Part shown: positions 1 through 64,000 of the stretch, piece by piece
Position numbering within the stretch: position 1 is the stretch's first letter
Layout: each line of letters starts with the position of its first letter
Assembly: GCA_030431485.1 (NCBI GenBank)
Contig: JAUIIR010000014.1
Coordinates: 1 to 64,000 of the forward strand
Source: Alphaproteobacteria bacterium
GTDB lineage: Bacteria; Pseudomonadota; Alphaproteobacteria; Rhodobacterales; Rhodobacteraceae
Direction of reading: 5' to 3'
DNA: 64,000 nt
Translations under genes and position numbers: made by a program
The notes under the pieces: model-generated
Told to the model about the DNA's origin: nothing
The model's input: only the letters and a program-made list of their open reading frames with translations
The model's database searches: none

Positions 1-95
1 AAGAAGAGACCAAGGAGGCATAGAATAACAACCGCCAACAGCAGGCGCCGCAGCGGTGTTGTGAAGTCTTCGCTATTCGTGCCGTTCTTTGCCAA
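1..95 (-). CDS. mreC: MreC, rod shape-determining protein (5' end only)
   Basis: This is the N-terminal start of a gene that runs off the left edge. A TTG codon at 95-93 opens a frame of 31 residues: a short polar stretch (AKNGTNSEDF), then PLRRLLLAVVILCLLGLF, which is the cytoplasmic tail and first membrane segment expected of MreC. A purine-rich AAGGGGAGAG lies just before the TTG. An in-frame GTG at 110 is possible but has no ribosome site. MreC links the MreB filament to the cell-wall synthesis machinery in the periplasm. Its place directly downstream of mreB supports the call. Confidence 0.8.
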   Translation of the reverse strand, partial: MAKNGTNSEDFTTPLRRLLLAVVILCLLGLF

Positions 96-192
96 TACTC
101 TCCCCTTCACGTGCAAACCGAAAAGAGAGACGCGGTCTGCAGCTCAGGTCTTGCGGACTTCTAACATACTCTTCGACAGATGGGTGATCAGA

Positions 193-1569
<1,377 letters not shown>

Positions 1570-1977
1570 ATGATAGTTAAATTGTTCAAAAATGTCTTCT
1601 TGCTGGGGTTTTACGCAGTCGGTCTCGTCGCGGTGCTGGGAACCTGGGACTATATCCGTCAGGCAAAGGCCGAGGCGTATGATTACACTCTGCTGGACTA
1701 TAGAGAGTCCGTCCTTGATCGGCATGGCACTAAGGCTGAAATCACTTTTGGCCTGTATGATACCGCTGCGGGCGCTGCCATGCGTGGTGCTCATATGCTG
1801 GAGGAGGCCGGTGTCCTGCGTGTCGTCGGGATTGATCTGGCCGCGCTCGGCCTGATTCCATCCGAATCCCCTTCGTTATCTGAAAAGTTGATTGATGCAG
1901 CCTTTGTGCAGACCGAGGAAGCGCCGTCTCGGGCCCCTGACAGGTCGCTCCTTCCACGAGCGCGTGTGCTGCAATAA
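1570..1977 (+). CDS. Hypothetical protein with one N-terminal membrane segment
   Basis: I do not recognise this 135-residue protein. The ATG at 1570 gives IVKLFKNVFLLGFYAVGLVAV, a basic start followed by one hydrophobic segment (about residues 6-24). A soluble region rich in acidic residues and alanine follows, with a basic C-terminus. This suggests a small inner-membrane protein with a periplasmic or cytoplasmic tail. It is divergent from mreB and separated by a hairpin from the next gene. An earlier in-frame start at 1519 exists but would put charged residues before the membrane segment. Reality of the gene is likely but not certain. Confidence 0.5.
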   Translation: MIVKLFKNVFLLGFYAVGLVAVLGTWDYIRQAKAEAYDYTLLDYRESVLDRHGTKAEITFGLYDTAAGAAMRGAHMLEEAGVLRVVGIDLAALGLIPSESPSLSEKLIDAAFVQTEEAPSRAPDRSLLPRARVLQ

Positions 1978-1982
1978 CGACG

Positions 1983-2006
1983 GGAAACGACTGCGCGTCG
2001 TTTTCC
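1983..2006 (+). terminator. Hairpin, possible weak terminator
   Basis: AAACGAC (1985-1991) pairs with GTCGTTT (1997-2003) around a 5-base loop, and the flanking GG/CC can extend the stem with a bulge. There is no long T run. It lies six bases after the small membrane-protein gene and about 80 bases before the demethylase gene, where a terminator would be expected. Confidence 0.35.
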
Positions 2007-2087
2007 TGCTGCAACGTGTCGGGTCAGTTTGGTGGTTGCTTTGCGCGACGGGTATTCACAGGGTCAAACGCCTTGGAGTGAAGACCC

Positions 2088-4586
2088 ATGAAAACGCATG
2101 TCAAAGCCTTGATCGTCGGTGGCGGCGCCGTCGGCACCTCGATTGCCTATCACCTCGCTCGTGCAGGTTGGGATGATGTGATGCTGCTCGAACGGGATGA
2201 ACTGACATCCGGCTCGACCTGGCATGCTGCGGGCCTATTGCCCTATTTCAACATGTCCTATGCGACGACCCACATCCACGATTACTCGATCAAGTTCTAC
2301 AAGACGCTTGAAGAAGAGACTGGCCTCAACGCGGGCTTCTCGGTTGTCGGCAACCTGCGCATGGCGCAGACGAAAGAGCGTATGGACGAGTACATGCTCT
2401 ATGCGTCGACAGCGGAAACCTGTGGTGTGCCGTATGAATGGCTGTCGCCTTCGCAAATCAAGGAGCGGTATCCGCTTGTGAACTGCGACGATCTGGTCGG
2501 CGCGATCTACCACCCGACAGATGGATACATTAACCCTGCTGATGTCACGATGGCTATGGCCAAAGGGGCCCGCCAGCGGGGCGTGATGATCGAGCGCAAA
2601 TGGCAGGCGGATGCGTTCGAGTGGACCGGCGATCATTGGGATGTGACCTGTACCAAAATGGTCGAGAAAGGCGGCAACCTTGTGCCGTCCGAGGAACAGA
2701 TCGTCATCCATGCCGAACATGTTGTGACGGCGACAGGCAACCACCCGCAGCGCACTGCGAAACTGTTGGGTATCAAGATTCCGGCCATCCCGGTTGAGCA
2801 TCAGTTCATCGTGACAGAACCGGACCCTGCGCTTGTCGAATGGCGCAAATCAAACGGTGAGCATCCGGTTCTGCGGGACGCCGACGCCAAGTGGTACGTG
2901 CGCGAAGAACGCGGCGGCTGGATTCTTGGTCCGTACGAGCGCAATGCTCCGGCTCGGTTCGAGTATGGCGTACCGGATAGTTTCCGGGCCGATCTCTTCC
3001 CGCTCGATCTTGATCGGATCGAAGAAGAATACATGAGCATGATCCACCGGATTCCGTCGTCTGAGACCGTGGGGCTGAAGGACGATTTTAACGGACCTAT
3101 CTGCTACACGCCGGATGGAAACCCATTGGTTGGACCGGCACCGGGTTTGCGGAACATGTGGCTGGCCGAAGGTTTCTCTTTCGGTATCACGGCTGCAGGC
3201 GGTACCGGCTATTACATGGCTCAAATGATGGTTGATGGTGAGGCCGAGATTGACATGGCCTCGCTTGATCCAAAGCGCTACGGCTCGTGGATGACCACCG
3301 AATATGCTGCGCGGAAGAATGAAGAAGCGTATGAGCATGTCTACATCCTGCACCATCCGGATGAAGAGCGTCCCGCGTGCCGTCCGTTGCGCACAGCTCC
3401 GGCTTTTGACCGGCAGAAGGCTTTGGGTGCGCAGTTCGGCCACGTGAATGGGTGGGAGCGTCCGAACTACTACGGTCCGCTTGATGCAGATGAAAACTTT
3501 GACCATGACGCGCGGTCGTTCCGCCGCGGTGGTTGGTGGCAATATGCCGTGGACGAAGCCAAAGCCGTGCGCGAAGGTGTTGGCCTGATCGACGCGACGG
3601 CCTTTACCAAGCATGTCGTCAAAGGACCCGGTGCGACCCAGTTCCTTGACTGGTTCACCTGTAACAAGCTGCCCAAAGTCGGTCGGATCAACCTGACATA
3701 TGCTCTGACCGAGAAGGGCACGACACGGACTGAATACACCATCGTCCGTCTGGCCGAGAACGAGTATTACCTTGTGTCTGCGGGTGCCTGGACCGCCTAC
3801 GATGCGGACTTCCTGCGCAAAGCTGCAGAGGACAAGGCTGATGCGTTTGGTTATATCGAGATCCAGGACGTCACTACTCAGTGGGGTGTCTTTGCCATAG
3901 CCGGGCCAAAGTCGCGCGACGTGCTTAAGGAAATCGTCAAGGATGCGGATCCCCAGACCGTTCTGGGCAACAAGCGGTTCCCGTGGCTGACCTGCCGCGA
4001 TATCGAACTGGGCATGTGCCCGGTCCGGGCAATCCGGGTGGCGTATACCGGTGAGCTGGGTTGGGAGTTGCATCATCCGATCGAGATGCAAAACTATCTC
4101 TGGGATCAATTGATGGCGGCCGGAGCCAAGTACGACATGAAGCTTGTCGGCGCGCGGGCGCAGAACTGGTTGCGGCAGGAGAAGTCATATCGTGCGTTCG
4201 GCAACGAACTGGGCCGCGACGCAACTCCGCTTGAAGCCGATCTGCCGCGCTTTGTGGATCTCGAAAAGGAGTTTCACGGCAAAGATGCGATGGTCGAGAC
4301 CGGCGTTCGCTCCAAGTGCTGCACGCTGCTGATCGACGGTCCGGAGGATGCCGATCCGTGGGGCCGTGAGGCGCTGTATGATGGTGATACCCGTGTTGGC
4401 CGTCTGACCTCTGGCGGTTATTCCGTGGCCTTCGGGAAGTCCATCGGGATGGGATATGTGACGCCTGAACTCGCGGTTCCGGGGACCAAGCTCAAGGTTA
4501 AAATGCTAAACGAGCTTTGGGATGCCGAAGTGGTCGAAGACAGCCCCTATGACCCCAAGAACGAAGTTATCCGCAAAGACGGGTGA
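2088..4586 (+). CDS. GcvT-type FAD-dependent demethylase (dimethylglycine/sarcosine dehydrogenase family)
   Basis: This 832-residue protein combines an N-terminal FAD amine-oxidase domain (about 5-380) with a C-terminal folate-binding GcvT domain (about 430-820), the architecture of dimethylglycine and sarcosine dehydrogenases. The dinucleotide-binding motif GGGAVG is at 11-16. His46 in SGSTWHAAG sits where mammalian DMGDH binds FAD covalently. Such enzymes remove an N-methyl group and pass it to tetrahydrofolate. GGAGTG lies 10 bases before the ATG. It is a single-gene unit with its own terminator. The exact substrate cannot be told from sequence; roseobacters carry many paralogues. Electrons may go to the ETF encoded in this window. 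Confidence 0.85.
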   Translation: MKTHVKALIVGGGAVGTSIAYHLARAGWDDVMLLERDELTSGSTWHAAGLLPYFNMSYATTHIHDYSIKFYKTLEEETGLNAGFSVVGNLRMAQTKERMDEYMLYASTAETCGVPYEWLSPSQIKERYPLVNCDDLVGAIYHPTDGYINPADVTMAMAKGARQRGVMIERKWQADAFEWTGDHWDVTCTKMVEKGGNLVPSEEQIVIHAEHVVTATGNHPQRTAKLLGIKIPAIPVEHQFIVTEPDPALVEWRKSNGEHPVLRDADAKWYVREERGGWILGPYERNAPARFEYGVPDSFRADLFPLDLDRIEEEYMSMIHRIPSSETVGLKDDFNGPICYTPDGNPLVGPAPGLRNMWLAEGFSFGITAAGGTGYYMAQMMVDGEAEIDMASLDPKRYGSWMTTEYAARKNEEAYEHVYILHHPDEERPACRPLRTAPAFDRQKALGAQFGHVNGWERPNYYGPLDADENFDHDARSFRRGGWWQYAVDEAKAVREGVGLIDATAFTKHVVKGPGATQFLDWFTCNKLPKVGRINLTYALTEKGTTRTEYTIVRLAENEYYLVSAGAWTAYDADFLRKAAEDKADAFGYIEIQDVTTQWGVFAIAGPKSRDVLKEIVKDADPQTVLGNKRFPWLTCRDIELGMCPVRAIRVAYTGELGWELHHPIEMQNYLWDQLMAAGAKYDMKLVGARAQNWLRQEKSYRAFGNELGRDATPLEADLPRFVDLEKEFHGKDAMVETGVRSKCCTLLIDGPEDADPWGREALYDGDTRVGRLTSGGYSVAFGKSIGMGYVTPELAVPGTKLKVKMLNELWDAEVVEDSPYDPKNEVIRKDG

Positions 4587-4593
4587 CCTAGAC

Positions 4594-4624
4594 AAAACCG
4601 GACGCGTCAATGCGTCCGGTTTTT
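4594..4624. terminator. Bidirectional rho-independent terminator
   Basis: A perfect 12-bp stem, AAAACCGGACGC (4594-4605) with GCGTCCGGTTTT (4612-4623), encloses a 6-base loop and ends in a T run. The A run on the left makes it work on both strands. It separates the convergent demethylase and EF-hand genes. Confidence 0.9.
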
Positions 4625-4661
4625 CCGTTGACGGCAAATTGCCGGTGACAGTTGGAGGGCT

Positions 4662-5093
4662 TTAGTCCCGGCCGAAATCGGCGGTGGTGACTACGTTGTC
4701 ACCATTGCGATCCATGCTTGCGAACCATGCCGGCACAGCATCCATGAATTCCTCGCGGGTCACGTTTCCATCGCCATTGGCGTCCGTTACGTCGCGCAGC
4801 ATGCCATTGGCAGGATTGCGCTTGCCTTTGCCGTGACCTTCGCCGTTTTCGGCCATGTCCATCGCACGTGCTTCGTCAAAAAGGTCGTGTTCTTCCGCTG
4901 ACAGAATTCCGTTTTCATCCGCGTCGAATGTCAGGAACACGTCTCCGCGCCGTTCTGTGGCTTCGGCCAACGTGACCTGACTGTCACCGTCCAGATCCCA
5001 GTTCTCAACAAAGTGCCCGCCGGGGACACCTTGCTGGGCAGTTGCGGTTGTGGCTGCGAACAGCAAGGCAATTAGGATGGGTGATTTGGACAT
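4662..5093 (-). CDS. Exported EF-hand calcium-binding protein
   Basis: The ATG at 5093 gives a 143-residue protein with a signal peptide (SKSPILIALLFAATTATAQ, cleavage near residue 19-20). Four EF-hand-like loops follow: DLDGDSQVTLAE (33-44), DADENGILSAEE (57-68), DANGDGNVTREE (104-115) and DRNGDNVVTTAD (128-139). The last lacks the usual Glu at position 12. The protein is probably periplasmic and binds Ca2+ or buffers metal. A start five codons upstream (5108) would put acidic residues before the signal peptide and is less likely. It is related in design to the EF-hand gene at 52329. No enzymatic domain is seen. Confidence 0.8.
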   Translation of the reverse strand: MSKSPILIALLFAATTATAQQGVPGGHFVENWDLDGDSQVTLAEATERRGDVFLTFDADENGILSAEEHDLFDEARAMDMAENGEGHGKGKRNPANGMLRDVTDANGDGNVTREEFMDAVPAWFASMDRNGDNVVTTADFGRD

Positions 5094-5101
5094 GATGACC
5101 T

Positions 5102-5131
5102 CATACATATTAATTATTTTGAATATGTATG
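5102..5131 (-). promoter_or_regulatory. AT-rich palindrome upstream of the EF-hand gene (candidate operator)
   Basis: CATACATAT (5102-5110) is repeated in inverse as ATATGTATG (5123-5131) around a 12-base AT-only-but-one spacer. It begins 9 bases upstream of the EF-hand start codon and covers the likely promoter. The spacing suits a dimeric repressor rather than a terminator. Which protein binds is unknown. Confidence 0.4.
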
Positions 5132-5173
5132 TTGACTTGAACGCGGCTGCACCTCTCCAAAGTGTCGCAGGCG

Positions 5174-5509
5174 TTATGCGGTCAGTTCGTCAAAGACATC
5201 CAACGCCTTGCCAGCATACATCAGGCCAGGTCCGCCCCCCATTTGGATACATGTCGCCAAAACCTCGGACACTTCTTCACGGGTCGCTCCCAACCGAACA
5301 AGCGCCTCGGTATGAAACAGGATGCAGGGCTCGCAACGCGTCGCGACGGCGATGCCAAGGGCGACGTATTCCTTTTCCTTGAAGGTGAGGGCCGCGTCTT
5401 TCTTGACCGTTTTTCCCAAAGCACCGAACGCGGCGGTGGCGTCAGGGATTGCGCCGTTGAGGGATTTCAACTGCGCTTTCATGTCGTTGAGTTTGGCTTT
5501 CCAGCTCAT
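5174..5509 (-). CDS. Carboxymuconolactone decarboxylase/AhpD-like protein
   Basis: This 111-residue single-domain protein belongs to the CMD/AhpD fold. It carries Cys59-x-x-Cys62-x-x-x-His66 (RCEPCILFH), the redox pair and proton relay typical of AhpD-like alkylhydroperoxidases. It probably works as a small thiol peroxidase or disulfide reductase in the cytoplasm; family members vary in substrate. AGGAGCG lies correctly before the ATG at 5509. A longer reading frame (from 5578) adds a Cys-rich segment without a ribosome site. It stands alone on the minus strand. Confidence 0.85.
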   Translation of the reverse strand: MSWKAKLNDMKAQLKSLNGAIPDATAAFGALGKTVKKDAALTFKEKEYVALGIAVATRCEPCILFHTEALVRLGATREEVSEVLATCIQMGGGPGLMYAGKALDVFDELTA

Positions 5510-5595
5510 ATCACGCTCCTGCGATGTGTAAGTGTCGCAAGAGCATTCCACTGACTGCCGGTCTTTGATGCAGATCATGATAAGCGGACAGGACC

Positions 5596-5627
5596 GAAAA
5601 AGAAGGCCGGACGAAGCGTCCGGCCTT
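5596..5627 (-). terminator. Rho-independent terminator of the methylsuccinyl-CoA dehydrogenase gene
   Basis: AAGGCCGGAC (5603-5612) pairs with GTCCGGCCTT (5618-5627) in a perfect 10-bp stem with a 5-base loop. Reading on the minus strand, the stem is followed by CTTTTTC. Confidence 0.9.
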
Positions 5628-5654
5628 GATAATGAATTTTCGTTCTGGGTTGCT

Positions 5655-7343
5655 TTATCCTAGAATACGGCGCGCGATGACTTGCGCCTGAATTTCGGCG
5701 GCCCCTTCAAAGATATTGAGGATGCGCGCGTCACACAGGATGCGACTGATCTTGTATTCGAGGGCAAAGCCGTTGCCGCCGTGGATTTGCAGCGCGTTGT
5801 CCGCTGCCGCCCACGCCACGCGCGCACCCAGCAGCTTAGCCATACCGGCTTCGAGGTCGCAACGACGGCCCTCGTCCTTTTCGCGGGCCGAGAAGTAGGT
5901 GAGCTGACGCGCGATCATGATCTCGACGGCCATCATGGCGAGTTTCGACGCGACACGTGGGAAATTGATCAGCGCCTTTCCAAATTGTTTGCGGTCTTGC
6001 GCATATTTCATGCCTTCGTCCAGCGCGGATTGCGCAACGCCGATGGCACGGGCGGCGGTCTGGATGCGTGCTGACTCAAACGTCTCCATGAGCTGTTTGA
6101 AGCCCTTGCCCTCTTCCATGCCGAGCAGGTTCTCACCCTTCACTTTGAAATCGTCAAAGTTGAGCGTGTATTCCTTCATGCCACGATAGCCCAGCACTTC
6201 GATTTCTCCGCCAGAGATGCCGGGGTCCTGCCAGGGCTCTTCGTCAGTGCCGGGTGTCTTTTCGGCGAGGAACATTGACAAGCCACGGTAATCAGTCGTG
6301 TCTGGAACGGTCCGCGCCAACACAGTCATCACATGGGTACGCGCGGCGTGGGTGATCCATGTCTTGTTGCCGTTGATGACCCAGTCGCCGTTTTCATCCT
6401 TCACGGCCTTGGTGCGCAGGCTGCCGAGGTCTGAACCGGTGTTCGGTTCGGTAAAGACGGCGGTGGGCAGGATTTCCCCAGAGGCGAGACCCGGCAGCCA
6501 TTTGGCTTTCTGTTCATCCGTTCCACCCGCGATCACAAGTTCTGCCGCTATTTCTGACCGGGTGCCCAGAGAGCCGACGCCGATATAGCCGCGCGACAGT
6601 TCTTCGGAAACCACGCACATCGAGTTCTTCGTCAGACCGAAACCGCCGTGCTCTTCGGGAATGGTCAGGCCGAAGACACCCATTTCGGCCAGCTCTTCGA
6701 TGATCTCCATCGGGATAAGCTCGTCCTTGAGGTGCCATTCGTGCGCGTAGGGTTCCACCTTGTCGAGCGAGAAGCGGCGGAACTGTTCGCGGATCATATC
6801 AAGTTCATCGTCGAGGCCACAGGCACCAACGGTCAACTCAGCGCTACGTTCCTGCATGAGTTCGACAAGACGGACGCGGGCGCTTTGCGTGTTGCCGCTT
6901 TGGGTCAGCTGCATCACTTCAGGCGTCATCAATGCGCGCATATCATCCTGCGAAAGGCCGATGTCCTGAAGGCGCACCATTTCACCCTGGTTCATCTGAA
7001 TGCCGCCATAAATCTGCCAGAGGTATTCCCCAAAGGCGATCTGGTGGATCAACTGTTCGACTTCACCGAACTTTCCATCTGCCTCAAGGCGTTCCGCCCA
7101 GCCCTGCATCTGGCGAAGTGCTTCTACATAGGTGGCCAACCATGCCAGCCCATGCGCTGCAGTCTGGTTTTCTTCGATCAACCCCCCGGATACGCGGCCT
7201 TCAGAGTCGACCATCGCTCTCACGCGGGCATTGGCGAGGTCCAGAATGGCGCTTGCCGGTTCAACTGCCGCGGCAGTCAGTTTCAGAAGGTCCGGCAGGA
7301 TCGTTTCTGTGGTCAGGGTCAGGTCTTGTCCGTCGTGGGCCAT
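5655..7343 (-). CDS. mcd: Methylsuccinyl-CoA dehydrogenase (acyl-CoA dehydrogenase family)
   Basis: The protein has 562 residues from the ATG at 7343 (AAGGA just upstream). About 170 residues precede the acyl-CoA dehydrogenase core; this extension distinguishes Mcd of the ethylmalonyl-CoA pathway from ordinary ~390-residue dehydrogenases. The core shows TEPNTGSDLGS, the FAD/substrate segment TWITHA, and FEGAAEIQ near the end, where Glu546 matches the catalytic base position. Mcd oxidises (2S)-methylsuccinyl-CoA to mesaconyl-CoA and hands electrons to ETF, which is encoded at 16844-18531. The gene is a single unit with its own terminator, downstream of pckA. Family assignment is sure; the specific substrate is inferred from length and organism. 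Confidence 0.82.
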   Translation of the reverse strand: MAHDGQDLTLTTETILPDLLKLTAAAVEPASAILDLANARVRAMVDSEGRVSGGLIEENQTAAHGLAWLATYVEALRQMQGWAERLEADGKFGEVEQLIHQIAFGEYLWQIYGGIQMNQGEMVRLQDIGLSQDDMRALMTPEVMQLTQSGNTQSARVRLVELMQERSAELTVGACGLDDELDMIREQFRRFSLDKVEPYAHEWHLKDELIPMEIIEELAEMGVFGLTIPEEHGGFGLTKNSMCVVSEELSRGYIGVGSLGTRSEIAAELVIAGGTDEQKAKWLPGLASGEILPTAVFTEPNTGSDLGSLRTKAVKDENGDWVINGNKTWITHAARTHVMTVLARTVPDTTDYRGLSMFLAEKTPGTDEEPWQDPGISGGEIEVLGYRGMKEYTLNFDDFKVKGENLLGMEEGKGFKQLMETFESARIQTAARAIGVAQSALDEGMKYAQDRKQFGKALINFPRVASKLAMMAVEIMIARQLTYFSAREKDEGRRCDLEAGMAKLLGARVAWAAADNALQIHGGNGFALEYKISRILCDARILNIFEGAAEIQAQVIARRILG

Positions 7344-7484
7344 GAATCGTGTCCTTTTCAGCTTTGACGCTGGATAGCCATTTTGCAGGTGCAGCGCAAC
7401 AAAAATACCCAATAGAGCCTGCTATTGTTTCAATATTTCGCGTGGAATTGCTGCTATGCGGCGAGAAATCTCTTGCAGTCGCAG

Positions 7485-7526
7485 AAAAACGAAGGGCGAG
7501 TGCACCTGAGTATGGTGCGCTCGCCC
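7485..7526 (-). terminator. Rho-independent terminator of pckA
   Basis: GGGCGAGTGCACC (7494-7506) and GGTGCGCTCGCCC (7514-7526) form a 13-bp stem with one G-T pair and a 7-base loop. On the minus strand it is followed by TTCGTTTTTC. Confidence 0.85.
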
Positions 7527-7559
7527 CGTTATTTCCAAGCGCCTTTCGACGCAGGTAAT

Positions 7560-9158
7560 TTAACCGATTGCTGCAGCTTTGACGTCGTCGTCGATATAGG
7601 GGACGTATTGCGCGAAATTGTCGGCAAACATCTGGACGAGCTTTTCAGCCTGTGCGTCATACGCCTCTTTGTCGTTCCAGGTGCGGCGCGGATCGAGCAG
7701 CATATCTGGCACACCTTCGACTTTGACAGGCACTTCAAATCCGAAGTTTGGATCCTTGCGGAACTCGGCCTCGGCTAGGCTCCCGTCGAGTGCGGCGGTC
7801 AGAAGGGCGCGTGTTGCCTTGATCGGCATCCGTTCGCCAGAGCCATAGGCGCCACCGGTCCAGCCGGTGTTCACCAGCCAGCAGGTTGCGCCATGCGAGG
7901 CGATCTTTTCACGCAGCAAGTTGCCATAGACCTCGGGGCGGCGCGGCATGAATGGTGCACCGAAGCATGTCGAGAATGTCGGCTCCGGTTCTGTTACACC
8001 GCGTTCGGTGCCGGCGACTTTGGAGGTGAAGCCCGACAGGAAGTGGTACATTGCCTGCGCCGGTGTCAGCCGCGAGATCGGCGGCAGAACGCCGAATGCG
8101 TCGCAGGTGAGCATGATGATGTTCTTCGGATGCCCACCAAGCGCCGTCGATGAGGCGTTGGAAATGTAGTCGAGCGGGTAGGCACAGCGCATATTGGCCG
8201 TCAGGCTGTCGTCCTTGAAATCGAGCTCGAAGGTTTCCTGGTCGAACACCATGTTTTCGATCACGGTGCCGAACTTGGTCGTGGTTGCGTAGATCTCCGG
8301 TTCCGCCTCGGCGGACAGATTGATCGTCTTGGCGTAGCAGCCGCCTTCGAAGTTGAAAGTGCCACGGTCGGACCATCCGTGTTCATCATCGCCGATCAGA
8401 ACGCGGTTCGGATCCGCAGAGAGCGTTGTCTTTCCGGTGCCCGACAGGCCAAAGAAGATGGCTGTATCGACGGGATTGCCGACAGCGTGGTTGGCCGAGC
8501 AATGCATCGGCATGATGCCCTTTTCGGGTAGCAGGTAGTTCAAAAGCGAGAAGATGGATTTCTTGTTCTCACCCGCATATTCGGTGCCGCCGATCAGAAT
8601 GAGCTTCTTGTCGAAGTTCATCGCGATCACGGTTTCGGACCGGCAATCGTGTTTCTTGGGGTCTGCCTGGAAAGACGGGCAGTTGATGACTGTGAAATCG
8701 GCTGTGAAGCTGTCGAGGTCTTCCCGTTCCGGACGGCGCATCATGTGGCGGATGAAGAGGTTGTGCCAGGCGAGTTCCTGAATGAAGCGCACGTCGATGG
8801 AGTGCTTGGGATCCGCGCCGCCAACGAGGTCTTGCACGAAATATTCCCGCCCCTTCATGTGCTCAAGCATATCGGCATAGAGCGCATCGAAACCTTCCGG
8901 AGACATCGGCGCGTTGTTTTCCCACCAGATCGTGTCTGCAACGCTGTCAGTCTTGACCACGTGCTTGTCTTTGGGGGACCGGCCGGTGAATTTGCCGGTG
9001 GTGACGAGGAATGCCCCGCCGTTGCCCAGCGTGCCTTCGCCGCGTTTCAGGGCCGCTTCGATAAGAGCAGGCTCTGTGAGGTTGTAATAGACATTGCCAA
9101 GCCCGTTGATCTGTTGATCTTCAAGCCGGAATTCCGGGTTCACCCGTCCAAATGTCAT
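7560..9158 (-). CDS. pckA: Phosphoenolpyruvate carboxykinase (ATP)
   Basis: PckA converts oxaloacetate and ATP to phosphoenolpyruvate and CO2, the entry step of gluconeogenesis. The protein has 532 residues from the ATG at 9158, which has AGGAG seven bases upstream; the open frame extends further but without family similarity. The ATP-type P-loop GLSGTGKT is at 237-244 and the metal-binding LIGDDEHG at 254-261. The gene is divergent from chvI, an arrangement shared by many rhizobia and Rhodobacterales and consistent with control by ChvI. Confidence 0.96.
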
Positions 9159-9502
9159 TTGCCAAGCTCCTGTAGCCGCGCTCAGTGCGGCGATATTGCA
9201 GAGGGGCGTCTGCTGCGCGCCCCACCCGCGGCAGTGCGCCGGGGGTATTTGCCTCTTAGCATGTCGTTTCGAAAACTGAACAGGACGCAATCGCGCAGTT
9301 AGCGCAACCAAAACGGGTTTAGCGCAACCATGCGCCCTGTAGATCGGCAGGTGTGATGCAAATTAGCCATCTGTAAGGATTTTTCCGACTCAATATGGCC
9401 ACCACCGTGCGGTGATTCGCAGAATTCAGTTGGCGCAAACGGAAAAAAGACACATAATAGCGGAAAAAATCATAATTGAGAGCAGTACAAGGAACACACT
9501 CC
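9159..9502. promoter_or_regulatory. pckA-chvI divergent control region with direct repeats
   Basis: This 344-base region holds the promoters of pckA (minus) and the chvI operon (plus). TTAGCGCAACCA occurs twice, at 9299-9310 and 9319-9330, exactly 20 bases apart. A related TTGGCGCAAACG lies at 9430-9441, and a weaker GACGCAA at 9284-9290. Tandem direct repeats of this kind are typical of OmpR-family response regulators such as ChvI. The rest is AT-rich near chvI (9440-9480). No gene is seen. Confidence 0.45.
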
Positions 9503-10207
9503 ATGTCGAAAATCGCCCTTGTGGACGATGACAGGAATATCCTGACATCGGTCGCGATCACACTTGAGGCCGAAGGCTTCGAGGTTGAGACCTACAACGA
9601 CGGACAGGCCGCGTTGGACGCATTTAACAAAAAGATGCCGGATATGGCTGTCTTTGATATCAAGATGCCCCGCATGGACGGCATGGATCTGTTGCAGCGG
9701 GTCCGCCAGAAATCCAAGATGCCTGTGATCTTCCTCACGTCGAAAGACGACGAGATTGACGAGGTTCTAGGCCTTCGAATGGGCGCAGACGACTATGTGA
9801 AGAAGCCGTTTTCGCAACGCCTCCTGGTCGAGCGGATCCGCGCTCTTCTGCGGCGTCAGGATGCTATTTCGGGCGATGCCGCAGGCGGTGAGGTCGAAGA
9901 GACCAAGCTTATGGTGCGAGGCAACCTGTCGATGGATCCGCTTCGCCATTCGGTCTCGTGGAAAGGTCAGGACGTGTCGCTGACGGTAACAGAATTCCTG
10001 TTGCTTCAGGCGCTTGCTCAACGCCCCGGCTTTGTAAAATCGCGCGACCAGCTGATGGACGTGGCCTATGATGATCAGGTTTACGTCGACGACCGCACAA
10101 TCGACAGCCATATCAAACGTCTGCGCAAGAAAATGCGTTCGGTCGACAATGACTTCTCGGCGATCGAAACGCTGTACGGCATTGGGTATCGCTACAACGA
10201 AGAATGA
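9503..10207 (+). CDS. chvI: ChvI, OmpR-family response regulator
   Basis: ChvI is a transcription factor activated by ChvG. The 234-residue protein starts [16 protein letters not shown], with the acidic pair at 8-10, phosphoacceptor Asp52 (VFDIKMP) and the KKPF lysine near 101. A winged-helix DNA-binding domain fills the C-terminal half ([12 protein letters not shown]...[16 protein letters not shown]). I chose the ATG at 9503; AAGGAACAC lies upstream. The stop overlaps the chvG start in ATGA, so the two are translationally coupled. In related bacteria ChvGI responds to envelope or acid stress and influences carbon metabolism. Confidence 0.95.
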
Positions 10208-11925
10208 CCATGGCATTGGTTGAGGGTGTGACCCACGGCAAAGACGGCGGGCGCAAGGATGCGGATGTTGTGCTCGGGGACGACTGGGTCGCCCCCGACA
10301 AAACGGTCGAGTCCGAAGTACGCAGCAACCGCGAGAAACGCGGGCTGTTCTCTCTCAACCGATCGCCGCTCACGCGCAAGATCATTACGTTCAATCTGGT
10401 TGCCCTCAATTTCCTTGTTGCGGGCATTCTGTTTCTGAACTCGTCTCGTGATACATTGGCGGAGCAAAAGGCAGAGTCTGTCCGCGTCGAAGCGGAACTG
10501 ATCGCTGACGTTTTTGAAGCGCAAGCTATGCAGGCGACGAGCGTAAATCTCGGAACGGGTCAGGGGCTTGATGTTTCGGACACTCTCGACAACCTTGAGC
10601 TGCGCCACGGGCTTCAAGTTTTTGTTTTCGATGCCGCGCGCTTTTTGGTTGGAAGCAACGAGGTTACCGCAACCGCATTAAGCGGTGGCGCCGCGATCGG
10701 CCAGAGAACAGTTATATCGGACTTTCTTTTGACTGTGTGGGGCAGCGTATCCTCGGTGTTTCAGTCAGCCAACGGTCTACAGCCTCTGACGCTCGAAGAT
10801 ATTTTGCGCCGTCAAATCGAAGAGACAGACCCGACAATGACGCGCGTCGAACGGTCTGAGGGCCCCAATGGTGAAACGATCTTTACCGCGCTGAGTCCAA
10901 TTGAGGTCGCGACCGGGGTCGCCGGTACAATTGCCTTGGTAAGCTACGCTCCAGAGATTGATGCTGCTGTTCGGCTGGAGCGCGAAAACGTCCTGCAGAT
11001 GTTCGTCATCGCAACATTGGTATCAATAGGTCTCAGCCTCGTTCTGGCCTCAACGATCTCCAATCCAATTTCCAACCTCGCGGATGCAGCAGAAGTTGGT
11101 CGCGACCGCAACCGCCGTAACGTGGCCTCAGGCCGTATCCGTATTCCGGATTTGACGGCGCGACCGGATGAAATCGGCCGATTGTCCGGTGCTCTACGCG
11201 GAATGGTCGCCGCTCTGTACGATCGGATCGATGCCAACGAACAGTTCGCTGCCGACGTTGCGCACGAGATCAAGAACCCCTTGGCATCGCTCAGATCCGC
11301 CGTCGGTACTTTGCGGCTTGCAAAGCGACAGGATCAGGTGGATCGCCTGCTTGACGTGATCGATCACGACGTGCGCCGCCTCGACCGATTGGTAAGCGAT
11401 ATTTCCAACGCGTCGCGGTTGGACAGCGAACTGGTCAAAGAGGAAGAAGCCGAATTTAATCTTCTCGACATGTTGAAGAACCTAGCTCAGTTCCTTGGCG
11501 ATGATGCCAAGAGGCAGGGTATTGAATTCATTTCTGATCTTCCGGATCGGCCGATCCTTGTTCATGGCCTTGAAGCACGGCTTGCTCAGGTGTTCGTCAA
11601 TCTGATCACAAATGCTATCAGCTTCTGTGAAGATGGAGACGCAATCCGTCTATGGGCCCGACGCCGAGAGAATCGTGTTCTGATTGTCGTCGAAGACACA
11701 GGGCCCGGCATTCCGGATGAAGCCCTGACAAAAATCTTCAAACGTTTCTATTCGCAGCGCCCCGAAACCGATTTTGGCAACAATTCCGGGTTGGGCCTGG
11801 CTATTTCGAAGCAAATTGTCGAAGCTCACGGCGGCGTCATTTGGGCTGAGAATATCCGTCCAACCGAAGCCGACGCGACATCTGAACCGCTTGGCGCGCG
11901 ATTTGTCGTCGGGCTGCCGCTTTAG
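10204..11925 (+). CDS. chvG: ChvG, sensor histidine kinase
   Basis: This 573-residue membrane kinase has a cytoplasmic N-terminus of about 58 residues, a membrane segment (about 60-80), a periplasmic sensor domain, a second membrane segment (about 262-282), a HAMP linker, and a kinase core with the H-box around His354 (VAHEIKNPL). The N-, G1- and G2-boxes of the ATPase domain follow ([21 protein letters not shown]). It phosphorylates ChvI, whose gene it overlaps by four bases. A second ATG two codons in (10210) is an equally possible start. Confidence 0.93.
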
Positions 11926-11935
11926 ACCAGATCAC

Positions 11936-12376
11936 ATGTCAGACGCCGAACAACTGGTTCTGCATGGCTCTGCGGTTGCATTGGGAAACCGGTCGGTCTT
12001 GATCATTGGCGGATCAGGCAGTGGAAAGTCATCTCTTGCACTTGAAATGATGGTTCGTGGCGCGACGCTGGTGGCGGATGATCGTGTCGTTCTATCGGCC
12101 CCCAGCGACGAGGTGGTATTGGCTTGCCCCGAACCAATTTGTGGCTTGATTGAAGCGCGTGGGGTAGGGCTGTTGCACGCTGAATATCGGTCCGCTGTTC
12201 CGCTAGGTCTTGTGGTCGATATGGACCACACTGAATCAGCACGCCTTCCGGAGTTCAGGACCATCACCTATTTGTCACGCAGGTTTCCATTGCTTCACAA
12301 TGTGCGATCCGGGCATTTCCCTGCCGCTGTTTTGCAATATCTACGAGGTGAAGGACGCGCCGACGGTTCGCGTTGA
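11936..12376 (+). CDS. hprK: HPr kinase/phosphorylase, short alphaproteobacterial form
   Basis: HprK phosphorylates HPr on a serine. This version has only 146 residues. It keeps the kinase core (P-loop GGSGSGKS at 25-32, VADDRV, and the GLIEARGVG loop) but lacks the N-terminal domain of the ~310-residue Gram-positive enzymes. The short form is the rule in Alphaproteobacteria. The ATG at 11936 follows chvG by 10 bases; longer readings overlap chvG. Its target serine is present in the HPr gene of this operon (13741). Confidence 0.9.
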   Translation: MSDAEQLVLHGSAVALGNRSVLIIGGSGSGKSSLALEMMVRGATLVADDRVVLSAPSDEVVLACPEPICGLIEARGVGLLHAEYRSAVPLGLVVDMDHTESARLPEFRTITYLSRRFPLLHNVRSGHFPAAVLQYLRGEGRADGSR

Positions 12377-12391
12377 GCATGGACTATTTGA

Positions 12392-13315
12392 ATGACGACC
12401 CAATCCACTTCAACTCGTGTGGTCCTTGTGACGGGCCCTTCAGGCGCAGGTCGCAGTACCGCCATCCACGTTCTGGAAGATCTCGGGTTCGAAGCAATCG
12501 ACAATATTCCTTTGAGTCTCATTCCCCGGTTGTTCGAAGGTGAGCCTTTGACCCATCCTCTCGCCCTTGGCATTGACGTACGGAACCGTGATTTCTCAGT
12601 GTCTCGTCTGTTTGATTTGCATGATGATTTGCTGCGCAAAACCGAAGGCGATGCCACATTACTATATCTGGATTGTCGGCCGGATGTCTTGCTGCGCCGG
12701 TTTTCTGAGACCCGACGCCGACATCCGATGGCGCAGGGTGAGACGCCAGAAACGGGCATTGCGCGCGAAATCGAGTTGCTTGCCCCCGTCGAAGGCCGAG
12801 CTGACATCCTGATTGACACGTCCTTGCTGTCACCACACGATCTTAAGTCAGAACTGCATCAATGGTTTGCGGATGCGACATCAGAAAAGCTTTCAGTTGC
12901 GATCCAGACATTTTCTTACAAACGCGGCATTCCACAGGGCGTGGACATGGTCTTTGATTGCAGGTTCCTGGCAAATCCTCACTGGGAAGCAAGCCTGCGT
13001 GAGAAAACCGGTCTCGATGCAGATGTGCGGGCCTACGTAAACAGTGACGTTCGAACACCAGCGTTTCTCGAGCGTGTCGAAAACTTGCTCACATTTCTGA
13101 TACCAGAGGTCGAGAGCGAGGGGAAAACCTATCTGACAATCGGCGTTGGGTGTACTGGGGGGCAACACCGTTCGGTAGTCGTCGGGGAACAATTGGCCCA
13201 GACCCTTGCGGAGCGTGGCTGGCGGGTGTCAATTGGCCATAAGGAACTGGCGCGCCGTGGGATCGCGCCATCTGGCAGCGGACCCCTGCCGGATTTTGGA
13301 GGGACGACGGCTTGA
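12392..13315 (+). CDS. rapZ: RapZ-family nucleotide-binding protein
   Basis: The 307-residue protein has the P-loop GPSGAGRS (15-22), the LLYLDCR strand, and the conserved C-terminal IGVGCTGGQHRS block of the RapZ/YvcJ family. In enteric bacteria RapZ binds small RNAs and directs RNase E in control of amino-sugar synthesis. In Alphaproteobacteria its role is less clear, but it sits here between hprK and the PTS genes, as in many relatives. Its TGA stop overlaps the TTG start of the next gene. Confidence 0.92.
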   Translation: MTTQSTSTRVVLVTGPSGAGRSTAIHVLEDLGFEAIDNIPLSLIPRLFEGEPLTHPLALGIDVRNRDFSVSRLFDLHDDLLRKTEGDATLLYLDCRPDVLLRRFSETRRRHPMAQGETPETGIAREIELLAPVEGRADILIDTSLLSPHDLKSELHQWFADATSEKLSVAIQTFSYKRGIPQGVDMVFDCRFLANPHWEASLREKTGLDADVRAYVNSDVRTPAFLERVENLLTFLIPEVESEGKTYLTIGVGCTGGQHRSVVVGEQLAQTLAERGWRVSIGHKELARRGIAPSGSGPLPDFGGTTA

Positions 13316-13713
13316 TTGGGATCGTCATTGTAGCGCACGGGGGACTGGCGCAGGAGTATCTGTCAGCGGTCGAACATGTCGTGGGGCATCAGCCCGGCAT
13401 GGCGGCGGTGTCGATCCTTGCAGACCACAACCGTGATGCCAAACAGAACGAAATCTGCCGTCTCGCCGATGAAGTCGATACCGGTGCAGGGGTGGTCATT
13501 GTGACGGACATGTTTGGCGGTTCGCCGTCAAATCTGAGCCTGAGAGCGTGTCAGCCGGAAAACCGACGTATCGTCTATGGGGCAAATCTGCCCATGCTGA
13601 TCAAATTAGCGAAAAGCCGCGACAAATCCGTACCGGAGGCTGTGCGCGCTGCACTCGACGCCGGGCGGAAATACATTGACAGCCAAGACATAACGCTTGA
13701 TCAGAGCGCCTGA
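13312..13713 (+). CDS. PTS EIIA component, mannose family (regulatory)
   Basis: This 133-residue protein is an EIIA of the mannose type, with phosphoacceptor His9 (VAHGG) and the DMFGGSPSN signature at about 64-72. It starts with TTG at 13312, sharing bases with the rapZ stop (TTGA), so translation is coupled. No EIIB, EIIC or EIID genes are nearby, so it likely has a regulatory rather than sugar-transport role, receiving phosphate from the HPr encoded next. Confidence 0.9.
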   Translation: MIGIVIVAHGGLAQEYLSAVEHVVGHQPGMAAVSILADHNRDAKQNEICRLADEVDTGAGVVIVTDMFGGSPSNLSLRACQPENRRIVYGANLPMLIKLAKSRDKSVPEAVRAALDAGRKYIDSQDITLDQSA

Positions 13714-13740
13714 TAACAGGGGTGAGGGAGGCCCGGCATC

Positions 13741-14019
13741 ATGACCGCCACGGCGCAGCGCGTTTTGAAGATCGTAAACGAAAAAGGTTTGCACGCACGC
13801 GCGTCTGCCAAACTGGTTGAGGTCGTTGAAGGTTTTGATGCAACTGCAGAGGTCCGTAAGGACGGCATGAGCGCCTGTGGCGACAGCATCATGGGGCTTT
13901 TGATGTTGGCAGCCTCCAAAGGAAGCTCTATTGAGGTAGTCACTTCCGGGCCAGACGCTGAGGCCCTCGCCGCCGCTATCGAAACCTTGGTGGCCGACCG
14001 CTTTGGAGAGGACTGCTGA
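13741..14019 (+). CDS. ptsH: HPr phosphocarrier protein
   Basis: The 92-residue protein has the EI-phosphorylated His18 in KGLHARAS and the regulatory Ser49 in GDSIMGLLML, the site modified by HprK. Both are intact. Together with EIIA-Man and HprK in the same operon it forms a phosphorelay. Enzyme I is not in this window. The gene follows EIIA after 27 bases and has GGTGAGGGAGG upstream. Confidence 0.95.
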   Translation: MTATAQRVLKIVNEKGLHARASAKLVEVVEGFDATAEVRKDGMSACGDSIMGLLMLAASKGSSIEVVTSGPDAEALAAAIETLVADRFGEDC

Positions 14020-14066
14020 TCTTCGGGGTCGGCTGGACCAATCGGAAAAGGACGTCAGGCTGCCGC

Positions 14067-14948
14067 ATGGTTGAAAGCTATCAGCATACATCGTCAGAAG
14101 CGGGCGCGGCGGAGCCGGTTGGCGAACCGTATGATAAGCGCAAGCTGAGCTATGCAAATACGTTCACCAATCCGTGGAAGGCCAACACGATCCGCGCGAT
14201 GGAATGGATGACGGGGAAGATCCCGATGTTGCGGCTTGTACGTCGATTTGAACGCATGGGCCCGGCTGAGGGACAGGCGTTTTGGGGGCAGGCGCTGGGA
14301 CTGATGAAAATCACCCTGGAGACGCCACCGGAACAGATCGCGCGTATTCCCAAAGATGGACCTGTGATCGTGGTGGCCAACCATCCTCATGGGCTTGTCG
14401 ATGGGATGATCCTTGCCGAACTGATCGGACGGGTACGGACCGATTACAAAATCCTGACGCGGTCATTGTTGACAGGCGTTACCGAAATCGAAGAGTTCAT
14501 GATACCGGTGCCTTTTCCGCATGAAGAAGATGCACGGGAACAAAGCCTTGAGATGCGTAGCCGTGCGATGTCTCATCTCAAGAAAGGGGGCGTCATCGCA
14601 CTTTTCCCGTCTGGCGTTGTGGCCTCGAGCGATACGTATTTTGGCCCCGCAATTGAGCGCACGTGGAACCCGTTTACAGCCAACCTGATTCATCGGTCCG
14701 GTGCCACCGTCGTGCCCATTTATTTCCCTGGGCAAAACTCACGTGCTTATCAGATCGCAAACCAATTGTCGGCAACATTGCGGCAGGGGCTTCTGATCCA
14801 TGAGGTCATTCACGCATGCGGTAAGCCACAAGCCCCGATTGTCGGTGAGCCGATTTCTCCTGATGCCATCACAGCATTCGCGGGCCGAAGCCGTGAGTTC
14901 GTCGCGTCGCTGCGCGAGACGACAATGGGTCTGGGCGGCGCATCTTAA
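14067..14948 (+). CDS. Lysophospholipid acyltransferase-family protein
   Basis: The 293-residue protein has the PlsC-type acyltransferase signature NHPHGLVDG (near residue 107) and the downstream FPSGVVAS block matching the family's substrate-binding motif. The NHPxGxxDG variant is found in hemolysin-like acyltransferases. It probably acylates a lyso-lipid at the inner membrane; the substrate is not clear. It lies 48 bases after HPr and may be the last gene of that operon. Its end overlaps the convergent gene by four bases. Confidence 0.75.
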   Translation: MVESYQHTSSEAGAAEPVGEPYDKRKLSYANTFTNPWKANTIRAMEWMTGKIPMLRLVRRFERMGPAEGQAFWGQALGLMKITLETPPEQIARIPKDGPVIVVANHPHGLVDGMILAELIGRVRTDYKILTRSLLTGVTEIEEFMIPVPFPHEEDAREQSLEMRSRAMSHLKKGGVIALFPSGVVASSDTYFGPAIERTWNPFTANLIHRSGATVVPIYFPGQNSRAYQIANQLSATLRQGLLIHEVIHACGKPQAPIVGEPISPDAITAFAGRSREFVASLRETTMGLGGAS

Positions 14949-15820
14949 CGGGTGGGGACGGGTGTATCGCCACGGTAGTCGTAAAATCCACGTTGGGTTT
15001 TGCGACCTAGCCATCCAGCCTCAACATACTTTGTCAAAAGCGGGCAGGGGCGGTATTTCGTGTCTGCCAGCCCGTCATGCAGCACGTTCATGATTGCAAG
15101 GCATGTATCGAGCCCGATGAAATCAGCGAGTTCAAGCGGGCCCATTGGGTGATTTGCGCCAAGCTTCATCGACTGGTCAATAGAGTTCACGTTCCCAACG
15201 CCCTCATAGAGCGTGTAGACCGCTTCATTGATCATTGGCATCAGAATGCGGTTGACGATGAACGCGGGAAAATCTTCGGCTGACGCCGCCGTTTTGCCAA
15301 GCTTTTCGACCACGCCCAAGCAAGTGTCATAGGTCTCTTTGTCAGTCGCGATGCCTCTTATCAACTCGACCAATTGCATGACCGGCACTGGATTCATGAA
15401 ATGGAATCCCATGAATTTTTCCGGCCGATCCGTGCGGCTTGCAAGGCGTGTGATCGAAATCGAAGACGTATTCGAGGTTAGGATCGTGCTTTCGCCGAGA
15501 TGCGGAAGAAGACTGTCAAAGATCTTCTGTTTGATCGTTTCTTCCTCGGTTGCGGCCTCAATGATCAGGTCTGTTTGAGCGACCTGTGGCAGATCCTTTG
15601 TTATAACAATACGAGTCATAGCCTGGTCGCGGTCCGCCTGCGTGATTTTCTCACGACTGACTTGGCGATCCATATTGCGTTCGATCAGGGTGATGGCGCG
15701 CTGCAGTGCGTCTTCGTTGATATCATTTAATACGACATCATAGCCTGCCAAAGCCATGACATGCGCAATCCCGTTTCCCATCTGGCCAGCGCCGACCACG
15801 CCGATTGAATTGACCGTCAT
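14945..15820 (-). CDS. 3-hydroxybutyryl-CoA dehydrogenase
   Basis: This NAD-dependent enzyme oxidises 3-hydroxybutyryl-CoA to acetoacetyl-CoA. The 291-residue protein has the Rossmann motif GAGQMG (about 9-14), the TSNTSSISIT segment, and the catalytic-His region GFHFMNPVPVM. The ATG at 15820 has GGAGCTC upstream; the longer reading to 15850 has no ribosome site. It is about 1 kb from etfA, a neighbourhood typical of Rhodobacterales, and supplies beta-oxidation, polyhydroxybutyrate or ethylmalonyl-CoA metabolism. Confidence 0.92.
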   Translation of the reverse strand: MTVNSIGVVGAGQMGNGIAHVMALAGYDVVLNDINEDALQRAITLIERNMDRQVSREKITQADRDQAMTRIVITKDLPQVAQTDLIIEAATEEETIKQKIFDSLLPHLGESTILTSNTSSISITRLASRTDRPEKFMGFHFMNPVPVMQLVELIRGIATDKETYDTCLGVVEKLGKTAASAEDFPAFIVNRILMPMINEAVYTLYEGVGNVNSIDQSMKLGANHPMGPLELADFIGLDTCLAIMNVLHDGLADTKYRPCPLLTKYVEAGWLGRKTQRGFYDYRGDTPVPTR

Positions 15821-15969
15821 GCAAGAGCTCCGTTCGTTTCGAGGCAACAATGACTGGTGGGCAAGTGGGCTGCAAGGCGGATCGCGGCGATCTGGCGATT
15901 TTTAACTTTAGCGTTTTGGTAACCGAATCATCGCAGGTTCCACTCTGGGTGAAGAAAAGGGGTGGGAGA

Positions 15970-16788
15970 ATGCAAATTTCCTCCGCGCGCGGGCTCGGCA
16001 TTGATTATGCGCCGTGTCACTACAATGACTCACGCTTGTGGTTCCGTGGACCATGCAGACCCTTGCGTTCGCACTATGTCGCGTGTTTGGGCGGGTGTGG
16101 TGTGTATGGCCGCTATATACTGCGGCCCTGGCCGGAGTTGGTTGCAGCACAGATCGACAGCACGGTGGTCAATCTAGGTGTCGAAAATAGTTGTGTGGAT
16201 GCCTATTTGAACGACGCAGGCGCACTGTCGACTGCAGCGTCTGCCAAGGTTGTGGTGATCGAGTTGAGCGGTGTTCACAACACATCGAACCGATTCTACG
16301 CAACTCATCCCCGGCGAAACGACCGGTTTCTGAAAGCATCTCCTGCCTTGGTATCGCTTTTTCCCGAAATGGACTTCACCGAAGTTCATTTCACGCGGCA
16401 TTTACTGACGCGTCTCTATGCGATTTGCCCCGAGCGTTTCTGCATTGTCGCAAAAGAAGTCGAAACGGCATGGCAAGCGCGGCTACGATCGCTAGTTGCC
16501 AAGATGAACGGTGACGTGTTTTTGATCTGGTTCGCTCCCGCACCGCTAGAAGACAATGCCGCTAGACTAGAAAGTGATGAAGTGAAGCCCACACGCAAAT
16601 TGCTCAGCAGTTTGGTGCCACAAATCCAGCGTCTGATCGAAGTTGTCCCAGAGACATGGCGCAATATTGATGAGTGCCTTGACGTACCGCCATTGGAAGT
16701 GGGTCGAGCCGTGCATTTACCGGGAGTATTGGCGCACAAGCGCGCGGGCGAGGCGGTGTCTAGTGTAATATTGTCGTCGCTAGAATAG
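15970..16788 (+). CDS. DUF6473 family protein
   Basis: I place this 272-residue protein in DUF6473, a family of Rhodobacterales whose members share a start with LGIDYAPCHYN, an RGP motif, a GGCGVYG segment, and NLGVENSCVDAYLND and HPRRNDRFLKASP blocks. The middle resembles SGNH-type hydrolase or sulfotransferase-like folds only in outline, and no function is established. The ATG at 15970 follows AGGGGTGGGAGA. Longer readings to 15850 are not supported. It stands alone on the plus strand, convergent with etfA. Confidence 0.75.
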   Translation: MQISSARGLGIDYAPCHYNDSRLWFRGPCRPLRSHYVACLGGCGVYGRYILRPWPELVAAQIDSTVVNLGVENSCVDAYLNDAGALSTAASAKVVVIELSGVHNTSNRFYATHPRRNDRFLKASPALVSLFPEMDFTEVHFTRHLLTRLYAICPERFCIVAKEVETAWQARLRSLVAKMNGDVFLIWFAPAPLEDNAARLESDEVKPTRKLLSSLVPQIQRLIEVVPETWRNIDECLDVPPLEVGRAVHLPGVLAHKRAGEAVSSVILSSLE

Positions 16789-16819
16789 GAAACGGCGCAC
16801 CTTGGAAACGGCGCGCCGC
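16788..16819. repeat. Two-copy 16-base tandem repeat
   Basis: GGAAACGGCGC occurs at 16788-16798 and 16804-16814 in a 16-base period between the DUF6473 and etfA ends. The second copy runs into the palindrome GGCGCGCC. I do not see a proper terminator here. Confidence 0.4.
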
Positions 16820-16843
16820 TTGATTTAATAAGACGTAGCCGGA

Positions 16844-17773
16844 TCAGCCCAGCTTTTCAGTAAGCTCCGGCACAGCCTCAAAGAGGTCTGCGACCAGTCC
16901 GTAATCCGCGACCTGGAAGATCGGGGCTTCTTCGTCCTTGTTGATGGCGACGATGATCTTGCTGTCCTTCATGCCCGCAAGGTGCTGGATCGCACCCGAG
17001 ATGCCGACGGCGATATAAAGATCCGGTGCAACGACCTTGCCGGTCTGACCCACCTGCCAGTCGTTCGGTGCAAAGCCCGAGTCGACCGCCGCGCGGGACG
17101 CGCCGACGGCTGCGCCGAGCTTGTCAGCCAGCTTTTCGATCATGGCAAAGTCATCTTCAGAACCGACGCCACGACCACCCGAGACAACAACGCCCGCTGA
17201 GGTAAGTTCCGGACGGTCGCTTTCGGCAACCTTGTCTTCGATCCATTCGCTGAGACCCGGGTTGTCACCTGCGGCAATCGCGTCAACCGCTGCTGAGCCA
17301 CCCGTCGCAGCCGCGTCGAATGTCGATGTCCGGAACGAGATAACTTTGGTGGCGTCCGACGATTTGACCGTCTGGATCGCATTGCCCGCATAGATCGGGC
17401 GTTCGAACGTGTCGCCATCCACCACTGCGGTCACGTCGGTAATCACCATTACGTCCAGAAGCGCAGCAACGCGCGGCAGGATATTCTTGGCGTCGGTCGT
17501 CGCCGGAGCAACGATGTGGCTGTAGTCGCCAGCCAGCGATGCGATCAGCGCCGAAACCGGTTCCGCTAGGCGGTGACCATAAAGATCGTCTTCGGCCAGA
17601 AGGACTTTGGACACGCCGTCAATCGTAGCCGCTTCGTCTGCGGCTGCGTTCGCGGTCGCGCCAGCGGCCAGGATGGTCACATCGCCGAGCGCTTTTGCGG
17701 CGGTCACGGTCTTGGCGGTGGCGTCCATTGCCAGTGCGCCATCAGTGATTTCTGCAATGAGAAGAACAGCCAT
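16844..17773 (-). CDS. etfA: Electron transfer flavoprotein, alpha subunit
   Basis: EtfA binds FAD and, with EtfB, carries electrons from acyl-CoA and methylamine dehydrogenases to ETF-ubiquinone oxidoreductase. The 309-residue protein shows the FAD-binding C-terminal domain: [32 protein letters not shown] and [13 protein letters not shown]. Its ATG shares one base with the etfB stop (TAATG). It would serve both the methylsuccinyl-CoA dehydrogenase and possibly the demethylase in this window. Confidence 0.96.
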
Positions 17774-18531
17774 TACACAGCTCCCGCTTCTTTGAGTTTC
17801 GCGACCAGTTCATCGACAGAGCCAACCTTGATACCTGCCGCGCGCTCTTCCGGCTCGGAGGTCTTCACGATTTCAAGGCGCGGTGCCACATCGACGCCGT
17901 AATCAGCTGCGGTCTTTTCATCGAGCGGCTTTTTCTTGGCCTTCATGATGTTTGGCAAAGATGCGTAACGTGGCTCGTTGAGGCGCAGGTCGGTGGAGAT
18001 GATGGCTGGCATCTTGACCTTGATGGTCTGCAGACCGCCATCGACTTCGCGGGTCACAACCGCGCTATCACCGTCGATATCGACATTGTTTGCGTACATC
18101 GCTTGTGACCAGCCCAGAAGCGCCGAAAGCATCTGGCCGGTCGCGTTCATGTCGTTGTCGATGGCCTGCTTTCCGCAGAGCACCAGACCCGGCTCTTCTT
18201 CCTTGACGATGGCGGCAAGGATTTTTGCAACGGCAAGCGGCTCGATGTCGGTGTGTACATCATCGGCAGCCACAACGAGGATTGCCCGGTCGGCCCCCAT
18301 GGCCAGCGCCGTGCGCAAGGTTTCCTGGCTTTGCTTGACGCCAATGCTGACGGCCACGATTTCTTCGGCCTTTCCCGCTTCTTTCAGACGGATGGCCTCT
18401 TCTACGGCGATCTCGTCAAAGGGGTTCATCGACATCTTGACGTTGGCGAGATCGACACCGGATCCGTCCGCTTTCACGCGAACCTTCACGTTGTAGTCAA
18501 TCACGCGTTTGACAGGTACCAAGACCTTCAT
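17773..18531 (-). CDS. etfB: Electron transfer flavoprotein, beta subunit
   Basis: The 252-residue protein begins [17 protein letters not shown] and holds the AMP-binding and EtfA-contact segments; the EtfB signature ([27 protein letters not shown] region) is at about 165-195. I chose the ATG at 18531; a longer reading to 18594 lacks similarity. etfA follows with a one-base overlap, the usual operon order. Confidence 0.96.
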
Positions 18532-18697
18532 GGGCGCGTTCCTCTCGTTGGTATCACAGGGAAATCTGCGATTCTGACGTTTCGTTCCGGGCAAGGGATA
18601 CCCAACCCTGAACAGGGGAAACAGGGCAAAATCGTCACGTTAGCGCCATCGGACGTCGCGTTTTTCAGGATCTGCCCCCCAATGCCGTGATGCGGCA

Positions 18698-19819
18698 TCA
18701 ATCGCAAATGTTCTGAAGGGCGCGCCAGTCTTGTGCCGACAGTATGGGAACCGCTTCGAAACCAGGGGGCGTTGCATCCCGTGCGGCCTGGATACGGTCA
18801 CCAAGGGACGGATGACTAAGAAAATGTGCGACAAAGGGGCTGGCTTCTCCTCCAAGTTCGCGAAACCGTTCAAACATCGTGGCCAATGCGTCGGGGGCGA
18901 TTTTGGCTTCGAGCAGCGCCGAATGGGCGAATATGTCTGCCTGGGCTTCGGCTTCTTGGCTGTACTGCGCTTCGATCAGGCGTTCTGCCAGTAGAAGAGC
19001 AGCGGCACCGCCCGCAAAATCGCCGAAAAGCAGGCCCAAAACTCCCAGTGATCCTGCAGAGCGCAGCGCATGGCGTGTCGGATCACGGCTGGCCACATGT
19101 CCAATTTCATGCGCGAAGACAGCGGCCACCTCATCTGGGGTCTCGGCCTTTTCAATCAGACCTCTGAAGAAAACGATGTAATTGCCGGGCAAAGCAAAGG
19201 CATTGATCATTTTGTGGTCGAGGACCGAAACGGTCAGTGATTGGGCTTCCGGCAAGGCTGCTTGAAGTCGTTCTTCCATCCTTTCAAGTGCTGCCAGTCC
19301 TTCGGTGTTGGTACAGACAGGAACAGGGTTCAGCCCGGTTTGATCCAGCGCTGTGCGGATTTGTTGCAGTGTGACCTCGCCGAGGGCGCGTTCGCCTTCG
19401 GGTGGGATGAAGCGCGCCAATTGGTTAGCCATCGTAGGCACAAGAACAAAGATGATGAGTGCAACCGAGCCGACAGCGGCCACCGCCCAAGCGATCAACG
19501 GCCCGCGTTTGGTGGTTCTCAGTTTTTTTCTCCGATTTGGCAGCCTGGGTGCCAGCTCAAAATCGGCAAGGACAAGGCGCTGTACAGGATCATCATAGCG
19601 CTGCAGCACCATTTGGTCGCCGCCTGCCTGATCCGGCACTTCGCGGATATCGGACAAGGGCCAATGAATTTCGGTGCCGTCGTCGGCCAGACCGACAAGC
19701 GATTGTGTATCTTCATCAATTGTGAGCGTCACGGTGGCGGCGTTGGATCGAAAGCCGTTGAAATATGTGGCTGTCGTAGAGAAGTGATCTGGTGTGCGAC
19801 CGACGCGCAGGACAGTCAT
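18698..19819 (-). CDS. M48-family membrane metalloprotease
   Basis: The 373-residue protein has an N-terminal domain of about 100 residues, a membrane segment (about 107-129), and a zinc protease domain with HEIGH at 237-241 and the third zinc ligand region EAQADIFA. The catalytic part most likely faces the periplasm, as in BepA/HtpX-like quality-control enzymes. It overlaps the DUF898 gene by four bases (ATGA), so the two are coupled; this pair recurs in alphaproteobacteria. Substrates are unknown. Confidence 0.85.
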   Translation of the reverse strand: MTVLRVGRTPDHFSTTATYFNGFRSNAATVTLTIDEDTQSLVGLADDGTEIHWPLSDIREVPDQAGGDQMVLQRYDDPVQRLVLADFELAPRLPNRRKKLRTTKRGPLIAWAVAAVGSVALIIFVLVPTMANQLARFIPPEGERALGEVTLQQIRTALDQTGLNPVPVCTNTEGLAALERMEERLQAALPEAQSLTVSVLDHKMINAFALPGNYIVFFRGLIEKAETPDEVAAVFAHEIGHVASRDPTRHALRSAGSLGVLGLLFGDFAGGAAALLLAERLIEAQYSQEAEAQADIFAHSALLEAKIAPDALATMFERFRELGGEASPFVAHFLSHPSLGDRIQAARDATPPGFEAVPILSAQDWRALQNICD

Positions 19820-20988
19820 AGCGAGGCTCCGACATCCAGAGCATCTGCGAAGCCCTCCGCTTCTGCAAATTTATCCCTTGGACGTTGTTCGATCCGCGCG
19901 GCGGCTCCGGATGGCGAGAGCGAAAGCGAAGAGAAATAGTGGCGGATCACTGGATAGGTGATGAAGGCATTGGTTAATGCGGACCAGAGCAAGAAGATTG
20001 TGAAATAGATCATCACGCTGAGCACGATAATCGCATAGCGTCCCAGACCGGCTATCGGAGCGATCATGGCATCGAGGCCCATCTCGGCCAGCAGCTCTGT
20101 CGACTGGATCAAAAGCAAAAGGAGGCCCAGTATGACAAACGGGATAAACACGGCTACGGCGGCCAAAAGCGAGCCCAGAAAATATATCATCATCACTCGA
20201 AACGCGTTGGGTGAGAGGGTAAACCGAACACCGATGATTGTTTTGGCCTGTGTCAGTCGCCGTAAGCTTTCGACGCGGTAGTAGACAAGCCCGTAAACCC
20301 CGATGAAGCTTGCGATAATACACAAGCCGATACCTGCAGGTCCGTTTTCGGACAGGATTGCTGCGACCCCGGCCAGAGCAACCGCAAGGGCAAGAAACAT
20401 CGGCTTCATCGCAGGATAGAGCATGGTCCAACGACCACCCTGATCCATACGCGCGCTGCCGTAAAAGGTGCGGTCGGTTTTGTATTTCTCCAACCAGAAC
20501 GTCATGCGTGGCAGCAAAAGTCCAAGACTGAGAATGGTGACGATCCAATGTAATACCGCGCGCCACGCGTAGCCCCATGCGCCGGGTTCCAGTCCGAACC
20601 GCAATCCACGCCAGCGGGTTCTGGCGAGGATATATCGACGCGCTCTGTACTGGGCAAAGAACCAGAGCGGAATCACACCTATCAGGCTTGTCGCGTAAGC
20701 AGCGAAATTGCCCTGAAAGAGCGAAAAGCTTGCAAACATCAGGATCAGGTTCACGATGCCGATGTAAAATGCCAGCACAACAACCGCGAAGAGAAACCCA
20801 AGCAGTTTTTCCAGCGGGTCGCCCACATATTCAAATGGATGCCCCCCTGGACGGATCGCCGACCAGTACCATCTGCGAAGCCGGGTTCGCATCCAAAAGC
20901 GGTAGATGCCCAGTGTCAGAACCGTGAAAAAACCTGTTTTCAGTGCAAGCCAGAAAAGCGCACCGCGCGTTCCGACAACCTCGGTCAT
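19816..20988 (-). CDS. DUF898 multi-pass membrane protein (YjgN-like)
   Basis: The 390-residue protein has repeated hydrophobic segments and the family's RFWMRTRLRRWYWSAI block followed by EYVGDP (about 30-60). A second related stretch, RYRARRYILARTRWRG, lies near 110. It is an inner-membrane protein of unknown function. The ATG at 20988 lies 13 bases after the parC stop; a longer reading overlaps parC. It is coupled to the M48 protease gene downstream, which suggests a shared membrane role. Confidence 0.8.
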   Translation of the reverse strand: MTEVVGTRGALFWLALKTGFFTVLTLGIYRFWMRTRLRRWYWSAIRPGGHPFEYVGDPLEKLLGFLFAVVVLAFYIGIVNLILMFASFSLFQGNFAAYATSLIGVIPLWFFAQYRARRYILARTRWRGLRFGLEPGAWGYAWRAVLHWIVTILSLGLLLPRMTFWLEKYKTDRTFYGSARMDQGGRWTMLYPAMKPMFLALAVALAGVAAILSENGPAGIGLCIIASFIGVYGLVYYRVESLRRLTQAKTIIGVRFTLSPNAFRVMMIYFLGSLLAAVAVFIPFVILGLLLLLIQSTELLAEMGLDAMIAPIAGLGRYAIIVLSVMIYFTIFLLWSALTNAFITYPVIRHYFSSLSLSPSGAAARIEQRPRDKFAEAEGFADALDVGASL

Positions 20989-21001
20989 CAGTATTTCGGC
21001 G

Positions 21002-23317
21002 TCATGTGAAGGTGTTGTCTCGGGGGAAGCCGCGTGGGGCCATACGGCCCGTTCCAGCACGTTTTCCTGTCCACTCGGCCAGCTCGGTTTCTGTCCGTGT
21101 GCGTCCGGCCGGGTCGCGCCAGGTGAGGCCTTCTCCCAAGGTGAAGGTGGTTGCATCCGACAGGCCCCCGTCCTTGTACTTTTGCAGCCGCACGCCTTTA
21201 CCGCGCCCCATCTCAGGTAGTTCGTCCAGAGCGAAGACCAAAACTTTACGGTTCTCGCCTACAACTGCAACCGCGTCTCCGGTGACGGGTTTACACACCT
21301 TTGCCCGGACATCACCACGCACGTTTAACACTTGCTTGCCAGCCCGCGTCTGCGCCAAGACTTCGTTCTCCGGCACAACAAAACCATCGCCCGCACTTGA
21401 GGCGACAAGCAGTTTTCGATCGGGTTGGTGAATGAACAAGTCCACGATCGCGGCTTCGTTGGGAAGGTCCACCATCAGACGCAGCGGTTCTCCCATGCCA
21501 CGCCCCCCTGGCAGATTGGCTGCCGAAACGGTGTAGAAGCGACCGTTGGACCCGAAAACCAACAACCTGTCTGTCGTTTCGGCGTGGAAGATAAAGCGCG
21601 GACCATCTCCGTCTTTGAACTTCAACTCGCGGTTGAGATCAATGTGCCCGGTCATTGCCCGAATCCAACCCATCGTCGAACAGACGACAGTAATGGGTTC
21701 GCGCTCGATCATCGCTTCAATCGGAACCTCTTCGACCTCGCCGGCTTCGGCGAATGTCGTGCGTCGCGCGCCGCCGGCATAGTTTTTGCCGAAGGTCTTT
21801 TTGGTCTCGCGCAACTGTTCGGAAATTGCATCCCATTGCAAATCACCGCTTTCTAGCAGGTCTTCCAGACCGGCGCGCTCTTCCATGAGGCGATCACGTT
21901 CTGCGACCAGCTCCATTTCTTCGAGCTTGCGCAAACTCCGCAGGCGCATGTTCAGAATTGCTTCGGTCTGAACTTCTGTGAGACCCAATTCGTCGTCGCC
22001 TGTCACCATCGGAGGTGATACATAGTCGGCCTCGTCGCGCGCGCGGGGGTGATCCTTACCCCAATCCTCGCGCATCAAAGCAGCCTTGGGATCATCGTCG
22101 TAACGAATAATGTCGATCACGCGGTCAAGGTTCAGGAAAGCAACAATCAGGCCTTCCAGAACCTCCAAACGGTGGTCAATCTTGTCCATCCGGTGTTGGC
22201 TGCGCCGGATCAGAACGTCACGCCGGAAGTCGAGGAAGGCGCGGAGCACTTCCTTCATCGAACAAACTTTGGGGGTCAGCCCGTCAATCAGCACGTTCAT
22301 GTTCAGGCTGAACCGCGTTTCCAAGTCAGAATTGCGGAACAGCATGTTCATCAAAACATCCGGATCCACGTTCTTGGATCGCGGCTCAAGTACCATCCGG
22401 ATATCATCTGCGGATTCATCCCGGATATCTGCGAGGATCGGCACCTTTTTGGTTTGGATCAACTCGGCCAGCCGTTCGACCAGTTTCGATTTTTGAACCT
22501 GGTAGGGAATCTCGGTCACGACGATTTGCCATTGGCCACGACCCAGATCCTCAACCTCCCACTTGCACCGCAAACGGATTGAGCCGCGTCCCGTACGATA
22601 CGCTTGGGCAATCGCTTCACGGTTTTCTACGATCACACCGCCAGTTGGAAAATCTGGTCCGGGCACGTAGTTGAGCAATGTGTCGTCGCGTGCGTCCGGA
22701 ACCTTGATCAGATGCAGGCAAGCATCGATCAATTCGACAATATTGTGCGGCGGGATATTCGTCGCCATTCCCACGGCAATTCCAGATGCGCCATTGGCAA
22801 GAAGGTTTGGAAACTGGGCTGGCAGAACAACGGGCTCTTCGAGCGTGCCATCGTAGTTTGCCCGGAAATCGACGGCATTTTCATTAAGCCCTTCGAGCAG
22901 AGCTTCGGCTACCGTAGTTAGGCGTGCCTCGGTATAGCGAGCAGCAGCCGGGTTATCGCCGTCGATATTGCCGAAGTTTCCCTGACCATCGACCAACGGG
23001 TAGCGCACCGCGAAGTCCTGAGCCAGACGGGCCATCGCATCATAGATAGCGGCATCCCCGTGAGGGTGGTAGTTCCCCATAACGTCGCCGCTGATCTTGG
23101 CAGACTTTCTGAAGCCGCCGGAGGAACTTAATCGCAGTTCGCGCATTGCATATAGGATGCGACGATGCACGGGTTTGAGGCCGTCACGTGCATCGGGAAG
23201 TGCCCGGTGCATGATCGTCGACAACGCATAGGTCAGGTACCGCTCACCAATGGCTCGGCGCAGCGGTTCCGCAAAATCGCGGTGGGTCATCTTGGGGTCG
23301 TCGACGTCATCAGCCAT
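21002..23317 (-). CDS. parC: DNA topoisomerase IV subunit A
   Basis: ParC cuts and rejoins DNA to unlink daughter chromosomes. The protein has 771 residues from ATG 23317 (a GTG six codons upstream is an alternative). The catalytic tyrosine is Tyr128 in AARYTEA. In the quinolone pocket the sequence reads [11 protein letters not shown]: Ala89 stands where E. coli has Ser80 and Asp93 where it has Glu84. The C-terminal beta-pinwheel follows from about 490. parE is not adjacent. DUF898 and the protease gene follow on the same strand. Confidence 0.95.
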
Positions 23318-23454
23318 AGATGATGTGATACTCACCCCCTCTGAGGCCGTAAAGCAATTGCGGGAATATTTTTTCTCTTTCCCCTTCGGAGCGAATGGAG
23401 AATCAAGGTATTCCTACACACGTGGTAGGTGAGTTGTGCACCTTGGGGGTTGTA

Positions 23455-23997
23455 ATGAACAAGTACATCTTGGTCGCTTTTGCGGTCATGGCTATGACGT
23501 TTTATGAACTTTCGGGCGGTTCCGAGTTTGAACCCGGCGAGACATCCTTGGTGATTTTCGCAGAACCCAAGCCAATGGTCGAAAAAACAGACGAACGGCC
23601 AGCAATCGTTGCGCGCGCCGATACGTCGATCAGACCCCTTACGGACATTGCTCCGGCGCGTGCTGTCATCGAACCTGCTGTTTCAAACGCCTCGGTCGTC
23701 GTCACGCCAGTTGCACTTGAACCTGAAACTTTTGCGGTGACGCCTGAGCAGCCTGAATTGGACATTCAGGATGTTGCAGTTCAGCAAGAGCCTTCGATGG
23801 ACCTCCGTTTTGTGGACGGGGATCGCGTGAATCTCCGCGCCGGTCCGGGTACGGATTTCGCTGTTGTCGGCAAGCTTGTTCGCAACGACATGGTGGAAGT
23901 GCTCAGTGACGACGGCAATGGCTGGTTGCACCTTCGCAATGCAGCGACTGGCGACGAAGGATATGTTGCCGACTGGCTCGTAACTGCGGCAAACTGA
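23455..23997 (+). CDS. Exported protein with bacterial SH3 domain
   Basis: The 180-residue protein starts with a signal sequence or membrane anchor (NKYILVAFAVMAMTFYEL), continues with a low-complexity linker rich in Pro, Glu, Val and Ala, and ends with a bacterial SH3 domain (about 120-178; VNLRAGPGTDFAVVGKL and GYVADWLV). Such domains bind cell wall or peptides. No enzyme domain is present. It ends one base before the SDR gene, so the two probably form an operon. Confidence 0.78.
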   Translation: MNKYILVAFAVMAMTFYELSGGSEFEPGETSLVIFAEPKPMVEKTDERPAIVARADTSIRPLTDIAPARAVIEPAVSNASVVVTPVALEPETFAVTPEQPELDIQDVAVQQEPSMDLRFVDGDRVNLRAGPGTDFAVVGKLVRNDMVEVLSDDGNGWLHLRNAATGDEGYVADWLVTAAN

Positions 23998-23998
23998 C

Positions 23999-24826
23999 GT
24001 GAAATCAAAGTCTATACTGATCACCGGCTGCTCTTCGGGGATTGGCCTCGATACGGCCCGGCGACTAAAATCGCTGGGCTGGACGGTTTTTGCTTCCTGC
24101 CGCGCGCAAAATGACTGCGATGCCAGGACCGCTGAAGGCTTCGTGGCGCCACAGCTGGACTATGAAGATGCGGATAGTGTCGCGCGCTGTGCAGAGGTTG
24201 TACTTCGGGATACGAGCCAAGCGCTTGATGCTGTTTTTCACAACGGCGCTTTCGCGCTGCCAGGCCCACTTGAAGACATACCTGCAGACGGCATGCGGAG
24301 CCAGTTTGAAGCGAACTTCCTTGGCTGGCATGACATCAATCGTCACTTGATCCCTTCGATGCGTAGGGCTGGGTCCGGCAGAATTCTATTCAACTCCTCG
24401 GTTTTGGGGTTGGTTGGTATGAAATATCGCGGGCCTTATGTGGCGACCAAGTTTGCCCTTGAGGGCTACGCAGATGTTTTGCGTATGGAAATGGACGGTA
24501 CCGGCATCAAAATCGTGCTGATTGAACCGGGGCCAATCGAAACCGAGTTTCGGCGCAACGCGATCAAGCAGTTTGAAAAATGGGTGGATTGGAAATCGTC
24601 AGTTCGCCGCGCGGAATATGAAGACTCGCTGCTGGAATTGCTGCGAAAGGGTGGCAGTTCCAAGGTGCAATGGCCAGCATCTGCTGTAACCGATGTCGTC
24701 GTGCAGGCGCTGAGCGCCACACGCCCCAAACCGCGCTACCGGGTCACGACGCCGACAACAGCGATGGCAGTTGCGCGGCGTGTGCTTCCAACGCGTGCGT
24801 TGGACTGGGTTTTGTCCAAAGGCTGA
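23999..24826 (+). CDS. Short-chain dehydrogenase/reductase
   Basis: The 275-residue protein starts with GTG at 23999, one base after the SH3 gene. It has the classical SDR features: the nucleotide motif TGCSSGIG (about 9-16), HNGAFA in place of the NNAG motif, catalytic Ser in NSSVLG, and YVATK as the YxxxK active site. The PGPIETEF segment follows. It is an oxidoreductase acting on an unknown hydroxyl or keto compound, probably NAD(P)-dependent. Confidence 0.85.
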   Translation: MKSKSILITGCSSGIGLDTARRLKSLGWTVFASCRAQNDCDARTAEGFVAPQLDYEDADSVARCAEVVLRDTSQALDAVFHNGAFALPGPLEDIPADGMRSQFEANFLGWHDINRHLIPSMRRAGSGRILFNSSVLGLVGMKYRGPYVATKFALEGYADVLRMEMDGTGIKIVLIEPGPIETEFRRNAIKQFEKWVDWKSSVRRAEYEDSLLELLRKGGSSKVQWPASAVTDVVVQALSATRPKPRYRVTTPTTAMAVARRVLPTRALDWVLSKG

Positions 24827-24895
24827 CTTTTCATTCGCCTTGGGCCACGATACGGCTAAATCCTCGGGAACATCAATCCAGAGAAAGACCCCGTC

Positions 24896-25096
24896 ATGAT
24901 GCAAGACCCACTGTTTATCATCGCGGCCATTGCCTGTTTGGCGGTGGTTGCAGTTCTGTTGTTCGGCATTGGAAGCTTTGCCAAGGGTGGGGACTTCAAC
25001 AAGAAATACGCCAACAAGGCGATGCGCTGGCGCATCATTGCACAGTTTGTGGCCGTGATGCTGATTCTGCTTTTTGTCTGGTTGCGGGGAGAGTGA
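24896..25096 (+). CDS. Small HIG1-domain (twin-transmembrane) protein
   Basis: The 66-residue protein has two membrane segments (about 5-24 and 46-62) joined by a basic loop, KGGDFNKKYANKAMRWRIIAQ, the hallmark of the hypoxia-induced (HIG1) family. Related mitochondrial proteins associate with respiratory complexes; the bacterial role is not established. It ends three bases before the cobalamin adenosyltransferase gene and is probably co-transcribed with it. The second ATG (24899) is an alternative start. Confidence 0.78.
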   Translation: MMQDPLFIIAAIACLAVVAVLLFGIGSFAKGGDFNKKYANKAMRWRIIAQFVAVMLILLFVWLRGE

Positions 25097-25099
25097 ACG

Positions 25100-25672
25100 T
25101 TGGTCGTACTGAATAAAATCTACACCAAAACCGGTGATCATGGTGAAACAGCACTGGGGAATGGGGCCCGGGTTGCGAAGCACTCAATGCGCGTCACCGC
25201 GTACGGTACGGTAGACGAACTGAATGCGGTTGTTGGGCTGGCGCGGCTGCAGGCAGATGGTGACATGGACATCAATCTGTCACGCATCCAAAATGATTTA
25301 TTTGATCTTGGAGCAGATCTGTGTCGGCCGGACATGGAAAAGGACGCCGAGGCGGAATACACACCGCTGCGGATAGTAGGCTCGCAGGTGGACCGGCTGG
25401 AGGCTGAAATTGATGCCATGAACAGTCGGCTGGAACCATTGCGGAGCTTCATTCTGCCTGGAGGCTCGCCGCTTTCTGCATATCTGCATCAATGCCGAAC
25501 CGTCGCAAGACGCGCGGAGCGTTTGACCGTCGAACTCGCTACGATGGAGAGCGTAAATCCGGCGGCCGTCAAATACCTCAATCGGCTGAGCGACTGGTTC
25601 TTCGTGGCTGCGCGGATCGCCAATGATGATGGCAAAGCCGACGTTCTTTGGGTGCCGGGCGCAAACCGTTAA
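25100..25672 (+). CDS. Cob(I)alamin adenosyltransferase, PduO type
   Basis: This enzyme attaches the adenosyl group of ATP to cob(I)alamin to make coenzyme B12. The 190-residue protein shows the PduO ATP-binding signature near the N-terminus (KIYTKTGDHGETAL), VTAYGTVDELNA, and the later CRTVARRAER and NRLSDWFFVAAR blocks. The start is TTG at 25100, three bases after the HIG1 gene, with GGGGAGAG upstream. Its product is needed by the B12-dependent mutases of the ethylmalonyl-CoA pathway. Confidence 0.92.
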   Translation: MVVLNKIYTKTGDHGETALGNGARVAKHSMRVTAYGTVDELNAVVGLARLQADGDMDINLSRIQNDLFDLGADLCRPDMEKDAEAEYTPLRIVGSQVDRLEAEIDAMNSRLEPLRSFILPGGSPLSAYLHQCRTVARRAERLTVELATMESVNPAAVKYLNRLSDWFFVAARIANDDGKADVLWVPGANR

Positions 25673-25694
25673 AGGCGTTTGCTCTGACCAGTTT

Positions 25695-25718
25695 GGGCGA
25701 CGCGGTTGAGCATCGCCC
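25695..25718. terminator. Hairpin between convergent genes
   Basis: GGGCGACGC (25695-25703) and GCATCGCCC (25710-25718) pair with one mismatch around GGTTGA. There is no T run, so terminator function is only suggested by its place between two convergent genes. Confidence 0.35.
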
Positions 25719-25729
25719 GACTGCGATAA

Positions 25730-26047
25730 TCAGCCTTCTTTGTCGGTAACGTTCTCTTTGAAGGCTACTTCAAATGCCGCTTTCTGTGCATCCGAAGCTT
25801 CGGTTTGATAGCGCGCTTTCCACTCGGCCATTGGCATGCCGTAGAACGCTTCGCGCCCAGCGTCTTTATCCATCTCGATCCCGCGCTCATTGGCAGCTTC
25901 CTGATACCAACGGCTCAAGCAGTTCCGACAGAAACCCGTAAGATTCATCATGTCGATGTTTTGTACGTCCGGGCGGTCTTCGATCAGATGTCGGCGCAGA
26001 CGGCGAAACGCAGCTGCTTCTATTTCGATTTGGGTCTTTTCGTCCAT
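25730..26047 (-). CDS. DUF1244 family protein
   Basis: This 105-residue protein matches DUF1244: AFRRLRRHLIEDRPDVQNIDMMNLTGF in three short blocks, then CRNCLSRWY with two conserved cysteines and the AFYGMPMAEWK segment. The family is common in Alphaproteobacteria and has no assigned function; a metal-binding helical fold is plausible from the cysteines. It follows the formylglutamate hydrolase gene by 16 bases on the same strand. Confidence 0.85.
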   Translation of the reverse strand: MDEKTQIEIEAAAFRRLRRHLIEDRPDVQNIDMMNLTGFCRNCLSRWYQEAANERGIEMDKDAGREAFYGMPMAEWKARYQTEASDAQKAAFEVAFKENVTDKEG

Positions 26048-26063
26048 CTCAGTGTTCTCCGGT

Positions 26064-26801
26064 TCAGTCCGCGACCTGCGCTAAAGCCGAAATCAGCATC
26101 GGTGCGAGGCGTTCGCCCCACGCGGCTTGCGTTGCTTCGGTTTCGATCAGGTCATTGCGCAACTCGATAAGTGTGTTCAATCGGCCATGATGCAAGGCAT
26201 GGCGATCAATCGCATCGCCGGGCAGGTGTCCAGGATAGGGTTCGTTGCGGCCCACAACAAGGTCGGGTTCTGCCTCCAGTGACGCGATCAAGGGATCGGA
26301 TAGCCTGCGGTCATACGCGTGTAGAATGCCGACATGCCACGGTCGGCTCGGTCGGGATTTTAGCTGTCGTGTGAAGGAATGGATCGCGACGATGACTGTG
26401 TCGTCACGCCGCGCTGCCAATTCCGACAGTGCATCGTGGTACGGGCGGTAATACGCATTGAGGCGACGCTCTTTTTCCTGTGCGTCGGCGTCGCGGTTGC
26501 CGGGGATAACAGACCCGTCATAGAGTCGCATCAGCAAGGTTGGATCGTCTTCGCCTCGGTTCGGGTCAATCACCAGCCGGGAAAAGTTGGTCAAGATCGC
26601 GGGCGCGTTCAGTGCGTCGGCCAAGGCGCGCGTCACACCGGCAGCACCGGGATCAAAGGCGATATGTCGGGACATATCTGAGTCGGGCAGGCCGAGGGTG
26701 CCGCCAAGATCGGGCGGGACGGTATTGGTGGCATGATCGCAGGTGATCAGCCAGCGCGACGATCGATTCTCTCCATGCACAAAAAATGGCACATATGTCA
26801 T
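26064..26801 (-). CDS. N-formylglutamate amidohydrolase-family protein
   Basis: The 245-residue protein matches the N-formylglutamate amidohydrolase fold: LITCDHATNTVP near the start, the RLVIDPNRGEDDPTL block, IVAIHSFT and the GDAIDRHAL segment. Zinc ligands are expected among these His, Glu and Asp residues. True HutG enzymes act in histidine breakdown, but no hut genes are nearby, so the substrate may be another N-acyl amino acid. I chose ATG 26801, which has GGGAGAT upstream; the frame extends to 26975 without similarity. It diverges from pyk. Confidence 0.8.
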   Translation of the reverse strand: MTYVPFFVHGENRSSRWLITCDHATNTVPPDLGGTLGLPDSDMSRHIAFDPGAAGVTRALADALNAPAILTNFSRLVIDPNRGEDDPTLLMRLYDGSVIPGNRDADAQEKERRLNAYYRPYHDALSELAARRDDTVIVAIHSFTRQLKSRPSRPWHVGILHAYDRRLSDPLIASLEAEPDLVVGRNEPYPGHLPGDAIDRHALHHGRLNTLIELRNDLIETEATQAAWGERLAPMLISALAQVAD

Positions 26802-26983
26802 AGGTGTGTGATCTCCCGGACGCATCAGATAGTGGAGTTGCGCAAGAAAGGGAAATGGGCAATAACCCCGGCTGAAAGTTAGCGGTAACATGATTGCGTC
26901 ATCTTGCCCGAACGCGCGCCTGTCCGGCATTGTGGAAAGACCCGGTTGGACGCCCAGAAGCATGTTAAAGGACATAATTCCGA

Positions 26984-28429
26984 ATGAGACGTTTGCGGAG
27001 TGTTAAAATCGTTGCGACCCTTGGTCCGGCGTCGAGCAGCTATGAAATGATCCGGGCACTGCACGAGGCCGGTGCAGACGTTTTTCGTCTGAACATGAGC
27101 CACGGCAGCCATGCGGAAATCGCCGAACGGCATGCAATAATCCGTAAGGTCGAACAGGATCTCGACAGCTCCATTGGCATTTTGGCTGACCTCCAAGGGC
27201 CGAAGCTGCGTGTTGGGGCGTTTGCCAATGGCGAAGAGGAATTGGTTGAGGGTGCATCTTTCCGGCTTGATCTCGCCGACGAGCCAGGCACTGCGACCCG
27301 GGTGACCCTTCCGCACCCCGAGATTTTTGCAGCCCTCGAACCCGGCGCTCACTTGTTGGTCAATGATGGCAAGATCCGACTGAAAGTGGAAAGTTGTGGC
27401 AATGACTTTGCGGATTGTTCAGTCGTCACAGGGGGAACGATCTCAAATCGTAAGGGCGTGAACGTACCCGACGTGGTGTTGCCACTTGCCGCGCTTTCCG
27501 AAAAAGACCGGGACGATCTGGAATTCGTGTCCGACCTGGGTGTTGATTGGCTCGCGCTTAGCTTTGTGCAGCGTGCTCAGGACGTCATTGAAGCGCGGGA
27601 ATTATGCAAAGGTCGCGCGGCCATTCTTTCGAAGATCGAAAAGCCTGCAGCCGTAAAGGCGTTCGACGAAATTCTCGAAGTATCCGATGGCATCATGGTC
27701 GCACGCGGTGACCTGGGTGTAGAACTGCCCGTCCAGAATGTTCCGCCGATTCAGAAACGTTTGATCCGCCGCTGCCGTGCGGCAGCCAAGCCAGTAATCG
27801 TCGCAACTCAGATGCTTGAATCGATGATCGAGTCGCCAATGCCAACGCGCGCCGAAGTTTCAGATGTTGCGACCGCGATTTACGAAGGGTCTGATGCGAT
27901 CATGCTGTCTGCGGAATCTGCCGCCGGAGACTATCCGGTCGAAGCGGTGACGACGATGAACAATGTCGCAATCGAGGTGGAAAGCGATCCGACCTACACC
28001 GAGATCATGGAAGCTTCGCGGATGGCCAAGCGCGCAACTGTGGCGGACGGGATCGTTGCCGCGGCGCGCGAGATCGCGGAAACAACGGATATCAAGGCGA
28101 TCTGCTGCTTCACGTCATCCGGGACCACGGCTCTTTTGACAGCACGCGAGCGACCCCGCGTTCCGATTATTGCGATGACCAATCATGTCGGGACCGCGCG
28201 CAGGCTGGCTCTGACCTGGGGGACGGAATGCGTCATCACTGGCGAGCTGGAGCGCTTTAAGCAAGCTGTGGTGAACGCGGCACGGGCTGCGCGTGCGGGT
28301 GGTTATGCTGACGCTTCGGATCAGATTCTGGTCACGGCAGGCGTTCCCTTTAACACTCCGGGTACCACCAATATTTTGCGCGTGGCTCCCTGTGACGAAC
28401 GTTTGATCTACAACACAGATCCGGAGTAA
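26984..28429 (+). CDS. pyk: Pyruvate kinase
   Basis: Pyruvate kinase turns phosphoenolpyruvate and ADP into pyruvate and ATP. The 481-residue protein has KIVATLGPASS at the start, the substrate segment FRLNMSHGSH, the active-site signature ILSKIEKPAAV, GIMVARGDLGVE and the ATQMLESM block. The C-terminal allosteric domain is complete. It stands at the head of a possible unit with the small membrane-protein gene that follows. Its presence a few kb from pckA is of interest because the two act in opposite directions. Confidence 0.96.
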   Translation: MRRLRSVKIVATLGPASSSYEMIRALHEAGADVFRLNMSHGSHAEIAERHAIIRKVEQDLDSSIGILADLQGPKLRVGAFANGEEELVEGASFRLDLADEPGTATRVTLPHPEIFAALEPGAHLLVNDGKIRLKVESCGNDFADCSVVTGGTISNRKGVNVPDVVLPLAALSEKDRDDLEFVSDLGVDWLALSFVQRAQDVIEARELCKGRAAILSKIEKPAAVKAFDEILEVSDGIMVARGDLGVELPVQNVPPIQKRLIRRCRAAAKPVIVATQMLESMIESPMPTRAEVSDVATAIYEGSDAIMLSAESAAGDYPVEAVTTMNNVAIEVESDPTYTEIMEASRMAKRATVADGIVAAAREIAETTDIKAICCFTSSGTTALLTARERPRVPIIAMTNHVGTARRLALTWGTECVITGELERFKQAVVNAARAARAGGYADASDQILVTAGVPFNTPGTTNILRVAPCDERLIYNTDPE

Positions 28430-28464
28430 TCTGCCCTACGTGTAATCAGTAGGAGCGGGTCTCA

Positions 28465-28686
28465 ATGGATCCAGATGTGCTTTTTGTTGTTGGGCTTGCA
28501 CTTGGTGTGCTTTCAATTCCAGCGGTCGTGTCGTCGATCTCCAGAGGCGAGCGACCGAGAATTGCGACGATTTCGCTTATGATCTCTGGTGCAATGCTGG
28601 TCTGGGCGATTTCCAACAAGCCGGGTGGGTATCCGGTCGAGGCGATTCCTGCGGTTGTCGCAAAGGTGCTGCGAGGTTTCACCTAA
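28465..28686 (+). CDS. Small hypothetical membrane protein
   Basis: This 73-residue protein has two hydrophobic segments (about 5-22 and 36-50) separated by ISRGERPR. I do not recognise a named family. It follows pyk by 35 bases and GGAGCGGG lies before the ATG, so it is probably a real gene in the pyk unit. Function unknown. Confidence 0.6.
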   Translation: MDPDVLFVVGLALGVLSIPAVVSSISRGERPRIATISLMISGAMLVWAISNKPGGYPVEAIPAVVAKVLRGFT

Positions 28687-28910
28687 GATGGTCTGAAGCC
28701 ATACTAGGGTTGGCGCAAGGCGGGGAAAAACTATCGCCACTCGCGGCGTCTGTCTGTGTCAGAGACAATCGTTCGGAAAATCGTCAGAGTACTGCGCTCA
28801 AACTGTTGCATTGCCCAGAAAGCACGCCTATACGGCGCGCTCTACCCGCGTGGCCGGTCGAATTGGCATACCGAGTCGCGCGTTCACCGATCTGAAGATA
28901 GGAGACGGAA
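28687..28910 (+). promoter_or_regulatory. Leader region upstream of rpmI-rplT
   Basis: These 224 bases hold no convincing gene. They must contain the rpmI-rplT promoter and untranslated leader. L20 represses its own operon through leader RNA in other bacteria, but I cannot identify that structure by eye here. AGGAGACGG precedes rpmI. Confidence 0.35.
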
Positions 28911-29111
28911 ATGCCGAAGATGAAGACGAAATCGAGCTGCAAAAAGCGGTTCAAGGTGACGGCCTCGGGGCGCATCAAGGCAGGTCAGGCAGGGAAGCGC
29001 CACGGCATGATCAAGCGCCACAAGAAGTTCATCCGCGATGCGCGCGGAACCACCACGCTATCCAAGGCTGATGAACAGATCATCAAGCCGATGATGCCAT
29101 ACGCGCGCTAA
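28911..29111 (+). CDS. rpmI: Ribosomal protein L35
   Basis: L35 is a small basic protein of the 50S subunit. The 66-residue product has the family signature [16 protein letters not shown], the GKRH block and a C-terminal MMPYAR. It is followed 12 bases later by rplT, with a strong AAGGAGG between them. infC is not adjacent. Confidence 0.97.
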
Positions 29112-29123
29112 GGAGGAATTGAC

Positions 29124-29489
29124 ATGTCCCGAGTAAAAGGCGGAACCACCACACACGCCCGTCACAAGAAGGTTATCAAGGCCGCCAAAGGTTACTATGG
29201 CCGCCGCAAGAACACCTTCAAGGTTGCACGTCAGGCCGTCGATAAAGCGAACCAGTACGCGACACGCGACCGTAAGAACCGCAAGCGCAATTTCCGCGCG
29301 CTGTGGATCCAGCGAATCAACGCAGCTGTGCGTCTGCATGACGAAGCTCTGACATATTCCCGCTTCATCAATGGCCTGAACCTGGCCGGCATTGAGGTGG
29401 ACCGTAAAGTGCTGGCCGATCTGGCCGTCCATGAGCCCGAAGCGTTCGGCGCAATTGTCGAACAAGCCAAAGGTGCTTTGGCCGCGTAA
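29124..29489 (+). CDS. rplT: Ribosomal protein L20
   Basis: L20 is a 23S rRNA-binding protein needed for early 50S assembly. The 121-residue product starts [15 protein letters not shown] and contains [14 protein letters not shown] and [19 protein letters not shown], all standard. A terminator follows at once, so the unit ends here; pheST, often next in relatives, is not present. Confidence 0.97.
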
Positions 29490-29515
29490 GCGACATAGCC
29501 CGACGAGTTTTCAAG

Positions 29516-29545
29516 AGCCCCGCCGATCCGGCGGGGCTTTTTTTT
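29516..29545 (+). terminator. Rho-independent terminator of rpmI-rplT
   Basis: AGCCCCGCCG (29516-29525) pairs perfectly with CGGCGGGGCT (29529-29538) around a 3-base loop, followed by a run of eight T. Confidence 0.93.
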
Positions 29546-29660
29546 GTGGGTCGGCACTGGCCTGTTTTTGCGGATTTGCTAGCGCTACCAAAGTTTCCCT
29601 AGCGTCACGGCGCCGCAATTGGCAGTCTCGGATGGTAAAGCACAAATCTGGGAGGAATTT

Positions 29661-31460
29661 ATGCTCGACTCGACACTGTCCGATACAACGCAGGCCTTTC
29701 TTGATGAATTCGGGAAAGCGCTTGAAGAGGGCGACATAGCCCGCGCGCGGGACATGTTCGCGGATGATTGCTATTGGCGCGATCTCGTCACCTTTACGTG
29801 GAATATCAAAACCGTCGAAGGCAAGGATCAGGTTGAGGACATGCTGAAGCATCAGCTCGCCACGACCAAACCGCACAACTGGGCGCTTGCCGAGGGAGAG
29901 GTCGTCACAGAGGACGGCGGCATTGTCACCGCGTGGATCACGTTCGAAACAGAGGTCGCGCGCGGCTATGGCTTGATCCGACTGCGCGAAGGAAAGATTT
30001 GGACGCTGCTCACCACTATGGTCGAGTTGAAAGGATATGAGGAACCCAAAGGCTTTGACCGACCGCTCGGGGCGAAGCATGGAGCAGGTAAGAACCGCAC
30101 GACTTGGGCCGAAGAGCGTGAGAAAGAAGCGGCAGAGCTGGGATACACCACCCAACCCTACACGCTGATTATCGGCGGCGGGCAGGGCGGCATTGCCCTT
30201 GGTGCCCGACTGCGCCAATTGGGTGTCCCAACCATCATCGTCGAACGCAACGACCGCCCCGGCGACAGCTGGCGCAAGCGCTACAAGTCGCTCTGCCTGC
30301 ATGACCCGGTCTGGTACGACCATCTTCCCTATATCAAGTTCCCAGAAAACTGGCCTGTCTTTGCACCGAAGGACAAGATCGGTGACTGGCTCGAGATGTA
30401 TACCAAGGTGATGGAGCTGAACTACTGGACCCGCACCACCGCAAAATCGGCCACCTACGACGAGGCCAAGCAGGAATGGACCGTTGTGGTCGACCGCGAT
30501 GGCGAGGAAGTTACCCTGCGGCCCAAGCAACTGGTCATGGCAACAGGCATGTCCGGCAAGGCGCGCATCCCGGATTTGCCGGGTATGGATACGTTCAAGG
30601 GCGATATCCACCATTCCTCGCAGCACCCGGGCCCGGATCGCTACAAGGGCAAGAAATGCGTTGTCATCGGATCGAACAATTCGGCGCATGACATCTGCGC
30701 GGCCCTCTGGGAACATGACGCCGATGTGACGATGGTGCAGCGCTCGTCGACCCATATTGTGCGATCCGATACGCTGATGGAGATCGGTCTGGGTGACCTC
30801 TATTCCGAACGCGCCGTCAATGCTGGTGTCACCACAGAAAAAGCGGACCTGATCTTCGCGTCCTTGCCCTATGCGATCCTGCACGAATTCCAAATCCCGG
30901 CCTATGCGGCGATGAAAGAGCAGGATAAGGAGTTCTACGAAGGTCTGGAAAAAGCCGGTTTCTGGCTTGACTGGGGGGACGACGACTCGGGTCTCTTCAT
31001 GAAGTATCTGCGGCGTGGCTCCGGGTACTATATCGACGTGGGTGCCAGCCAGCTGATCATCGACGGAGAGATCAAGCTCAAGCGCGGTCAGGTGACCGAG
31101 ATCGTTGAAGACGGGGTGATCCTCGATACCGGTGAAAAGCTTGAGGCAGACCTGATCGTTCTGGCCACCGGCTACAACTCCATGAACGGCTGGGTGGCTG
31201 ACCTGATGGGCCAAGAGATGGCTGACAAGGTGGGCAAGGTCTGGGGGCTTGGCTCTGATACCACCAAGGACCCGGGTCCGTGGGAAGGTGAGCAGCGCAA
31301 TATGTGGAAGCCGACGCAGCAGGAAAACCTTTGGTTCCATGGCGGCAATCTGCACCAGTCGCGGCACTATTCGCAGTTTCTTGCTCTGCAGATCAAGGCG
31401 CGGATGGAAGGGATTCCAACTCCGGTCTACGCGCTGCAAGAAGTGCATCACCTGTCGTAA
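29661..31460 (+). CDS. Flavin-containing monooxygenase with N-terminal NTF2-like domain
   Basis: The 599-residue protein has two parts. Residues 1-130 form an NTF2/SnoaL-like domain (a helix with EGDIARARDMFADDCYWRD, then strands). The rest is a two-dinucleotide flavoprotein with GGGQGG at 172-177 for FAD and IGSNNSA for NADPH. Between them lies FKGDIHHSSQHP, close to the FxGxxxHxxx(Y/W) fingerprint of FMOs and Baeyer-Villiger enzymes but with His at the aromatic position. ATGY-type segment ATGYNSMNGW follows. It probably oxygenates a small N-, S- or carbonyl compound. GGGAGGAATTT precedes ATG 29661. It stands alone. Confidence 0.8.
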   Translation: MLDSTLSDTTQAFLDEFGKALEEGDIARARDMFADDCYWRDLVTFTWNIKTVEGKDQVEDMLKHQLATTKPHNWALAEGEVVTEDGGIVTAWITFETEVARGYGLIRLREGKIWTLLTTMVELKGYEEPKGFDRPLGAKHGAGKNRTTWAEEREKEAAELGYTTQPYTLIIGGGQGGIALGARLRQLGVPTIIVERNDRPGDSWRKRYKSLCLHDPVWYDHLPYIKFPENWPVFAPKDKIGDWLEMYTKVMELNYWTRTTAKSATYDEAKQEWTVVVDRDGEEVTLRPKQLVMATGMSGKARIPDLPGMDTFKGDIHHSSQHPGPDRYKGKKCVVIGSNNSAHDICAALWEHDADVTMVQRSSTHIVRSDTLMEIGLGDLYSERAVNAGVTTEKADLIFASLPYAILHEFQIPAYAAMKEQDKEFYEGLEKAGFWLDWGDDDSGLFMKYLRRGSGYYIDVGASQLIIDGEIKLKRGQVTEIVEDGVILDTGEKLEADLIVLATGYNSMNGWVADLMGQEMADKVGKVWGLGSDTTKDPGPWEGEQRNMWKPTQQENLWFHGGNLHQSRHYSQFLALQIKARMEGIPTPVYALQEVHHLS

Positions 31461-31556
31461 ATTCGGCACGGGGTAGGTCCTTTGGCCTGCCCCAATGCAC
31501 GGAGTCGTGACAGCGGAGTTCTGGACTCGCGATCCCTGGGCTTTACACCCAAACGC

Positions 31557-32534
31557 ATGATGAACAGACGCATATTCCTGAAAACGACAGCAGTGGCGCT
31601 GTCCACGCCCTTTGTTGCGCGTTCGCAAACCGACGACCTGCGCAGTGCCATTGATGTTCTGCCGCAGCTTCATTCGCTACAGATCAGTGTTGGCGATGAC
31701 ACGATTTTCGCCGAAGCTCCGCGCGGTCCGGGGCTGGAGCGGCTCGCCAACATCAAATCCTGCTCCAAGAGCCTTGTCGCGCTCTTGCTTGGGGCCGCCA
31801 TAGACCGTGGAGATGTCATCTCTGTCCAGCAACCTTTGTCCGAGGTCGCGCCGAACATCTTACCCGCAAATGCAACGCCGGGGGCGGGGGACATCACGCT
31901 AGAGGATCTCGTCACCCTGCGCGCCGGATTAGAGCGCACATCGGGCGGAAACTACGGCGCGTGGGTCAACTCCCGCAACTGGCTCGCTGATGCGCTGTCG
32001 CGTCCGATGGTTGCTGAACCCGGTGGACAGATGCTCTATTCAACAGGATCTACGCATATTCTTGGCGCTGCCTTGGCCGAGGCAACGGGCCAGAGCCTGC
32101 TTGTGCAGGCGCGTGAACGGCTGGGCCGGCCCTTGGGCATTGAGATCCCGCCGTGGACCCGTGATCCGCAGGGTTACTACATGGGGGGCAATGAAATGGC
32201 CTTGCGCCCGACGGCGATGCTCAGGATCGCCAAGCTGATGCGCGACGGTGGTCAGTTTGAGGGCGCACAAGTGATCCCGCAAAACTGGGTCGCAGACTCG
32301 ACCATGCCATATGCTCGGTCGCCTTGGTCGGGCCTGTCCTATGGCTACGGCTGGTTTCTGTCGTCGTCCGGCTACGCGCTTGCACGTGGCTACGGCGGGC
32401 AGATCATCGCTTCGCACAAGGCACGCAATTTGGCAGTTGCGATCACGTCCGATCCGACCCAGCCCGCCCGATTCGGAGGCTATTTCGGCGACCTGATGCG
32501 TCTGTTGGATGGACCGGTTTTGGCGCTCGCCTGA
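31557..32534 (+). CDS. Exported serine hydrolase of the beta-lactamase class C family
   Basis: The 325-residue protein starts with a twin-arginine-like signal, NRRIFLKTTAVAL, then the mature domain. It has the catalytic SxxK tetrad as Ser-Cys-Ser-Lys (CSKS), the tyrosine motif YSTGS, and a GYGGQ box near the C-terminus in place of KTG. Such proteins act as esterases, peptidases or transpeptidase-like hydrolases in the periplasm; true beta-lactamase activity is not implied. ATGs at 31557 and 31560 are both possible. It follows the monooxygenase by 96 bases on the same strand. Confidence 0.8.
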   Translation: MMNRRIFLKTTAVALSTPFVARSQTDDLRSAIDVLPQLHSLQISVGDDTIFAEAPRGPGLERLANIKSCSKSLVALLLGAAIDRGDVISVQQPLSEVAPNILPANATPGAGDITLEDLVTLRAGLERTSGGNYGAWVNSRNWLADALSRPMVAEPGGQMLYSTGSTHILGAALAEATGQSLLVQARERLGRPLGIEIPPWTRDPQGYYMGGNEMALRPTAMLRIAKLMRDGGQFEGAQVIPQNWVADSTMPYARSPWSGLSYGYGWFLSSSGYALARGYGGQIIASHKARNLAVAITSDPTQPARFGGYFGDLMRLLDGPVLALA

Positions 32535-32602
32535 TACGAAGCTCCCTTGCCTTCGCCTGCACGCTCCGCAAGATGCGGGGACGTCAACCTTGCGGAGTCA
32601 TC

Positions 32603-34087
32603 ATGCCCACAGCGCCCCTCTGGTTGCTAGTCGCCTTGCAAGCCACCGTGTCCGCTGCCTCTATGGTGGTGGAGATCGTCGCAGGGCGCATGCTGGCGCC
32701 ATATGTCGGGATGTCGCTCTATACTTGGACGTCGGTGATCGCTGTGGTCTTGGCGGGATTTTCCGCCGGGCATTGGTGGGGTGGGCGTCTGGCAGATCGC
32801 CCCGGCATCAACCCGATGGTGGCAACCGCATGGGCACTCGTCGCGGCAGCAGTCACCACGGCACTGGCGGGTGTCGCCTTGCGTGCGTCGGCTGAGCCCG
32901 TTTTGAGCGCTTTCCCACAACCCGTTTGGGGCATCACGGGTCTGACGTTGGCGGCTTTTTTTCTGCCTTCGCTCTTTGCGGGCATCCCGGCGCCGTTGCT
33001 AACGCAGCTGTCCCTGTCCGGCCCGTCGCGGCAGGGGCAAGCGCTGGGCGCGATGTTCGCTTCGGGTGCCATTGGGGCCATTGTGGGTACGCTGCTGGCT
33101 GGGTTCGTGTTCATATCGTGGCTGGGAAGCCTGTGGACTCTCACAACCGTGACGCTTGTTTACACGGCAGGGGCAGCGCTGTGCTTTGTGCTGGGCAAAG
33201 GGTTGCGCATTGTTCAGGGCACGAGCCTTGTTACATTGGCGGCACTTGCGCTGTCCTCGGGCCTTTCAAAAGGGCCGTGCACGCTGGAAAGCCGCTATTT
33301 CTGCCTGCAATCGGTCGATGTGTCAGCCGATGCGTCACACCCGACCCGCGCCATGGTGATCGACCATCTGGTGCATGGCATATCCGCTCAGGATGTGCCC
33401 GATGTGATGTTCACCGATCATGCCGCCATGCTGGACGCCTTGACCCGGCTTCGCGCGCCCTCGGCGGACCCAGCAACTTTCCACATCGGCGGTGGCAACT
33501 ACGCGCTTCCCCGCGCCTTTGTTCATCGCGGCTTCACCCGGACAACGGTGGCAGAGATTGACCCGGCGGTGACCGCGCTAGCCGAGCGGGACTTCTGGTT
33601 TGATCCAAAGGGTGTTCGCGTTCTTCATATGGATGCGCGGCGGGCGCTGCTGACGGACGATCAGCGCTACGACGTGGTCATTGGGGATGCGTTCACCGAT
33701 ACAGCGGTGCCGCAGCATCTTGTGACGGTGGAGTTCTTTGCGTTGATCCGCGACCGGCTCACACCCGATGGTACGTATTTGATGAACGTGATCGATTATT
33801 CGGACCGGATGCAGGCGGTGGGTAGTCTTGTCGCAACGTTGCGCGAAGTGTTTCCAGTTGTGGAAGTTTGGGCTGAAGCAAAGCGTCCCGCGCCCGGAGA
33901 ACGGGTTGTGATGGTGATTGTAGCGGGCGGAACCGAAACACCGACAAACAGCTTTTCGGTCCCCTCTCCTGAACGCACGACTTTTGCAGCACTTGGAACC
34001 GCATTCGTTGATCAGCTTGCTGCGTCAGGTTTCTATCTGACCGACGACTACGCGCCGATAGATCGCTTGGTCGGGCCGCGCGATTAA
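32603..34087 (+). CDS. Membrane-fused spermidine-synthase-like protein
   Basis: The 494-residue protein has an N-terminal region of about 210 residues with seven to eight hydrophobic segments (ending near LSSGLSKGP). A C-terminal class I methyltransferase-fold domain of the spermidine-synthase family follows, with the nucleotide loop HIGGGNYALPRAF and the acidic VAEIDPAV and MDARRALL blocks. Aminopropyl transfer has not been shown for most such fusions. CGGAG lies before ATG 32603; a much longer reading from 32324 overlaps the hydrolase gene and is rejected. Confidence 0.82.
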   Translation: MPTAPLWLLVALQATVSAASMVVEIVAGRMLAPYVGMSLYTWTSVIAVVLAGFSAGHWWGGRLADRPGINPMVATAWALVAAAVTTALAGVALRASAEPVLSAFPQPVWGITGLTLAAFFLPSLFAGIPAPLLTQLSLSGPSRQGQALGAMFASGAIGAIVGTLLAGFVFISWLGSLWTLTTVTLVYTAGAALCFVLGKGLRIVQGTSLVTLAALALSSGLSKGPCTLESRYFCLQSVDVSADASHPTRAMVIDHLVHGISAQDVPDVMFTDHAAMLDALTRLRAPSADPATFHIGGGNYALPRAFVHRGFTRTTVAEIDPAVTALAERDFWFDPKGVRVLHMDARRALLTDDQRYDVVIGDAFTDTAVPQHLVTVEFFALIRDRLTPDGTYLMNVIDYSDRMQAVGSLVATLREVFPVVEVWAEAKRPAPGERVVMVIVAGGTETPTNSFSVPSPERTTFAALGTAFVDQLAASGFYLTDDYAPIDRLVGPRD

Positions 34088-34108
34088 CACAACCCGACCA
34101 AGCCCATG

Positions 34109-34147
34109 CCAGCGCCCTCGCCGGAGTGACGCTGGATGTTTGTTTTT
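34109..34147 (+). terminator. Probable terminator after the spermidine-synthase-like gene
   Basis: CCAGCG (34109-34114) pairs with CGCTGG (34130-34135), with a short inner CTC/GAG helix, followed by ATGTTTGTTTTTA. It lies between two convergent genes and ends at the ald stop codon. Confidence 0.55.
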
Positions 34148-35267
34148 ATGCTGCCTTGAGCAGCTTCTGAGGCTCAGTCACGTCAAGGCCCAGCGCCTGA
34201 CCTACTGCGCCGTAGGTCAACTGACCTGCGTGCACGTTGAGACCTGCCAGCAGATGCGGATCGTCGGCACAGGCCTGCTGCCAGCCCTTGTCGGCCAGTG
34301 CCAGCATGAACGGCATCGTGGCGTTGCCAAGCGCGATGGTCGACGTGCGGGCTACAGCGCCCGGCATGTTGGCGACGCAGTAGTGCATGATGCCATCGAC
34401 CTCGTAGATCGGGTTTTCATGTGTGGTGGCATTCGAGGTCTCGAAGCATCCGCCCTGGTCGATTGCCACGTCCACAAGCGCGGAGCCCGGCTTCATCAAC
34501 CCAAGGTCTGTGCGGCCAACCAGTTTTGGGGCCGCAGCACCGGGAATGAGGACTGCGCCGACAACCATGTCGGCCGTGGTGATCATTTCGGCAATGTTCG
34601 CCTGGCTGGCGTAGCGGGTGCGGAAGGTTCCACCGAACACGTCGTCCAGATACCGCATGCGGGGCAAGGAGCGATCAAGCACGGTAACATCCGCGCCCAT
34701 GCCCGCGGCCACGCGAGCTGCATGGGTGCCGACAACTCCGCCGCCGATGACGACGACTTGTGCCGGGCCAACACCGGGCACGCCACCCATAAGAACACCG
34801 CGGCCGCCATTCGCCTTCTGCAGCGTCCAGGCGCCCATCTGTGGCGCAAGCTTTCCTGCAACTTCGGACATCGGTGCGAGGAGCGGCAGGCCGCCATTGC
34901 GGTCGGTCACGGTTTCATAGGCAATCGCGGTGCAACCCGAAGCAAGCAGGTCTTTGGTCTGCTCGGGGTCTGGTGCCAGGTGCAGATAGGTAAAGAGCAA
35001 CTGGCCCTCGCGCAGCATCTTGCGTTCGATCGCTTGGGGTTCCTTGACTTTGACGATCATGTCGGCGGTCGCGAATACCTCTTCTGCGGTGTCGAGGATC
35101 TGCGCGCCAGCGGCGGTGTAGGCCGCATCGTCAAAGCCTGCGCCAATGCCGGCACCTTTCTGGATCAGAACGGTATGGCCATGCGCAACGGCTTCCTGTG
35201 CCGCGCTCGGAGTGACGCCGACGCGGAATTCCTGGGGTTTGATTTCGGTTGGGCATCCGATTTTCAT
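34146..35267 (-). CDS. ald: Alanine dehydrogenase
   Basis: Ald interconverts alanine with pyruvate, ammonia and NADH. The 373-residue protein begins [16 protein letters not shown] and has the NAD-binding motif [14 protein letters not shown] near 170-183, and catalytic Lys and His positions in the N-terminal domain (LFTYLHLA). GGAGGAG lies 7 bases before the ATG. The divergent Lrp-family gene at 35405 is the likely activator, as in other alanine-inducible ald loci. Confidence 0.96.
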
Positions 35268-35404
35268 GACTGTCTCCTCCGACTCTGTGTACGGAGAGGA
35301 TGCGCGTCATTCGTTGCAATTTCGTATGGATCTTTGGCGGCAGACGGACCATCTTGCGAAGACCCTTCGAGGAATGGGGTATTAATCGGGAGGAAACTTG
35401 CGTC

Positions 35405-35863
35405 ATGTCCCTAGATGACACAGATCGGAGGATTCTACGCGTCCTGCAACGCAAGGGTCGCATCTCGAATGCCGAACTGGCCGAGTCGGTGAACCTGTCG
35501 GCGTCCGCCTGTCATCGCCGCGTGCAGCGCCTTGAAGCCGAAGGATATATTCGGGACTATGTCGCACTGCTCAATGCGCGTAAGCTGGGGATGCCGACGA
35601 CGGTCTTTGTCGAGATCAAATTGAGCAGTCAGGCTGACGAATTGCTTGAGGCCTTTGAAAAGGCGGTGTCGCGTGTTCCGGATGTTCTGGAATGCCATTT
35701 GATGGCCGGAACGGCGGACTATATTCTTAAAGTCGTTGCGGAAGACACCGAGGATTTCGCCCGAATTCATCGCCAATACCTCACACGATTGCCGGGCGTG
35801 GCGCAGATGCAAAGTTCCTTTGCGCTGAAGACCGTGTTCAAGACAACAGCCCTGCCAGTCTAA
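35405..35863 (+). CDS. Lrp/AsnC-family regulator, probable regulator of ald
   Basis: The 152-residue protein has an N-terminal helix-turn-helix (LDDTDRRILRVLQ; NAELAESVNLSASACHRRVQRLE) and a C-terminal RAM ligand-binding domain (residues ~70-148, with the VLECHLMAGTADYILKV strand pair). It is divergent from ald with 137 bases between the starts, the standard set-up for an amino-acid-responsive activator. GGGAGG lies upstream of ATG 35405; the frame opens earlier (35300) without similarity. Confidence 0.92.
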   Translation: MSLDDTDRRILRVLQRKGRISNAELAESVNLSASACHRRVQRLEAEGYIRDYVALLNARKLGMPTTVFVEIKLSSQADELLEAFEKAVSRVPDVLECHLMAGTADYILKVVAEDTEDFARIHRQYLTRLPGVAQMQSSFALKTVFKTTALPV

Positions 35864-35874
35864 CTCAATCTGAG

Positions 35875-35902
35875 AGAGCGCTAGGGTCAGAAAATGCGCT
35901 CT
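35875..35902 (+). terminator. Hairpin after the Lrp gene
   Basis: AGAGCGC (35875-35881) pairs with GCGCTCT (35896-35902) around a 14-base loop. No T run follows, so this is at best a weak terminator. Confidence 0.35.
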
Positions 35903-36012
35903 AGTATGGGCCGTTTGTGTCTTTGGTGTGTGTTTGGTATTATAGCGCACTCACTGGAGAACCCGCCTGCGACGCGGCCTCCCACATTCATCCCCCGACA
36001 TACGGAGTATTC

Positions 36013-36447
36013 ATGACCCAGGTCAAAACGGGCGATACCGTCTCGATTCATTATACCGGAACATTGGGCGACGGCTCGACCTTCGACAGTTCGGCAGGGC
36101 GGGAGCCGCTTGAGTTCACCGTAGGCGCTGGCCAAATCATTCCCGGCCTTGATCAAGCGATCCCAGGCATGGCCGTTGGCGACACGAAGAAAGTCGATGT
36201 TCCTGCGGATCAAGCCTATGGCCAACCCGATCCGAATGCACGTCAGGCAGTGCCGCGCGCAGAGATACCGGCAGACATCCCGCTTGAACCTGGCACACAG
36301 CTTCAAATGCAGACGCCCAATGGTCAGGTTGTTCCAGTCATGGTTGCTGAGGTCACAGAAACCGAAGTGACCTTGGACGCCAACCATCCTCTGGCTGGTC
36401 AGGATTTGACCTTCGACATTGAGCTTGTCGAAATCAAAGCCGCATAA
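36013..36447 (+). CDS. FKBP-type peptidyl-prolyl isomerase, SlyD-like
   Basis: The 144-residue protein has the split FKBP fold with an inserted flap: GDTVSIHYTGTLGDGSTFDSS, then QIIPGLDQAIPGM, and the insert-in-flap domain (DVPADQAYG to VMVAEVTETEVTLDANHPLAGQ). It lacks the His/Cys-rich tail of E. coli SlyD, so nickel binding is unlikely. It catalyses proline isomerisation and acts as a chaperone in the cytoplasm. ACGGAG precedes ATG 36013. It is a single-gene unit with its own terminator. Confidence 0.9.
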   Translation: MTQVKTGDTVSIHYTGTLGDGSTFDSSAGREPLEFTVGAGQIIPGLDQAIPGMAVGDTKKVDVPADQAYGQPDPNARQAVPRAEIPADIPLEPGTQLQMQTPNGQVVPVMVAEVTETEVTLDANHPLAGQDLTFDIELVEIKAA

Positions 36448-36454
36448 CCACATT

Positions 36455-36496
36455 TTGGGCCGCGATCACATAAGTCTTCGCGGTCCAATTCTTTTT
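36455..36496 (+). terminator. Rho-independent terminator of the FKBP gene
   Basis: TTGGGCCGCGA (36455-36465) pairs with TCGCGGTCCAA (36478-36488) with one G-T pair and a 12-base loop, then TTCTTTTT. Confidence 0.8.
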
Positions 36497-36523
36497 GATC
36501 TCATATTGCTCGTTGGGGCGGGA

Positions 36524-37342
36524 TCAGGTTTCGCTAAGAATTGAAACGATTTCGTCGATGGCTGCCCGGACAGGAGGGTCGTGCCGTCCGTCCTGATGTG
36601 CAACCAGCCAAGCTTCGTGCTGCAATTCCAAGATTGGCTCCGATTGTCTGGACAACGTTGCCAAGGTGTCCCCGACAAAGGTTGGCAGGACGATTTTGCC
36701 GTGGCCAGCTTCGGCCAGATCGAGACAAAGGCGAGGATCGCTTGCTGTTGCTGTGATTTCATCGGCATGATGTGTATGCAGCCACCGCTGTGACGGCACG
36801 TCTGGGTGAGTGGCGACAAAACCTGACACGCCGGGCAATCCGTAAACAGCAAATTCTACCGGTGCCAGTTGCTGGCGTGCCAGCCAGCGATGATCAGGCG
36901 CTGCATTGCGAATGCCGATATCTGCCTCGCGGCGTGCCATGTCTAGGCGTGTGTTTGCGGGAACAAAACGCGGCTGCCAGATGCGATCTTTCGGGCGAAG
37001 CCGTTGTGCAAGGAAACGAGATGTCCAGAACCCGGCGGTGATCCGAACTGGTGCACGTGTGTCACCAGAGGTTTGCCACCGCGCTACTCGGTGTCGCGTG
37101 TCTGCAAGGCCGGTCAATTCAGCAGCTAGGGCTCTGCCGTCTGACGTAAGCGCGTAGCCATTTGGTCCGCGTCGGAACAGTGCTTTTCCAAGTCTTTGTT
37201 CAAGGGCGGCCATACGCCGCGACAAGGTTGGCAACGGGATCCGCGTCGCCCGATGTGCCGCGCTTAGAGACGCGCATTGCGCCACTATCGCGAAAAGCTC
37301 CAAGTCATCAAGAGATGCCGGGGTTTCATTCATGAAACCCAT
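36524..37342 (-). CDS. LysR-family transcriptional regulator
   Basis: The 272-residue protein has the LysR winged helix-turn-helix at 10-70 (LDDLELFAIVAQCASLSAAHRATRIPLPT in two blocks, then LSRRMAALEQRLG) and a substrate-binding domain that is a little shorter than usual (~200 residues). No effector can be inferred. There is no clear ribosome site at ATG 37342 or at the next in-frame ATG 37333. No divergent target gene is evident: the upstream gene is metG on the same strand, with an inverted-repeat-rich gap between. Confidence 0.85.
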   Translation of the reverse strand: MGFMNETPASLDDLELFAIVAQCASLSAAHRATRIPLPTLSRRMAALEQRLGKALFRRGPNGYALTSDGRALAAELTGLADTRHRVARWQTSGDTRAPVRITAGFWTSRFLAQRLRPKDRIWQPRFVPANTRLDMARREADIGIRNAAPDHRWLARQQLAPVEFAVYGLPGVSGFVATHPDVPSQRWLHTHHADEITATASDPRLCLDLAEAGHGKIVLPTFVGDTLATLSRQSEPILELQHEAWLVAHQDGRHDPPVRAAIDEIVSILSET

Positions 37343-37384
37343 ATTGCGAAATTAAGGGGTCATTGAGCAAGAATTATTGCTTCA

Positions 37385-37427
37385 GGCTGGGCACATCCTT
37401 TCAGGAGTGAAACAAATGTGCCCAGCC
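37385..37427. repeat. 12-bp perfect inverted repeat upstream of the LysR gene
   Basis: GGCTGGGCACAT (37385-37396) is mirrored by ATGTGCCCAGCC (37416-37427) with a 19-base spacer. It lies about 43 bases upstream of the LysR start and 132 bases after metG. It could be a LysR operator, a terminator-like RNA stem, or part of a small RNA. No T run follows on either strand. Confidence 0.6.
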
Positions 37428-37461
37428 GACCTATATCCTCTCTTCCCAAATCCCCCGCCTA

Positions 37462-37487
37462 CCGAGCGCCAGATTATTGGCGCTCGG
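37462..37487. repeat. 10-bp hairpin between metG and the LysR gene
   Basis: CCGAGCGCCA (37462-37471) pairs with TGGCGCTCGG (37478-37487) around GATTAT. It is a tight RNA-type hairpin 70 bases after the metG stop, possibly protecting the metG message 3' end. Confidence 0.5.
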
Positions 37488-37558
37488 GTCCGAAGCTACC
37501 GGAAATGGGCACGCCGAAAACGTCTCTTGCAGTTTTACGCTTTGGTTTTCGGCAGGCG

Positions 37559-39277
37559 TCAGGTGCGCACTCCGGCGAAGCGGTCTTGCCAGTCCGCGCG
37601 TTCATCATCGGTGATCTTACGGAAGGTGACTTCGGGCACAGAAAACGCGTGACCCACCGGCATTGCATCAATGGCAGAGGCCATATCTGACGGCCAGGTC
37701 GCGTCTTCTGCATTCATGGCAGTCAGCAACTGAGCAGACGCATCCGGGATGAACGGGCTCGAAATGACCGCGTAGAAACGGATCAGATTAAGTGCGATCC
37801 GGATTTGCATCGCGGCCGTGTCGGGGTCTTCCTTGAAAGTGGTCCAAGGCGCGACATCCTGAAGGTACTCGTTGCCCAATGTCCAAAGCGCGCGCAAGGC
37901 GGCTGCGGATTTGCGCACTTCGATGGCGTCCATATGTGCCTCGTACTCGCGCAATCCCTTTTCCAGATCGGCAAGCAGTTGCGCCTCACGTGAGCCCGGT
38001 GTTCCGCCTTCCGGAACCGCTTCGCTGAACTTGGAGCGGCAGAACTTGGTCACGCGGCTGGCAAAGTTGCCGAGCACGTCGGCGAGGTCCTTGTTCACGG
38101 ATCCTTGGAAGTTCTCCCAGGTGAATTCGCTGTCCGAACTTTCCGGCGCATGGCTCAGAAGCCACCAGCGCCAGTAGTCAGCAGGCAGGATTTCAAGCGC
38201 CTGATCCATAAACACACCGCGCCCCTGGCTCGTGCTGAATTGGCCGCCGTCATAGTTCAGGTAGTTGAACGATTTGATGTAATCGACGAGTTTCCAGTCT
38301 TCGCCCGACCCAAGCATCGTCACCGGGAAGCTGAGCGTGTGGAAGGGCACGTTGTCCTTGCCCATGAACTGGGTATAGCGCACATCATCCGCACCCTTTT
38401 CGGTCCGCCACCAGCGTTCCCAATCCGCATCAGTCTTGCCGTTGGCTTCGGCCCATTCGCCAGCGCAGGCAATGTATTCGATGGGCGCGTCGAACCAGAC
38501 GTAGAAGACCTTACCTTCCATGCCGGGCCATTCCTCATCGCCTTTCTTGACGGGGATTCCCCAATCGAGGTCCCGGGTGATGCCCCGGTCCTGCAGCCCG
38601 TCACCATCGTTCAGCCATTTCTTGGCAATAGACGTGGTGAGGACCGGCCAATCTGTTTTGCTGTCGATCCACTCCTGCAACTTGCCACGCATATCGGACT
38701 GGCGCAGGTAAAGATGCTTGGTCTCGCGCACTTCGAGATCGGTGGAGCCGGAAATAGCCGAGCGGGGCTCGATCAAATCGGTCGGGTCCAACTGTTTGGT
38801 GCAGTTTTCGCACTGGTCGCCGCGCGCCTTGTCGTAGCCGCAGTTCGGGCAGGTGCCCTCAATGTAGCGATCCGGCAGAAAGCGTTTGTCGGCATGGCTG
38901 TAGACCTGCTTTTCGCTGACTTCACGGATCAGACCGGCATCGGCCAGACGGCCTGCCAAGTGCTGGGTCAGTTTGTGGTTCTGAGGGCTGGACGAGCGAC
39001 CAAAATGGTCAAAGCTCAACCGAAAACCTTTGGCGATCTCGGCTTGCACGATGTGCATTTCCGCGCAGTAATCTGCCACTGGTTTGCCTGCTTTTGCGGC
39101 TGCGAGTTCTGCCGGTGTTCCGTGTTCGTCGGTGGCGCACAGGAACATCACCTCATGGCCTCGTGCCCGCAGGTAGCGCGCATAGAGGTCGGCGGGCAGC
39201 TGGCTGCCCACGAGGTTTCCAAGGTGCTTGATCCCGTTGATGTATGGGATTGCCGACGTGATGAGGTGCCGTGCCAT
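37559..39277 (-). CDS. metG: Methionyl-tRNA synthetase
   Basis: MetG charges tRNA-Met. The 572-residue protein has the HIGH-type motif as HLGN (residue ~17), zinc-knuckle cysteines in [17 protein letters not shown], and the KMSKS-type loop as FSTSQGRG, the variant seen in this MetG subgroup. The anticodon-binding helical domain follows; no C-terminal tRNA-binding extension is present. AGAAGAT lies before the ATG. Confidence 0.96.
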
Positions 39278-39347
39278 ATCTTCTGCGCCTGCTTTGCCAC
39301 TGAGGTTTGCGCCGCTTTAGCGGATCAATGGCCCAAGTGCCAGAGGA

Positions 39348-40568
39348 TCAGTCCTTTTCCCGACTGGATCGCATCAGGCGACCGATAAGGAAGGACGTGC
39401 GTGGGGCATAGACGTAGGGCGTTTTGGGGTGGCTTGGGCGGGCGCGCATCCTGATCAGACCGAATACAACCAGCACCGCATGGCCCACCGCAATTATGGC
39501 AAAGAGCGCCGGTGGGCCGAAGAGTCCCATAAGCACTGACGCCAGATAAGGTGCAGCGATTGCTCCGGTTGCGTACCAGAACATGAGCGCAGCCGAGAGT
39601 TCCACCCTTTCACTTGAGCTCGCAAAGTCATGCGCGTGTGCAGCAGCGACAGAATAGATCGGGAAGGTGGTTAATCCGAAGATCATTGCTGTGATGAACA
39701 CACCTGACGTTGGCAGGTCGGTCAGCGTAGCGGTCATCACGCATGAGGCAATTGCAGCAATGGACAGCCAGATGAGCACCCAACGCCGGTCGTATTTGTC
39801 GGCCAGCCATCCGACCGGATATTGCGCCAAAGCGCCTCCAGCAACAAACGCTGCCATAAAAAGAGCAATCTGGTCGAGCGCGAGGCCGACACCTTGTCCG
39901 TAGACCGGCCCCACCATGCGAAAAGATGCGGACGAAATCGCGGCGACGATCACGCCAGCGGCGGCCAATGGTGAGCGGGTGACGGCCAGCATCGGGCGCA
40001 GGCGCGGCGCGTCCGGCGTTTCCGGCTGGGGCCGCGTGGTCAGAGCCATTGGCAATAGTGCAGCGCAACACAGGATCGCCAGTAAATTATAACTGACATA
40101 CGCCGCCGGGGTAAGAACGCCGATCAGAAGCTGCGCGACCAGCGACGCGCCCATATCCGCGATTCGGTACAGACCCATGGCACGGCCGCGGGTTTCATTG
40201 GTGACCTCTGCCTGAAGCCATGCTTCGATCACGGTGTAACAGCCCGCGACGCATATTCCGGTGCCAATGCGCATGAGGGCCCACGCGTTCGGGTCCGGCA
40301 GCATCATATGGCCAAGAAGACCAATGGCACCCAGTGCCGTGAAGGCGGAAAAGGCCCGGGCGTGACCGACAGATCCCATCAGACGGGGCGCCCACCAGCA
40401 GCCGACGAAGAAACCGACGAAGTGCGCGGAACCAAGCAGGCCAATCTCTGCCGTGGTGAAATCCAGCGTGATGCCCGAGATTGCGTCGAGAGGTCCAACA
40501 CCACCCGAAGACAACTGTAGCAGGGCAACGGACAGGAAGAGGGCAGCAAAGGACAGGGGAAGTCGCAT
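39348..40568 (-). CDS. MFS transporter (YcaD-like)
   Basis: The 406-residue protein has about 12 hydrophobic segments and MFS-type loop motifs (GxxxDRRW-like WLADKYDRRWVL between segments 8 and 9). A stretch LSSGGVGPLD...FTTAEIGLLGSAHFVGFFVGCWWAPRLM, read in short blocks, resembles the YcaD/drug-efflux-like branch. The exported compound is not known. AAAAAGGCG precedes the ATG. It lies 71 bases upstream of metG on the same strand but is unlikely to be functionally linked. Confidence 0.85.
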   Translation of the reverse strand: MRLPLSFAALFLSVALLQLSSGGVGPLDAISGITLDFTTAEIGLLGSAHFVGFFVGCWWAPRLMGSVGHARAFSAFTALGAIGLLGHMMLPDPNAWALMRIGTGICVAGCYTVIEAWLQAEVTNETRGRAMGLYRIADMGASLVAQLLIGVLTPAAYVSYNLLAILCCAALLPMALTTRPQPETPDAPRLRPMLAVTRSPLAAAGVIVAAISSASFRMVGPVYGQGVGLALDQIALFMAAFVAGGALAQYPVGWLADKYDRRWVLIWLSIAAIASCVMTATLTDLPTSGVFITAMIFGLTTFPIYSVAAAHAHDFASSSERVELSAALMFWYATGAIAAPYLASVLMGLFGPPALFAIIAVGHAVLVVFGLIRMRARPSHPKTPYVYAPRTSFLIGRLMRSSREKD

Positions 40569-40658
40569 ACGCCTTTTTGAAAACCGATAATAAGGGCGCG
40601 TCCACTATTAATTCGACGTTCTACGTCGTTTTCTGCTCTTGTAGAAACGGTCGTGGTG

Positions 40659-41135
40659 TCAGTCTGTGGTGTATTGGTCGAGGGCTGTATCCACCATGAC
40701 ATAGGTCTGTGGCATGAACCGCCCCTTTGGCTTTGTCTCAACCCACCATGCCCGAGCCCCTTTGTTGTTCAGTAGGTCCCTCAGCAGACTGCGAAGCGCT
40801 CCTTCCATTCCGACCAGCTTATTCAGAATGGTGTCATTGTGTTTGGCGAAGTTCCCGATGATGTGAATTCCTTGCTCGAGATACATTCCGAAAGCGCGCT
40901 TTTCGGCCGTCGTCAGCGCGTGATAGTCCTGCTCCGCGCGTTCCAGGAATTCTGAAAATTCGATATCGTTGCTCAGTCCTTTGAAGGTGCTCAGGCTTTC
41001 CAGTAGATCACGCCAGTTTGCGAGTTCGGATTGTTTGCGGTTCTGGCGCAGTTCGTAGGCCAGAAAGATCAACGACAGGATCACAGCAATCGCGGCAAGG
41101 ACATCTGCGATTGGGGCAAGCTGGCTAAGCGACAT
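40659..41135 (-). CDS. Hypothetical protein with N-terminal membrane segment
   Basis: I do not recognise this 158-residue protein beyond its shape: one membrane segment (about 10-27, ADVLAAIAVILSLIFLAYEL), then a soluble helical domain rich in charged residues and Trp. AAGGAGC precedes ATG 41135. Its start lies within the last 11 bases of the ImuA-like gene, so the two are probably co-transcribed. Function unknown. Confidence 0.65.
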   Translation of the reverse strand: MSLSQLAPIADVLAAIAVILSLIFLAYELRQNRKQSELANWRDLLESLSTFKGLSNDIEFSEFLERAEQDYHALTTAEKRAFGMYLEQGIHIIGNFAKHNDTILNKLVGMEGALRSLLRDLLNNKGARAWWVETKPKGRFMPQTYVMVDTALDQYTTD

Positions 41136-41808
41136 GGGACTGCTCCTTTGGACTGAGCGTAGTGTATTCCTCTTTGTCCGGTAAAGCGGATGATGGGGCC
41201 GGTGCAGATGCGCATGGGGCAAGACCGGATGGGCCAAGCGTCATCAGCCAATCACGGGGCGGGGCCATACGGGCGCGCAGGCGGCTCAGCGTCCAGTGGC
41301 CTGCACCATTGTGATGTGCTGGCTCCAGCGACCAGCGGGTTTCAATTCCCGGCGCACCGCCTTCACCCGGCGTCAGCAGTAAAGCCAGAGGGTGGAATGC
41401 TCCTGCACCACAGCCAGCCTCTGCCGCCAGATGCAATCGGCGGATACGCACCATCGTGGGAGGGGCGGTCATATCGCCGACAACGATAGGTGCGTGCCCA
41501 TCACGGAGGGCTTCTTCCATTGTCCAGAGCAGCATGTCCCTCTTGGCCGCTTCCACAAACAGAACATGGCCGGGTGTGATATGGTCAGCGATGACGTCGG
41601 GGGAAATGAACTCGGTCGAGTCCTGCAGCGTGATCCAGACCAGTGGCCCCCCTAATTGTGCGGCAAGGGATAAAGCCAGCGTGTACCGGGCAGCGCCACA
41701 GAGTTCATGCACGCGACCCAGCCGCAGGGCGATTTCCGGATCACCAAGCGTAACTGTGGGCGCAGGGCGATGGGAACGCCTGGACAGGAGGGCAGAGGCA
41801 CTTTGCAT
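41125..41808 (-). CDS. ImuA-like protein
   Basis: The 227-residue protein resembles ImuA, the RecA-like partner of the ImuB-DnaE2 mutagenic repair system of Alphaproteobacteria. It has the short GRVHELCGAARYTLALSLA start of the core, LVWITLQD, and GHVLFVEAAKRDMLLWTMEEALRDGHAPIVVGD in blocks. A Walker A lysine is not evident, as is usual for ImuA. imuB and dnaE2 are not adjacent; a hypothetical membrane protein follows instead. It could be a second, divergent copy. Confidence 0.65.
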   Translation of the reverse strand: MQSASALLSRRSHRPAPTVTLGDPEIALRLGRVHELCGAARYTLALSLAAQLGGPLVWITLQDSTEFISPDVIADHITPGHVLFVEAAKRDMLLWTMEEALRDGHAPIVVGDMTAPPTMVRIRRLHLAAEAGCGAGAFHPLALLLTPGEGGAPGIETRWSLEPAHHNGAGHWTLSRLRARMAPPRDWLMTLGPSGLAPCASAPAPSSALPDKEEYTTLSPKEQSHVA

Positions 41809-41922
41809 CTTGGAAATTTTGCATGTTCCTATTTTGTTCTCAAGAGATTCGTCGCATATCGCGCGTGAAGCCTTGCTTCGGACCGGTGCTATTGCTCTTT
41901 TGCGTCAGAGATTTGCCCCGCC

Positions 41923-42714
41923 ATGAGGACAAGACACCCTGTGATCCCGATATTGCGCGCCTCACTGCTACTGGTCTGGTTGGCGCTGCCCGCAAGGGCT
42001 GATGATCTGACCGTGTTTGCTGCCGCGTCGCTCGGTGATGCCATGAACGCGCTCGCGACGCTTTGGACCAAGGAAACCGGACAGGACGTAACCCTTGTCC
42101 TGGCGGGAAGTTCGACGCTCGCTCGGCAAGTCGATGCAGGCGCGCCCGCCGATGTGATGGTTTCTGCAAATAACGCCTGGATGGATTGGCTTGTTGAACG
42201 GGGACGGGTTGAGGTGGAAAGCAGAGTCGATGTGGCCTCCAATCGTCTTGTGCTTGTGGCACACGAACCGTCAGCAGCCAGTCGTGACATTATCACGGCT
42301 CAGACTGACATCGTCGGCAAATTGGGTGGAGACGGGCGATTGGCCATCGCGCTGCCCGAGGCCGTGCCTGCAGGAATATATGCAAAAACGGCACTGACTC
42401 ATCTTGATATGTGGGACGGTCTAAGCTCCCGTTTGGCACCCACCGACAATGTGCGTGCTGCCCTTGCGCTTGTGGCGCTGGGCGAGGCGCCGTTGGGTGT
42501 GGTCTATGCAACCGACGCACACTCAGACCAAGGCGTGGTGATCGCGGGCGTTTTTCCCGAGGCCAGTCATCCGCAGATCCGTTATCCCGCCGCGGTTGTT
42601 GCTGATGCTAAGAACGCCCCTGCCGCGACCCGCTTTGTTGCGTGGTTGGCAGACGATTCAGCACAAGAGATTTTTGCCCAGTTTGGTTTTCTGCCTGTTG
42701 GTCCAAGCCAATGA
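41923..42714 (+). CDS. modA: Molybdate ABC transporter, periplasmic binding protein
   Basis: ModA captures molybdate (or tungstate) in the periplasm. The 263-residue precursor has a signal peptide ending LALPARA (about residue 24), then DDLTVFAAASLGDAMNAL, AGSSTLARQVDAGAPADVMVSA in blocks and the ADVGVVYATDA-type segment, all typical. The stop overlaps the modB start (ATGA). No ModE gene is present. Confidence 0.93.
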   Translation: MRTRHPVIPILRASLLLVWLALPARADDLTVFAAASLGDAMNALATLWTKETGQDVTLVLAGSSTLARQVDAGAPADVMVSANNAWMDWLVERGRVEVESRVDVASNRLVLVAHEPSAASRDIITAQTDIVGKLGGDGRLAIALPEAVPAGIYAKTALTHLDMWDGLSSRLAPTDNVRAALALVALGEAPLGVVYATDAHSDQGVVIAGVFPEASHPQIRYPAAVVADAKNAPAATRFVAWLADDSAQEIFAQFGFLPVGPSQ

Positions 42715-43409
42715 TGGGCTGGTTGGGACCGGATGAATGGCAGGCGGTCGCCCTGTCGCTGAAGGTAGCGCTATGGGCGACGCTGCTCAGTCTCCCTTTC
42801 GGCTTATTATGCGCCCTCGCATTGGCAAGAGGTCGCTTCTTTGGTCGTGATGTCCTGAATTGGCTGGTGCATTTGCCGCTTGTTCTGCCGCCGGTTGTCA
42901 CAGGATACCTGCTGCTTTTGGGTTTTGGTCGGCAAGGGCCCGTCGGATCCGTTTTGGACAGCCTGTTCGGTATCACGCTGGCCTTCCAGTGGACGGGCGC
43001 AGCGCTGGCGGCGTCGATTATGGCCTTTCCGCTGATGGTGCGGGCGATGCGTTTGGCCATCGAAGCAGTGGACCCCAAGCTGGAAGAAGCGGCTGCCACA
43101 CTCGGGGCCAGCAAAATCAGAGTTTTCAGTACCGTAACTCTGCCCCTGATCCTTCCCGGGATTATCGCGGGGGCGGTGCTGGCCTTTGCCAAGGCAATGG
43201 GCGAATTTGGCGCAACAATTACCTTCGTTTCGAATATTCCGGGCGAAACACGCACCGTACCATCCGCAATCTATGCGTTTCTGCAAGTGCCAGGTGGGGA
43301 AAGCAGTGCGCTCCGGCTTGTTGGTGTCGCAATCGCTATTGCGATTGGCGCGCTGATCCTGTCGGAGTGGCTTTCTCGGAAAATCGCGCAGCGGATCTCA
43401 GGAGCATGA
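42711..43409 (+). CDS. modB: Molybdate ABC transporter permease
   Basis: ModB forms the membrane channel. The 232-residue protein has about five to six membrane segments and the ABC-coupling EAA loop (EEAAATLGASKIRVFSTVTLPLILPG in short blocks). It starts at ATG 42711 in ATGA with the modA stop and ends in ATGA with modC. Confidence 0.95.
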   Translation: MMGWLGPDEWQAVALSLKVALWATLLSLPFGLLCALALARGRFFGRDVLNWLVHLPLVLPPVVTGYLLLLGFGRQGPVGSVLDSLFGITLAFQWTGAALAASIMAFPLMVRAMRLAIEAVDPKLEEAAATLGASKIRVFSTVTLPLILPGIIAGAVLAFAKAMGEFGATITFVSNIPGETRTVPSAIYAFLQVPGGESSALRLVGVAIAIAIGALILSEWLSRKIAQRISGA

Positions 43410-44503
43410 GCCTTTCTGTCGATATCAAGCGCGCGCTAGGCGGGTTTGACCTGCACACCACGTTTGACGCTCCAGAGGGTGTCACGGTGCTGTTTGGTCG
43501 TTCCGGCAGCGGAAAGACATCAGTGGTCAAGTCTGTTGCGGGATTGGTGACGCCCCAACAAGGAAAAATCACAGTAAACGGGCGGGTCCTATTTGATGCC
43601 GAGGCGCATACCGATTTGCCCGTCCACAAACGGCGGCTGGGATACGTCTTTCAGGACAGCCGACTCTTCCCCCATCTGAGCGTGCGCGACAATCTGTGTT
43701 ACGCTACCCGCGTCAGCAGTCGTGGTGCGACAGACCCAAGACAGGTCGGCGATTTGCTTGGCATCTCGCATCTTCTGGATCGTCGTCCTCATTCCCTTTC
43801 GGGCGGCGAGGCGCAACGAGTCGCGATCGGTCGCGCACTCTTGTCCGAGCCGGATATGCTCTTGATGGATGAGCCGCTGGCTTCGCTCGATGGGCCACGT
43901 AAGACAGAAATATTGCCCTATCTTGAGACGCTGCGGCGCGAGACAGGTCTGTCGATCCTTTACGTGACCCACAACATGGCCGAGGTTGCGCGACTTGCCA
44001 CGCACATCGTTTTGATCGACGAGGGACGCGTTGTCCGCTCTGGTGCACCCGAAGAGGTGCTGACCGATCCTGACATGGTGCGGTTGCTGGGTATCCGGGA
44101 TGCCGGTGCAGTTCTGTCGGCCAGAGTTGCAGAACACCTTCCGGATGGCCTTAGCGCTTTGGAAATTTCTGCTGGAAATCTTTTTCTACCAGCCGTGGAC
44201 GCTCCTGTTGGAGCCAAGCTGCGGGTGCGCATCCTGGCGCAAGATGTGATCCTCGCCCGGTCGCGTCCAGAAGGCCTGTCTGCGCTCAACGTCTTACAAG
44301 TGAGGGTGCTTGCAGTGCGTCGCGGTGAGGGACCGGGCGTGATTGTCCAGCTACAGGCCGGAGAGGATCGTTTGTTGGCTCGTATCACCCGACGCAGTGC
44401 CGACGCTCTGAATATCGTTGAAGGGGCTGACTGTTTCGCAGTCATGAAATCGTTGGCGGTATCGCAAACGGATATCGCTGTCGGCTTGCAGACCGGACTT
44501 TAG
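43406..44503 (+). CDS. modC: Molybdate ABC transporter ATP-binding protein
   Basis: ModC powers molybdate uptake. The 365-residue protein has Walker A GRSGSGKT (about 32-39), the signature LSGGEAQR, Walker B LLMDEP, and the H-loop VTHN. A C-terminal TOBE/MOP domain (about 295-360) that senses molybdate follows. It overlaps modB by four bases. Molybdenum serves enzymes such as nitrate reductase and formate or xanthine dehydrogenases, none of which are in this window. Confidence 0.95.
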   Translation: MSLSVDIKRALGGFDLHTTFDAPEGVTVLFGRSGSGKTSVVKSVAGLVTPQQGKITVNGRVLFDAEAHTDLPVHKRRLGYVFQDSRLFPHLSVRDNLCYATRVSSRGATDPRQVGDLLGISHLLDRRPHSLSGGEAQRVAIGRALLSEPDMLLMDEPLASLDGPRKTEILPYLETLRRETGLSILYVTHNMAEVARLATHIVLIDEGRVVRSGAPEEVLTDPDMVRLLGIRDAGAVLSARVAEHLPDGLSALEISAGNLFLPAVDAPVGAKLRVRILAQDVILARSRPEGLSALNVLQVRVLAVRRGEGPGVIVQLQAGEDRLLARITRRSADALNIVEGADCFAVMKSLAVSQTDIAVGLQTGL

Positions 44504-44542
44504 CCGCTACTTTGCGCGCAACTGAAGTCGAAGGAACGCGCG

Positions 44543-45586
44543 ATGAAAATGAACCGACTGGGCAGAACCGATCTGATGGTGTCCGAGCTGTGCCTTGGCA
44601 CAATGACTTACGGCAACCAGACCCCCGAGACAGATGCCCATACCCAGATGGACATGGCACTGGACGCTGGGATCAATTTCATCGACGCGGCGGAAATGTA
44701 TCCGGTAAACCCGGTCTCCAAAGAGACCATTGGCCTTACGGAAGAAATCCTTGGCAACTGGATGCAGAAAACGGGCCGCCGCAACGACTGGATTCTCGCG
44801 ACCAAGCACTCTGGCGAAGGCATGGACCACGTTCGCGACGGCGCGCCGATCTCGAGCGAGACCATCCCCGGCGCGGTGGAAGGCTCGCTCAAACGTCTGA
44901 AGACCGACCATATCGACCTCTATCAACTGCATTGGCCCAATCGCGGCTCTTACATGTTCCGCAAGAACTGGACCTTTGACCCGACTACCCAGAACAGGAC
45001 CGAAACTCTTCAGAGCATGGCAGACGTTCTGGGTGCATTGAGCCGCGAGATCGAAAAAGGGCGCATCCGGCACATTGGACTGTCGAACGAAAGTGCGTGG
45101 GGCACGATAATGTGGCTGCAGGTGGCGCATTCGATGGCCGGGCCAAGAATGGAAAGCATCCAGAACGAATACTCGCTCATGTGCCGCATGGCCGATACGG
45201 ATCTGGCCGAGGTGATGGTGCATGAAGAGGTGTCGCTTTTGCCGTTTTCTCCTTTGGCGGCGGGGTTGTTGACCGGCAAATATCAGAACGGTGCTGTGCC
45301 CGAAGGGTCGCGTATGGCGATCAACGGCAATCTGGGCGGCCGCAAGACAGATCGGGCGTTCGAGGCTGTTGATGCATACGCCACGGTCGCGCGGGATGCT
45401 GAACTCGATCTTGCTCTTATGGCGCTTGTGTGGTCGGCGCAACGTCCGTTTGTCGCGTCGTCAATCTTTGGTGCCACAACCGCGGATCAGTTGGCGCACC
45501 TCTTGAAAGCCGTTGATATGAGCCTTGATGAGGACGTCTTGAGAGCGCTCGACGAGGCGCATCGTCAGCATCCGATGCCTTATTAA
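44543..45586 (+). CDS. Aldo/keto reductase (Tas-like)
   Basis: The 347-residue protein has the AKR barrel signatures: LGRTDLMVSELCLGTMTYG at the start, FIDAAEMY with catalytic Asp and Tyr, the ATKHSG lysine, and YQLHWP with the active-site His. Length and sequence place it with the Tas/YdhF-like group. It reduces an unknown aldehyde or ketone with NADPH. AAGGAACGC precedes the ATG. It follows modC by 39 bases but has no evident link to molybdate. Confidence 0.88.
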   Translation: MKMNRLGRTDLMVSELCLGTMTYGNQTPETDAHTQMDMALDAGINFIDAAEMYPVNPVSKETIGLTEEILGNWMQKTGRRNDWILATKHSGEGMDHVRDGAPISSETIPGAVEGSLKRLKTDHIDLYQLHWPNRGSYMFRKNWTFDPTTQNRTETLQSMADVLGALSREIEKGRIRHIGLSNESAWGTIMWLQVAHSMAGPRMESIQNEYSLMCRMADTDLAEVMVHEEVSLLPFSPLAAGLLTGKYQNGAVPEGSRMAINGNLGGRKTDRAFEAVDAYATVARDAELDLALMALVWSAQRPFVASSIFGATTADQLAHLLKAVDMSLDEDVLRALDEAHRQHPMPY

Positions 45587-45602
45587 ACCTCTAGCGGTTT
45601 CT

Positions 45603-46880
45603 TTAAAGCGCGGCCTCGATCTCTGTCTCCTTGGCGGAGATTCTATCGATTTCCAGGGGCTCCGGTACAGGGGCAGGGCGGCTTCCTGTCTTGCCCAACC
45701 GGGACGGTAGTGTTCCAGACAATAGCCACGCGCCCAGAAGAGCTGTCGCTCCGGCGCCAAAAATTCCTGCAAGGGGTGCAATGAGCAGGACAAGCCATGC
45801 AGCTCCCGGAGTGAGGATCCCCGACACATCCCGGAAGCTGGAATAAACGGCTGACATCTCTGTCCTTTCCGACGGTTTGACCGCGAGCAGGAATGGCAAG
45901 CCGGCCGAGACATCAAGCAGGATCAGGAAGAACGACCCGGTCATCAGGCATAGCACCGCCAGCCAGGGCAGCCCAGACACCAGACCTGCAATGCCAAAGA
46001 GCAGCCCCGACATCAGGAACCCGGTGCGCACGGCGTAGCGGATCGAATAGCGCTGCATGAACCGTAGCATGAAAGGTGTGACGAACAGTGCCGCGTTCGA
46101 GATCGACAACGCGATTCCGCCCAATTGTTCACCAAGGCCAGACTGAATGGCGAATATCGGCAAATATACGACGTAGACCCACCACCCGCAGGATCGGATC
46201 ACCGCGAATAGCCATCCGGCAACAAGACGTGGTTGCGCAAAGAACCTTGGCAGGAAACCCAGAGGATTGGACGGTGCGCGCCGGCTTTTTGTAATCAGTT
46301 TCCCGTTGCCCATGCGCATGGCAAGAAACATCACCAGCATTGCGGAGGATGCTGCCGCGGCCACGAGGAACGGCGCAGGCTCCCACCACTTCAGCAATGT
46401 CACGCCTAGCACCGGTCCAACCGTCCACCCGACCGCACTGTAGAACATCCGTGAGGTTTCGCAGCGGCTGAGCTCGATTTTGGCAATGTAGTCGAGCACG
46501 TAGGCATTGAAGCACACGAATGTGGTAACGGTGGCCATAGATGTCATCATCAGCCCGGCGATAGTCGTCGTGGCAGAGCCGTCGATCGCCAGAAGCGATC
46601 CTGCGATGAAGCCAGACGCGCCCGACATGTAGACCCAGCGTCGGGGTAGAAACCGTGCGAGAAACGGGACGAAAAGGCCAGTCAGAAGCGATACGACTCC
46701 GATCAGGAAATAGACCTGCGAAACAAGTGCGGCGTCCTGCAGCGCCTGATACATCCGGAGCGGAAAGACCGAGATGAGGATTCCTCGTGCCACAGCCTCG
46801 GCCGCAGCCAGCATCGCAAAGCCGCGCACGCTGGGTGCAGGTGCGTGGCGAAGCCATTCGGGTATGCGTCTTTCGTGCAT
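45603..46880 (-). CDS. MFS transporter
   Basis: The 425-residue protein has about 12 hydrophobic segments of the major facilitator type, with a basic loop RFLPRRWVYM between early segments and a cytoplasmic C-terminal tail. GAAGGC precedes the ATG at 46880. The substrate is unknown. It is divergent from the CoA transferase gene, with 133 bases between, so the two might share a role. Confidence 0.82.
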   Translation of the reverse strand: MHERRIPEWLRHAPAPSVRGFAMLAAAEAVARGILISVFPLRMYQALQDAALVSQVYFLIGVVSLLTGLFVPFLARFLPRRWVYMSGASGFIAGSLLAIDGSATTTIAGLMMTSMATVTTFVCFNAYVLDYIAKIELSRCETSRMFYSAVGWTVGPVLGVTLLKWWEPAPFLVAAAASSAMLVMFLAMRMGNGKLITKSRRAPSNPLGFLPRFFAQPRLVAGWLFAVIRSCGWWVYVVYLPIFAIQSGLGEQLGGIALSISNAALFVTPFMLRFMQRYSIRYAVRTGFLMSGLLFGIAGLVSGLPWLAVLCLMTGSFFLILLDVSAGLPFLLAVKPSERTEMSAVYSSFRDVSGILTPGAAWLVLLIAPLAGIFGAGATALLGAWLLSGTLPSRLGKTGSRPAPVPEPLEIDRISAKETEIEAAL

Positions 46881-47013
46881 GTCTTGCCTTCGGAATCGTG
46901 AGTCACGATTGCCTGCTCACCCAAGTCATGCATTGCCGTCTGCGACCCGATGTCGTTTTCTATATCCGACAGCTTGTGTCACTGCCGGACGCTTCGACTT
47001 CGAAAGGATGCCT

Positions 47014-48147
47014 ATGCCTGAAAATAAACCTTTGGCCGGTATCCGAATTGTCGAAGTCGAAGGCATCGGTCCGGGCCCCTTTGCGGCAATGATGCTCGCA
47101 GATTTGGGTGCTGACGTCATTGTGGTGCATCGCCCACGCTCGGGGCCCGTTATCGGCCTCAAAGACCGGCCGGTGACGGATCGCGGCAAGCGGTCTCTTG
47201 TGCTTGATCTGAAATCCGAGAGAGATCGACAGGTGTTTCTACAACTCGTCGCGCCGGCGGATGGTCTCATCGAAGGGTTTCGCCCAGGAGTGATGGAACG
47301 GCTTGGGCTTGGCCCTGAAACCTGTCAACACGAGAACCCGCGCTTGGTCTATGGGCGAATGACGGGCTGGGGACAGGAAGGGCCTTTGGCCGGCCGGGCA
47401 GGCCACGACTTGAATTATATTTCCCTTGCGGGTGCGCTTTGGTCTTCGGTCCGTAATGAAGAAAGACCAACCGCGTCGCCCACTTTGATCGGCGATATTG
47501 GCGGCGGAGCGCTCTACCTCGTATCGGGGATGCTTGCAGGGATTCTGGCTGCTGGGCGCACAGGGAAAGGCACGGTTGTGGATGCCGCAATTTATGATGG
47601 AGCTGCGCATATGCAGAACCTCTTGATGTCAATTTCGGGCAGCGTCGAAAAAGGCCCAACGGCGCAAGCCAATCCACTCGTCGGGGCGCATTGGTCACGG
47701 ACCTATCGCTGTGCGGACGGTGGTCACATCAGCGTGCAATGTCTTGAGCCTAAGTTCTACGTGATTTTCCTTGAAAAGCTTGGTTTTGCGGCGGATCCGG
47801 ATTTCGCATCCAATCAGTTCAATCAAGCGGCCTGGCCAAGGCTGTCAACGCGATTGGACGGAATTTTTTCAAAGCATCCTCGGCCGCATTGGCAAGAGGT
47901 CTTTGAAGACACTGATGCTTGCGTCGCGCCGGTGCTGTCGCCACGCGAAGCGTTTGCGCATCCCCAGAATGCTGTGCGACAGACGTGGTTGGACACTGAC
48001 GACGGTCTTCAAGCCGCTGCGGCGCCGCGGTTCGATGGCAAAGCACCCGGGCTTCCCGGTGCTGTTCATGACAGGGGGCAGGATTCAGCAGACATCCTTG
48101 CTGCGCTTGAAAACGGCAGTGGTTGGCCAGCAAAAAGCGATGCCTGA
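47014..48147 (+). CDS. CaiB/BaiF-family CoA transferase
   Basis: The 377-residue protein is a class III CoA transferase: LAGIRIVEVEGIGPGPFAAMMLADLGADVI in blocks at the start, NPRLVYGRMTGWGQEGP, and the catalytic Asp in AGHDLNYISLAGAL. Similarity is strongest to alpha-methylacyl-CoA racemase-like members, so it could be either a racemase or a CoA transferase. AAAGGA lies six bases before ATG 47014; the ATG two codons upstream is too close to it. It ends one base before the regulator gene, convergent. Confidence 0.85.
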   Translation: MPENKPLAGIRIVEVEGIGPGPFAAMMLADLGADVIVVHRPRSGPVIGLKDRPVTDRGKRSLVLDLKSERDRQVFLQLVAPADGLIEGFRPGVMERLGLGPETCQHENPRLVYGRMTGWGQEGPLAGRAGHDLNYISLAGALWSSVRNEERPTASPTLIGDIGGGALYLVSGMLAGILAAGRTGKGTVVDAAIYDGAAHMQNLLMSISGSVEKGPTAQANPLVGAHWSRTYRCADGGHISVQCLEPKFYVIFLEKLGFAADPDFASNQFNQAAWPRLSTRLDGIFSKHPRPHWQEVFEDTDACVAPVLSPREAFAHPQNAVRQTWLDTDDGLQAAAAPRFDGKAPGLPGAVHDRGQDSADILAALENGSGWPAKSDA

Positions 48148-48996
48148 CTAGTCCAACATCCTGCTAAGGTCTCTTAGATGATCGGGAAACGCACGGGCGG
48201 TGATCTGTGCTTCGCGTACCAGACCGTCAAAATGGTCTGAAAAGGCACGCACCCGCTGCGAGTCGCGAAAGGCGAGGTAGTTGGTTCCGATATAAATGAC
48301 GGCAAGAAGCGGTCCGAAGACAGTGATCGGTGCGGAATAGACCTGACGCGCGTCATAGAGATAAAGACGCATTCTCGGGTAAAGCCCCTCGGTCAGTTCA
48401 AGCCAGTGGCCAATCTGCTGCTTGCGCAATTCGATCGGCAGATCGGCATAGTAGCCTGTGCCCTCGACAAAACTCTGCAGTTCAAACAAAGGCATCGCGA
48501 TCTCGTAGTCAGATGCGGATTGTCGCATCCAGGCCAACCGGTTGGCCGAAGCTGTGATTGCCTGTGCAGCCGTGCGTCCCAAATGCGGTGCATATTCCCA
48601 AGTTAGCACTTCGTTGGTCTTAAGCATGTCGGGCAGTCCGGGTGGCACATACCGGATCTTGAACCCCTCTGCATCGCGGTGCCAGTCAAAGACCTGCTGG
48701 TCCACCAACGCTCGCGGCGCATCCGTCAGTGTAAGCGCGTTGGCAAGAAGATCGGTGGCGTTTTCGGGATGCTCGGCCAAACCCAAAAGCCAATCTGCTG
48801 AAACCCCCAGGGCAGTGGCGCAAGCGCCAACAACATGCGCGTTTGGCAGACGTGCGGCATCATCCCTCAGCAACTGCGAAATGGTCGAGCGGTCTATTCC
48901 CGTGCTGCGCGCCAGGGCACTTTGGTTTGTTCCCGCGCGCCGGATTGCGATCAGAAGGCGCGTTCGGAACAGGTCTGCGCGTTGAAGTTTGTTCAT
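48148..48996 (-). CDS. XRE-family transcriptional regulator with C-terminal sensor-like domain
   Basis: The 282-residue protein has an XRE helix-turn-helix (about 12-70: RTRLLIAIRRAGTNQSALARSTGIDRSTISQLL in blocks) followed by a domain of about 200 residues with no family I can name. Its start is divergent from the desaturase gene, with a run of TCAC/GTGA half-sites between, so it may control that gene. Confidence 0.78.
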   Translation of the reverse strand: MNKLQRADLFRTRLLIAIRRAGTNQSALARSTGIDRSTISQLLRDDAARLPNAHVVGACATALGVSADWLLGLAEHPENATDLLANALTLTDAPRALVDQQVFDWHRDAEGFKIRYVPPGLPDMLKTNEVLTWEYAPHLGRTAAQAITASANRLAWMRQSASDYEIAMPLFELQSFVEGTGYYADLPIELRKQQIGHWLELTEGLYPRMRLYLYDARQVYSAPITVFGPLLAVIYIGTNYLAFRDSQRVRAFSDHFDGLVREAQITARAFPDHLRDLSRMLD

Positions 48997-49005
48997 GTGT
49001 AAATT

Positions 49006-49029
49006 TCACCAAATAGTGATAAAAATCAC
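49006..49029. promoter_or_regulatory. Candidate operator with TCAC/GTGA half-sites
   Basis: TCAC (49006-49009), GTGA (49016-49019) and TCAC (49026-49029) occur at exact 10-base steps in an AT-rich stretch. GTGAT-AAAA-ATCAC (49016-49029) is a clear palindrome. It lies 10 bases upstream of the regulator start and about 90 before the desaturase start. Confidence 0.4.
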
Positions 49030-49117
49030 AAATATAGATAATTGTGCATCATTGTCAGAATTCTGCAAGTCATTTGCTGTTTCTATTGTGGTGCCCGGGA
49101 ACACTTGGGGCCACGGT

Positions 49118-50050
49118 ATGTCAGGGATGCCTTTGCCGAGGGCGGCAGAGTTGAAACGTACGGCCGAATGGCCAACACTGGTCCTGTTGGCGCTGACCTA
49201 CGGGACTTGGGTTGCTGCCACGATCTGGGTAAGTCAGTTTTCGGTCGGGCTGGCCATCGCGCTGTGTGCCTGGGCCGCTGCGCAGCATTCTTCGCTGACA
49301 CATGAGGCGTTGCACGGGCATCCGACCCTCAACCCTGTCATCAATGCTGCTCTTGTTTTGCCGGCTCTGAGTCTCGTTGTCCCCTACTTGAGGTTTCGAG
49401 ATATGCATCTCGCCCATCATCAGGACGAGTCGCTGACTGATCCTTATGATGACCCGGAGACGAATTATCTGGACCCGGCAGTATGGGATCGCTTGCCAAG
49501 GTGGCGCAGGGCGCTGTGTCGAATAAACAACACGTTGGCTGGGCGTCTGGTTCTGGGACCTCTGCTTGGTCAAATCGGCTTTATGGCAACAGACTGGCGG
49601 CTGATCAGGTCGGGAGATCAGAGAGTCTTGGCGGGCTGGTTGCTGCACATCCCGGCGGTTGCATGTATTTTGTGGTGGATGACCGCGGTCGCCACTTTGC
49701 CAATTTGGGCATGGCTGATTTCGGTCTACCTTTCTCTGTCTCTTCTCAAGCTGCGGACATTCCTTGAGCATCGCGCGCATGACTGCGCGACCGCCCGCAC
49801 GGCAATTGTCGAAGATTCCGGTTTTTTCGGTATGCTCTTTCTGAATAACAACCTGCATGTGGTGCACCACCTGCATCCCGGTGTCCCTTGGTACGCACTT
49901 CCGACCCTGTATCGCGCAGGGGCGCAGCACTATTTGAACGTCAATCAAGGGTATCGCTACGACAGCTACCTGGATGTGGCGCACAAGTATTTGTTCCGGA
50001 CAAAGGATCCGGTGCCCCATCCAATCTACCGGGATGGACAAGACCGCTGA
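49118..50050 (+). CDS. Membrane fatty acid desaturase-family protein
   Basis: The 310-residue protein has the three histidine clusters that hold the di-iron centre: HEALHGH (62-68), HLAHH (97-101) and HVVHHLHP (247-254), with four hydrophobic segments between. It introduces a double bond or hydroxyl into a lipid chain at the inner membrane; the exact substrate is not shown. I chose ATG 49118 (GGGGCCACGG upstream). The earlier open frame to 48989 runs through AT-rich control DNA and is rejected. Confidence 0.85.
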   Translation: MSGMPLPRAAELKRTAEWPTLVLLALTYGTWVAATIWVSQFSVGLAIALCAWAAAQHSSLTHEALHGHPTLNPVINAALVLPALSLVVPYLRFRDMHLAHHQDESLTDPYDDPETNYLDPAVWDRLPRWRRALCRINNTLAGRLVLGPLLGQIGFMATDWRLIRSGDQRVLAGWLLHIPAVACILWWMTAVATLPIWAWLISVYLSLSLLKLRTFLEHRAHDCATARTAIVEDSGFFGMLFLNNNLHVVHHLHPGVPWYALPTLYRAGAQHYLNVNQGYRYDSYLDVAHKYLFRTKDPVPHPIYRDGQDR

Positions 50051-50069
50051 CCTGACGCCATAGAGGCGC

Positions 50070-50972
50070 ATGGAACTCTGGATCTTTGCCAGTGTCGCGG
50101 CTGCCCTGTTCCAGACCGTACGTTTCATGCTGCAAAAAGTACTGAGCACGGACGTTCTGAGCACAGCAGGCTCGACTTTTGCTCGCTTCGCCTATGCCGC
50201 CCCGGCAGCGATGCTTTTAACGCTGTGTTATCTATGGTTTCGTAATGTGGAACTGCCGGAGCTTCCGGGGGCTTTCTGGTTCTTCGCCTGGCAGGGCGGT
50301 CTGGCGCAAATTCTTGCCACGGTTTGTGTCGTTGCGCTCTTTCGACAACGCAATTTTGCAGTTGGGATCACCTTCAAGAAAACGGAGGTCATTCAAACTG
50401 CCATCGTTGGGGTCGCCCTTTTCGGGGCGGAGGTGTCTCTCGCTGGCTGGGGCGCAATCCTTATTGGGCTTGTTGGGTTGTTGTTACTGTCGCGGACGCC
50501 GGGAACCCAGGTTGGGTTCTGGGCAGGAATGACAAGCCGAGCGACGGGGCTTGGTCTGTTGTCGGGTCTGCTTTTTGCAGTTTCGGCCACCAGCTATCGA
50601 GCGGCCTCGCTTGAGATTGCGAGCGAGGACGCACTCTTGCGGGCTGGCGTCACCCTGACATGTGTGACCGCGTCGCAACTGTTGTCGATGGCACTTTGGC
50701 TTCGGTGGCGCGAGCCCGGACAGATCACCGCCGTATGGAGGTCGCGCCGCATTGGGATTTGGGTCGGCTTGACCTCTATGGCGGGATCATTCGGTTGGTT
50801 TCTTGCCTTTACCTTGCAAACGGCTGCCTATGTCAAGGCGGTGGGACAGATCGAGCTGATCTTCTCCCTGTTGGCTTCGGTGCTGTTCTTCAAGGAACGT
50901 GTGACGATGCGCGAACTGGTTGGCATCGGGTTTCTCGCGCTGTCGATCCTGACCTTTGTTCTTGTCCTCTAA
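50070..50972 (+). CDS. EamA-family (DMT) transporter
   Basis: The 300-residue protein has about ten hydrophobic segments in two repeated halves, as in drug/metabolite transporters. The second half ends with AYVKAVGQIELIFSLLASVLFFKERVTMRELVG in blocks, the EamA hallmark. The transported compound is unknown. GAGGCGC precedes the ATG. It overlaps the convergent NUDIX gene by four bases. Confidence 0.87.
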   Translation: MELWIFASVAAALFQTVRFMLQKVLSTDVLSTAGSTFARFAYAAPAAMLLTLCYLWFRNVELPELPGAFWFFAWQGGLAQILATVCVVALFRQRNFAVGITFKKTEVIQTAIVGVALFGAEVSLAGWGAILIGLVGLLLLSRTPGTQVGFWAGMTSRATGLGLLSGLLFAVSATSYRAASLEIASEDALLRAGVTLTCVTASQLLSMALWLRWREPGQITAVWRSRRIGIWVGLTSMAGSFGWFLAFTLQTAAYVKAVGQIELIFSLLASVLFFKERVTMRELVGIGFLALSILTFVLVL

Positions 50973-51673
50973 TCCGGCATCGGACGGCCATAAAGCCTGA
51001 GAAACAGGCTTTCTTCGTCATCATTGCGAAAGAACGGAACGGACGCCGGAGGCCTTGGGTCAGCGGCTCGGGCAGCGACTTCGGCCAGAACCACCTCGGT
51101 TATAAAGGGCAGGTCAAAGCTCCGCACTTTGTCGAGCGAAATCCATTGCAAATGCGCCAATTCGTCGGACGCGGCGGAAAAATCATCGGGGTCGCTAATA
51201 AGATCATCCGCATCGAGCAAGAAGAAGCGTGCATCGAACCGGCGAGGACGTCCTGGGGGCGTAATGGCGCGAAATACAAACTGCAACGGCGCAGCGTTGG
51301 GCAGGTGGTCTTGTCGGGCAAAGTCTGCCCAATTTTCTGGCGGTGTGTCCCATGTGCCCGGGCGCCCGAGAATTTGCCCGGTTTCCTCCCACAACTCCCG
51401 AATGGCCGCACCGGCCAATGCCGTTGCACGATCAAACGAGACGCCTTCCGCTAGACGGCTGGCGCAAAGTGGGGAAAGAGGATCGGCGAACGGAACATGT
51501 GCGTCTTCTGGGTCCACAGCACCGCCGGGAAAGACGAACTTGTTTGGCATAAACGCTGCATTGGCACCCCGTTGCCCCATAAGGACGCTGGGGGTGTTAT
51601 TGCGGTCCCGCAATACGATGACAGTCGCGGCATCGCGAATGGCAGTTTTGTCGATCAATCCCGGCTCGGTCAC
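50969..51673 (-). CDS. NUDIX hydrolase
   Basis: The 234-residue protein has a NUDIX box with GAAIRELWEETGQIL at about 91-105 (REL-EE-G core). It cleaves a nucleoside diphosphate linked to another moiety; the substrate is unknown. It starts with GTG at 51673, with GAGGG upstream. The C-terminal region after the box is longer than in minimal MutT proteins and resembles coenzyme A or NADH pyrophosphatase-like members. Confidence 0.88.
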   Translation of the reverse strand: MTEPGLIDKTAIRDAATVIVLRDRNNTPSVLMGQRGANAAFMPNKFVFPGGAVDPEDAHVPFADPLSPLCASRLAEGVSFDRATALAGAAIRELWEETGQILGRPGTWDTPPENWADFARQDHLPNAAPLQFVFRAITPPGRPRRFDARFFLLDADDLISDPDDFSAASDELAHLQWISLDKVRSFDLPFITEVVLAEVAARAADPRPPASVPFFRNDDEESLFLRLYGRPMPD

Positions 51674-51700
51674 GCAGGCCCTCTGTCTACGGCGAAAGGC

Positions 51701-52096
51701 TCACGGGGCGCTGTCAGCGAACCCATGCATGTGACGCGACCATTGAAACGCCACGATTGCCCCTTTCAGTCTGGGCAAAAGATAGAGTGTGAGCGCGACA
51801 CAGCCAACCGCGAAGATCGTGAACAGCACCAAAGGCTCGGGGCGGAAATTGACAAAAACGATGTGCAATAACGGCGCCATGAGGTGACCGACGATCAGAA
51901 TCGTCAGGTATGCCGGACCATCGTCCGCGCGGTGGTGGTGTAATTCCTCTCGACAGACCGGGCATGTGTCCCGGACCTTGAGGTATCCGCTAAGCAATGG
52001 CCCACTACCGCAATTCGGACATTTCCTGCGCCAACCTTTGCGCACCGCTGGCCATGTCGGACGGTCGTCCTGATCTGTCACGTGTGATGTCGTCAT
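51701..52096 (-). CDS. DUF983 membrane protein
   Basis: The 131-residue protein has two CxxC pairs, CPNCG and CPVCR, separated by about 16 residues, which likely bind zinc, then ELHHHRADDGPAYLTI and two membrane segments (about 65-84 and 90-108). This is the DUF983 layout, a family often near haem-copper oxidase genes. It starts at ATG 52096 with GGGAGAA upstream. It is divergent from the EF-hand gene at 52329. Confidence 0.87.
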   Translation of the reverse strand: MTTSHVTDQDDRPTWPAVRKGWRRKCPNCGSGPLLSGYLKVRDTCPVCREELHHHRADDGPAYLTILIVGHLMAPLLHIVFVNFRPEPLVLFTIFAVGCVALTLYLLPRLKGAIVAFQWSRHMHGFADSAP

Positions 52097-52328
52097 ATTC
52101 GTTCTCCCATGAGCAAGATGGCGACGACTGTTAGCGATGAACAGTGACCAAACTGTCCTTGCGGCTGGATGTCGCAAATCACGCACCCGTGATGACGATT
52201 TGCCGATTCCTGCGACGGAAACCTGATCCTGTCCCGTGAGACGTAGTGGATGTCAGATCGACAGGCTGTCGCTCTGGCCCGCAGTGACAAGGCCCGGCAC
52301 CTGTCCGGGCATAGAAAGGAAACATGAG

Positions 52329-52835
52329 ATGAAGATGAACAAGCAGGTTTCAGCACTCGTTGTCGCGGCGCTTTTGGCCACCACCGCAGGCGCGGCCTTC
52401 GCGCAGGACACAAATACGCGTGACGAGCGCCGGGCAGCCGCGTTTGCAGCAATGGATGCAAACAATGATGGTACTGTCTCTGCAGAAGAATTCGCAGCAA
52501 GGACCAATCGGTTTGACCGCGCTGACACAAACGGAGACGGCCTTTTGACCGCAGAGGAACTTGCCGCTGCCGGAGAAGAGCGTGCAGCTCAGCGTGCAGA
52601 ACGCATGATTGCGCGCCTCGACACCAATGGAGATGGAGCGTTGTCCGAGGATGAAATTATGTCCCGCCGCGATCCGGCCCGGATGTTCGAGCGTTTGGAT
52701 GCAAACGATGATGGTGTGGTGAGCTCGGAAGAGTTTGCGGACGCGCGTATGGGGGGGCACGGTGGCAAGCGAGGTGACCACGACGGCAAACGCGGCGGGC
52801 ATTTCGGTATGAAACGCCAAGGCAACGACCTCTGA
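52329..52835 (+). CDS. Exported EF-hand protein
   Basis: The 168-residue protein has a signal peptide (cleavage after AAFA, residue 25) and four canonical EF-hand loops: DANNDGTVSAEE (43-54), DTNGDGLLTAEE (66-77), DTNGDGALSEDE (98-109) and DANDDGVVSSEE (124-135). A tail rich in Gly, His and Lys follows (141-161), which could bind a transition metal. AAGGA precedes ATG 52329. It lies directly upstream of the ECF sigma module and is probably a member of its regulon. It binds Ca2+ in the periplasm. Confidence 0.87.
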   Translation: MKMNKQVSALVVAALLATTAGAAFAQDTNTRDERRAAAFAAMDANNDGTVSAEEFAARTNRFDRADTNGDGLLTAEELAAAGEERAAQRAERMIARLDTNGDGALSEDEIMSRRDPARMFERLDANDDGVVSSEEFADARMGGHGGKRGDHDGKRGGHFGMKRQGNDL

Positions 52836-52847
52836 ACCCGACTGGCG

Positions 52848-52877
52848 ACCATGAGCGATATGTGCATCGCTCATGGT
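52848..52877 (+). repeat. 12-bp hairpin between the EF-hand and sigma-factor genes
   Basis: ACCATGAGCGAT (52848-52859) pairs perfectly with ATCGCTCATGGT (52866-52877) around a 6-base loop. There is no T run, so it may act as a processing or stability element, an attenuator, or an operator, giving different expression of the EF-hand gene and the sigma factor. Confidence 0.6.
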
Positions 52878-52917
52878 GCCTGATAGATTGGACCAGAAAC
52901 CTAGACCGCATGGTGGA

Positions 52918-53517
52918 ATGACCCAGAGCACAACCGATCCTGCTGCACAGGCGGCCCTGCTCAGAGCCTATGCCGCAGGTGATGGTGACGCGGCGCGGAG
53001 CCTTGCTGCCACATATACGCCTTTGGTCTTTGCGCATGCGGTTCGTATGCTGAATGACCGTGCCGAGGCGGAAGACGTGGCCCAAGAGGCTATGCTTCGC
53101 TTATGGCGACACGCTCCCGGCTGGGACGCACACGGGGGGGCTTCTGTACGAACATGGCTCTATCGGGTCACGGCCAACCTTTGCATTGACCGGTTACGCA
53201 AAACCCGGCCAGACGGGCTGCCCGAGGGATTCGATGTGGTTGATCAGATGCCAGGTGCGGAAGAGCGGTTGCAAACCGAGGCGCGTCGCTTGGCTCTGGA
53301 AGACGCGTTGATGCAATTGCCTGACCGTCAAAGGCAGGCTGTCGTGCTGCGCCACATCGAAGGTTTGGGCAATACCGAAATTGCCCAGATCATGGACATT
53401 GGGCCTCGTGCGGTGGAAAGTCTGACTGCACGCGGCAAACGGACACTGGCCGCGCTCCTGAGTGGTCAACGCACAGGCTTGGGGTATACGGATGACACAA
53501 TCGAGACCTCCTATTGA
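52918..53517 (+). CDS. ECF-family RNA polymerase sigma factor
   Basis: The 199-residue protein has sigma region 2 (about 15-80; AEDVAQEAMLRLWRHAP with the -10 recognition helix, and RTWLYRVTANLCIDRLRK) and region 4 (about 125-185; LPDRQRQAVVLRHIEGLGNTEIA in blocks, helix-turn-helix at GPRAVESLTARGKRTL). No extra domains are seen. ATG 52918 has GGTGGA just upstream. It overlaps the next gene by 26 bases. Confidence 0.92.
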   Translation: MTQSTTDPAAQAALLRAYAAGDGDAARSLAATYTPLVFAHAVRMLNDRAEAEDVAQEAMLRLWRHAPGWDAHGGASVRTWLYRVTANLCIDRLRKTRPDGLPEGFDVVDQMPGAEERLQTEARRLALEDALMQLPDRQRQAVVLRHIEGLGNTEIAQIMDIGPRAVESLTARGKRTLAALLSGQRTGLGYTDDTIETSY

Positions 53518-53833
53518 TGATCTGCTCGAGTCTGCATTTGCAGATGCGCGTCAGGCGCCGCCATCTTTACCGGACGGGTTGATGGCGCGTGTGATGGCAG
53601 ATGCCGAAGCGCATCTGCCTGAACCAGATGCGCAACCGCTGTGGCGGCAGATTTTTGGCACGCTTGGAGGGTGGCCGGCGATGGCTGGGCTTGCGATGAC
53701 AGCCTGCGTCGGAATTTGGGCTGGGGGTGCTTTGACTGACGATTTGATGCTGACTGTTTTCCCAACACAAGGTGCCACGCTTGATGTCGGTGCCGGGTTG
53801 GGGGCGTTTGATCTTTTGCTGGTGGATGGTTGA
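53492..53833 (+). CDS. Putative membrane anti-sigma factor
   Basis: The 113-residue protein has a cytoplasmic N-terminal part of about 65 residues (DDLLESAFADARQ, then MARVMADAEAH), one membrane segment (about 68-88), and a short external tail. It overlaps the ECF gene, a typical place for an anti-sigma factor. No zinc-binding HxxxCxxC motif is present. The role is inferred from position and topology. Confidence 0.6.
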   Translation: MTQSRPPIDDLLESAFADARQAPPSLPDGLMARVMADAEAHLPEPDAQPLWRQIFGTLGGWPAMAGLAMTACVGIWAGGALTDDLMLTVFPTQGATLDVGAGLGAFDLLLVDG

Positions 53834-53834
53834 G

Positions 53835-54317
53835 ATGACAGATGTGACAAGACCCAAGACCCCGCTATGGGTCAGGGCGACTTTGTTTCTGTCGCTTGCG
53901 CTGAACATTCTGGTCATTGGGGCCGTTGTCGGGTTTCTGGTCGTTGGAGGGCCGGGGAAACGGCCTGACAGGGACCGCTTTGATTTCGGCTCATTCTATA
54001 CGCGTGCGCTTTCCGATCAGGATCGCCGGGCTTTAAGACGCGATTTTGAAGACGGCCTGCGTGGGCAAGGCCGGGATCGCGGTGCTTTCATCACGGATTT
54101 GCGGTCAACGCTCGACACTTTGCGCGCGACCCCGTTCGACCGTGATGCGTTTGTTGCAGCGATGTCAGATCAGGCCGGAAAGCGCGCGCAACGTGAGGAG
54201 ATGGGCCGTCAGGTCTTGGCAAACCGAATCGCCGCGATGACTGACGAAGAACGGGCGGCCTACGCGGATCGCATTGAGGCGCGTTTGTCGGAACTGGCTG
54301 GTCGCATCCGGAGGTAG
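53835..54317 (+). CDS. Periplasmic metal-sensor-like protein (Spy/CpxP-type, heavy-metal resistance family)
   Basis: The 160-residue protein has one N-terminal membrane segment (about 10-32) and a periplasmic helical domain with repeated LSDQDRRALRRDFEDGLR- and MTDEERAAYADRIEARL-type segments, as in the Metal_resist/CpxP family. It starts one base after the previous gene stops (an ATG at 53826 is an alternative). With the sigma and anti-sigma genes it forms a module likely to sense metal or envelope stress. Confidence 0.75.
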   Translation: MTDVTRPKTPLWVRATLFLSLALNILVIGAVVGFLVVGGPGKRPDRDRFDFGSFYTRALSDQDRRALRRDFEDGLRGQGRDRGAFITDLRSTLDTLRATPFDRDAFVAAMSDQAGKRAQREEMGRQVLANRIAAMTDEERAAYADRIEARLSELAGRIRR

Positions 54318-54334
54318 ACACGTCTGCCGGGCCG

Positions 54335-55732
54335 TTATGATCCAGTCCCGGCCTGGCAGATCGCATGGCCATGCGGCGTGTAGATGCCTGACAATTCGAC
54401 CCTGTTGCGACCGTTTTTCTTGGCGTCGTAAAGCGCGCGGTCGGCGGTGCGGCGCAAGGTGTGCATTGTCGTTTGCTCGCATTTGGCAGCGATGGCGACG
54501 CCGATACTGATTGTTGCGCGAACATGCGTGTGATCCTCAAGCGAGATTGCACTGCGTGCAACCGCATCGCGCAATCGGTTCGCAATAGTGCATGCCTCCT
54601 TGGCAGCGACGTCGGGCACAACGATCAGAAACTCCTCCCCCCCGTATCGCGCGATGAAATCCCCTGCGCGCAGCTTGCTTTGCATCGTCTTTGCGATCTG
54701 CGCGAGGATAGCGTCTCCCGCAGCGTGGCCATGATTGTCGTTGATGGCCTTGAAATGATCAATGTCGGCGATCAGGAGCGCAAGTCGTCTGGGGTACTCG
54801 GCCCGCAAACGATCTGTGCGGCGACAGTAATCGTCCAGTGCTCGTCGGTTTGAGAGGCCTGTCAGAGCATCCCGATAAGCCAACTCTCCTAGTTCCGAAG
54901 CGTTTTTCCGGGCGGTTTCCGAGGCGCACTTCAAACGTGTGAGGCGCGTTATGCGCAGCGCCAGCTCGTCAGGTGTCACGTCCAATGACACCTGATCGTC
55001 TGCGCCAAGATCGAGAGGAGAGGCATTTCGACCTGCCACATCAGTGACAAACAGCACCCGGCTGTCGCAACTCGCGGGATGGCTCTTAAGGGTTGCGAGA
55101 ACATCTCGTGTTTCGTCTTCGGTGTTGTCTTCGATCAGCACAAAGACGTCGGTCCCTTCATGGGGTGTACGCCTGACATCTTCGGGCGTTTGGTTGAAAA
55201 TTTTGAACCCCAACTTGACCGGGAGGTCGTACTTGAAGGTACTGCAGTGATCTGAAGCAGGTGTCGTCACAAAAGTAACATTGGCCTGACGGTCAAAATC
55301 GGCGAGCGGCTCTGCCATGCCTTGGATATGCGGCGTTTGAGAACGCGATGCCGCAGCACGATTTTTGGTGCGCATGAACTTACGCAACCGTGCTTTCAAG
55401 TCAGCGGCATCGGCACATGTGTCAATCACATCATGCGCTCCATCTATGAGAGCGCTGACACGCGCTGCTTGGTTTTCGCGCTGAACTGCCACGACAATTG
55501 TCGTGAGCTGTGTCTGTGGCTGCGATCTCATCAGCTTGCAGAATTTTCGGAGACGGAGCCCCGGCAGATCGTCGGCCACGATCAGCACATCGGGTGCTTC
55601 CTTCCGGATGAGCGCAAGTCCTTCGGCCTGCGTTGATGCCATGTCGACCTCATAGGCTGTGGTGTCCAGCCGCGCGCGTATATGGATGCGGCGGTTGCTC
55701 ATAGCGTCGATGATCAGAACAGTTCCTGTCAC
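54335..55732 (-). CDS. PleD-like diguanylate cyclase with degenerate receiver domains
   Basis: The 465-residue protein has the PleD layout: two receiver folds (about 3-120 and 150-270) and a GGDEF domain. The cyclase motif is intact as GGEEF (364-368) with an inhibitory RxxD site, RAGD (355-358), five residues before it. The first receiver aligns without gaps to Caulobacter PleD but has Ala53 where the phosphoacceptor Asp should be, and lacks the conserved Lys. The second is also degenerate. I chose GTG 55732 (GGAG six bases upstream); a TTG/ATG at 55777/55774 lacks one. It is divergent from the DUF3572 gene. Confidence 0.85.
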   Translation of the reverse strand: MTGTVLIIDAMSNRRIHIRARLDTTAYEVDMASTQAEGLALIRKEAPDVLIVADDLPGLRLRKFCKLMRSQPQTQLTTIVVAVQRENQAARVSALIDGAHDVIDTCADAADLKARLRKFMRTKNRAAASRSQTPHIQGMAEPLADFDRQANVTFVTTPASDHCSTFKYDLPVKLGFKIFNQTPEDVRRTPHEGTDVFVLIEDNTEDETRDVLATLKSHPASCDSRVLFVTDVAGRNASPLDLGADDQVSLDVTPDELALRITRLTRLKCASETARKNASELGELAYRDALTGLSNRRALDDYCRRTDRLRAEYPRRLALLIADIDHFKAINDNHGHAAGDAILAQIAKTMQSKLRAGDFIARYGGEEFLIVVPDVAAKEACTIANRLRDAVARSAISLEDHTHVRATISIGVAIAAKCEQTTMHTLRRTADRALYDAKKNGRNRVELSGIYTPHGHAICQAGTGS

Positions 55733-55823
55733 AGTATCTCCAAGATCTGCCGAAGACGTTAAGACTTTGCTCATCAATTCATTGCCGCTATTGGTTAAAA
55801 AAGCGTTTGGGAAATACTTAAAA

Positions 55824-56108
55824 ATGACGATGTCACGCGATGCAGCAGAGCAGCTCGCACTTCAAGCTGTGGTCTGGCTTGCTGGCAACGATGAGCTCTT
55901 GCCGGTTTTTATGGGGTCGACCGGAGCCGATGAGGCGGCGTTTCGGGAAAGCCTCGGGTCGTCAGAATTTCAGGCTTCGGTGCTCGATTTTATCATGATG
56001 GACGACGCTTGGGTGATTGCGTTTTGTGACACCCAAGCCGTTCCGTATGACCGGTTGATGCAAGCGCGTGCAGCTCTTCCAGGCGGTCAGCAGGTGAACT
56101 GGACATGA
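55824..56108 (+). CDS. DUF3572 family protein
   Basis: The 94-residue protein matches DUF3572: AEQLALQAVVWLAGNDELLPVFMGSTGAD in blocks, then FQASVLDFIMMDDAWVIAFC and GGQQ near the end. The function is unknown; the family often lies beside pleD. ATG 55824 and ATG 55830 are both possible starts. Its stop overlaps the HAD gene start in ATGA. Confidence 0.85.
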   Translation: MTMSRDAAEQLALQAVVWLAGNDELLPVFMGSTGADEAAFRESLGSSEFQASVLDFIMMDDAWVIAFCDTQAVPYDRLMQARAALPGGQQVNWT

Positions 56109-56812
56109 TGCGCAAGGATATCCGGGCCATTCTTTTCGACAAGGATGGCACGTTGTTTGACTTTGAAGCGACATGGAACGTTTGGGCCAAAGCTTTCCTG
56201 ATGCGGATGGCGAAAGACGACGAAAAGCGCGCAAGTGATCTTGGGCATCTTATAGGGTTTGATGTCGCAACTGGCGTCTTTCATCGCAATAGTTTCGTCA
56301 TCGCAGGCACGCCGGACGATCTTGTGGCGGTGCTCCATCCCGAGTTTCCGGAATTGTCAAAACACGCGCTAGCCGATCTGATCAATGAAGAGGCTGCTGC
56401 TGCACCGATGGTAGAAACCACTCCGCTGCGGCCGCTGCTTGAGCGCTTTTCAGCTGCAGGTTTGCAGCTGGGTGTTGCAACCAACGATGCCAAAGCTCCT
56501 GCGCTTGCGCATCTCGATGCGGCTGGCATCCGATCGTCTTTCGATTTCATCTGCGGTTCAGACAGCGGCTTCGGCGCAAAGCCTGAGCCGGGTCCGCTCT
56601 TGGCATTTTGTAAGGCTGTGAATGTCGCTCCGAACGCGGCGGTTATGGTTGGCGACAGCACGCATGATCTGGTCGCGGGCCGGGCTGCCGGTATGATAAC
56701 GGTGGCTGTTCTGACCGGTCTTGCCGCTGCTGCTGATCTGGAGCCGTTTGCGGATGTTGTGCTGCCCGACATCGGACATTTGCCGGCTTGGTTGGGTTTG
56801 GGTCGATCCTGA
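56105..56812 (+). CDS. HAD-superfamily phosphatase (phosphoglycolate phosphatase-like)
   Basis: The 235-residue protein has the HAD motifs: DKDGTLFDF with the nucleophile Asp (about 12-16), GVATND, KPEPGP with the conserved Lys, and GDSTHDLVAG. A helical cap lies between motifs I and II, as in Gph. It removes phosphate from a small metabolite, perhaps phosphoglycolate; the substrate is not certain. It overlaps the DUF3572 gene by four bases and is probably co-transcribed. Confidence 0.87.
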   Translation: MMRKDIRAILFDKDGTLFDFEATWNVWAKAFLMRMAKDDEKRASDLGHLIGFDVATGVFHRNSFVIAGTPDDLVAVLHPEFPELSKHALADLINEEAAAAPMVETTPLRPLLERFSAAGLQLGVATNDAKAPALAHLDAAGIRSSFDFICGSDSGFGAKPEPGPLLAFCKAVNVAPNAAVMVGDSTHDLVAGRAAGMITVAVLTGLAAAADLEPFADVVLPDIGHLPAWLGLGRS

Positions 56813-56906
56813 ACTGAAAATGACAAAAGCGACGGCATCCGTCGCGTTCCGGCAGGATTGGCTGCATTTGCGGTGCCTAGCTACAGTGGCAACGCAGGAG
56901 AATGCC

Positions 56907-58466
56907 ATGACAGAGGCTATGACACGCAAACGTCGGAGTGGGGGGCGGTCGGGTCATGCCGTACGCCGGGGAACGTCTGTGATTGAGCAGCTGCCTTGGA
57001 AGCTTCCGGTCAACATTGATCGCCCAACAGAGCCGCTGACCGAGGAAGGCGTGGCCCGCATGCACGATACGGCGATGGTGATCCTGGAAGAGATCGGCAT
57101 CGAGTTCCTGAACCCGAAGGCGGTGCAAATCCTTAAGAATGCAGGCTGTACGGTTGTTGGGGAAAACGTGCGGATGGACCGCGACTTCGTCATGGAGTGG
57201 GTTCGCAAAGCACCTCGGTCATTTACCATCACGCCGCGCAATCCGGAGCGAAAGATTGTGGTCGGGGAGGGCCATATCCTATTTGGAAACGTGTCCTCTC
57301 CGCCCAACTACTGGGACATGGAGGTTGGCCGCAAAGTGCCCGGCACCCGTGAGATGTGCCGCAACTTTCTAAAGCTTTCTCAGTATTTCAACTGCATTCA
57401 CTTTGTTGGAGGCTATCCGGTTGAACCTGTCGATATTCATGCCAGCGTGCGCCATCTTGATGTGCTCTATGACAAACTGACCCTGACCGACAAAGTCGCG
57501 CACGCGTATTCGCTGGGCAAGGAGCGCGTTGAAGATGTTATGGAGATGGTGCGTATTGCGGGCGGACTGACGCATCAGGAGTTTGATGCCAGTCCCCGAA
57601 TGTACACAAACATCAATTCCACCTCGCCACTCAAGCATGACCATCCGATGTTGGACGGCTGGATGCGATGCGCCACGCACGGTCAGGGTTGTATCGTTAC
57701 GCCATTCACACTGGCGGGGGCAATGGCTCCAGTGACAATGGCGGGTGCCGTCGCGCAGTCTCTGGCCGAAGGTCTGAGCGCTATCGTTCTCGCTCAGATC
57801 ATTCGTCCGGGCGCGCCGTGCGCCATCGGGACATTTACGTCGAACGTAGATATGAAATCTGGAGCGCCTGCTTTTGGGACACCAGAATACATGCGGGCGA
57901 CCCAAATGACTGGGCAAATGGCGCGGTTCTATGGATTGCCGATGCGCTCTTCGGGGGTTTGCGCGGCGAACGTTCCGGATGGGCAGGCCATGTGGGAGAC
58001 CGAACATAGCCTTTGGGCGGCAATCCAATCCGGGACGAATCTTGTTTACCATGCGGCAGGGTGGCTTGAAGGCGGCTTGATCGCCAGCCCAGAAAAGTTC
58101 GTGATGGATTGCGAAGTGATTCAGCAGTTGATCCGCTACATGGACCCCGCGATCTGCGATGTCAGCGACGAAGGTTTGGGTCTTGAGGCGATCCGCGAAG
58201 TCGGCAGCAATGGCCACTTCTTCGGCACCAAGCACACTCAAGAGCGCTATACGACCGCGTTCTATCAGCCGTTCCTGTCGGACTGGAAGAATTTCGAGGC
58301 TTGGGAAGCCGCTGGCAGTGTGTGGACGGCCGAACGCGCACATGTGATCTACAAAGCGATCCTTGACGAGTTTCAGGCACCGCTGATGGACGTTGCAATT
58401 CAAGAAGAGCTGTCTGCCTTTGTTGACCGTCGAAAAGCCGAAGGTGGCGCTCCGACGGATTTTTAA
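56907..58466 (+). CDS. Trimethylamine methyltransferase-family protein (MttB superfamily, non-pyrrolysine)
   Basis: The 519-residue protein belongs to the MttB superfamily of corrinoid-dependent methyltransferases: LTEEGVARMHDTAMVILEEIGIEF in blocks near the start, GNVSSPPNYWD, and FTLAGAMAPVTMAGA. The frame runs to a TAA stop with no in-frame TAG, so pyrrolysine is not used; such homologues demethylate quaternary amines such as glycine or proline betaine. No corrinoid protein gene is adjacent. GGAGAATGCC precedes ATG 56907. Confidence 0.88.
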   Translation: MTEAMTRKRRSGGRSGHAVRRGTSVIEQLPWKLPVNIDRPTEPLTEEGVARMHDTAMVILEEIGIEFLNPKAVQILKNAGCTVVGENVRMDRDFVMEWVRKAPRSFTITPRNPERKIVVGEGHILFGNVSSPPNYWDMEVGRKVPGTREMCRNFLKLSQYFNCIHFVGGYPVEPVDIHASVRHLDVLYDKLTLTDKVAHAYSLGKERVEDVMEMVRIAGGLTHQEFDASPRMYTNINSTSPLKHDHPMLDGWMRCATHGQGCIVTPFTLAGAMAPVTMAGAVAQSLAEGLSAIVLAQIIRPGAPCAIGTFTSNVDMKSGAPAFGTPEYMRATQMTGQMARFYGLPMRSSGVCAANVPDGQAMWETEHSLWAAIQSGTNLVYHAAGWLEGGLIASPEKFVMDCEVIQQLIRYMDPAICDVSDEGLGLEAIREVGSNGHFFGTKHTQERYTTAFYQPFLSDWKNFEAWEAAGSVWTAERAHVIYKAILDEFQAPLMDVAIQEELSAFVDRRKAEGGAPTDF

Positions 58467-58534
58467 GCCACCAGGGATTTGCCGTTTGTTAAGACCCGCC
58501 TGCAATGGTGTGCCCGGAACACAGGGCACGTTGC

Positions 58535-59134
58535 ATGCATGGTCTCATCTTTCGCACGCTTGAAGCGTTTGTATCCGAAACATTCGGCCCTGCGTGTTGG
58601 GGTAAGGCGATTGCCTTATCCGGGCAGCCAGTCACGTCTTTCGAAGCGATGCTGCAATATGACAAGGCGTATCTTCCAAAACTATTGTGCGCCTGTGCCG
58701 GGGTACTTGATCGTCCCCAATCCGAAATCCTCGAAGATCTTGGGACCTACCTGATCACCCATCAAAACCATGCATCGGTGCGACGCTTGTTGCGCTTTGG
58801 TGGCCAGACGTTTTCGGATCTGTTGCACGCCCTCGACGATCTGCCTGACCGGACCCGAATGGTCGTGCCGGGTTTGCAACTGCCGCAGATCCTTGTTCGC
58901 GAACCTGTGCCACAGCGCTTTACAATCCTGTGTACCGGAGACCCACACGGCTTCGGCCATGTTTTGGTTGGCCTCCTGCGCGCAATGGCGGACGATTATG
59001 GAACGCTCGCCGTGCTGGATCATTTGGGTGACCGGGATCGGGCTGAGGTAATTGATGTGACGGTCGTCGAAACGGCTTTTGCAGATGATCGTGGCTTTTC
59101 GCTGACCGAAGCGGAACTGGTCGGTAAATTATGA
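58535..59134 (+). CDS. H-NOX-like (HNOB) protein lacking the heme-binding residues
   Basis: The 199-residue protein has the H-NOX fold signature from MHGLIFRTLEAFVSETFG to LLRFGGQTFSDLLHALDDLPDRTRMVVPGL, read in blocks. The proximal histidine of the LDDxH motif is replaced by Pro104 (codon CCT at 58844), and the YxSxR motif that binds heme propionates is absent (LCTGDPHGF around 132-140). Canonical H-NOX proteins bind NO or O2 through heme; this one probably cannot do so in the usual way. Its stop overlaps the HNOBA-GGDEF gene start by four bases, so the two proteins are likely partners. The ribosome site is weak. Confidence 0.85.
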   Translation: MHGLIFRTLEAFVSETFGPACWGKAIALSGQPVTSFEAMLQYDKAYLPKLLCACAGVLDRPQSEILEDLGTYLITHQNHASVRRLLRFGGQTFSDLLHALDDLPDRTRMVVPGLQLPQILVREPVPQRFTILCTGDPHGFGHVLVGLLRAMADDYGTLAVLDHLGDRDRAEVIDVTVVETAFADDRGFSLTEAELVGKL

Positions 59135-60150
59135 TCTCAGCCTGCGATTTGCTACTGGTGCTCAGGCCCATGCATGTTTGCATTGCGCCAACTGGCCACA
59201 TTCGGCAAGTTGGAAAAAGCTTTGCCAAACTTGCGCTCGCCGATCCGACTGGGTGTCGATTTCTAGAAGTCTTCGAAGTGCTGCGGCCAATAAAGCCGGC
59301 GACAATGACAGATTTGCGAAGCCTTGTGGGCCAGGTCTTGCGTTTAAGGCTTCGATCTGAACCGGGCCTTGTTCTGCGAGGCCTTGCGGTTGACGATTGT
59401 GCCGATGGCGTCATCCTCGACTTGTCTTTCGGTATCGCTGTTGTGGATGCGGTGCAGCGCTTTGGGCTGACAGCACAGGATTTTGCACCAAGTGATCTGG
59501 TGATGGAGCTCCTCTTTCTGCAAGAAGCGAAATCCAGCGCAATGGCAGCGTCTTTCAGTCTCAATGCGCGCCTGAATGGAGCTCGCCTCGCAGCCGAAAC
59601 CGCAGCGTTGACCGACGGTTTGACCGGACTCCACAATCGTCGGGCGCTGGATGCGGCACTGGAGCAATTGGGACAGTCCGATACCGAATACGCCGTTCTG
59701 CACATGGATCTGGACCGCTTCAAACAAGTCAATGATAGTCTCGGGCATGCCGTGGGCGACGAGGTCCTAAAACGCGTTGCCGCAATCATGCGCAGCCATA
59801 CCCGGCAGGACGATCTTCTGATCCGATCCGGAGGTGATGAATTCATTATCCTATGCCCTGGACTAACGAACCGGACACGTCTCAACGAACTCGCGGCTTC
59901 GTTGATCGGGGACATTTCAGAGCCGTTTCCGCTTGCCACCCACTCAATCACAATTGGCGCAAGTATCGGGGTGATGGTCACGCACGATACAATTTCTGTA
60001 CTGGGCGCAGAGGTGGTAGAGCGCGCCGACATCGCACTCTACGCGGCCAAGCGACAAGGGCGTGGGCGACATCTTTTCTGGTCGCCGGACATGGGAACGA
60101 CCCTGGCAGCCCTCGATCTTCCGAAAACTGCATCCCGAGACCAAACCTGA
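59131..60150 (+). CDS. Diguanylate cyclase with HNOBA input domain
   Basis: The 339-residue protein has an N-terminal HNOBA (heme NO-binding associated) domain at about 15-135: FEVLRPIKPATM, GQVLRLRLRSEPGLVLRGLA and a run ending FGLTAQDFAPSDLVMELLFL, read in blocks. A short linker leads to a GGDEF cyclase domain with intact GGDEF (234-238) and the inhibitory site RQDD (225-228). It makes c-di-GMP. No membrane segment is seen. HNOBA domains normally receive signals from H-NOX domains, here supplied by the overlapping upstream gene. Confidence 0.88.
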   Translation: MISACDLLLVLRPMHVCIAPTGHIRQVGKSFAKLALADPTGCRFLEVFEVLRPIKPATMTDLRSLVGQVLRLRLRSEPGLVLRGLAVDDCADGVILDLSFGIAVVDAVQRFGLTAQDFAPSDLVMELLFLQEAKSSAMAASFSLNARLNGARLAAETAALTDGLTGLHNRRALDAALEQLGQSDTEYAVLHMDLDRFKQVNDSLGHAVGDEVLKRVAAIMRSHTRQDDLLIRSGGDEFIILCPGLTNRTRLNELAASLIGDISEPFPLATHSITIGASIGVMVTHDTISVLGAEVVERADIALYAAKRQGRGRHLFWSPDMGTTLAALDLPKTASRDQT

Positions 60151-60191
60151 ACGCGCTTGTAAACGCGTGATGTCTCGCGCAGAACGTTCGG

Positions 60192-61547
60192 ATGGGAACT
60201 TTGCTTCGTCTTTTTGTTGTTGGTTTTTTCGTCATTGGCACAGGTCCAGTGCAGATACCTGCGCAAACCCCCGATCAACCGACAGGTACAATCGCCGTTG
60301 CTGACAGTGCCGAACAGGATGCTGCCATCGCCACCCGTATCCGCGAGATCCTGATGGAACTTGACGGATATGACGATGTGACGGTCACCGTGAATTCGGG
60401 AATTGTGACACTTCGCGGTACAGCCCTAGATGGGCCCGCCGTCGTCCGCTTGAATGAGATCGCCGGACGCGTTGAAGGTGTGGTCACCATCGAAAACCGC
60501 GTTCAGGAAACCACTGACGTTGTGCGGCGGCTTGATCCGGCACTGGAACGGTTTTTTGCAAGGTTCGAACAGTTCATCAACTATCTTCCGCTTCTCGCCA
60601 TTGCGGTGGCGGCCTTCGCCATCGTGGTAATGATTGGCTTTGTGATCGCCCGGCTCAAAAGGCCTTGGGATCGTTTGGCACCCAACGCCTTCATCGCCGA
60701 CATTTATCGCCAGGTTATTCGCATTGCTTTTATCCTGGGCGGACTGGTCATTGCCCTCGACATTCTCGGGGCAACCGCGCTTTTGTCGACCATACTTGGC
60801 GCAGCAGGTATCATTGGCCTCGCCATCGGTTTCGCAGTCCGGGACACCGTCGAAAACTTCATTGCTTCGATCATGCTGTCGATTCGCCAACCGTTTCGTC
60901 CAAATGATCAGGTCGAGATAGAGGGTGACATTGGCAAGGTGATCCGCCTCACCAGTCGGGCGACCATCCTCCTCAGTTTTGATGGAAATCACATCCGCAT
61001 CCCCAATGCGACGGTCTTCAAGAGCCGGATTGTGAACTATTCCCGCAATGACGAACGCCGCTTCCTGATCAGCCTTGGCGTTGCCTATGACACCGATCTG
61101 GCGCGCGCACAGGATCTGGCACTTCAAACCGTCACATCTTTGCCTTTTGTGATCAGCGAACCTGCACCGGCGGTTTGGATCGAGGATTTAGGCGACAGCG
61201 CCATCATTCTGAATGTGGCAGGATGGATTCGCCAGCATGAAACAAGCTACCTCAAGGCGCGCAGCGAAGCCTGGCGCCTGTGTCTCGCGGCCTTTGATCA
61301 CGCTGGAATCGTGATGCCGGAGACGACCCTGCGCGTTGTCGGCATTGGTGACTCAGATGTTGCAGTCCCAACAGTCTCGGAGACCACGCAATCTCGCCCG
61401 TCAAATGCTGCCGCCGTTGCCGCCGCAACCGCGACCGTTGGCGACACAGAGGCTGCGATGGACAAAGAGCTTGAACGGATTGTTGCGTCTGAACGCGCAG
61501 AAAAAGGTGGGGATGATCTTTTGAAGAAAGACGCACCGGAAGAGTAG
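60192..61547 (+). CDS. Mechanosensitive channel (MscS family) with BON domain
   Basis: The 451-residue protein has a signal-like N-terminus (1-25), a BON domain (about 43-106; VTVNSGIVTLRGTA), three membrane segments (about 131-152, 173-191, 193-218) and the MscS beta domain (QPFRPNDQVEIEGDIGKV, then IRIPNATVFKSRIVNYS). The pore helix is rich in Ala and Gly (GAAGIIGLAIGFAVRD), as expected. A charged C-terminal tail follows. It releases solutes under osmotic shock. The BON domain faces the periplasm and may touch the outer membrane or peptidoglycan. Confidence 0.9.
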   Translation: MGTLLRLFVVGFFVIGTGPVQIPAQTPDQPTGTIAVADSAEQDAAIATRIREILMELDGYDDVTVTVNSGIVTLRGTALDGPAVVRLNEIAGRVEGVVTIENRVQETTDVVRRLDPALERFFARFEQFINYLPLLAIAVAAFAIVVMIGFVIARLKRPWDRLAPNAFIADIYRQVIRIAFILGGLVIALDILGATALLSTILGAAGIIGLAIGFAVRDTVENFIASIMLSIRQPFRPNDQVEIEGDIGKVIRLTSRATILLSFDGNHIRIPNATVFKSRIVNYSRNDERRFLISLGVAYDTDLARAQDLALQTVTSLPFVISEPAPAVWIEDLGDSAIILNVAGWIRQHETSYLKARSEAWRLCLAAFDHAGIVMPETTLRVVGIGDSDVAVPTVSETTQSRPSNAAAVAAATATVGDTEAAMDKELERIVASERAEKGGDDLLKKDAPEE

Positions 61548-61610
61548 GAATTTTTTCGAATTCCGGGTCTTGATCCCGCTCACAGAGCGGCGTAAGTACG
61601 CCCGCACGGT

Positions 61611-61685
61611 TGGGGTGTAGCCAAGTGGTAAGGCAACGGTTTTTGGTACCGCGTACCGTAGGTTCGAATCCTACCACCCCAGCCA
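61611..61685 (+). tRNA. tRNA-Gln (anticodon TTG)
   Basis: The 75-base sequence folds as a tRNA: acceptor TGGGGTG with CACCCCA, D-arm GCCAAGTGGTAAGGC, anticodon loop TTTTGGT with anticodon TTG reading CAA, and T-arm GTAGG-TTCGAAT-CCTAC. A 3' GCCA is encoded. The first anticodon-stem pair is an A-C mismatch. The T-loop TTCGAAT and the WT acceptor match tRNA-Gln. tRNA 3' ends are common integration sites, and the DNA just downstream looks foreign. Confidence 0.95.
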
Positions 61686-61897
61686 GTTCTTCCTGACATC
61701 AGCGACTTACACCTCCCTCAGACCCTTCGGGCCAGAAATGCCCCTCTCCAGGGTGGGTTAGATGTCTACCAAAAATTAGGTATTAGTAATGGAAGACGAC
61801 TGCCTCTCCCCCGGAAGGAATAATCCCTCCTAGAGACCCCTACCCGGAAGGCTCAGAGGGGGTATGGTGATGGTAGTTACAGACCAAGAGGTGAGAG
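61686..61897. other. Non-coding stretch downstream of tRNA-Gln
   Basis: These 212 bases carry no gene I can support. They include short GC hairpins (for example CCCTTCGGG near 61722) and two copies of CCCGGAAGG. The base pattern differs from the flanking roseobacter genes, in keeping with the left end of an inserted element. No second copy of the tRNA 3' end lies in the window. Confidence 0.4.
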
Positions 61898-62392
61898 GTG
61901 GTAGACGAGATACTAGACCCGTGGAACTCCCGCCCCTTGGATGTGCATCGGTGGTCGGATCACCCCGAGGTGAAGGTGTTGGTGGATGGGCTGTGGAAGA
62001 AGCACTTCAAGGACGGGAAACCGAACGCTCGCGGTCCAAAGCAGAAGACGTCCTCCAAGGATCAACTGAGGGTCCTGATCTTGGACCTGTACGTTGCCTG
62101 GAAGGATGACCCGGACCTGTGCATCGGCGTGTCGCTATCCTCGAACGCTTGGCAAGCGGGTTCGCGGTACAATGCTCTTCACATCTCCAAGAAGATCATC
62201 CCGGTCATCGACACCCTTCATGATGCTGGATATCTCGACAAGGAAGGACATCAGTTCTGGAAAACGGGACACAAACTAAATCGGACAACGCGGATACGGG
62301 CGTCTGAGAAGCTCCAGAAGCTGTTCCGGAAAGCCAAGTTCGACTACGAGGATATTGGTAGGGCTCATGGCGAAGAGGTCATCGTCTGTTGA
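61898..62392 (+). CDS. Unrecognised gene in putative mobile region, cut by an IS element
   Basis: I do not recognise this 164-residue protein. It starts with GTG at 61898 (GAGGTGAGAG upstream). It contains VDEILDPWNSRPLDVHRW, then a basic stretch KDGKPNARGPKQKTSSKDQ, and a segment with ALHISKKIIPVIDTLHDAGYLDK, which reads like a winged-helix DNA-binding fold. The frame stops at 62392, one base before the IS21-type end sequence at 62394. The C-terminus may therefore be missing. Codon use differs from that of its neighbours. Confidence 0.5.
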   Translation: MVDEILDPWNSRPLDVHRWSDHPEVKVLVDGLWKKHFKDGKPNARGPKQKTSSKDQLRVLILDLYVAWKDDPDLCIGVSLSSNAWQAGSRYNALHISKKIIPVIDTLHDAGYLDKEGHQFWKTGHKLNRTTRIRASEKLQKLFRKAKFDYEDIGRAHGEEVIVC

Positions 62393-62396
62393 TTGT

Positions 62397-62438
62397 CACT
62401 GAGAACTGACCCGGTATTTTCACCGAGAATTGACCCAC
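62397..62438. repeat. Terminal direct repeats of the IS21-family element
   Basis: CACTGAGAACTGACCCGG (62397-62414) and CACCGAGAATTGACCCAC (62421-62438) are imperfect 18-base repeats with a 24-base period. Such multiple repeats are transposase-binding sites in IS21-type ends. Confidence 0.75.
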
Positions 62439-62458
62439 CTTTAGTTATGCGTCGTGGT

Positions 62459-63250
62459 CTATGACGCGGTCAATGTTGCGGTCTCCTTTCGCGTTTTTTT
62501 GGTAGCTTTGGAACTGGCCTTGAAACGGTAGCTGTCGTTGCCCGTTTCCAAGATGTGGCAGCGGTGCGTGAGACGGTCGAGTAGAGCGGTGGTCATCTTT
62601 GCATCTCCGAAGACCTGCGCCCATTCTGAGAAGCTCAGGTTGGTTGTGATGATCACGCTGGTGCGCTCGTATAGTTTGCTGAGAAGATGGAAGAGCAGCG
62701 CCCCACCTGATGAACTGAACGGCAGGTAGCCAAGCTCGTCCAAGATGACCAAGTCGACCTTGGTCAGCATTTCGGCAATTTTCCCAGCTTTTCCGCTCGC
62801 TTTTTCTTGCTCCAGTGCATTGACCAGCTCCACTGTTGAGAAGAACCGCACTTTACGTCTGTGGTGCTCGATCGCCTGAACACCGATTGCAGTGGCGGTG
62901 TGGCTTTTGCCCGTGCCGGGCCCACCGATGAGAACGACGTTCTCGGCATTTTCGATGAACTCACACCGGTGTAACTGCCGCACTTTCGCTTCGTTGATTT
63001 CGCTGGACGCAAAATCAAATCCGGTGAGGTCTTTGTATGCAGGGAAGCGGGCGGCCTTTGTGTGGTAGGCAATGGATCGAACCTCGCGTTCCGCCATTTC
63101 AGCCTTGAGCAACTGTGACAACATCGGTGTCGCGGCTTCAAAGGCCGGGGCGCCTTGGGTGACCAGGTCTTCGACGGCGTTTGCCATGCCATAGAGCTTG
63201 AGACTGCGCAGCATGATGACGATGGATGCTCCGGCAGGGTCATGACGCAT
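62459..63250 (-). CDS. istB: IstB, IS21-family helper ATPase
   Basis: IstB is an AAA+ ATPase that selects the target and activates the IstA transposase. The 263-residue protein has Walker A GGPGTGKS (about 109-116), Walker [13 protein letters not shown] and the sensor segment [12 protein letters not shown] basic tail, [13 protein letters not shown], follows. Its start overlaps the end of istA by 11 bases, the normal order in IS21. Confidence 0.95.
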
Positions 63251-64000
63251 GGCGCTTCTCCCCTGCCTGCCTCAAGCCGTCATAGCGATCCAGGTTTGCT
63301 TCGGGCGTCGTTTGCAAGGCCAGGGCTTCCGGCGGGTCGACTTCTGGATGTTCCGTAGGCTTACGGTCGATCAACCGGTGTAGCAGGTTCAGGATATGCG
63401 TCTTGGTGGGCACACCCGCTTCCAGCGCGAGGTCGACCGCCCGCAAAACGTCCTCTTCATTGTGGTGGAGAACCAACGACAGGATATCGACCATTTCCCT
63501 GTCACCCCCGTCCTTGCGCAACATATGTTCCTGCAGGCGTCGGAAGGCTTCCGGCATCTCGGTAAAGGGCGCGCCATTGCGAAGGGCACCAGGCTTGCGC
63601 TGAATAACAGCAAGATAGTGCCGCCAGTCATAAACAACCTTGCCAGATTTACGATGGGACCGGTCGATGATCCGTCCATGTTCACAGACCGTTTGCCCTT
63701 CGGCCACAACGACCACTCTGTCAGGGTAGACATGCAGGCTGACACGGCGGTTCGCAAAGCTGGCGGGCACGCTATACCGGTTGCGCTCGAATGTGATCAG
63801 GCATGTGGGGGACACTCGCTTGCTGTGTTCGATAAATCCATCGAAGGCGGGCGGCAGAACCATCAGCATGGGCTTCTCAGCTGCCCACACATCAGAGATG
63901 GACCCTGGCAAGGCCTTGTGCGGCGTCTCTTCCCACAAAGCGATGCAGCGATCTTCAAGCCATTGGTTCAGTTCGGCCAGATCGGCAAAGACAGGCATGA
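63240..64000 (-). CDS. istA: IstA transposase, C-terminal part (runs off the edge)
   Basis: Reading from the right edge, at least 252 residues of the IS21-family transposase are present; the N-terminal DNA-binding and most of the DDE catalytic core lie outside the window. Visible are the end of the core ([21 protein letters not shown]), the segment with LPPAFDGF and [21 protein letters not shown] in blocks, and a tail with [19 protein letters not shown]. The Met at 63998 is internal, not the start. Confidence 0.93.

Follow-up and report, generated by a model that had tools for sequence, protein, structure and literature searches.

A proline-type H-NOX-like protein of published Group 5 and its overlapping GGDEF cyclase gene in a relative of Marivita

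Gene organization at the H-NOX locus

The window analysed here is the whole 64,000-nucleotide stretch at positions 1 to 64,000 (forward strand) of contig JAUIIR010000014.1 (assembly GCA_030431485.1, Rhodobacteraceae); the named sequences nearest to the source genome are those of Marivita, with identities up to 91%. Its plus strand carries a gene for a 199-aa H-NOX-like protein (58535..59134; ATG at 58535, TGA stop at 59132-59134), which is the sole HNOB match in its genome (94% complete). The protein scores 73.3 bits with Pfam HNOB (PF07700; cut-off 25.5), the match covering profile positions 1-157 of 163, and its AlphaFold model, calculated without cofactor, reaches a pLDDT of 87.3 and a pTM of 0.83; the top PDB matches of this model in Foldseek are Nostoc H-NOX (TM 0.77-0.84, E 3e-12 to 1e-10). 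Judged from sequence and predicted model together, the protein has the H-NOX fold, and a sequence-only reading of the locus was right to describe the fold sequence as well kept. The same reading had placed a proline at the proximal His and found the YxSxR motif missing, and the alignments bear out both points: Pro104 (codon 58844..58846, plus strand) stands in the column of the heme-ligating His105 of Nostoc H-NOX in pairwise as well as multiple alignment (LDDLPDR in the window protein vs LDNLHAR in Nostoc), and the YxSxR columns of the multiple alignment read C-G-P. The proximal His and YxSxR, which are the criteria of heme-binding, gas-sensing H-NOX, are on this alignment both absent from the window protein.

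The stop of this gene overlaps the start of the next by 4 nt (ATGA, 59131..59134, plus strand; the cyclase ATG lies over the H-NOX TGA). The second gene (59131..60150, plus strand) encodes a predicted diguanylate cyclase of 339 aa with an HNOBA/PAS-like N-terminus (residues about 1-110), a long helix (123-159) and a GGDEF domain (159-312; Pfam GGDEF 141 bits), and its predicted model has a pLDDT of 85.5 and a pTM of 0.59. By its sequence the protein carries the GGDEF active-site motif (residues 234-238) and the I-site RxxD (RQDD, 225-228) of active diguanylate cyclases, so that the earlier description of an overlapping cyclase with both sites intact stands. The HNOBA domain also ascribed to it falls just short of the cut-off in the window protein: PF07701 scores 23.2 bits against a cut-off of 23.4, over residues 6-76 and the N-terminal third of the profile, and 22 of the 23 aligned cyclases, the window one included, match at E <= 0.1 (best 6e-8).

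A cyclase gene lies downstream of the H-NOX gene at 164/164 loci outside Marivita and at 17/17 Marivita loci (at least 1.1 kb of downstream DNA), counts that come from a looser rule than the start-codon rule under which a partner was placed at 103/106 loci (missing at L067, L138 and L149, the last at a contig end). Among the 103 pairs placed, 74 have the same -4 offset, and the GGDEF motif was found in 101 of the 103 partner cyclases searched. The pairing of H-NOX with an HNOBA-GGDEF protein, asserted earlier from the one locus, is kept across many genera of Rhodobacteraceae. Because of the pairing, the overlap and the co-conservation, a physical and regulatory partnership of the two proteins is very likely, and they are probably co-translated.

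Upstream of the pair lies a plus-strand gene of the MttB family (trimethylamine methyltransferase family; 56721..58466; Pfam MTTB 725.7 bits), for which 56721 is the furthest TTG and the actual start is probably more internal. It is preceded by a HAD-family hydrolase gene (56105..56812, plus strand), by a DUF3572 gene of the same block (55659-56108, plus strand) and, four genes upstream of the H-NOX gene, by a gene whose PleD-like product is another GGDEF protein carrying a receiver domain (54335-55777, minus strand). MttB is found upstream of H-NOX at 16/17 Marivita loci and at 75/162 loci elsewhere that include 1.3 kb or more of upstream DNA, and HAD near it at 16/17 and 61/162, respectively (loci that were too short being scored as misses). 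MttB is a frequent neighbour, then, and might conceivably belong to the switch. On a plasmid of Phaeobacter sp. G2 the gene order is diguanylate cyclase, DUF3572, HAD, MttB, H-NOX, GGDEF. Downstream of the cyclase gene lies that of an MscS-type mechanosensitive channel with a BON domain (60192-61547, plus strand), which is nearby at 16/17 Marivita loci vs 1/164 others, some of the latter with little DNA past the cyclase and likewise scored as misses when too short. The window ends in an IS21-type element with an IstB ATPase and the C-terminal part of a Mu-type transposase (62459-63998, minus strand).

Proximal residue and heme motifs among relatives

The gene for the H-NOX-like protein is present in 17/17 Marivita genomes examined, the source genome included, and all 17 distinct sequences have Pro at the proximal column; two of these genomes (G013, G016) have in addition a canonical, high-scoring H-NOX in which His, Y and S are kept. 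Within Marivita the gene looks to be under purifying selection, with a median dN/dS of 0.14 (56 of the 66 pairs with finite dS, 12 sequences), a rough value given that the median pS is 0.69, synonymous sites are near saturation and 10 pairs are saturated; pN/pS is <= 0.40 across all 66 pairs. The check on homologues that had been proposed for Pro104 therefore shows conservation, and a one-strain mutation is rejected, since Pro occurs in 17/17 Marivita sequences and in 127/167 relatives elsewhere.

These relatives come from a survey of 394 genomes sampled across Rhodobacteraceae, of which 296 have an HNOB match; regions were drawn from 80 of the better-scoring matches and from another 80 genomes taken in the order of the list (30 loci and 50 regions). 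This gave 168 distinct same-clade sequences outside Marivita, identical ones counted once, and, after removal of one fragment without the proximal column, n=167. The proximal column holds Pro in 127 sequences, His in 11 and other residues in 29 (N 5, Q 5, S 4, R 4, A 4, E 2, G 2, K 1, D 1, T 1); hence His is absent from 156/167. The first sample set (89 distinct) is biased to His, as His lifts the HNOB score, and since this better-scoring set holds all 11 His sequences (11/89) and the later, lower-scoring set none (0/78), the real share of His in the clade is probably below 7%. A complete YxSxR was found in 0/167 relatives, the His-keeping ones included; the first 89 had been distinguished from canonical sequences by their lack of Y and S together, which makes the absence there partly a matter of construction, and the later 78 were assigned by profile alone and not by their YxSxR residues. 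Among 40 distinct canonical sequences, 40 keep the proximal His, which was no criterion in defining that set; the set was first defined by Y134 and S136 and later by profile, so that its invariance at these two sites is partly by construction, and R138 was left unscored in its rows, most of which are offset by one residue at column 138.

The propionate-holding sites of canonical proteins, 136 and 138 in Nostoc numbering, rank high in variability among the Pro types (86th and 93rd percentile of entropy), and hydrophobic core positions are conserved with changed residues (W74 to L, F112 to V, Y83 to L). It had been proposed that heme might be held by His98 or His138 instead, and both were rejected as substitute ligands, as they are kept in 78/127 and 2/127 Pro types, respectively. 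Cysteine reaches a conservation above 60% at none of the positions among the 127 Pro types, the best seen being Cys133 of the window protein (70/127). Of the columns scanned in the first sample, position 136 (Nostoc S136, window residue 135) covaries most strongly with the proximal residue, W or F being found there in 14/22 non-Pro vs 2/67 Pro sequences (z 7.2). The later sequences alone give 3/18 vs 3/60 (Fisher p 0.13) and all sequences together 17/40 vs 5/127, and only 1 independent pair falls on well-supported branches; this covariation is unproven.

The trees contain 14 changes between Pro and non-Pro and 10 between His and non-His, and the joint tree of H-NOX and cyclase contains 10 and 8; with 11/97 and 18/88 inner branches starred, support is weak, the counts are rough and gains are not separable from losses. 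Of 289 genomes drawn from the class, a thin sample for asking whether the clade is confined to Rhodobacteraceae, eight give a match, four of them Rhodobacteraceae. The three best matches (253-279 bits) are clade members from Rhodobacteraceae, and the remaining five (one from the same family, four from other families; 35-120 bits, E 3e-8 to 2e-34) are classed as canonical by score and retain the His. The H-NOX matches of genomes G192 and G287 each contain one internal stop codon, so that the gene may be lost in individual lineages.

A cyclase partner independent of His-ligated heme, and its rivals

In canonical H-NOX, NO binding switches the partner off through breakage of the Fe-His bond. It may follow that an H-NOX fold built without this bond rests in the partner-inhibiting conformation and keeps the cyclase down, a step taken by analogy with the canonical proteins. 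The H-NOX-like protein would normally be heme-free, or at least without His ligation, and some input that is not gas on His-heme would relieve the cyclase, candidates being a ligand bound within the still hydrophobic pocket and the H-NOX-to-cyclase stoichiometry. That H-NOX inhibits the cyclase in Pro types is suggested by analogy with the genetics of P. denitrificans, from one study in another genus. Since both heme motifs are lost clade-wide and the ligand site varies even to charged residues, gas sensing by His-heme appears unlikely in Pro types, and the earlier proposal that the pair senses something other than gas on His-ligated heme fits the data. Our literature search, in which few subscription papers were covered, returned no heme-content measurement for a Pro-type protein, and it is from the sequences that we infer the heme-free state. 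We therefore read the Pro-type H-NOX as probably an inhibitory, heme-His-independent regulator of the cyclase; that Group 5 H-NOX proteins act in this heme-His-independent manner, as co-translated partners setting the activity of an HNOBA-GGDEF cyclase, we regard as somewhat probable. The fold, the pairing, the overlap, the conservation and the loss of both heme motifs are, at the level of sequence, established.

It would be possible that the protein is still a heme NO sensor with another axial ligand (e.g., His2, Tyr42 or solvent), in which NO switches the cyclase, and we consider this improbable. His2 is the best-kept His (113/127 Pro types) and residue 2 adjoins the heme in canonical H-NOX. 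It is, however, a weak candidate for a substitute ligand: because 10/11 His types carry it as well, it is no replacement. Moreover, K, R, E, D, A and G all occur at the ligand position, and the propionate motif varies freely. Table 4 of PMC8846402 lists the D. shibae H-NOX, in which YxSxR is likewise missing, among heme NO sensors, but this protein has kept its proximal His. The biofilm of P. denitrificans responds to NO, according to Kumar and Spiro (2017; PMC5588039). On the other side, the H-NOX gene is present in 17/17 Marivita genomes, vs NirK above cut-off in 5/17 and a full-profile cytochrome-d1 (NirS-type) match in 2 others. The source genome has weak partial matches only, to NirK as well as to the NirS-type, and 16/17 Marivita genomes pass the Pfam cut-off for PF02239, 14 of them over partial stretches at 27-36 bits. 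No tie between H-NOX and dissimilatory nitrite reductase (NirK and NirS-type) was found within the 17 Marivita genomes, and since the H-NOX gene does not track this enzyme, endogenous NO is mildly disfavoured as the reason why Marivita keeps it; algae or neighbours are a possible source of NO.

Alternatively, the pocket may hold another small hydrophobic molecule, and the pair would then be a metabolite-responsive c-di-GMP switch rather than a gas-responsive one. The positions taken as pocket-lining are hydrophobic and conserved in the Pro types, yet their residue types are changed and the motif at the heme edge is lost; the frequent presence of MttB nearby points in the same direction. A filled, ligand-free core would likewise show conserved aliphatics, however, MttB was not found upstream in 87/162 non-Marivita loci, and the analysis offers no candidate ligand, and we hold this explanation to be rather unlikely. 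That the gene is functionless and decaying, as the loss of two heme motifs and the internal stops in the single genomes G287 and G192 could indicate, is very improbable: the gene is under apparent purifying selection, the motif of the clade is conserved, and gene and cyclase are kept together in 17/17 Marivita genomes. Extending the preferred heme-His-independent reading, we speculate, with low expectation, that Group 5 forms a separate heme-free module of Rhodobacteraceae in which an H-NOX fold with a non-heme ligand in its former heme pocket controls the diguanylate cyclase, the His state having switched repeatedly (8-10 or more changes on the weakly supported trees) and His forms of the D. 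shibae type being leftovers of an ancestral heme protein.

Relation to known H-NOX systems

The kind of protein described here has already been published, and the window holds a further member of it. Lee-Lopez and Yukl (2022; PMC8738867) distinguish among H-NOX proteins a fifth cluster of very large size (Group 5), built from the P. denitrificans H-NOX, in which less than 10% of the proteins have the proximal His and most have Pro, and which is without a conserved Cys, and they ask how such proteins could sense. The proximal counts obtained here (His 11/167, Pro 127/167) agree with this description, and the window protein scores 269.6 bits with the clade profile vs 54.2 with the canonical one, both profiles being built here and the clade profile including the window sequence itself; on these profiles and the published description, it is a member of Group 5. 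No difference between Group 5 and the Marivita protein was found beyond sequence divergence. A figure legend of the same paper names GGDEF, MTTB and HAD among the neighbour families of the five groups together, and all three adjoin the window H-NOX; as the legend pools the groups, the tie of MTTB and HAD to Group 5 is our inference. The novelty implied in the sequence-only reading has to be given up, as the cluster and the Pro substitution appear in this paper and the missing His and overlapping cyclase in that of Kumar and Spiro (2017).

Canonical H-NOX proteins (Nostoc, Shewanella; sGC beta1) share with the window protein the fold (TM 0.77-0.84 to Nostoc) and conserved glycines but differ from it in having the proximal His and YxSxR; several of them inhibit their partner in the NO-bound state (PMC8846402). 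Kumar and Spiro (2017; PMC5588039) report that the axial His is missing in the H-NOX proteins of P. denitrificans and R. sphaeroides, that hnoX and dgcA of P. denitrificans (Pden_3719/Pden_3720) overlap, and that loss of hnoX gives less biofilm and loss of both cyclases more, from which they infer inhibition of DgcA by H-NOX; NO affects the biofilm partly without hnoX. Quantification of c-di-GMP in this species was not achieved in later work (PMC12582929). The H-NOX of P. denitrificans strain HAMBI_2443, which we take to be Pden_3719, has Pro at the proximal position and groups with the window protein in one clade. The two systems thus share the overlapping gene pair, the missing axial His and the Pro in its place, and the proteins are 33.5% identical over 96% of the protein. 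P. ferrooxidans, an annotated relative, has no MttB gene adjoining its H-NOX gene, unlike the window locus.

An H-NOX annotation is commonly taken to mean an NO sensor, and within Rhodobacteraceae the sequence does not warrant this label, because 156/167 relatives outside Marivita are without the His. The D. shibae H-NOX (Dshi_2815) is reported to inhibit Dgc1 when NO-bound (Bedrunka 2018, as cited in PMC7232146 and PMC8846402). We compared the only HNOB match of a genome taken as D. shibae on account of a 6,000-base stretch identical to plasmid NC_009955.1; this sequence is presumably Dshi_2815, since it is the sole HNOB match, D. shibae has a single H-NOX gene (PMC6473078) and Dshi_2815 is the one named in PMC7232146. 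It belongs to the same clade as the window protein, has the same kind of cyclase partner and is likewise without YxSxR, but it keeps the proximal His (GLDDLHDRARL) where the window protein has Pro. Hence the NO result in D. shibae stems from a His-keeping minority form, a point absent from the published passages that we compared, and NO control of c-di-GMP in roseobacters, Pro types included, is not to be generalised from it. Since His and Pro forms occur naturally beside cyclases of one kind, the question of sensing raised by Lee-Lopez and Yukl (2022) becomes directly testable.
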